Source: a virus. From it: DNA of 21,008 nt. Within the stretch, counting starts at the first letter, position 1. The number at the start of each line of letters is the position of its first letter. The stretch lies in the IMG/VR virus record IMGVR_UViG_3300025687_000413, positions 1-21,008 of that record. One strand, given 5' to 3'. Position numbers and translations under genes: made by a program. This document shows positions 1 to 21,008 of the stretch, piece by piece. The notes under the pieces were generated by a model. That model made no database searches and was not told the origin of the DNA. It saw only the letters and a list, made by a program, of their open reading frames with translations.

Positions 1-11
1 AAACCAAATAC

Positions 12-40
12 TTGACATATGAGAATTATGAGAGTAAATT
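12..40 (+). promoter_or_regulatory. Candidate sigma70-type promoter at the left end of the small-gene array
   Basis: A perfect -35 hexamer TTGACA (12-17) is followed, after exactly 17 bases, by TAAATT (35-40; four of six matches to TATAAT). Transcription would begin near base 47, which puts the ATG at 46 at the very 5' end of the message and favours translation from the ATG at 73. This is the best promoter-like sequence left of 13.2 kb. It could also be chance in AT-rich DNA, and what lies upstream is not visible. Confidence 0.5.
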
Positions 41-72
41 AAAATATGTCAACTAACAAACGGAGAAAAATT

Positions 73-282
73 ATGGACTACGACAAAAGATTTATAAAGC
101 AACATAACCTTAAAGCTTATTACAAGGTGGGCGACCAAAAATTCAAAACACGTAGCGAAGCCTACGCATTTTGTATGCGCCAAATTAAAACCACAGGCAC
201 AACTTTGGGAATCGAACAAGCGTGTGATGACATGCCAACTTTACCTAAATTGCCTACGCCCAATTATGACTATTCTAAATAA
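73..282 (+). CDS. Small hypothetical phage protein (69 aa)
   Basis: No family recognised. It is a soluble, basic, aromatic-rich protein beginning MDYDKRFI and ending in a proline-rich tail (PTLPKLPTPNYDYSK). The start at 73 is chosen because GGAG lies at 62-65, seven bases upstream. An in-frame ATG at 46 has no ribosome-binding site and would fall at the predicted transcript start. The 10-base gap to the next gene carries AAGGAG. If the promoter at 12-40 is real, this is the first gene of the array. Function unknown. Confidence 0.7.
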   Translation: MDYDKRFIKQHNLKAYYKVGDQKFKTRSEAYAFCMRQIKTTGTTLGIEQACDDMPTLPKLPTPNYDYSK

Positions 283-292
283 GGAGTTAATC

Positions 293-646
293 ATGAACCA
301 AGAGAACACATTTGTAGGACTAACCGACATGTTTTTAGAACGCTTGAAACTTTACGATTTACTCGATACAAAAGAGGGCGTTGATATTATCGCCTACGAG
401 GGAATCGTGAACAGGATTGAGGAACTTGACAATACCATCAGCACTATTCGAGAGGTAGAACGAGGCGTCGAGGAATACAAAGTAACAGTCGAGGAAACTA
501 TCTCATACACCATATATGTCAAGGCAACATCACGCACAGAGGCAGAGGAACAAGTGCAACATATAATAGATGACAATCAATATTGGGAGAGGGGAATCGC
601 AGAAACACAAGATGTTCATATTTATTCAATCGAGGAGGTCGCATAA
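293..646 (+). CDS. DpnD/PcfM-like domain protein with N-terminal extension (117 aa)
   Basis: The N-terminal half (residues 1-60) is helical and acidic. The C-terminal half has the pattern of small DpnD/PcfM-like proteins: a first strand (EYKVTVEE), a second strand (YTIYVKA), then a helix starting TEAEEQV and an acidic end (SIEEVA). At least three other proteins here share that layout (starts 1441, 3247 and 4247). ATG at 293 has AAGGAG about six bases upstream; an in-frame ATG at 224 lies inside the previous gene and lacks a site. The last codons (EEVA) contain GAGGAGG, which serves as Shine-Dalgarno for the next gene. Family call is by pattern; function unknown. Confidence 0.72.
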   Translation: MNQENTFVGLTDMFLERLKLYDLLDTKEGVDIIAYEGIVNRIEELDNTISTIREVERGVEEYKVTVEETISYTIYVKATSRTEAEEQVQHIIDDNQYWERGIAETQDVHIYSIEEVA

Positions 647-648
647 TG
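632..648 (+). promoter_or_regulatory. Junction motif: Shine-Dalgarno embedded in the EEVA stop region
   Basis: GAGGAGGTCGCATAATG encodes the final EEVA and stop of one gene, supplies the Shine-Dalgarno and contains the ATG of the next. Its 13-base core GGAGGTCGCATAA (634-646) recurs exactly at 2136-2148, and a variant occurs at 3233-3250. All three lie at gene junctions. Confidence 0.6.
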
Positions 649-912
649 AAACAGCAAACATATAGCATGAACGGAGTGAACTTTGTGTTGGACGGAGGCA
701 AACTACACCAATGGATTGACAACTTGGGGGACGAGATAGGCGATTATATTGCAGTCAATATCGATAACCCATCAGACCGAATGAAACTTTCAGCAATCGC
801 GGGTTCTGTCGAATGTTTTGGGGACGAAGACTTGCCAATGGACAAGGGGACTTATTACATATTCAAGGCGGTCGACATGATTACAATCAATGACAAAGGG
901 GAACGAGAATGA
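646..912 (+). CDS. Small hypothetical phage protein (88 aa)
   Basis: No family recognised. It begins MKQQTYSMNG and looks soluble, acidic and rich in beta strands (GVNFVLDGG near residues 10-18, DYIAVNI near 33-39, TYYIFKAVDMITI near 68-80). The start overlaps the previous stop by one base (TAATG) with the embedded GAGGAGG upstream. An in-frame start at 583 lies inside the previous gene. The end overlaps the next start by four bases (ATGA), so it is probably translated by coupling. Function unknown. Confidence 0.75.
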   Translation: MKQQTYSMNGVNFVLDGGKLHQWIDNLGDEIGDYIAVNIDNPSDRMKLSAIAGSVECFGDEDLPMDKGTYYIFKAVDMITINDKGERE

Positions 913-1184
913 GAACTGAAACACAAAACAAAAGGTATAACGGGTGGAAAAACTATGCGTCGTGGAACTGTGCGTTATGGATAGGCAACGACATGCACCT
1001 GTACTTCGTAGCACGAGACTGCATTAAACATGCAAACTATTGTGTTGACCGAGCCATTTCGAAATTCCTAGACTACACAAGAGGTGAAAAAACAGGGGAC
1101 GGAGTGCCTTACACTAAAGAAAACATAAGAGAATACTTTGTCAATGAGATGGACGAGATGATGGAGGAGGACTACGCAAAATGA
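909..1184 (+). CDS. Phage NGWxNYxxW-family protein (91 aa)
   Basis: Residues 11-20 read NGWKNYASWN, followed by ALWIGND, the hallmark of a small family widespread in phages and plasmids (NGWxNYxTW..LWI). No molecular function is established for it that I know of. The rest is helical with conserved-looking aromatics and an acidic end (EEDYAK). It is joined by ATGA overlaps on both sides. Its last 21 bases lie inside the first copy of a 41-base direct repeat, so it shares its last six residues with the next gene's product. Confidence 0.8.
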   Translation: MRTETQNKRYNGWKNYASWNCALWIGNDMHLYFVARDCIKHANYCVDRAISKFLDYTRGEKTGDGVPYTKENIREYFVNEMDEMMEEDYAK

Positions 1185-1204
1185 AACTTAAACAACCAAA
1201 GATG
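1164..1204 (+). repeat. 41-bp perfect direct repeat, copy 1, across a gene junction
   Basis: Bases 1164-1204 recur without mismatch at 1424-1464 (offset 260). Each copy holds the last codons of the upstream gene (EEDYAK and stop), the Shine-Dalgarno GAGGAGG, the ATGA overlap and the first eight codons of the downstream gene (MKLKQPKM). The flanking genes are otherwise unrelated. Confidence 0.97.
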
Positions 1205-1444
1205 TTTTTAGATTTGAAAAACAAAGACCATGCAAATGTGTTTAACAAGGTATGTTCAGGAGAAATAACCGAGTTACACCCATGCCCACATGGACATGAC
1301 TATGAGAGCCAACAAACTTGTTCTCATTATGAAGAACAAGACGAAAGTGACTTTGGTGAATGCTCTACATGGCTTGTTAGAAACACAAAATGTTACTGTG
1401 AACTACAACCTATAAATTTTTATGAGGAGGACTACGCAAAATGA
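1181..1444 (+). CDS. Cys/His-rich small protein between the 41-bp repeats (87 aa)
   Basis: No family recognised. It has six cysteines (C25, C35, C47, C61, C71, C73) and histidines at 37, 39 and 49 (CPHGHD, CSHY, CYC), which suggests metal binding, although no standard zinc-finger spacing is evident. Its first eight residues (MKLKQPKM) are identical to those of the next gene, and its last six (EEDYAK) to those of the previous gene, because a 41-base repeat brackets it. It can therefore be viewed as a cassette that homologous recombination could delete or duplicate. ATGA overlaps on both sides. Confidence 0.78.
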   Translation: MKLKQPKMFLDLKNKDHANVFNKVCSGEITELHPCPHGHDYESQQTCSHYEEQDESDFGECSTWLVRNTKCYCELQPINFYEEDYAK

Positions 1445-1464
1445 AACTTAAACAACCAAAGATG
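1424..1464 (+). repeat. 41-bp perfect direct repeat, copy 2
   Basis: Second copy of the 1164-1204 repeat, at the 3' end of the Cys/His-rich gene and the 5' end of the 59-aa DpnD/PcfM-like gene. It ends after the codons for MKLKQPKM. Identity stops abruptly on both sides, which fits a recombination joint. Confidence 0.97.
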
Positions 1465-1620
1465 AAAACATTCGTAGTGACAGTAGATTTTGAGAGCCAA
1501 CAATACGAGGTCGAAGCAGAGAATATCGAACAGGCAGAAAAGTATGTAGACCGACTGTATGAGGAGGGGCAAGTTTATACAGAGGGATATTTAATAGGTC
1601 ATATAGAGGAGGAGGTATAA
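1441..1620 (+). CDS. DpnD/PcfM-like small protein (59 aa)
   Basis: After the repeat-derived MKLKQPKM, the sequence runs strand (KTFVVTVDF), strand (QQYEVEAEN), helix (IEQAEKYVDRLYEEG), short strand (EGYLIGHI) and acidic end (EEEV). This is the typical length and order of DpnD/PcfM-like proteins, which occur in phages and plasmids with no clear biochemical role. An internal ATG (codon 8) directly precedes KTFVV, so the first seven residues may be a recombination addition. Translated by ATGA overlap with the embedded GAGGAGG upstream. Confidence 0.78.
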   Translation: MKLKQPKMKTFVVTVDFESQQYEVEAENIEQAEKYVDRLYEEGQVYTEGYLIGHIEEEV

Positions 1621-1622
1621 CT

Positions 1623-1853
1623 ATGGCACGACCATTAATAGAAATATTTTACCAATACCGACATTCATACGCTGAAACAGTCGGCTATGTAGACGAGGAA
1701 ATATATGACGAAATTTATCCGATACTTGAGAAACATGCCAAGAAAAATGGATTTGAACTACAAGAGAGAGTCGTGGAGGAGATTGAACTGCGCGACATTG
1801 AAACATTAGCAAACGAAAGACTTAAGGAGAGTGAAAATGAAACAAACAGTTAA
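1623..1853 (+). CDS. Small acidic hypothetical protein (76 aa)
   Basis: No family recognised. Begins MARPLIEIFYQY; the rest is helical and acidic (EEIYDEIYPILEKHAKKNGF, then VVEEIELRDIETLANERL). It starts two bases after the previous stop, with GAGGAGG just upstream inside the previous C-terminus. Its 3' end overlaps the next gene by 17 bases, including that gene's Shine-Dalgarno AAGGAGA. Function unknown. Confidence 0.75.
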   Translation: MARPLIEIFYQYRHSYAETVGYVDEEIYDEIYPILEKHAKKNGFELQERVVEEIELRDIETLANERLKESENETNS

Positions 1854-2148
1854 AGTGCAAGAAGTCATCATAATATATACGGACATAGTCAAGGGCGAGA
1901 TAGCACCACCGAGAAAGCAAGTGGTGAATGTAGCCATCATGCCTGACGATTATCACTTTACCGACTCGTTCTACGAGAGTGATTTCGATCAAAATATTTA
2001 CTACTACTTTGATGAATCAGAATGGAAAGAGATTAAAAACCAAGTCAATACAGGGGACGAACTTGTAGGCTTTGGGGACAACAACTTTATCTTGCAACTT
2101 GTAGGTAAACCTGAACAAGTCGAGATTGAATACATGGAGGTCGCATAA
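1837..2148 (+). CDS. Hypothetical beta-rich phage protein (103 aa)
   Basis: No family recognised. Residues 1-35 look like beta strands (KVQEVIIIYTDIV, KQVVNVAIMP), followed by an aromatic- and aspartate-rich middle (YYYFDESEWKEI) and a C-terminal strand region. Start at 1837 is preferred over GTG at 1831 because AAGGAGA (1824-1830) then sits six bases upstream. It ends in the YMEVA variant of the shared C-terminal motif, whose bases GGAGG provide the next gene's Shine-Dalgarno. Function unknown. Confidence 0.75.
   Translation: MKQTVKVQEVIIIYTDIVKGEIAPPRKQVVNVAIMPDDYHFTDSFYESDFDQNIYYYFDESEWKEIKNQVNTGDELVGFGDNNFILQLVGKPEQVEIEYMEVA
2136..2148 (+). repeat. 13-bp junction repeat GGAGGTCGCATAA
   Basis: Exact recurrence of 634-646. 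It encodes the end and stop of the upstream protein and supplies the Shine-Dalgarno for ATG 2150, here with a slightly longer gap (TAACATG instead of TAATG). Confidence 0.7.
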
Positions 2149-2149
2149 C

Positions 2150-2359
2150 ATGAATCAATGTGATAAATGTGGTGTTAAAGATAGGCATGAAGATAAAAAC
2201 AGCGAGTTTAATCCAAGTGATTTCTTTTGGCATGGTGATATAGAAGAACCCTATAACATGGGGGAGTATTCTTGTTTATGTAGAAAATGTTTTGATGAGG
2301 GCAATTACTATACTGACTGTGAGGTTAGTGGAAAACTTTATAAAGGAATGAAATTATGA
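2150..2359 (+). CDS. Small zinc-binding-type protein (69 aa)
   Basis: Cysteines lie at residues 4, 7, 42, 44, 47 and 57: an N-terminal CDKC, then CLCRKC around a WHGDIEEPYNMGEYS segment. CxxC...CxxC strongly suggests a structural zinc site (knuckle type). No named family recognised. Start 2150 has GGAGG about nine bases upstream; in-frame codons further upstream lie inside the previous gene. Ends in an ATGA overlap with the next gene. Binding of nucleic acid or protein is possible but not shown. Confidence 0.75.
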   Translation: MNQCDKCGVKDRHEDKNSEFNPSDFFWHGDIEEPYNMGEYSCLCRKCFDEGNYYTDCEVSGKLYKGMKL

Positions 2360-2652
2360 GAAACATGAAGAACTTAGAACTATCAACCATAGCAACATTT
2401 GATGACTACGAACAAGAATGGTTTGTTATAGAAGCCATACCTGAAACGGCTATGGCAACCGAGAATAAACTGCTTGACTTTGTGAAAGGACAACTTATCA
2501 GTCCAATCGAATCATTAAGGAAACTCTCACTTTGTTGGGACTATAAAAATGAGAAGACTTACAACGCACAGAAAAGAAACTTCCCTGTGATACAACAAGT
2601 GGTCGACCAAAACGGAAAATACTTTTTTAACAAAGGAGAACAACATGCCTAA
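2356..2652 (+). CDS. Hypothetical phage protein (98 aa)
   Basis: No family recognised. It begins MRNMKNLELSTIATFDDY, has a probable helix near residues 30-60 (TENKLLDFVKGQLISPIESL) and ends in a polar tail (FFNKGEQHA). It starts on an ATGA overlap. It overlaps the Api92-like gene downstream by eight bases (ATGCCTAA), whose Shine-Dalgarno AAGGAG lies in its last codons. Function unknown. Confidence 0.7.
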   Translation: MRNMKNLELSTIATFDDYEQEWFVIEAIPETAMATENKLLDFVKGQLISPIESLRKLSLCWDYKNEKTYNAQKRNFPVIQQVVDQNGKYFFNKGEQHA

Positions 2653-3250
2653 TTGGTGCAACAATTCTATAAGTATTAAAACAAACAGCAAACTGTTATA
2701 CAGAAAGATTAAGACACACCTAGAAACAGAAGCCGAAAAAGACGACAAAGGTCACTATGTTGGCGTGGGGCTTTTCGGACTGCTGTATCCTGAGCCTGAC
2801 TACGAGAAGATAGACGTCCTTAATTGGAAAGGTGAGAAAGAGGACAAAGGTAGAGCGTGGTGGTATTGGCGCGTAGAAAATTGGGGAACGAAGTGGGACG
2901 TTTGGAGTGACGACATTCTTGGTGACTTGACTTGCACAGCAGACGACAAAAACCGAGAGTATGAGATTGAACTCGACTTTGATTCAGCATGGTCACCACC
3001 AATCCAATGGCTACGCTATTGCGAACAGAAATACGAGAAACAAAACCTCGCATTCCACATGACATACTTCGAGGGAGGTATGGGATTCGGAGGGGTATAC
3101 GATACCTTTTCAGGTGACGCATACTACGAGTTTGATGACATCAAGGACGCTGTGTTGAACGGCACAGAAGACGAGGCGTTAGCTGAACTTATTGATGTTC
3201 AATGTTTAACGAGAGATGATTTTTTATTTGATGAGGAGGAAGTCGCATGA
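2645..3250 (+). CDS. Api92-like protein (201 aa)
   Basis: The start MPNWCNN, the WRVENWGTKWD block (residues 75-85), the DSAWSPPIQWL block (113-123) and FEGGMGFGG (142-150) are the signature of Api92-like phage and plasmid proteins, which carry a ferredoxin-like domain (DUF1281 relatives). Length is close to the family norm and the copy looks intact. Molecular role is unknown; these genes usually sit in early or accessory regions. Start: AAGGAG five bases upstream of ATG 2645. It ends in DEEEVA, the shared C-terminal junction motif, and overlaps the next start by ATGA. Residues SGDAYYE are encoded by a 22-base sequence repeated at 5127. Confidence 0.88.
   Translation: MPNWCNNSISIKTNSKLLYRKIKTHLETEAEKDDKGHYVGVGLFGLLYPEPDYEKIDVLNWKGEKEDKGRAWWYWRVENWGTKWDVWSDDILGDLTCTADDKNREYEIELDFDSAWSPPIQWLRYCEQKYEKQNLAFHMTYFEGGMGFGGVYDTFSGDAYYEFDDIKDAVLNGTEDEALAELIDVQCLTRDDFLFDEEEVA
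3109..3130 (+). repeat. 22-bp direct repeat, copy 1 (codes SGDAYYE)
   Basis: TTCAGGTGACGCATACTACG followed by AG, identical to 5127-5148. Both copies lie inside genes in the same reading frame and both give SGDAYYE, although the two proteins are otherwise unrelated by eye. Confidence 0.9.
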
Positions 3251-3411
3251 GTAAATTAAAAACATGGAATGTTACCTACGAAAAAAGACAAACAACAACC
3301 TTTCGAGTGACAGGCAAGAATCGTGATGAAGCATTCCAAAATGCTTTGGTAGAAGTAGATGATTACGAACCTGAAACAGATGATTCATCATATTTTATAG
3401 AGGAGAATTAG
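3247..3411 (+). CDS. DpnD/PcfM-like small protein (54 aa)
   Basis: Layout: strand (KTWNVTYEK), strand (TTFRVTGKN), helix (RDEAFQNALVEV), acidic end (SSYFIEEN). This matches the other DpnD/PcfM-like proteins of the array. It starts on an ATGA overlap after the DEEEVA junction with GAGGAGG upstream. The next gene begins one base after its stop, with AGGAG in its last codons. Function unknown. Confidence 0.75.
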   Translation: MSKLKTWNVTYEKRQTTTFRVTGKNRDEAFQNALVEVDDYEPETDDSSYFIEEN

Positions 3412-3412
3412 T

Positions 3413-3667
3413 ATGAGTGAGGCAGAACTAACGAACTATTGGGATAACAAAGCAAGGGATTTTCTCATAGGCAAACGCATTAAGTATGCAAGGTATCAAA
3501 CGCTTGATGAGGCACAAGACATGGGGTGGCACGACAGAGGACTTGTCGTGTGGCTCGAGGACGGCTCTAACTTTATTGTCCAACGAGATGACGAGGGCAA
3601 CGGGGCAGGGGCGTTGAATATAGCTGACGCTACGGGCAAGGAGAACATCTTGCCCACGCTCAGATAA
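3413..3667 (+). CDS. Conserved phage protein, LVVWLEDGS type (84 aa)
   Basis: The order of motifs is familiar from an uncharacterised conserved phage family: an N-terminal helix, IGKRIKYARYQTLDEAQDMG, WHDRGLVVWLEDGSNFIVQ, DDEGNGAGAL and a terminal LPTL. I know no function for it. Start ATG 3413 has AGGAG about seven bases upstream, within the end of the previous gene. A 21-base gap follows, the first small break in the overlapping chain. Confidence 0.78.
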   Translation: MSEAELTNYWDNKARDFLIGKRIKYARYQTLDEAQDMGWHDRGLVVWLEDGSNFIVQRDDEGNGAGALNIADATGKENILPTLR

Positions 3668-3688
3668 CAAACATCAGAGGATATTGAC

Positions 3689-3724
3689 ATGGCTATTTAT
3701 ACAATCGAGGAGAAAAGCAAATGA
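3689..3724 (+). CDS. Possible micro-ORF, 11 aa (MAIYTIEEKSK)
   Basis: A very short frame with a plausible Shine-Dalgarno (CAGAGG, 3675-3680, eight bases upstream). Its stop overlaps the next start by ATGA, and its last codons contain GAGGAG, the Shine-Dalgarno of the next gene. It may be a leader that couples translation rather than a functional peptide, or it may be chance. Confidence 0.3.
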   Translation: MAIYTIEEKSK

Positions 3725-3849
3725 TAGATGAATTCAGAGAAAGGTGGGACGAAGACCAAGAGGAAGAAGCACGAGAAAGACGCGAACGCAAACTTGGGTG
3801 GGACGAAGAACGACTCAGGCTGTGGGAACTAGGGGATTGTGATGACTAA
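3721..3849 (+). CDS. Highly charged microprotein (42 aa)
   Basis: About two thirds of the residues are D, E, R or K. It contains two related segments (ERWDEDQEEEARERRERK and GWDEERLRL) partly encoded by a repeated 13-base sequence GGTGGGACGAAGA at 3743 and 3797, which suggests internal duplication. A single long charged helix is likely. The Shine-Dalgarno GAGGAG sits about seven bases before ATG 3721. It ends GDCDD. Function unknown; short acidic phage proteins can act as protein-binding inhibitors, but nothing here shows that. Confidence 0.6.
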   Translation: MIDEFRERWDEDQEEEARERRERKLGWDEERLRLWELGDCDD

Positions 3850-3880
3850 ATTTATTTTACAAAAGGAGATTCAATCATGA
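3842..3880 (+). CDS. Possible micro-ORF, 12 aa (MTKFILQKEIQS)
   Basis: It begins eight bases before the previous stop (ATGACTAA) and ends in an ATGA overlap with the gene at 3877. The sequence AAGGAG inside it is the Shine-Dalgarno of that gene. Its beginning resembles the start MTTKQFIIL of the gene at 6885, so it could be a degenerate remnant. No Shine-Dalgarno of its own is convincing. Confidence 0.2.
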   Translation: MTKFILQKEIQS

Positions 3881-4083
3881 AAAATATAGAAGAACTGGTC
3901 TCAAAGTCTATTGACCAACCTTCAAAAAAAGAACCAAAGAAGTTTTTGGTGTGTGTTGAAAGTGCTTACATCACCAACGAAGACTTTCTAACACAAGTCA
4001 CCGAAGCTTTAGACGAGTACGGCATAGTCGCTGAGGTCTATGAACTTACAGAAAACGAAATTCAAATAGGAGGTGAAGAATGA
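3877..4083 (+). CDS. Small hypothetical protein (68 aa)
   Basis: No family recognised with confidence. A 20-residue polar N-terminus is followed by strand (KKFLVCVESAY), helix (NEDFLTQVTEALDEYG), strand (IVAEVYEL) and acidic tail (IGGEE), so a compact alpha/beta fold is likely. It may be distantly related to the DpnD/PcfM-like proteins nearby, but the order of strands and helix is different. Shine-Dalgarno AAGGAG (3861-3866). Ends in an ATGA overlap. Confidence 0.72.
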   Translation: MKNIEELVSKSIDQPSKKEPKKFLVCVESAYITNEDFLTQVTEALDEYGIVAEVYELTENEIQIGGEE

Positions 4084-4250
4084 GTTTAGATTATGACATT
4101 GACGAAATCAAACTGCCCGTAACATTAAGGGTAAATGATGACGCCCTTGTTCATTTTGTACTAGACAGTGAAGTGTTGTCAGACGAAACGCTTCGTATGA
4201 TTTTTTTAGATATTGATAAAGAACTTGAGAGAAAGGGGTATGCAAGATGA
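4080..4250 (+). CDS. Small acidic hypothetical protein (56 aa)
   Basis: No family recognised. It begins MSLDYDIDEIKLPVTLRV, has a second strand (ALVHFVLDSE) and a C-terminal helix (IFLDIDKELERKGYAR). It is coupled by ATGA overlaps at both ends, with AGGTG upstream of the start. It has no long non-coding flank and fits the surrounding operon. Confidence 0.7.
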   Translation: MSLDYDIDEIKLPVTLRVNDDALVHFVLDSEVLSDETLRMIFLDIDKELERKGYAR

Positions 4251-4405
4251 GTAAAATGAAAAAGTTTATTGTATTTATTAAACAGCATTACGAGCCTAAG
4301 ATAGTTGAAGCCGTAGACCAAGATGAAGCAGAGTGGGTGGTACAAAACAACATGTCTTGGGGTGAGCCAATTGACGTTGAAATAACAGCAGAGGAGGAGG
4401 GATAA
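4247..4405 (+). CDS. DpnD/PcfM-like small protein (52 aa)
   Basis: Layout: strand (KKFIVFIKQ), strand (PKIVEAVDQ), helix (DEAEWVVQNNM), strand (PIDVEITA), acidic end (EEEG). This is the fourth member of the dispersed small-protein family here. The start overlaps the previous stop by ATGA, with GAAAGGGG about ten bases upstream. Its last codons (GAGGAGGAGGGATAATG) carry the Shine-Dalgarno for the next gene and a TAATG overlap. Function unknown. Confidence 0.75.
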   Translation: MSKMKKFIVFIKQHYEPKIVEAVDQDEAEWVVQNNMSWGEPIDVEITAEEEG

Positions 4406-4731
4406 TGAGTACAGCAATTAAACGACCAAAAACATTTGGTAAAACGCACCCGTACTTGTTGGTGCGACAAGACTTAGAATTTGAACAAGAACTTGATGAC
4501 GATTACGGTACGACATGGTATGTTTCAGCCGACATATACTACTCGCCCGAACTCGATCGGCATAAAGCAAACGTGTTCCACATAGGTACTTACAAAGATA
4601 CAGTTGAAGTATCAAGCATACCTTTATATGTACTACGGGAACTAGAGATGGAGGCCTTAGTTGTATTCTACGAAGAAAGCGAGGACATAAATATGGTTAA
4701 TAAATATATGGAAGCGGAGGGTATCAAATGA
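4405..4731 (+). CDS. Hypothetical phage protein (108 aa)
   Basis: No family recognised. Beta-rich middle (TWYVSADIYYSPEL, ANVFHIGTYKDTVEV) and a C-terminal acidic helix (RELEMEALVVFYEE). Strong Shine-Dalgarno GAGGAGGAGG just upstream inside the previous gene. Ends with an ATGA overlap; GGAGG lies in its last codons. Function unknown. Confidence 0.75.
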   Translation: MSTAIKRPKTFGKTHPYLLVRQDLEFEQELDDDYGTTWYVSADIYYSPELDRHKANVFHIGTYKDTVEVSSIPLYVLRELEMEALVVFYEESEDINMVNKYMEAEGIK

Positions 4732-4997
4732 GCGAGAAACGACAAGACTATTCTAATGATGACGGACATGAAAACGAGTGGTATGCAGTCACAAGGTGGC
4801 ATGTAGATGATATTAAAAGGTTCAGACCTGAATGGTCGGACGACTTTTGTGCCACAGTTTTATCAACAATGGAAAACACATTTCAAGAACTTCTTATCGA
4901 ACGAGGGAATGACATACTTGATTGCATGATAGAGGGTTCTGAAAAAACTTGGTTAGAAGAATGGGGGTATCTAAATGAAACTGAAGAAACTAACTAA
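4728..4997 (+). CDS. Conserved small phage protein, WHVDDIK..RPEWSDD type (89 aa)
   Basis: The segment WHVDDIKRFRPEWSDDFCATVL, then a helix ending LIERGNDILDCMIE, follows a pattern common in short uncharacterised phage proteins (TxEDVxxLxPxWS..A..FL.......L...M.E.GW..I). It is all alpha and soluble. The start overlaps the previous gene by ATGA, with GGAGG about eight bases upstream. It overlaps the next gene by 23 bases. Function unknown. Confidence 0.72.
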   Translation: MSEKRQDYSNDDGHENEWYAVTRWHVDDIKRFRPEWSDDFCATVLSTMENTFQELLIERGNDILDCMIEGSEKTWLEEWGYLNETEETN

Positions 4998-5310
4998 ATC
5001 AATGGTCGCCGAGTGGTGCAAGAACGAGGCCGAGAAAATCCGATTCGAATGGTATTACAAAGATGGGTGGGCAGACTATATGATTGATTGGGACGAATCG
5101 CAAATGTATGAGGAGACTGAGTTTAATTCAGGTGACGCATACTACGAGGGCGAGATCGTTGTGACTTGGACGTGGGGGAACGATCAGAAGTATGCAGAGC
5201 ATCACACCTACCACGATTGTATTCAACCTATGGAGATTTACAATGACATCTATAACAAAGAAAGATCAACGAGAGGCGAAGATTCTCGCTTCTCAAACGC
5301 CACGACTTAA
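4975..5310 (+). CDS. Hypothetical aromatic/acidic protein (111 aa)
   Basis: No family recognised. Helical start (MKLKKLTKSMVAEWCKNEAE), then a Trp/Tyr/Asp-rich part (EWYYKDGWADYMIDWDES) and a strand (EIVVTWTWGND). Its first residues MKLKK resemble the repeat-derived MKLKQ of the genes at 1181 and 1441. Bases 5127-5148 (SGDAYYE) match a segment of the Api92-like gene exactly. The last 68 bases overlap the next gene out of frame, and the C-terminus there (NKERSTRGEDSRFSNATT) may be a late addition. GGGGG lies seven bases before the ATG. Confidence 0.72.
   Translation: MKLKKLTKSMVAEWCKNEAEKIRFEWYYKDGWADYMIDWDESQMYEETEFNSGDAYYEGEIVVTWTWGNDQKYAEHHTYHDCIQPMEIYNDIYNKERSTRGEDSRFSNATT
5127..5148 (+). 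repeat. 22-bp direct repeat, copy 2 (codes SGDAYYE)
   Basis: Identical to 3109-3130 and in the same frame. It is flanked by unrelated coding sequence (EEFN-type before, GEIVV after). Confidence 0.9.
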
Positions 5311-5443
5311 GGTAGTAGGAAGACAGTTTGTCGTGGAGGCAACACACCCAAACTTTCACTTGGCACATTTGAAACGTGCGTTGGCAGATCAGATGTGTGA
5401 AGTGCGAGAGTTGGGAGAAGATGAAGTTATTTATAAAATTTAA
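5243..5443 (+). CDS. Small hypothetical protein (66 aa)
   Basis: Start ATG 5243 is chosen because GGAG (5232-5235) is seven bases upstream; an in-frame start at 5192 has none. Begins MTSITKKDQREAKILA; then a strand (VVGRQFVVEAT), a helix (LAHLKRALADQM) and a strand (DEVIYKI). It overlaps the previous gene out of frame by 68 bases, long for this array. No family recognised. Confidence 0.68.
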   Translation: MTSITKKDQREAKILASQTPRLKVVGRQFVVEATHPNFHLAHLKRALADQMCEVRELGEDEVIYKI

Positions 5444-5454
5444 AGGAGAATATC

Positions 5455-5628
5455 ATGTATGTAGATATGGAAAGTGTAAAAGTAAGAGATGCAAAACGTA
5501 GATGGTTATGGAAAATGCAATTTGAGCGCGAGGCTCGGGGCAAGATAATATTATCTTTCGCTTTTGGCTTTGGTATCGGCTTTGCATGTTGTACAGTTTT
5601 ATACACCATGTTAGAGAGGGTATCGTAA
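5455..5628 (+). CDS. Single-pass membrane protein (57 aa)
   Basis: A basic, soluble N-terminus (RDAKRRWLWKMQFEREARGK) precedes one hydrophobic segment at about residues 31-52 (IILSFAFGFGIGFACCTVLY), then a short tail. The positive-inside rule predicts a cytoplasmic N-terminus. Shine-Dalgarno AAAGGAG about eight bases before the ATG; ends in a TAATG overlap with a second membrane protein. Function unknown. A holin or superinfection-exclusion role is possible only by analogy with other tiny phage membrane proteins. Confidence 0.72.
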   Translation: MYVDMESVKVRDAKRRWLWKMQFEREARGKIILSFAFGFGIGFACCTVLYTMLERVS

Positions 5629-5894
5629 TGTTTAAAAAGAAAGGTTTAATGGAAATAAGAGAAGTAGGAAAGATAGGGTATGCTGATCTGTGTTTAGGTA
5701 TAGTGATAGGTACAGCAATCGGGTATTGTGGTGTACATGCTTACGAGGCCTATGATGATTTAGTAAACCCTGTGGCAAGAGAAATCGTTTGTAAAAAAGG
5801 TATTGCCTATGAAGCTGTTGACTATGGCAGTACAGTATTTTTAAAAACTAAAGCTGAATGTATTGAAACTGCATTCGGAGAGGAGATGAAATAA
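5628..5894 (+). CDS. Single-pass membrane protein with exposed Cys-containing domain (88 aa)
   Basis: A hydrophobic segment near residues 20-40 (DLCLGIVIGTAIGYCGVHAY) is followed by a soluble part with cysteines (REIVCKKGIAYEAVDYG, KTKAECIETAFGEE). With a basic N-terminus the tail is predicted outside the cytoplasm; the two tail cysteines could form a disulphide there. Start 5628 overlaps the previous stop (TAATG); an earlier in-frame start at 5586 lies within the previous gene. No family recognised. It forms a pair with the preceding membrane protein. Confidence 0.75.
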   Translation: MFKKKGLMEIREVGKIGYADLCLGIVIGTAIGYCGVHAYEAYDDLVNPVAREIVCKKGIAYEAVDYGSTVFLKTKAECIETAFGEEMK

Positions 5895-6142
5895 TGTTAA
5901 AAAGGAAAATAATTGATTATACGGAAAATGATATTTATGATTACTTTGGCTGTTCTACTGATATATGGCAAGCAGATCGGCACGACTTACTTGCAGTCAT
6001 TGGAGGCATGTCTGGGATACTCGAACTGCTCTGGCATAAAGAGATAACTCCTGAAGTATCATTTAACGACTTTAAAGAATGGTTAGAAGATAACCAACCC
6101 ATAGATGTGGAGATTATAGATGACACCCGAAAAGAAGGTTAA
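5894..6142 (+). CDS. Hypothetical acidic protein (82 aa)
   Basis: No family recognised. Helical, with segments ENDIYDYFG, HDLLAVIGGMSGILELLWH and FNDFKEWLEDNQPIDVEI. Starts on a TAATG overlap with GGAG upstream. The 3' end overlaps the VRR-NUC gene by 23 bases and carries its Shine-Dalgarno (GGAG, 6110-6113). Function unknown. Confidence 0.72.
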   Translation: MLKRKIIDYTENDIYDYFGCSTDIWQADRHDLLAVIGGMSGILELLWHKEITPEVSFNDFKEWLEDNQPIDVEIIDDTRKEG

Positions 6143-6428
6143 AGTAAAAGTTTGTGAGATACTTAAAAAACTAGGGGCGTATTATTTCTACGCCTCTACG
6201 GGTGGATACGGCAGTAGTGGTGTTCCCGATATTGTTGCCTGCTATAAGGGAAAGTTTTTTGGTATTGAGTGTAAGGCCAATGGTGGAAAGCCAACGGCCT
6301 TACAACAAAAACATTTGCGTGACATTTCGATTAACGGTGGAACGGCTCTTCTTATTGACGAGACAAATGTGGATATGCTAGAGTATTATGTTACAGGCAA
6401 ACAAACATTTAATTATGAAGAAAGATAA
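6120..6428 (+). CDS. VRR-NUC domain nuclease (102 aa)
   Basis: A minimal stand-alone VRR-NUC protein of the PD-(D/E)XK superfamily. After an N-terminal helix (residues 4-20) come GVPDIVACYKG (P36-D37), the IECKANGG block (E50, K52) and TALQQKHL, which supplies the glutamine typical of the family. All expected active-site residues are present. Phage members cut structured DNA such as junctions or replication forks, so a role in replication or recombination intermediates is likely. ATG 6120 has GGAG six bases upstream. It overlaps the DUF3310 gene by 14 bases. Confidence 0.9.
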   Translation: MTPEKKVKVKVCEILKKLGAYYFYASTGGYGSSGVPDIVACYKGKFFGIECKANGGKPTALQQKHLRDISINGGTALLIDETNVDMLEYYVTGKQTFNYEER

Positions 6429-6645
6429 CGTAAATCGGCCGGTACATTACATTCAAGGTAAAGTCGAGTGTATTGATGCCATTGAGTCGGCAACCACGGG
6501 GCTTGTTGGAATCGTCGCTGTCTGTGTCGCTAACGTAATTAAATATGTGTGGCGATTTGCACTGAAGAATGGTGTCGAAGATTTAGACAAAGCAGATTAT
6601 TATTTACAAAAACTAAGAAAGAAAGTGAGAGATCAAAATGAGTAA
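6415..6645 (+). CDS. DUF3310 (SaV-like) family protein (76 aa)
   Basis: The sequence shows the DUF3310 pattern in order: RPVHY (8-12), GKVECIDAIES, CVANVIKYVWRF (37-48) and KNGVEDLDKADYYLQKL. This family is common in phage early regions and is often labelled nucleotide kinase by transfer from longer proteins; no P-loop is present, so that label is not supported. The start at 6415 gives the usual family beginning; the in-frame alternative at 6388 lies in the VRR-NUC gene. No clear Shine-Dalgarno, so coupled translation is likely. Confidence 0.9.
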   Translation: MKKDNVNRPVHYIQGKVECIDAIESATTGLVGIVAVCVANVIKYVWRFALKNGVEDLDKADYYLQKLRKKVRDQNE

Positions 6646-6895
6646 AGACCTTTTCGCAAGAACAAAAAGTTTATTACAAGATCACATAAGACTACTTAAT
6701 GAACATAAGATGGGCGATTCACACGCGGAAGACGCCCAAATAATAGTTGACGAAATTAGTCTACTATTACAAACAGATGAACTCAAACAAATTGAACAAA
6801 GCATTGACGACGCAGAACGTTTAAAGCTCTCAGAAGAGATAGCTAACGAGATTATTCATGGGAAGTATTGCGTTGGTGGTGCATGTGACGACTAA
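6638..6895 (+). CDS. Hypothetical helical protein (85 aa)
   Basis: No family recognised. Almost entirely helical with regular leucine spacing (TKSLLQDHIRLLNEHK, IVDEISLLLQTDELKQIEQ), so it is probably a small coiled coil. Ends in GGACDD, similar to the GDCDD end of the microprotein at 3721. Starts with an eight-base overlap (ATGAGTAA). Function unknown. Confidence 0.7.
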   Translation: MSKDLFARTKSLLQDHIRLLNEHKMGDSHAEDAQIIVDEISLLLQTDELKQIEQSIDDAERLKLSEEIANEIIHGKYCVGGACDD

Positions 6896-7076
6896 ACAGT
6901 TTATAATACTTGATGAAGACCTTGAGCCTTTACGAGTATTTAATACAAAAGTTGACGCAGAGTGGTTTGTAAAAGATAAACCCGACTGTTCAATAAAAAC
7001 AACCCTAACAGAAATACCATCAAACATAATGAGCCATGATGAATTCACGGCCAAGTTTGGCGAACCCCCATTTTAA
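6885..7076 (+). CDS. Small hypothetical protein, GTG start (63 aa)
   Basis: Begins MTTKQFIILDED from GTG 6885, with GGTGG about five bases upstream; an in-frame ATG at 6858 would add nine residues (MGSIALVVH) with no ribosome-binding site. Layout is strand (KQFIILDED), strand (LRVFNTKV) with DAEWFVKDKP helix, then TLTEIPSN. Ends KFGEPPF. No family recognised. Overlaps the previous gene by 11 bases. Confidence 0.65.
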   Translation: MTTKQFIILDEDLEPLRVFNTKVDAEWFVKDKPDCSIKTTLTEIPSNIMSHDEFTAKFGEPPF

Positions 7077-7088
7077 GAAAGGAAACAA

Positions 7089-7331
7089 ATGCCTAGAACT
7101 CATTACAGTAGAACACAAGAAGAAGAATTTTTAGCGCGAGCTAAACGTTTTATGAAAGAAAACCCCGATACAAATAGAACAAGGATAGCTATGTATGCGG
7201 GAGTTGGAATAGCAGTGTTGGAAAGATTAGAAGAAGAAGGTAGAATACAATTGCCTCCCGTCTTGACCAAAACACAAAAACGTATGGGAGTTAATTGGAA
7301 TAAATATTTGGGGAATCTAAGTGGCAGATGA
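7089..7331 (+). CDS. Small helix-turn-helix protein (80 aa)
   Basis: After a helix (EEEFLARAKRFMKEN) comes NRTRIAMYAGVGIAVLERLE, with EEGRIQLPPVLTK after it. This reads as a helix-turn-helix: RIAMYAG (helix 2), turn, VLERLEEEG (recognition helix). A sequence-specific DNA-binding role, such as control of phage promoters, is inferred. AGAAAGGA lies about six bases before the ATG. The 3' end overlaps the TraR-like gene by 11 bases. Confidence 0.75.
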   Translation: MPRTHYSRTQEEEFLARAKRFMKENPDTNRTRIAMYAGVGIAVLERLEEEGRIQLPPVLTKTQKRMGVNWNKYLGNLSGR

Positions 7332-7521
7332 AGCAGACATAGCGAATGATGAGGTTGAGCGTCAATTAAAAGTGACCATGCAGTCAATCAATACCAACGT
7401 ACCTGAGAATGATTCAGGTAAATGTATATGGTGTGACGCCCCCATCAAAGAAAAAGACACTCGCCGTTGGTGTTCCATTGAGTGCCGTAACGAACATGAA
7501 CTTTATGCTAATAAACTATGA
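7321..7521 (+). CDS. TraR/DksA-like protein with a variant C4 zinc finger (66 aa)
   Basis: The N-terminus MADEADIANDEVERQL resembles phage TraR proteins, which bind the RNA polymerase secondary channel and mimic DksA plus ppGpp. A zinc finger follows: C35-x2-C38 and C51-x3-C55 (CIWCDAPI, RWCSIEC). The second half (RRWCSIECRNEHE) looks more like the CSxEC knuckle of other small phage proteins than the canonical TraR CxxC, so this may be a hybrid. Start is GTG 7321, overlapping the previous gene by 11 bases. Control of host RNA polymerase is inferred. Confidence 0.65.
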   Translation: MADEADIANDEVERQLKVTMQSINTNVPENDSGKCIWCDAPIKEKDTRRWCSIECRNEHELYANKL

Positions 7522-7703
7522 CCACGAAGTCCCCTTGTAAGAACGTATGTAGATACGAAGAATTTGAAGATGAGCCTATGTGTATTGCTTGTGGTAGAAG
7601 TTATGATGACCTAGACAGATGGCTTTATGCATCAGATGAGGAAAAGAAAAATATGAATCACCGAGCAAAAGAAAGGTTAAAGCGATACAAACATGGTAGT
7701 TAA
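7518..7703 (+). CDS. DUF1289 family protein (61 aa)
   Basis: SPCKNVC (C7, C11), then MCIACGRSYDDLDRW (C22, C25, W35) and a helical basic end (RAKERLKRY) match the short DUF1289 family of predicted Fe-S or zinc proteins. The family is common in proteobacteria and their phages, with no established role. Starts on an ATGA overlap. Ends with an 11-base overlap with the next zinc-ribbon gene. Its presence weakly favours a proteobacterial host. Confidence 0.88.
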   Translation: MTTKSPCKNVCRYEEFEDEPMCIACGRSYDDLDRWLYASDEEKKNMNHRAKERLKRYKHGS

Positions 7704-7863
7704 AGTAGGAAAAGCAGTTTGTCACAAGTGCAAACAGGACGCAAAATTTTATTGCCGAGGCAAATGGTACTGTGCTTATACCACCGAGATGGGTAACTTT
7801 AATTTAGTAGGTTACTGCAAAAATGAAAAGAAGGGGAGTGATGAAACAAATAGTAACACTTGA
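7693..7863 (+). CDS. Small zinc-ribbon protein (56 aa)
   Basis: Four cysteines form a ribbon: C10-x2-C13 and C21-x5-C27 (VCHKCKQDAKFYC, WYC), with another at 42. Begins MVVKVGKAVCHKC. No named family recognised. It overlaps the DUF1289 gene by 11 bases at the front and the DNA polymerase start at the back by 23 bases. Nucleic-acid or protein binding is plausible. Too small to call more. Confidence 0.68.
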   Translation: MVVKVGKAVCHKCKQDAKFYCRGKWYCAYTTEMGNFNLVGYCKNEKKGSDETNSNT

Positions 7864-9703
7864 TTTCGAGACATTCTATGATATAGGTTATGGACTAAAT
7901 AAACTTACAACAGAGGAATATATAAAAAATCCTTTGTTTCAAGTTATAGGCGTTGGTATAAAAATCAACATGGATAAAACAAAGTGGCATGTTGGTTCCG
8001 CCGAAGAAATACAATCAGTGCTTAATGAAATAGATTGGAAAGAGTCAGGATTAGTATGTCATAACATGTTATTTGATGGTGCTATTCTTGCATGGGTATT
8101 TAATATCATACCTAAAGTTTATTTTGATACTTTGTCTATGGCTCGTGCAATACATGGTGTTAATGCAGGCGGTTCTTTAAAAGCATTAGCTGAACGATAT
8201 GAACTTGGAGAAAAAGGTACAGAAGTTTTAAATGCTAAAGGTAAAAGGCTTGAAGACTTTGACCCACATGAGTTACGTCAATATGGTGAATACTGTAAAA
8301 ACGATGTAGAGCTTACATATAGTTTATTTTTAAAACTATTCAATAATTTTCCCAAATCAGAATTAGAACTAATAGATATTACACTTCGCATGTACATGCA
8401 ACCTACGTTACAAGTTGATGATGGGTTATTAATTAGTAGATTAGAAGAAGTAAAAGAAGAGAAACAAAAATTATTATCAGGCTTACAGAACAGACTTGAA
8501 TGTGAAGACGAGGAATGTGTACGTAAAAAATTAGCAAGTAATAAACAATTTGCAGAGTTGTTAGAAGAACTTGATATAGAAGTACCATTAAAGATAAGCC
8601 CAACCACAGGCAAAGAAACATATGCCCTTGCTAAAAATGATATTGGCTTTCAAGAGTTATGTGAACATGAAAATTCTTTTATACAAGAACTGTGTGCTGT
8701 AAGATTAGGAACAAAGTCTACTATTGAAGAATCTCGTATAGAAAGATTTATAGACATAGGTGCAAGAAACAGAGGCAAACTTCCAATCCCCCTTAAATAT
8801 TATGGTGCTCATACAGGCAGATGGTCAGGATTAGACAAAGTAAACTTTCAAAACTTACCGAGTCGTGACGCAAAAAAGAAAGCACTGAAACAAGCTATAC
8901 TTCCACCTGATGGCCACATTATATTAAATGTTGACTCGTCACAAATTGAAGCTCGAATACTTGTATGGTTAGCTGGTCAAGATGATGTAGTTGAACAATT
9001 TAGAAATCATGAAGATGTATATTCAAACTTTGCATCAAAAGTTTATAACAAAAAGATAAATAAAAGAAATAGAACAGAACGTTTTGTAGGTAAGACTTGT
9101 ATTTTAGGACTAGGTTATGGCACTGGGTGGTCAAAGTTACAACACACTTTGAAAACCTCCCCGCCTGGTGCTGACCTATCTGACCTTGAATGTCAAAACT
9201 TTGTAAGAATTTATAGAGAAGTTAATTATAAAGTTATAGAGTTGTGGAGAGATTGCGATAATGCATTGGAAGCTATTGCATCTAAAAAGGAGCCATACTA
9301 TCTTGATAAACATAAAACAATTTTAGTTACCCCTGATGGATTAAAGTTACCAAACGGATTATACATTTACTATCCTCAGTTAAAATGGGATACATCAGAA
9401 GCTAGAGGAAAGTACGTATACCAAAGTCGTCAAGGACAAGTATCTATTTGGGGAGGTGCAGTTGTCGAGAACATTGTCCAAGCACTAGCTAGAATAGTAA
9501 TTGGTGAACAGATGATAGAAATTAATAAAAAATATAAACCTGTATTGACTGTGCATGATGCAGTTGTTGTCACCGCAGCAAAGGAAGAAGCCGATGAGGC
9601 ATTAGACTTTTTAATGACAGAAATGTCAAAACCGCCTGTGTGGGGTAAAGATTTACCTATTGCTTGTGAAGGAGGATATGCTGATAACTATGGAGATTGT
9701 TAA
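7841..9703 (+). CDS. polA: Family A DNA polymerase with 3'-5' exonuclease, Leu762 type
   Basis: Replicative polymerase. Counting from 7841 (620 aa), the exonuclease domain has ExoI DFE (8-10), ExoII HNMLFD (D79) and ExoIII YCKND (D155). The polymerase domain has motif A NVDSSQIEARIL (D365), motif B RFVGKTCILGLGYG (R414, K418, Y426) and motif C VHDAVV (H572, D573). All catalytic residues are present. The position equivalent to E. coli Phe762 is Leu (TTA, 9104-9106), a type common in uncultured marine phages. No 5'-3' exonuclease domain is present, as usual for phage enzymes. GGGGAG lies close upstream; an alternative in-frame ATG at 7823 would add MKRRGV. Confidence 0.97.
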   Translation: MKQIVTLDFETFYDIGYGLNKLTTEEYIKNPLFQVIGVGIKINMDKTKWHVGSAEEIQSVLNEIDWKESGLVCHNMLFDGAILAWVFNIIPKVYFDTLSMARAIHGVNAGGSLKALAERYELGEKGTEVLNAKGKRLEDFDPHELRQYGEYCKNDVELTYSLFLKLFNNFPKSELELIDITLRMYMQPTLQVDDGLLISRLEEVKEEKQKLLSGLQNRLECEDEECVRKKLASNKQFAELLEELDIEVPLKISPTTGKETYALAKNDIGFQELCEHENSFIQELCAVRLGTKSTIEESRIERFIDIGARNRGKLPIPLKYYGAHTGRWSGLDKVNFQNLPSRDAKKKALKQAILPPDGHIILNVDSSQIEARILVWLAGQDDVVEQFRNHEDVYSNFASKVYNKKINKRNRTERFVGKTCILGLGYGTGWSKLQHTLKTSPPGADLSDLECQNFVRIYREVNYKVIELWRDCDNALEAIASKKEPYYLDKHKTILVTPDGLKLPNGLYIYYPQLKWDTSEARGKYVYQSRQGQVSIWGGAVVENIVQALARIVIGEQMIEINKKYKPVLTVHDAVVVTAAKEEADEALDFLMTEMSKPPVWGKDLPIACEGGYADNYGDC

Positions 9704-10424
9704 ACGGCGAGGTATTTTTAGACAGCACGAGCCGTATGCCACTCGGAATTTAAAACGGTATATGGACTGGAAAATAAATGGGTATGTAGACTATTTAGAC
9801 ACAATTGATCCTGATAGATTATATACCCTTGAGTATGATACAGATGTCCCGACAAAAGAAGAATTATTAAATAGTATAGACCAACATTATGTGCAGACAT
9901 ATAATTCTCATTCTAGAAAAGATGAAAAAGAGAAAGAAAAAGAAAAAAATAATAATACAGATTGGTTCTTTAAGGGAGAAATAGTTTTACAAGATGAAAT
10001 AGAAGATGAAATAACTCCACTTACTTATGTAGATGAAATAGAAAAACGAAAACAAGAATTAAAAACTAAACGTAAACAAGAAGAAAAAGAAGCAAAAGAA
10101 AGAAGAATAGAACGCAAGAAAGCAAAAGAAGAGCAAGAGGAACTTAGACAACAAAAAGAAAATTCAGAACTTAAAGTACAACAACTTCAAAGAGCGGATA
10201 GAGGGTATGTGGATAGATATTTTCAAGAGTATGGTAGAGAGGGATTAAGCGCTTTGTTCCAAGATTCAGCATATCATATTGGTCGACTTAATCTGCAAAT
10301 TGCTAAGTCAGATGTGATTATTGAAAATGATGTAGAGCTATTAGAGTCGTATAAATATAGGCAAGACTATGTAAAAGAACTTATACAGCAAGAAAGAGAA
10401 AAAGATAAAAACGGAGATTGTTAA
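9690..10424 (+). CDS. Coiled-coil protein next to polymerase (244 aa)
   Basis: No family recognised. The N-terminus (KRRGIFRQHEPYATRNLKRY, then YVDYLDTIDPDRLYTLEY) looks globular. Roughly residues 120-175 form a highly charged Lys/Glu coiled coil (KRKQELKTKRKQEEKEAKER onward), followed by a helical end (GYVDRYFQEYGREGLSALF). Start is uncertain: GGAGG at 9671-9675 is two bases from ATG 9678 and 14 from ATG 9690. It overlaps the polymerase by 14 bases, so expression together is likely. Both it and the polymerase end in GDC, from a 12-base junction repeat. A replication accessory or scaffold role is inferred only from position. Confidence 0.75.
   Translation: MEIVKRRGIFRQHEPYATRNLKRYMDWKINGYVDYLDTIDPDRLYTLEYDTDVPTKEELLNSIDQHYVQTYNSHSRKDEKEKEKEKNNNTDWFFKGEIVLQDEIEDEITPLTYVDEIEKRKQELKTKRKQEEKEAKERRIERKKAKEEQEELRQQKENSELKVQQLQRADRGYVDRYFQEYGREGLSALFQDSAYHIGRLNLQIAKSDVIIENDVELLESYKYRQDYVKELIQQEREKDKNGDC
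9692..9703 (+). repeat. 12-bp junction repeat GGAGATTGTTAA, copy 1
   Basis: Encodes the GDC end and stop of PolA. Identical to 10413-10424 at the end of the next gene. GGAG here lies after ATG 9690 and so does not serve that start. Confidence 0.7.
10413..10424 (+). repeat. 12-bp junction repeat GGAGATTGTTAA, copy 2, with Shine-Dalgarno
   Basis: Encodes the GDC end and stop of the coiled-coil protein. GGAG (10413-10416) is ten bases before ATG 10427 and is the likely ribosome-binding site. Confidence 0.7.
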
Positions 10425-10426
10425 TA

Positions 10427-11047
10427 ATGAACTACGTGCGATTTAATTTAAAGATTGACACAAATGACATTACTGAACGCGTTTACAATTTAACAGAGAA
10501 GTGGATTAGTCGGTCGCAAGAGTATCCGTTCTTTACCCTTGGGCGCAGCGCTTACCTTGATGGACAGACTCCTGAATATATAAAAGATATTCGCTATGAT
10601 AATGCACTAATCCTTGGAGAATTTGGGGACTTACATGAACGAGCATTACAAACATTAGAAGAATATTTTCATGAACCTATCAATCTTTCTTGGGATTTAC
10701 GATGCCCGGGCTTTCATATTTTTCCGAGCGACCCTGTGTTTATAGTAAAAGATATTGCTGGAAATTGGCACAAAGATTTACCTCATGAAACATTATTTCT
10801 TGGTTCAGAAGACCCATATACATTTACTATACCCATTGAACAACCAGCATCTGGAGCGGGTATAGATTACTTGGATAAATATTGTCAAATGCAACATATT
10901 CCTTATGAAAAAGGGGGCATGATTTTGCATGATGGCACGGCGTTTCACAGAATAGCAGGGCTTAAAGAATATGTACCTAATGAATATAGAATTACTATGC
11001 AAGGACATTTAATAAGACGCAAAGGAAGATTGGAGGCTTTTTGGTAA
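10427..11047 (+). CDS. 2OG-Fe(II) oxygenase-like protein (206 aa)
   Basis: The C-terminal half fits the double-stranded beta-helix of 2-oxoglutarate/Fe(II) oxygenases: the HxD motif in NWHKDL (H115, D117), strands YTFTIPIEQP and GMILHDG, distal histidine in TAFHRI (H174) and an Arg 14 residues later (R188 in EYRITMQG) for the cosubstrate. Residues 1-90 are an N-terminal helical part. Length suits a single-domain phage enzyme. The substrate is unknown; phage relatives can hydroxylate protein side chains or nucleic acid bases. Start 10427 follows GGAG; TTG 10418 is less likely. Ends in a TAATG overlap with a zinc-ribbon gene. Confidence 0.68.
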   Translation: MNYVRFNLKIDTNDITERVYNLTEKWISRSQEYPFFTLGRSAYLDGQTPEYIKDIRYDNALILGEFGDLHERALQTLEEYFHEPINLSWDLRCPGFHIFPSDPVFIVKDIAGNWHKDLPHETLFLGSEDPYTFTIPIEQPASGAGIDYLDKYCQMQHIPYEKGGMILHDGTAFHRIAGLKEYVPNEYRITMQGHLIRRKGRLEAFW

Positions 11048-11214
11048 TGTCTCACGAAGCAGGAAAAGGTAGTAAACAAAGACCAACAAATAACAAGGCA
11101 TTTAACGACGGATATGATAGAATATTTGGAATACGGTGTAAGCATTGTAGGTATAAACAGCAAAAGACAGAGAGTCAGCCTGTTCTTTGTGAGTCTTGTG
11201 GGAAAGAACTATGA
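11047..11214 (+). CDS. Small zinc-ribbon phage protein (55 aa)
   Basis: The N-terminal part, with GKGSKQRPTNNKAF and YDRIFG, is a pattern seen in many short phage proteins. A zinc ribbon follows: C31-x2-C34 and C48-x2-C51 (CKHCRY, CESCGKEL). Starts on the previous stop (TAATG) and ends on an ATGA overlap. Function unknown; binding of nucleic acid is plausible given the basic N-terminus. Confidence 0.78.
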   Translation: MSHEAGKGSKQRPTNNKAFNDGYDRIFGIRCKHCRYKQQKTESQPVLCESCGKEL

Positions 11215-11420
11215 TGGAATTTGTGTTAATAATCAGTTTAGTAGGTGATTTGGGCCCCGATGAAAAATTTGGAGGCACGTTTGAAAACTGCACTCAAGCA
11301 AACATACACTACATTAAAAATTACAGGGGTAAAAAAGAATACAACGGCTACAGATGTATTCGCAAAGATTTAATTACAGAAAAAGAAGAACTAAAATTTT
11401 TAGGAAAGGGGCATGATTGA
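11211..11420 (+). CDS. Small FxxCxxAN-type protein, first of a pair (69 aa)
   Basis: Hydrophobic N-terminal strand (MMEFVLIISLVGD), then GGTFENCTQANIHY and a C-terminal half (GYRCIRKD). The next gene product has the same plan (FVLVVES, GHFQDCYTANEF, SICLHE), so the two are probably diverged duplicates. Start 11211 makes an ATGA overlap; ATG 11214 and an upstream start at 11196 are less likely. The hydrophobic start is probably a strand, although a short signal or anchor cannot be excluded. Confidence 0.72.
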   Translation: MMEFVLIISLVGDLGPDEKFGGTFENCTQANIHYIKNYRGKKEYNGYRCIRKDLITEKEELKFLGKGHD

Positions 11421-11646
11421 ATATCTTTTTGTTTTGGTTGTTGAGTCAACTTATGAGGATAACCATAGAGTTTATATTGGGCATTTCCAAGACTGCTACA
11501 CAGCTAATGAATTCGCAGAAGATTACCTCCCTGATTTTAGGTCTATTTGCCTACACGAAAACTTTATGAATATACCAGAAGAATTAAAAGAAAAAATTAT
11601 TTTTATTAAGGAAGGCGACAAATGGAAAAAGCTAAGAAAAATTTAA
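11413..11646 (+). CDS. Small FxxCxxAN-type protein, second of a pair (77 aa)
   Basis: Strand (MIEYLFVLVVES), then RVYIGHFQDCYTANEFAEDY, SICLHENF and a charged C-terminus (KEKIIFIKEGDKWKKL). Similar in plan to the preceding protein (F25-x2-C28-x2-A-N). The family is familiar from marine phage genomes but has no known role. AAAGGGG lies upstream. It overlaps the previous gene by eight bases, and its end overlaps a 14-aa micro-ORF. Confidence 0.72.
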   Translation: MIEYLFVLVVESTYEDNHRVYIGHFQDCYTANEFAEDYLPDFRSICLHENFMNIPEELKEKIIFIKEGDKWKKLRKI

Positions 11647-11666
11647 TTGGATGCAACAATGGCTAA
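11622..11666 (+). CDS. 14-aa micro-ORF resembling the next gene's N-terminus
   Basis: Reads MEKAKKNLIGCNNG. It has a good Shine-Dalgarno (AAGGAAGG, six bases upstream) and overlaps the gene at 11659 by eight bases. Its first ten residues resemble MAKVKQNLIG of that gene (six identical), and the first 30 bases match at about 23 positions. Likely a partial duplication that left a leader frame; translation is unproven. Confidence 0.42.
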   Translation: MEKAKKNLIGCNNG

Positions 11667-11805
11667 AGTTAAACAAAATTTAATAGGGGAAAAACATCAA
11701 GCTTTACACAAACGTACTTCACAAGGAGGCCGACGCCCTAAGACGAGCACGATGAATAAAAATATCAAATCAAATTATAAAAAATACAGAGGGCAAGGCC
11801 GATGA
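11659..11805 (+). CDS. Small basic phage protein, KRTSxGG...YRGQGR type (48 aa)
   Basis: Begins MAKVKQNLIGEKHQ, then LHKRTSQGGRRPKT, and ends NYKKYRGQGR. This combination recurs in small basic proteins of many aquatic and T4-like phages, always as an unnamed protein. Basic and disordered-looking, so RNA or DNA binding is possible. ATG 11659 has no strong Shine-Dalgarno, and coupling to the micro-ORF at 11622 could explain translation. Ends in an ATGA overlap with the Cas4-like gene. Confidence 0.75.
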   Translation: MAKVKQNLIGEKHQALHKRTSQGGRRPKTSTMNKNIKSNYKKYRGQGR

Positions 11806-12464
11806 CTGATTTTACGTGGAGTTATTCTTCTTTAAAAGAATATGAGAATTGTCCAAAAAAATACCACGAAATAAGAGTATTAAAGAACTACGAATTCATT
11901 GATACGCCTCAAACCATTTATGGTAAAGAAGTTCACGAAGCATTAGAACTTTATGTTAAGGATGGCAAAGAGCTTGCTAAAAACTACCAACGATTTAAAA
12001 AAGTAGTTGATACTTTAATTGCGATTCCCGGTACGAAATATCCAGAATATAAAATGGCACTCGACAAACAATTTAAGCCGTGTGACTTTGATGACGAGAA
12101 ACGATGGGTACGAGGTATCGCCGACTTAGTTATTATTAATGGTAAAGACGCTTACGTCATTGATTATAAGACGGGTAGCAACAAATATCCTGACCCAAAA
12201 CAATTAAGATTGATGGCGCTTATGATTTTTGCACATTTTCCTGACATTGAAAATATTAAAGCAGGACTTTTGTTTATTTTAAAAAATAGTTTTGTACAAG
12301 AAAAATATACGAGAGATACTATTCACCAGTCTTGGAAAAAATTTCAACAGGCCTTAGATAGACTATCTCTTTCTTATAAAGACGATGTGTGGACACCTAA
12401 TCCAACTCCGCTTTGTGGATGGTGCCCTGTTGATACTTGCGAGTTTTACAAACCTAGGAAGTAG
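11802..12464 (+). CDS. Cas4/RecB-like PD-(D/E)XK exonuclease with putative Fe-S cluster
   Basis: Predicted DNA exonuclease. Order: SYSSLKEYENCPKKYH (C17), GKEVHEALE (H45), GIADLVI (D108), VIDYKTG (D121, K123), QLRLMAL (Q134), and a C-terminal LCGWCPVDTCEFY (C205, C208, C213). The nuclease residues H, D, D-x-K and Q are all present. One N-terminal plus three C-terminal cysteines is the arrangement of the 4Fe-4S cluster in Cas4, AddB and Dna2. At 220 aa it is stand-alone with no helicase. It likely resects ends for phage replication or recombination; no cas genes are nearby, so adaptation is not suggested. Start by ATGA overlap, with GGGCAAGG upstream. Confidence 0.9.
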   Translation: MTDFTWSYSSLKEYENCPKKYHEIRVLKNYEFIDTPQTIYGKEVHEALELYVKDGKELAKNYQRFKKVVDTLIAIPGTKYPEYKMALDKQFKPCDFDDEKRWVRGIADLVIINGKDAYVIDYKTGSNKYPDPKQLRLMALMIFAHFPDIENIKAGLLFILKNSFVQEKYTRDTIHQSWKKFQQALDRLSLSYKDDVWTPNPTPLCGWCPVDTCEFYKPRK

Positions 12465-12465
12465 A

Positions 12466-12954
12466 ATGTTTAGAAAAGTTTGTATTACATGTAATACGCC
12501 CTTCGAGACAAACCACCCTAAACACATAAATTGTTCTCCTCAATGTAATAACATTTACCGAGTTAATCAACGGTACGAAAGAGACAATCATAACTGGGAT
12601 AAATATTATAAACACATTCTGTCTACTAAAAAGGATCACTCCTTAACAGTTGCTGAATTAGTAGGCAAAACAGCAGCACAAAACTATCGATGCGCATTGT
12701 CCGGGATCGAGCTTACTTGCTACCATAAGCGGGGAGAAATCATACTGACCAACGCAAGTATCGATAGAATTAATGCGGGAAAAGAGTATAATTACGATAA
12801 CATACAGATAGTATGTAGGGCGATTAATTCGTTCCGAGGAAACATGGAAGTAGAACAGTTTATTAATTGGTGTAAAAAGGTGACAGAAAATGCCATACGT
12901 CAACAAAAAAAGACCTTACAAAAAAGAGTACGAGAAACAAAAAGCAAGGGGTGA
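12466..12954 (+). CDS. HNH-type endonuclease-like protein with N-terminal zinc finger (162 aa)
   Basis: N-terminal knuckle: C6-x2-C9 and C23-x3-C27 (CITCNTPF, CSPQC). Then a helical stretch and an HNH-like core: RCALSGIEL (C76), ASIDRINAGKEY (D100), YDNIQIVCRAINSFRG (N112). This form (SxDRI...G.Y...N...V) is common in free-standing phage HNH proteins. The usual first His is not obvious, so activity is uncertain. ATG 12466, with AGGAAG about four bases upstream in the previous gene; other in-frame starts lie within that gene. The last 65 bases overlap the next gene out of frame. Confidence 0.78.
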   Translation: MFRKVCITCNTPFETNHPKHINCSPQCNNIYRVNQRYERDNHNWDKYYKHILSTKKDHSLTVAELVGKTAAQNYRCALSGIELTCYHKRGEIILTNASIDRINAGKEYNYDNIQIVCRAINSFRGNMEVEQFINWCKKVTENAIRQQKKTLQKRVRETKSKG

Positions 12955-13213
12955 ACATGCAAATCGTATGGAGCGCCAGCGTGCTCGTCGTGCATTAGAT
13001 AAAAAATTGCCTGATAAAAACGGTAATGGTAAAGCAGATGCGCGGGAAGGAAAAGATGTATCACACCGTAAAGCCTTTTCTAAAGGGGGCTCTAACAAAC
13101 ATGGTGTGACTATTCAGTCTAAATCTAAAAACCGGTCATTCAAACGTAGCTCTTCAGGAAAACTTGTGAGCGAAACAAGTAAACGCGAAAGAAAAAAACC
13201 AACAAAAAAGTAA
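12890..13213 (+). CDS. Small basic HNH-like protein with an EF-hand-like loop (107 aa)
   Basis: Basic helical N-terminus (ANRMERQRARRALDKK), then DKNGNGKADARE (42-53), which fits the calcium loop D-x-N-x-N-G-x-x-D-x-x-E. A core GKDVSHRKAFSKGGSN (H59) and SKSKNRSFKR (N81) resembles degenerate HNH proteins of phages, followed by a basic tail (KRERKKPTKK). DNA binding is likely; nuclease activity is unproven since only one His and the Asn are visible. Start 12890 has AAGGTG nearby and retains the family-like start; ATG 12968 would lose it. It is the last gene before the 13.2 kb promoter. Confidence 0.72.
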   Translation: MPYVNKKRPYKKEYEKQKARGEHANRMERQRARRALDKKLPDKNGNGKADAREGKDVSHRKAFSKGGSNKHGVTIQSKSKNRSFKRSSSGKLVSETSKRERKKPTKK

Positions 13214-13221
13214 AATAATAC

Positions 13222-13251
13222 TTGCCTTATTTCCTCTTTATAGTTTATACT
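13222..13251 (+). promoter_or_regulatory. Candidate promoter for the helicase/SSB/primase operon
   Basis: TTGCCT (13222-13227) and TATACT (13246-13251; five of six to TATAAT) with an 18-base spacer. It sits in the 60-base non-coding gap, the largest after the left edge. Transcription would start near 13258, just before the strong Shine-Dalgarno GAGAGGAG (13262-13269) of the SNF2 gene. Confidence 0.6.
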
Positions 13252-13254
13252 ATA
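13239..13254 (+). promoter_or_regulatory. Palindrome TATAGT-TTAT-ACTATA over the -10, possible operator
   Basis: Perfect six-base arms with four-base spacing, covering the -10 hexamer. TATAGTTT also occurs as a direct repeat (13239 and 13251). Placement is ideal for a repressor or activator; the HTH proteins at 7089 and 15954 are candidates. AT-rich palindromes also arise by chance. Confidence 0.45.
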
Positions 13255-13273
13255 GTTTCGATGAGAGGAGAAC

Positions 13274-14842
13274 ATGGAACTAATAGATAATAAAGCAGTT
13301 AAAATTACTGTGCCTAATGATACGGCCACAAGAATACAAGGTCACATATCTAAAGCATCAGTAACACAAGTAAGAGGGGATTTTGCAGACGTCCTTGTTT
13401 ATTGGGGACTTGATGAAATGATTAAACTCAATGAGTTAGTCATCTTTAAAAAACCTTTACCTTCTCCGATTGTTCGGGACTATAAATGGACAGGACGCTT
13501 TCATCCGTTCGACCACCAAAAAGTAACTTCTGAATTTCTAAGTACGCATACTAGAGCATTTTGTTTTAACGAAGCAGGTACAGGAAAGACGTCGTCTGTG
13601 CTTTGGGCGGCTGATTATTTAATGAACGAGGGGAAAATCAAACGAGTGCTGGTTATATGCCCTCTCTCGATTATGACTTCCGCATGGAAAAATGACATTT
13701 ATAACACATGTATTCATCGTGTGCCTGGCGTTGCTTATGGGACTGCTGATGATCGTAGGCTTATTATTAACAATCCTCAGTACGAGTTTGTTATTATCAA
13801 TTACGACGGCGTGGCAATTGTTAAAGACGATATTAAAAAAGCTAACTTTGATTTAATTGTAGTAGACGAAGCTAATGCATATAAATCTGTTACAACAACA
13901 CGTTGGAAAACATTAAACAAAATATTAGAGCCCTCTACTAAATTGTGGATGCTGACTGGAACTCCGGCATCTCAATCACCTGTTGATGCTTTTGGGTTGG
14001 CTCGACTTGTTTGTCCACACCGAGTACCTAAATTTTCTTCCGCATGGCGTGACATCGTCATGCAACAAATTACTCGGTTTAAATGGATACCAAGACCTAA
14101 CAGTAAAGATAAAGTATTTAAAGTACTACAGCCGGCTATTCGTTTTGCTAAGAATGATTGTCTTGATTTACCTGACGTTATGTATCAAACACGAATTGTG
14201 CCTTTAACTAAGCAAGCAGAAAAATATTATAATCAATTGAAGAAAGATTTCTTAATTCAAGCGGGGGGAGAAGAAGTTACTTCAGTTAATGCCGCAGTTA
14301 ATATGAATAAGCTATTACAAATTTCAGGAGGGGCAGTTTACACCGACGACAGAAAAGTAATTGACTTTGATATTGCTCCTCGGTTAACTGCCTTAATGGA
14401 AACAATAGAACAAACAGATAATAAAGTATTAATATTTGTGCCCTATCGACATACGATACAAATCATTGCTGAAAATTTAAATCAAAATAACATATCAAAT
14501 TCTATTATTAATGGGAATGTAAGTGCTTCTAATCGGACACAAATAATTAAAGAGTTTCAAACGGCTGACGAACCTAGGGTTCTTGTCATACAACCTCAAT
14601 CAGCATCACATGGTGTAACTTTAACTCGAGCAGATACGATTGTATTTTGGTCGCCTGTTATGAGTGTTGAAGTTTACCTACAATGTGTTGCACGGATTGA
14701 CCGAGTAGGGCAAAAGAACAAGATGACTGTTGTTCATCTACAAGGCTCAGCCATTGAAAAAAAGATGTATGCCATGCTACAGGGTAAGGTAGATGCGCAT
14801 ACGCAATTAGTTGATTTATATAGAGAGGAGATAGGACTATGA
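13274..14842 (+). CDS. SNF2-family (superfamily II) helicase (522 aa)
   Basis: DNA-dependent ATPase. Motifs in order: I NEAGTGKTSS (K105), Ia VLVICPLSIMTSAW, II VVDEAN (198-201), III LTGTPASQSP (228 on), V SASHGVTLTRAD and VI QCVARIDRVGQ (R474, R477). The DEAN in motif II and the ARIDRVGQ form are typical of phage SNF2 proteins. Roughly 70 residues precede the helicase core. It likely remodels or unwinds DNA in replication or recombination. Strong Shine-Dalgarno GAGAGGAG five bases before the ATG. First gene after the promoter at 13222; ends by ATGA overlap with an 8-aa frame. Confidence 0.94.
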   Translation: MELIDNKAVKITVPNDTATRIQGHISKASVTQVRGDFADVLVYWGLDEMIKLNELVIFKKPLPSPIVRDYKWTGRFHPFDHQKVTSEFLSTHTRAFCFNEAGTGKTSSVLWAADYLMNEGKIKRVLVICPLSIMTSAWKNDIYNTCIHRVPGVAYGTADDRRLIINNPQYEFVIINYDGVAIVKDDIKKANFDLIVVDEANAYKSVTTTRWKTLNKILEPSTKLWMLTGTPASQSPVDAFGLARLVCPHRVPKFSSAWRDIVMQQITRFKWIPRPNSKDKVFKVLQPAIRFAKNDCLDLPDVMYQTRIVPLTKQAEKYYNQLKKDFLIQAGGEEVTSVNAAVNMNKLLQISGGAVYTDDRKVIDFDIAPRLTALMETIEQTDNKVLIFVPYRHTIQIIAENLNQNNISNSIINGNVSASNRTQIIKEFQTADEPRVLVIQPQSASHGVTLTRADTIVFWSPVMSVEVYLQCVARIDRVGQKNKMTVVHLQGSAIEKKMYAMLQGKVDAHTQLVDLYREEIGL

Positions 14843-14865
14843 ATAAAATAGAGGCTAAAACATGA
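14839..14865 (+). CDS. Possible 8-aa micro-ORF (MNKIEAKT) coupling two genes
   Basis: It overlaps both neighbours by four bases (ATGA at 14839 and 14862). GGAGATAGG lies upstream and GAGG (14851-14854) inside it serves the next gene. It probably relays ribosomes from the helicase gene to the next one; a functional peptide is unlikely. Confidence 0.3.
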   Translation: MNKIEAKT

Positions 14866-15266
14866 GCGAAGTAAAAGTAAACGATATGGTAACTACTTAT
14901 CTTGCTATCAGAAGAGAGCGAGAAAAACTAGCTAAAAAATACGAGCAAGAAGACAGCGTTTTCAAAGAGCAGATGGATCGCTTAGAGGAAGCAATGTTGA
15001 ATACTTGTAATGACATTGGTGCCGAAACATTACGCACCGAGAGCGGTACTATTGTAAAAACTTTAAAAGAAAACTACATATGTGGTGACTGGGATAACTT
15101 TAAGAAATTCATTATGGAAAATGAAGCACTTGAGTTATTACAACAACGCATAAGTCAGACTAACTTTAAAGAGTTTATTAGTACTAGAGGAGAAGAGGGA
15201 CTCCCTCCAGGTATCAGTACCATGAGGGAATTTAAAATAACTGTAAGAAAACCGTCATCTAAATAA
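14862..15266 (+). CDS. Gp157-like coiled-coil protein (134 aa)
   Basis: Residues 14-50 form a coiled coil (RREREKLAKKYEQEDSVF onward), then a beta part with RTESGTIVKTL (58-68), YICGDWDNFKKFI, NFKEF, a conserved LPPG (114-117) and a terminal strand (EFKITVRK). This layout is recurrent in phages, usually beside SSB and recombination genes, as here. Siphovirus Gp157-type proteins share the plan. No enzymatic motif. GAGG seven bases before ATG 14862. Confidence 0.72.
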   Translation: MSEVKVNDMVTTYLAIRREREKLAKKYEQEDSVFKEQMDRLEEAMLNTCNDIGAETLRTESGTIVKTLKENYICGDWDNFKKFIMENEALELLQQRISQTNFKEFISTRGEEGLPPGISTMREFKITVRKPSSK

Positions 15267-15278
15267 GGAGAGTATTAT

Positions 15279-15950
15279 ATGGCACAACAAAACGTAACAT
15301 TTACCACACCAAAAGGTGAGGCTCAGTATCCGTGGTTATCACAACCCGATACTAAATTTTCAGAAGAGGGGGAATACAAAGTTAATTTGATTCTACCAAA
15401 ACAGGAAGCAATTCCTATTCTGAAACAGATCAACGAAGTCTTTGCTAATAACGTTGAGGCTGAAATTAAAAAGGCTAAAGGCAAAGAAATTAAGAAGGCG
15501 CCTCCTCCATACATGGAAGAGCTCGATGAGGCAGGCCAACCTACTGGCAATGTCATCCTTAGATTTAAATCAAAAGCGGCCTACAAGCCTGCTATCTTTG
15601 ATTCTAAGGGCATGCCTATGCCAGAAAGTAATATCTGGGGCGGCTCTATTATTAAAGTAAACGGCACTATTGCCCCATACTACACAAGTTTGATTGGTGC
15701 GGGTGTGGCATTACGTTTACGGGCAGTTCAAGTAATTGATTATGTTCAGGGTAATAATAGCGCAAATCGATTTGGGTTTGACGAGGAAGATGGATATGTC
15801 CATACAGCAACAGAAGCTCCTGCAGAAACATTTGAAAGTGTGAGTGCTGAAGCAGACGTTGGTGAACCTGAGGTTAGAATAGAAACAACCATACCTCCAA
15901 AACCTGCTGACGATTTATCAGATATTATTAATCAGTGGGCAAAGGAGTAG
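15279..15950 (+). CDS. Single-stranded DNA-binding protein, DUF2815/gp2.5-like (223 aa)
   Basis: N-terminal strand (MAQQNVTFTTPKGEAQYPW), then YKVNLILPKQEA, an insert rich in Lys (residues 60-75), VILRFKSKAAYKPAIFD, IWGGSIIKVNGTIAPYY and VALRLRAVQVIDYV, which is the OB-fold pattern of phage SSBs. The C-terminal 60 residues are acidic and disordered, ending in DDLSDIINQWAKE, as in T7 gp2.5, where the tail binds polymerase and helicase. Length fits the family. Shine-Dalgarno AAGGAG before the ATG. It protects ssDNA for the PolA and PrimPol-helicase encoded nearby. Confidence 0.88.
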   Translation: MAQQNVTFTTPKGEAQYPWLSQPDTKFSEEGEYKVNLILPKQEAIPILKQINEVFANNVEAEIKKAKGKEIKKAPPPYMEELDEAGQPTGNVILRFKSKAAYKPAIFDSKGMPMPESNIWGGSIIKVNGTIAPYYTSLIGAGVALRLRAVQVIDYVQGNNSANRFGFDEEDGYVHTATEAPAETFESVSAEADVGEPEVRIETTIPPKPADDLSDIINQWAKE

Positions 15951-15953
15951 GCC

Positions 15954-16286
15954 ATGCCTAAAAAATATAGTCCTAGATTTTTAGTCGAGCTTAACAATCT
16001 TGACGAAGAAAAACTTGGAGTTCGGTTAGCGAAGGCCTGCGTTAATGCAGACCTTCCTATCACTGATGTAGCTAAAGTTTTTGGGGTATCTCGAATGACT
16101 ATTCATAGTTGGTTTAGAGGTTCTCCCATCAGGGATAAAAACGAAACTAAAATTAAACAATTCTTAGCTGCGCTTGATGAGGCATGGCAAGCACAGTTAG
16201 AAAACCACACGGAAGAACTGCCTATTTCAGAAATGAAAAAAGCAAAGTCTTTTTTAGAAGCTAATATTGTACCTAAATTAAGTTGA
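15954..16286 (+). CDS. Helix-turn-helix DNA-binding protein (110 aa)
   Basis: Residues 37-57, ITDVAKVFGVSRMTIHSWFR, form a canonical HTH (Hin/Cro-like, with GVSRMTIHSW recognition helix). The rest is helical (KIKQFLAALDEAWQAQL, MKKAKSFLEANI). Likely a phage regulator that may act at the palindrome at 13239, at 16283, or in replication initiation. AAGGAG is inside the SSB stop region (15942-15947) six bases from the ATG. Confidence 0.85.
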   Translation: MPKKYSPRFLVELNNLDEEKLGVRLAKACVNADLPITDVAKVFGVSRMTIHSWFRGSPIRDKNETKIKQFLAALDEAWQAQLENHTEELPISEMKKAKSFLEANIVPKLS

Positions 16287-16311
16287 TTATTGTGGCTTAT
16301 GGGGTTACAAT
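16283..16311 (+). promoter_or_regulatory. Candidate internal promoter for the primase-helicase gene
   Basis: TTGATT (16283-16288), exactly 17 bases, TACAAT (16306-16311; five of six). It overlaps the end of the HTH gene, and its transcript would start near 16318, at the base of the hairpin at 16317. Confidence 0.4.
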
Positions 16312-16366
16312 TGAAGATGCTCCGGGGGATAACTTCGGAGTATTTTTGTCGAGAGAAAGGGATTAA
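16292..16366 (+). CDS. Possible GTG-start micro-ORF, 24 aa
   Basis: Reads MAYGVTIEDAPGDNFGVFLS and then RERD, from GTG 16292, ending in a TAATG overlap with the primase-helicase start. There is no good Shine-Dalgarno. It fills the whole 79-base gap, so it may couple translation. A promoter or hairpin is an alternative reading of the same bases. Confidence 0.22.
   Translation: MAYGVTIEDAPGDNFGVFLSRERD
16317..16347 (+). terminator. Hairpin with T tract upstream of the primase-helicase (terminator or attenuator-like)
   Basis: 16317-16327 (ATGCTCCGGGG) pairs with 16333-16343 (CTTCGGAGTAT) through 11 pairs, three of them G-U, around the loop GATAA. TTTT follows at 16344-16347. This is a modest intrinsic-terminator form; partial read-through would lower primase-helicase expression relative to SSB. 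If the promoter at 16283 is used, the hairpin would instead be a 5' element of the transcript. Confidence 0.45.
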
Positions 16367-19179
16367 TGTTAAATCAATTTTATGAAAAAGCCCTGCCTAA
16401 TGAAGGGTATTATTGTATAGCTTACAATACCGCCAACACTAAATCTTTTGTGCATGAGTACACTACAAGCGTAGAGGAGCTAGTAGAACTTATAGAAGCA
16501 AGCAAACAGCATGACAGAAACATTTTTGTTGCGATGAGTACCTTCAATGAAAAGGATAGGAAAGCAAACAACTCAATTCTAGTTAAATCATTCTTTATTG
16601 ATTTAGATGTGGGGGATAATAAAGACTATAAATCTCAGAAGGAAGCTTTAATTGATCTAAGTAAGTTTTTAGAATCATCAAAGTTACCTATGCCAGCGAT
16701 TGTCAATAGTGGAAATGGCATTCATGCATATTGGTTTTTAAAGAATCAAATTAAGATTGATGAGTGGAAACCTTTAGCTACTGCATTTAAAAATTTATGT
16801 ATACAACAAGGACTTAAAATAGATCCTGTTGTTACCGCGGATAGTTCTCGTTTATTTAGATGTCCTGATACTAATAATTATAAACAGAATCCTCCGCGTC
16901 CTACGCTTGTTTTAAAAGATGCTCCTGAATATAATCTTGAAGACATTACTAAAGCTATTGGTGAAATAGAAGTTCCATTAGAAGAGATTGTTAAAAAGTT
17001 ACCAATGACTGAAGAAGATAAAAAACTTAAATATGGCAACTACGAAAATCATTTTAAACCGTTGCTTATTGATAGTATAAAGGGTGGAGAGAAAGGCTGT
17101 GGACAACTTAAATATTATCTTGACAATATTAAAACAGCTGAAGAACCGCTATGGTGGCGCGTCTTATCTTTAGCTAATAACTGTGTTGACCGGGATGAAG
17201 TCATTCATGTTATATCAAAAGATCACCCCGAATATAGTTATGAAGAGACCGAAAGAAAAGCTACTGGAGCACCTAAGACGTGTAAAGATTTTAATAATAC
17301 CAACCCTAATATATGCACTGCCTGCCCTCACTGGGAAAAAATATCTACTCCAATTCAACTTCATAGAATGTCAATCAAACTGCCTGAAGAACATGTTATA
17401 GAAGGGGAACATTTACCTAAGATAAATAAAGAATTAGCAGGTATGCCTGACACGATGGATCAAAAAGGCTATTGGATAGGGGCTAAGGTAGGGGGTGTAT
17501 TTAAGACAGTTACAATAACAGATAAAAAAGGGAATGTTCACAAGGAAGATAAACTTATCTATGAATATACAGTAAAAGCGGTTCGCCATGTAAGAAGTTC
17601 TGCAGAAGGTAACTGTTTAGTTATTAATGTATGGCACCCACATGATGGACTACAAGAGTTTATATTGCCAATGACAGCAGTTTATGAAAAGTCAGAATTA
17701 CGAAAGGCCCTGACAAGTCAAGGTATTTATTATGAATCAATAGAACAGGAGGGATTAATCATGGAATATTTTATTAATTGGGCTAAAGATATGCAAAAGA
17801 AAAACAAATATGATGTTATGTATGACCAAATGGGGTGGAACGACGACAAGACTTCTTTTGTTATAGGAAGTATGGAGATAACTAAAGACGGTTCAGAAAA
17901 AAGCACTCCTATATCACCGCTTGCAAAATCTGTTGCACCTTTCTTATCACAAAGTGGTAGCTATGAAGGGTGGCAAAGTGCCGCACAAAAATTAAATCAA
18001 AATGGTTTAGAGATGCACATGTTTACCATGCTCTGCGGCTTCGGGTCTATTCTTATGGACTTCTCATCTACAACAGGTGTGGCTATATCATTGACAGGGG
18101 AGTCCGGTGCCGCTAAGACAGGCGCACTGTATGGAGCAATGAGTGTATGGGGCAAGCCTAAAGATTTAACTGTTATGAATACAACAGCAAACGCTTTGCA
18201 AGGTAGATTCTTAACCCTACATAACTTACCTTTTGGGTTTGATGAAGTGGGCAACAAGAACCCATACTTATTGTCTGACTTTATTTTAGCGGTCTCGCAA
18301 GGTAAAGCAAAACTTAAAATGCAAGCGTCGACTAATTCTGAGCGTGACTACGAAGCCCCTGCATCTTTGATTGCTATCATGACTTCTAATCACAGTATTT
18401 ATGACAAGTTAAAAACAATTCGTTCTAATCCTAATGGCGAAGCGGCTCGACTAATTGAGTTCCCCGTAAGAAAGCCAAAAGCATTTATGGACGACGCTAG
18501 ACTGGGCAAAGAAATCTTTGACGAATTCAATAGTCATTATGGTTGGGCGGGTTCTAGGTTTGTTAAGGCAGTATTTAAATTCGGAGATAGTAAGGTTATT
18601 AAAAACAATTTAGCTAAATGGGAAAACCGATTCGTTCATGATTTTGGTAATGATACCGCCTATCGATTTTATGAAAATTTAGTGGCTGTTACTATGACTG
18701 CCGGAGAGATAGTAAATAAAGCTAATATATTGAACATTGATTTAGAAAGAATTTATAAGTTTGTTGTTGGAGAAATGATTACTATCAGGGATGAAGTTGT
18801 CAAGATAAATAATGTAGACTACGAAAGCACTATGCAAGATTACTTAGACCAAAACATTGACAAAACTCTTACTCTACAAGACGGCAAAGTTATTAATGAA
18901 CCCTATAGAGCGATCATAGCACGTGTAGATTATGATAAAGACTATATGTATCTTTCTAAACGTGAGTTTGATGCTTACCTTGCCGAGCGTGTAATTAGTA
19001 CAAAAGAGTTTGTATTTCAAATGAAACTTGCAGGTGTAGAAATTGAAGCGGGATCTAATATAAAACAACGTATGAATGCCGGATGGAAAGATGTAACTAA
19101 ATCAGCAACAGCAGTTTATAGAATTAAGATTAGTACGTTATCGTCTCAGTTTGAAATTAAAAAACATGCAACTGCATAG
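16366..19179 (+). CDS. PrimPol (AEP)-DUF927 helicase fusion, primase-helicase (937 aa)
   Basis: Bifunctional replication protein. Residues 1-200 are an archaeo-eukaryotic primase domain: FFIDLDVG (D79, D81), NSGNGIHAYW (H120) and TADSSRLFRCPD (D159). A linker carries a likely metal site C306, C317, C320, H322 (CKDFN, CTACPH). The C-terminal DUF927-like helicase has Walker A GESGAAKT (K584), Walker B LPFGFDE (D626, E627), sensor-1 IMTSN (N675) and an Arg-finger candidate R695. It would prime DNA and unwind the fork for PolA. ATG 16366 has AAAGGG six bases upstream. Confidence 0.93.
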   Translation: MLNQFYEKALPNEGYYCIAYNTANTKSFVHEYTTSVEELVELIEASKQHDRNIFVAMSTFNEKDRKANNSILVKSFFIDLDVGDNKDYKSQKEALIDLSKFLESSKLPMPAIVNSGNGIHAYWFLKNQIKIDEWKPLATAFKNLCIQQGLKIDPVVTADSSRLFRCPDTNNYKQNPPRPTLVLKDAPEYNLEDITKAIGEIEVPLEEIVKKLPMTEEDKKLKYGNYENHFKPLLIDSIKGGEKGCGQLKYYLDNIKTAEEPLWWRVLSLANNCVDRDEVIHVISKDHPEYSYEETERKATGAPKTCKDFNNTNPNICTACPHWEKISTPIQLHRMSIKLPEEHVIEGEHLPKINKELAGMPDTMDQKGYWIGAKVGGVFKTVTITDKKGNVHKEDKLIYEYTVKAVRHVRSSAEGNCLVINVWHPHDGLQEFILPMTAVYEKSELRKALTSQGIYYESIEQEGLIMEYFINWAKDMQKKNKYDVMYDQMGWNDDKTSFVIGSMEITKDGSEKSTPISPLAKSVAPFLSQSGSYEGWQSAAQKLNQNGLEMHMFTMLCGFGSILMDFSSTTGVAISLTGESGAAKTGALYGAMSVWGKPKDLTVMNTTANALQGRFLTLHNLPFGFDEVGNKNPYLLSDFILAVSQGKAKLKMQASTNSERDYEAPASLIAIMTSNHSIYDKLKTIRSNPNGEAARLIEFPVRKPKAFMDDARLGKEIFDEFNSHYGWAGSRFVKAVFKFGDSKVIKNNLAKWENRFVHDFGNDTAYRFYENLVAVTMTAGEIVNKANILNIDLERIYKFVVGEMITIRDEVVKINNVDYESTMQDYLDQNIDKTLTLQDGKVINEPYRAIIARVDYDKDYMYLSKREFDAYLAERVISTKEFVFQMKLAGVEIEAGSNIKQRMNAGWKDVTKSATAVYRIKISTLSSQFEIKKHATA

Positions 19180-19366
19180 TGAGCCTGAGTGGTTATTTCC
19201 ATTCGAGATGATGAAAGTTGGAGATAGTTTTTTTATACCCACGCTTAAAAGTGCCCCACTTATTCATGCAATTATAGCTGGGGCAAAACGAGCAAAAGTA
19301 AAAGTTAGAACCTGCGTAGTTGTTGAAGGTGATTTGATGGGGGTTAGAACGTGGCGCGTTGCTTAG
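19166..19366 (+). CDS. Small conserved phage protein, KVGDSFFIP...GVRTWR type (66 aa)
   Basis: Contains FPFEMMKVGDSFFIPTLKSA and ends GVRTWRVA, a pattern frequent in small phage proteins beside replication genes. Function unknown; a basic helical middle (HAIIAGAKRAKVKVR) suggests nucleic-acid contact. Start ATG 19166 overlaps the primase-helicase by 14 bases; TTG 19151 is less likely. Last gene of the + strand block. Its TAG stop overlaps the TAA stop of the - strand gene. Confidence 0.8.
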   Translation: MQLHSEPEWLFPFEMMKVGDSFFIPTLKSAPLIHAIIAGAKRAKVKVRTCVVVEGDLMGVRTWRVA

Positions 19367-21008
19367 TCTTCATCAAGACTATATTGGTCTTCTAAATCTT
19401 TTAAGTATCTCTTAGGAATGTAAACGCCGTCAACTGAGTTTTTAAATCTAGATTCTTTAGTTCGTTTTGAGCGTTGTTTTGTATCGTTAGTAATTTTAAA
19501 GCTTCTTGGAGCTTTTTTATTATATTCTTTTATTTCTTCTTCAATATCTTTAACGCCCTCACGGTCGCCTAAGACATCGGCTAAATATAGTTTTTGTAGT
19601 AAAGCCGCGCGACGTTGAGTTAATATTCTTTCTGGTCGTTTTAAAGCGTTAGCTCGTGTGTAAGCTTCAGAGATTTCAATATTAGTAAATCCCATGATTT
19701 GCATAAAGGCTTCGTACGCGCTTTGGTCTTCAACAATCGGAGTACCATTTCTATTACGCACACCCTGAGTTGCGTATCTAAATGTTTTGAGCGTATTGCC
19801 AAATGCGGTAGGAATCATTTTTTCAAGTCCGCGTAAATAGCTTCCATCTATTACATCTCCGGCTCCCTCAACTGCTCTCCGGCCTACTGAGTAAGCCGGG
19901 CCTCCTAGTGTTTCCACAGCGTATGTAAAAGCCCCTACTTTTTCTAGCCTTGCCGCATTTTCTCTAAATATTAAATCACCAAAACCAATACGTGGTGATA
20001 CATCCGCGCCAATTATATAACTTAGTGGGCCGCGATATGCCACATCTCCTGCAGTTTGGTTTACCCATTGATCTAGTGTGATTGGATCATCATCGTCATC
20101 AACGAGAAGTGATACGAGGACTGATACTAAACCATAGAATGGGGCACCCTGAATACCTGCGGCTAAGATTGAATTTGCATAAAGTCTTAAGAGTTGTTTT
20201 TTAGCTATGCGTTTAGCTTCTAACTCCTGGGGTGTTTTTGCTTTGCGGTCAAACACATCAAAGAATAATTTTGAGGCTAAATAAACTTGAGATTGCGCAA
20301 AACGTTTAAAAATAAACATTACTTTAGGCAACCCTGTTTGAAAGAGACGAGGTCCAACTTCAGGTAGCGCATGTGAATGTGCCTTGTGAGTAAGCTCAAT
20401 GGCTTCTTGTATGGCAACTTCGTCACTTTTCCCTGCATCTTTAGCCAAATCAAATGCAGCAATTAAAGCAGTTTCTCGGTTAAGCCGCTCTGAATTTTGA
20501 AACAAGAAGTTCATTACGTTTTCTGTTTTTGCTCGAAGCCGTCCTTCTGTTACAAGGCCCTGTCCTAAATCTCTCCTAAGTTCTGTAATCTCATAGCTTA
20601 AACCGCGGCGCAAAGCTGCACTTTTTTCTGCCGAGTCAAATAGTTTAGCGTATCTGCCGCCTTTTTTAAATAGTTTTGCATTAGGGCCCGTAAATGTTTT
20701 TTTGCCAGTTTTGAGATCTAAAGTGTAAGGGCCCGCTGTTTTATCTGCAAGATTAACCCCCATAACCATCCGCTTATGTTCACGTCCGTTTCCTTTGAAG
20801 TATAACTGATAGGCTTTAGTTAATGCTTTGGTTGCTTTAGCGTCACCATATTCTCCAGCTAAAAAAGGCTGAATAACAAGAGGTGTCTGTGTTAAGTTAA
20901 CAAAACTAGAGGATACGTTAAATCCAATAAACCACACATAGCTCATGTATGCAGCCATCGACGAAAAAGGACTTGCGACTGGGTTAATATAAAACGGAAC
21001 AGATTTAA
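19363..21008 (-). CDS. C-terminal part of a large phage virion-type protein, PLxRFG-like (5' end outside window)
   Basis: Reads open from the right edge: 547 residues are visible, and the frame continues 16 codons upstream of the first internal ATG (20958), so the start lies beyond 21008. Features: NVSSSFVNLTQTPLVI, a basic helical region, SERLNRETALIAAFDLA, GLPKVMFIFKRFAQSQVYLA, a hydrophobic stretch (ILAAGIQGAPFYGLVSVLVS) followed by five Asp, and a charged C-terminus ending SLDED. These recur in the very long PLxRFG-type phage proteins, thought to be internal virion or ejection proteins. Role inferred; host membrane contact is plausible. Confidence 0.78.
   Translation of the reverse strand, partial: KSVPFYINPVASPFSSMAAYMSYVWFIGFNVSSSFVNLTQTPLVIQPFLAGEYGDAKATKALTKAYQLYFKGNGREHKRMVMGVNLADKTAGPYTLDLKTGKKTFTGPNAKLFKKGGRYAKLFDSAEKSAALRRGLSYEITELRRDLGQGLVTEGRLRAKTENVMNFLFQNSERLNRETALIAAFDLAKDAGKSDEVAIQEAIELTHKAHSHALPEVGPRLFQTGLPKVMFIFKRFAQSQVYLASKLFFDVFDRKAKTPQELEAKRIAKKQLLRLYANSILAAGIQGAPFYGLVSVLVSLLVDDDDDPITLDQWVNQTAGDVAYRGPLSYIIGADVSPRIGFGDLIFRENAARLEKVGAFTYAVETLGGPAYSVGRRAVEGAGDVIDGSYLRGLEKMIPTAFGNTLKTFRYATQGVRNRNGTPIVEDQSAYEAFMQIMGFTNIEISEAYTRANALKRPERILTQRRAALLQKLYLADVLGDREGVKDIEEEIKEYNKKAPRSFKITNDTKQRSKRTKESRFKNSVDGVYIPKRYLKDLEDQYSLDED
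19364..19381. other. Inverted repeat at the convergent stop overlap
   Basis: TAGTCTT-CATC-AAGACTA, a perfect seven-base stem with four-base loop, covers the + strand stop codon and the last codons of the - strand gene. No T tract follows in either direction, so a classic bidirectional terminator is not supported, but it is the only hairpin seen between the two arms. Confidence 0.4.

Follow-up and report, generated by a model that had tools for sequence, protein, structure and literature searches.

A single-gene cassette in a phage gene array, probably inserted with duplication of a 41-bp start box

A perfect repeat around gene B

How does a small phage gene come to stand between two identical 41-bp sequences, each of which reaches from the end of one gene into the start of the next? 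The question is raised by a 21,008-base linear virus contig (the whole stretch of DNA analysed here, hereafter the window), which, as comparison with other contigs shows, carries a hypervariable array of overlapping small genes at 46–6142 on its plus strand. Downstream of the array are encoded a DNA polymerase, an SNF2-type helicase, a PD-(D/E)XK nuclease, a T7-type ssDNA-binding protein and a DUF927 protein. The array is not common to the contigs L006 and L007, which are 99.7% identical to the window in DNA from position 7038 on. At 6123–6879 these two are only about 73% identical to the window and further upstream they are unrelated to it, giving a sharp recombination boundary near 7038 (L006:8683, L007:3900).

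Three consecutive genes, all on the plus strand, make up the locus. Gene A (909–1184, 91 aa) belongs to the DUF7249 family (PF23907, Pfam E-value 8e-15), has distant relatives in many phages according to phage records, and contains in its last codons (EEDYAK) the Shine-Dalgarno (SD) sequence of the next gene. It is followed by gene B (1181–1444, 87 aa), which is Cys/His-rich, and gene C (1441–1620, 59 aa). The original prediction that two perfect 41-bp direct repeats bracket the 87-aa gene was confirmed: GAGGAGGACTACGCAAAATGAAACTTAAACAACCAAAGATG is present twice with 100% identity, at 1164–1204 and 1424–1464, 260 bp apart. The shared ends that had been claimed for these genes are also there, as A ends in EEDYAK, B runs from MKLKQPKM to EEDYAK and C starts with MKLKQPKM, and both junctions, in the sequence as in the open reading frames, are ATGA overlaps with GAGGAGG upstream. 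The first copy (plus strand) comprises the SD GAGGAGG, the ATGA stop/start overlap and seven leader codons (MKLKQPK), and its final bases are the ATG at which B natively starts, as judged from a copy of B in another contig, L108; the second is the identical box between B and C, also on the plus strand, and ends on an inner ATG of C.

The repeat is not due to chance. It is the longest exact repeat of the window, in which removal of one copy leaves a maximum of 22 bp, and in 100 versions of the window simulated with an order-2 Markov model exact repeats reached 19 bp at most, the mean of the maxima being 14.5. It is also the longest among 1,592 adjacent gene-start pairs from the window and its relatives (about 95 contigs), the next being 18 bp. 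No third copy within 3 mismatches was found in the contig, and the array's other starts have nothing similar to the box except SD/ATG; an exact scan of the viral collection with the 41-mer gave no match, and a pattern search with MKLKQPKM returned three matches, all in unrelated sequences. Elsewhere in the window, a perfect 22-bp repeat, TTCAGGTGACGCATACTACGAG, lies at 3109–3130 and 5127–5148 inside two different genes, encoding SGDAYYE in both.

Along its entire length the box is coding sequence or SD. It folds into nothing, no hairpin having been found in it, and a hairpin role was rejected for that reason. Being a complete translation-initiation region, the box might have been kept in two copies for translation or regulation, to match the initiation of B and C, unconnected with any cassette movement. 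Cluster K mycobacteriophages do have repeated start-associated sequences, a 13-bp motif just upstream of the start codons of many genes per genome (PMC3203893), and the box resembles these in adjoining start codons; it differs in being a single pair of 41 bp and in extending into the coding region. That only two copies exist among starts otherwise similar in SD/ATG alone, that the seven leader codons are identical with zero synonymous changes, that the box has no fold, and that B occurs without it in five other contigs together make a purely regulatory explanation very improbable.

Gene B in other phages and the position of its joints

B has no Pfam family above cut-off, no PHROG or PADLOC family and no solved-structure match, and its AlphaFold model was too poor for use (mean pLDDT 41). 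By these searches it encodes no recognisable enzyme domain and so no mobility enzyme; its small size and conserved Cys and His residues are suggestive of metal binding. Relatives of B and C were not found among phage records, nor of B in one-per-species bacterial and archaeal genomes; an exact-peptide method likewise brought up nothing close to A or C in the viral collection. A transposon or homing element was rejected as an identity for B, which stands alone at 87 aa with no such domain and no hairpin in the box, as was a moron, since morons have their own promoter and terminator and B, which overlaps both A and C at an ATGA, is flanked by no non-coding DNA.

Five further phage contigs carry the body of B, with a DNA identity of 91–98%, and in them it occupies four gene junctions different from that in the window. 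The carriers are G001/L003, G002/L004, G003/L005, L108 and L101, the last with a truncated copy at the contig end. Core identity to the window is 96–98% in G001, G002 and G003 and 91% in L108. G001 and G002 are 99.8% identical to each other over 15.6 kb; the DNA polymerase of G001 has only 44% protein identity to that of the window, and the backbone of G003 only 68–72% DNA identity. The neighbours of B, named here by their first residues, by a motif, by length or by family, are A and C in the window, MNKYRV and NYVCIN in G001, CDKC and MNAQKF in G003, and families F7 and F4 in L108, and in L101 B follows a gene of 79 aa. L108 and G003 carry B at different junctions despite backbones that are 90–95% identical. 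These comparisons indicate that one gene, B, was recently transferred among otherwise distant carriers, and its near-unchanged presence at other junctions in other viruses implies that small phage genes are shuffled at translation-start junctions.

Three further observations concern the same relatives. The DNA polymerase matches of G001 (4045–2207) and G002 (5743–3905), both on the minus strand, contain one in-frame TAG each. About 740 bp are 95% identical between window 10944–11675 and G002 2143–1406 despite the distant relationship of the two, another recent exchange, this one beyond the small-gene array. In L092 (G001), dispersed intergenic copies of CACAAATTCACAATTTTGTGAAAACGTG lie at 4412, 9570, 10581, 12222 and 13598; this imperfect palindrome, absent from the window, stands before several genes, once behind a sigma-70-like promoter, and resembles a PeSL-type or operator repeat.

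Alignment of the B copies places the joints. Identity among them starts at GATGTTTTTAG (GATG|TTTTTAG) and stops at TTTTTAT[G/A]A-GG, and these limits of homology coincide exactly with the B-facing edges of the two repeat copies. This puts the left joint at the ATG with which B natively starts (window 1202) and the right joint at the SD behind B (about 1424). L108 starts B at ATGTTTTTAG, equivalent to window 1202, behind an SD of its own, which argues that MKLKQPK is an addition to B; the tails of B elsewhere are KEEVA, EGK and KGE, as against EEDYAK in the window, and by this comparison the EEDYAK tail is likewise extra. B would accordingly consist of a 7-aa leader, a shared core (1202–1423, plus strand; codons MFLDLKN...INFY, as delimited by DNA alignment with the other copies) and a tail, EEDYAK, probably derived from the recipient. 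A similar addition may be present in C, whose core MKTFVVTV... aligns from codon 6–8 with the recurring small-protein family F4 of the arrays (hhalign probability 90%) and, weakly, also with DpnD/PcfM and RNAP-inhibitor profiles. F4 members start where codon 6–8 of C aligns, and the MKLKQPK of C also looks like an added leader, with the caveat that N-terminal extensions vary within F4.

Since the last bases of the left repeat copy are the native ATG of B and the right copy opens with the SD after B, the repeat corresponds to the segment of the recipient that lies between the joints, and both termini of B (MKLKQPK... and ...EEDYAK) would then have come from the insertion site. The joints stand in crossed order, with the exit at a start codon and the return at the SD upstream of that start codon. 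The 41-bp repeat is therefore best read as the recipient's SD-to-start-codon segment, duplicated on insertion of B. Alternatively, the donor B may have brought the box with it, at one end or at both, or B may have replaced a gene X in an existing A-box-X arrangement, in either case by ordinary homologous recombination of one long box with another, the box being a carried linker. Successive cassettes in G003 do have one common box, so that some cassettes may travel with theirs, and the F19 relatives L111 and L112 have AGGGAAATGAAA at their own 3' ends. The other five copies of B, though, have no part of the 41-mer beyond SD/ATG similarity, the exact 41-mer is absent from the viral collection and the MKLKQPKM matches elsewhere are unrelated, and we consider a carried linker unlikely.

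An assembly error, in which two strains were misjoined at a common 41-mer, has also to be weighed, because this is a metagenome contig, the repeat is near assembly k-mers in length and close strains differ within the array. Such an error is barely credible given that the joints on the side of B coincide precisely with its native start and its SD, that similar arrangements with different repeats occur in independent contigs, that no other viral contig has the 41-mer to misjoin and that one read normally spans 41 bp.

Presence and absence of single genes in relatives

Precise gain or loss of single genes is seen directly at related junctions. After the 79-aa gene, different next genes begin at the same nucleotide in nine contigs. 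In L108 this gene is joined straight to MNAQKF by GGGGAGGAAATGAAATGA, and in G003 CDKC and B lie between the two, each followed by GGGGAAATGAAATGA. L101, which is 99.0% identical to G003 over 1,012 bp, is without the 182-bp gene CDKC that is present in G003, the gene being missing precisely between 13-bp repeats; one global alignment of L100 and L101 put the gap away from the repeat, and the clean joint is seen in local alignments and in the raw sequences. A 42-aa gene (window 3721–3849, L115:453–578), which occupies different junctions in the window and in the near relative L115, is another case of single-gene relocation; in L115 it lies between homologues of window 2356–2652 and 2645–3250.

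From about 95 contigs we collected 165 distinct presence/absence events, which are not fully independent, as the contigs are related to one another. Breakpoints lay at most 3 bp from a called gene start in 107 of the 165, against 5.1 expected, an excess that alone is no evidence of mechanism, since it is in part due to selection removing other whole-gene indels. Junction repeats were longer at single-gene variable loci than elsewhere (Mann-Whitney p = 8e-4), reaching at least 13 bp at 5.8% of these loci and 0.5% of others. Most variable genes in the relatives have only about 5–6 bp of junction identity, long repeats being exceptional, so that SD/ATG microhomology appears to be usual and a 41-bp duplication unusual.

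The original prediction had seen in the arrangement a recombination cassette. The mobility of B largely bears this out, given its 91–98% identical copies at four other junctions and the other genes present or absent between shorter junction repeats in relatives; a role for the repeat as a general recombination site does not follow, as the 41-mer is absent from the viral collection. The repeat had been expected at other junctions as well, and the 41-mer itself does not occur there. What relatives have there instead are other repeats, in the same position relative to gene starts, and the cassette idea stands on these. As to the claim that a single crossover would leave a functional junction, removing one repeat unit in silico alters no letter of A or C and keeps a working SD-ATGA junction. 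The viral collection yielded no relative in which A runs straight into C, nor one that covers window 1–2190, the near relative L115 beginning at window 2192.

A possible route of insertion and its precedents

We propose, with a probability of roughly three in four, that B travels as a mobile cassette of one gene and was placed between A and C by means of two short similarities, with duplication of the recipient's SD-to-ATG box. A and C were presumably neighbours before B arrived. The left joint would have formed at a start codon (GATG), where the inner ATG of the recipient's gene C matched the native ATG of the donor's gene B. The right joint would have formed at a Shine-Dalgarno, where A(G/A)GAGG behind B matched GAGGAGG behind A. 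On the recipient sequence the right joint comes first and the left joint lies 3' of it, so the 41-bp segment from one to the other would be duplicated. Either of two events could produce this: a switch of replication template that leaves the recipient at the start codon and re-enters it at the SD, or an unequal crossover involving two genomes. In a co-infected cell, a strand being copied, or an annealed end, might run past the start box at A|C, continue on the donor gene at the matching ATG and then return at the matching SD, yielding the observed gene order. The duplicate provides an SD, a stop and a start on both sides of B, so that A, B and C can all still be translated, and B would gain its MKLKQPK leader and EEDYAK tail from it. 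One crossover within the 41 bp would remove B cleanly and leave A and C unaltered. T7-type ssDNA-binding proteins promote annealing, and the one encoded by this phage, its PD-(D/E)XK nuclease and a Hjc-like resolvase (a match barely above cut-off) are candidates for such steps.

The closest precedent that we found appears to be gene 68 of mycobacteriophage Island3 in comparison with Brujita, for which deletion or gain by general recombination was proposed (PMC3029335). Like that gene, B is flanked by direct repeats, here 41 bp at 100% identity and long enough for homologous recombination, and its deletion in silico leaves both neighbours intact. The Island3/Brujita repeat, however, consists of the 3' ends of two genes, whereas that of B consists of the SD, the stop/start and the first eight codons; B also occurs in other contexts, which fix its joints, and the one-copy empty state, not found for A|C, is seen for other genes in relatives, including at a B-containing site. 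In lambdoid phages, short common boundary sequences at module borders serve recombination (PMC3029335, PMC2327257); those are conserved across genomes, while the 41-mer is confined to a single junction. T4-type mobile regulatory cassettes, or PeSLs, are described as small genes that shuffle via repeated regulatory DNA at their borders (Arbiol 2010, in PMC4503421); as described there the T4 PeSL is a promoter with a stem-loop, and the 41-bp box is a translation-initiation region without a hairpin. At the B locus the joints are unusually well resolved.

Whether phage mosaics are assembled gene by gene through homologous or illegitimate recombination has long been debated, and this locus and its relatives offer nucleotide-level joints, occupied and empty states of several junctions and one gene in five settings. 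They also caution annotators that the first and last residues of such a protein may have been contributed by the junction rather than inherited within its family. It is possible, though doubtful, that these phages routinely gain genes by a template switch from a start codon to the upstream Shine-Dalgarno, as signal-guided cassettes that need no dedicated recombinase; if so, every gain would duplicate the initiation box, rewrite the ends of the incoming protein and leave the gene excisable. Our findings suggest that SD-start boxes may give both the short similarity for joining and guaranteed translation of the new operon, and that the duplicated box may make a newly gained gene provisional.
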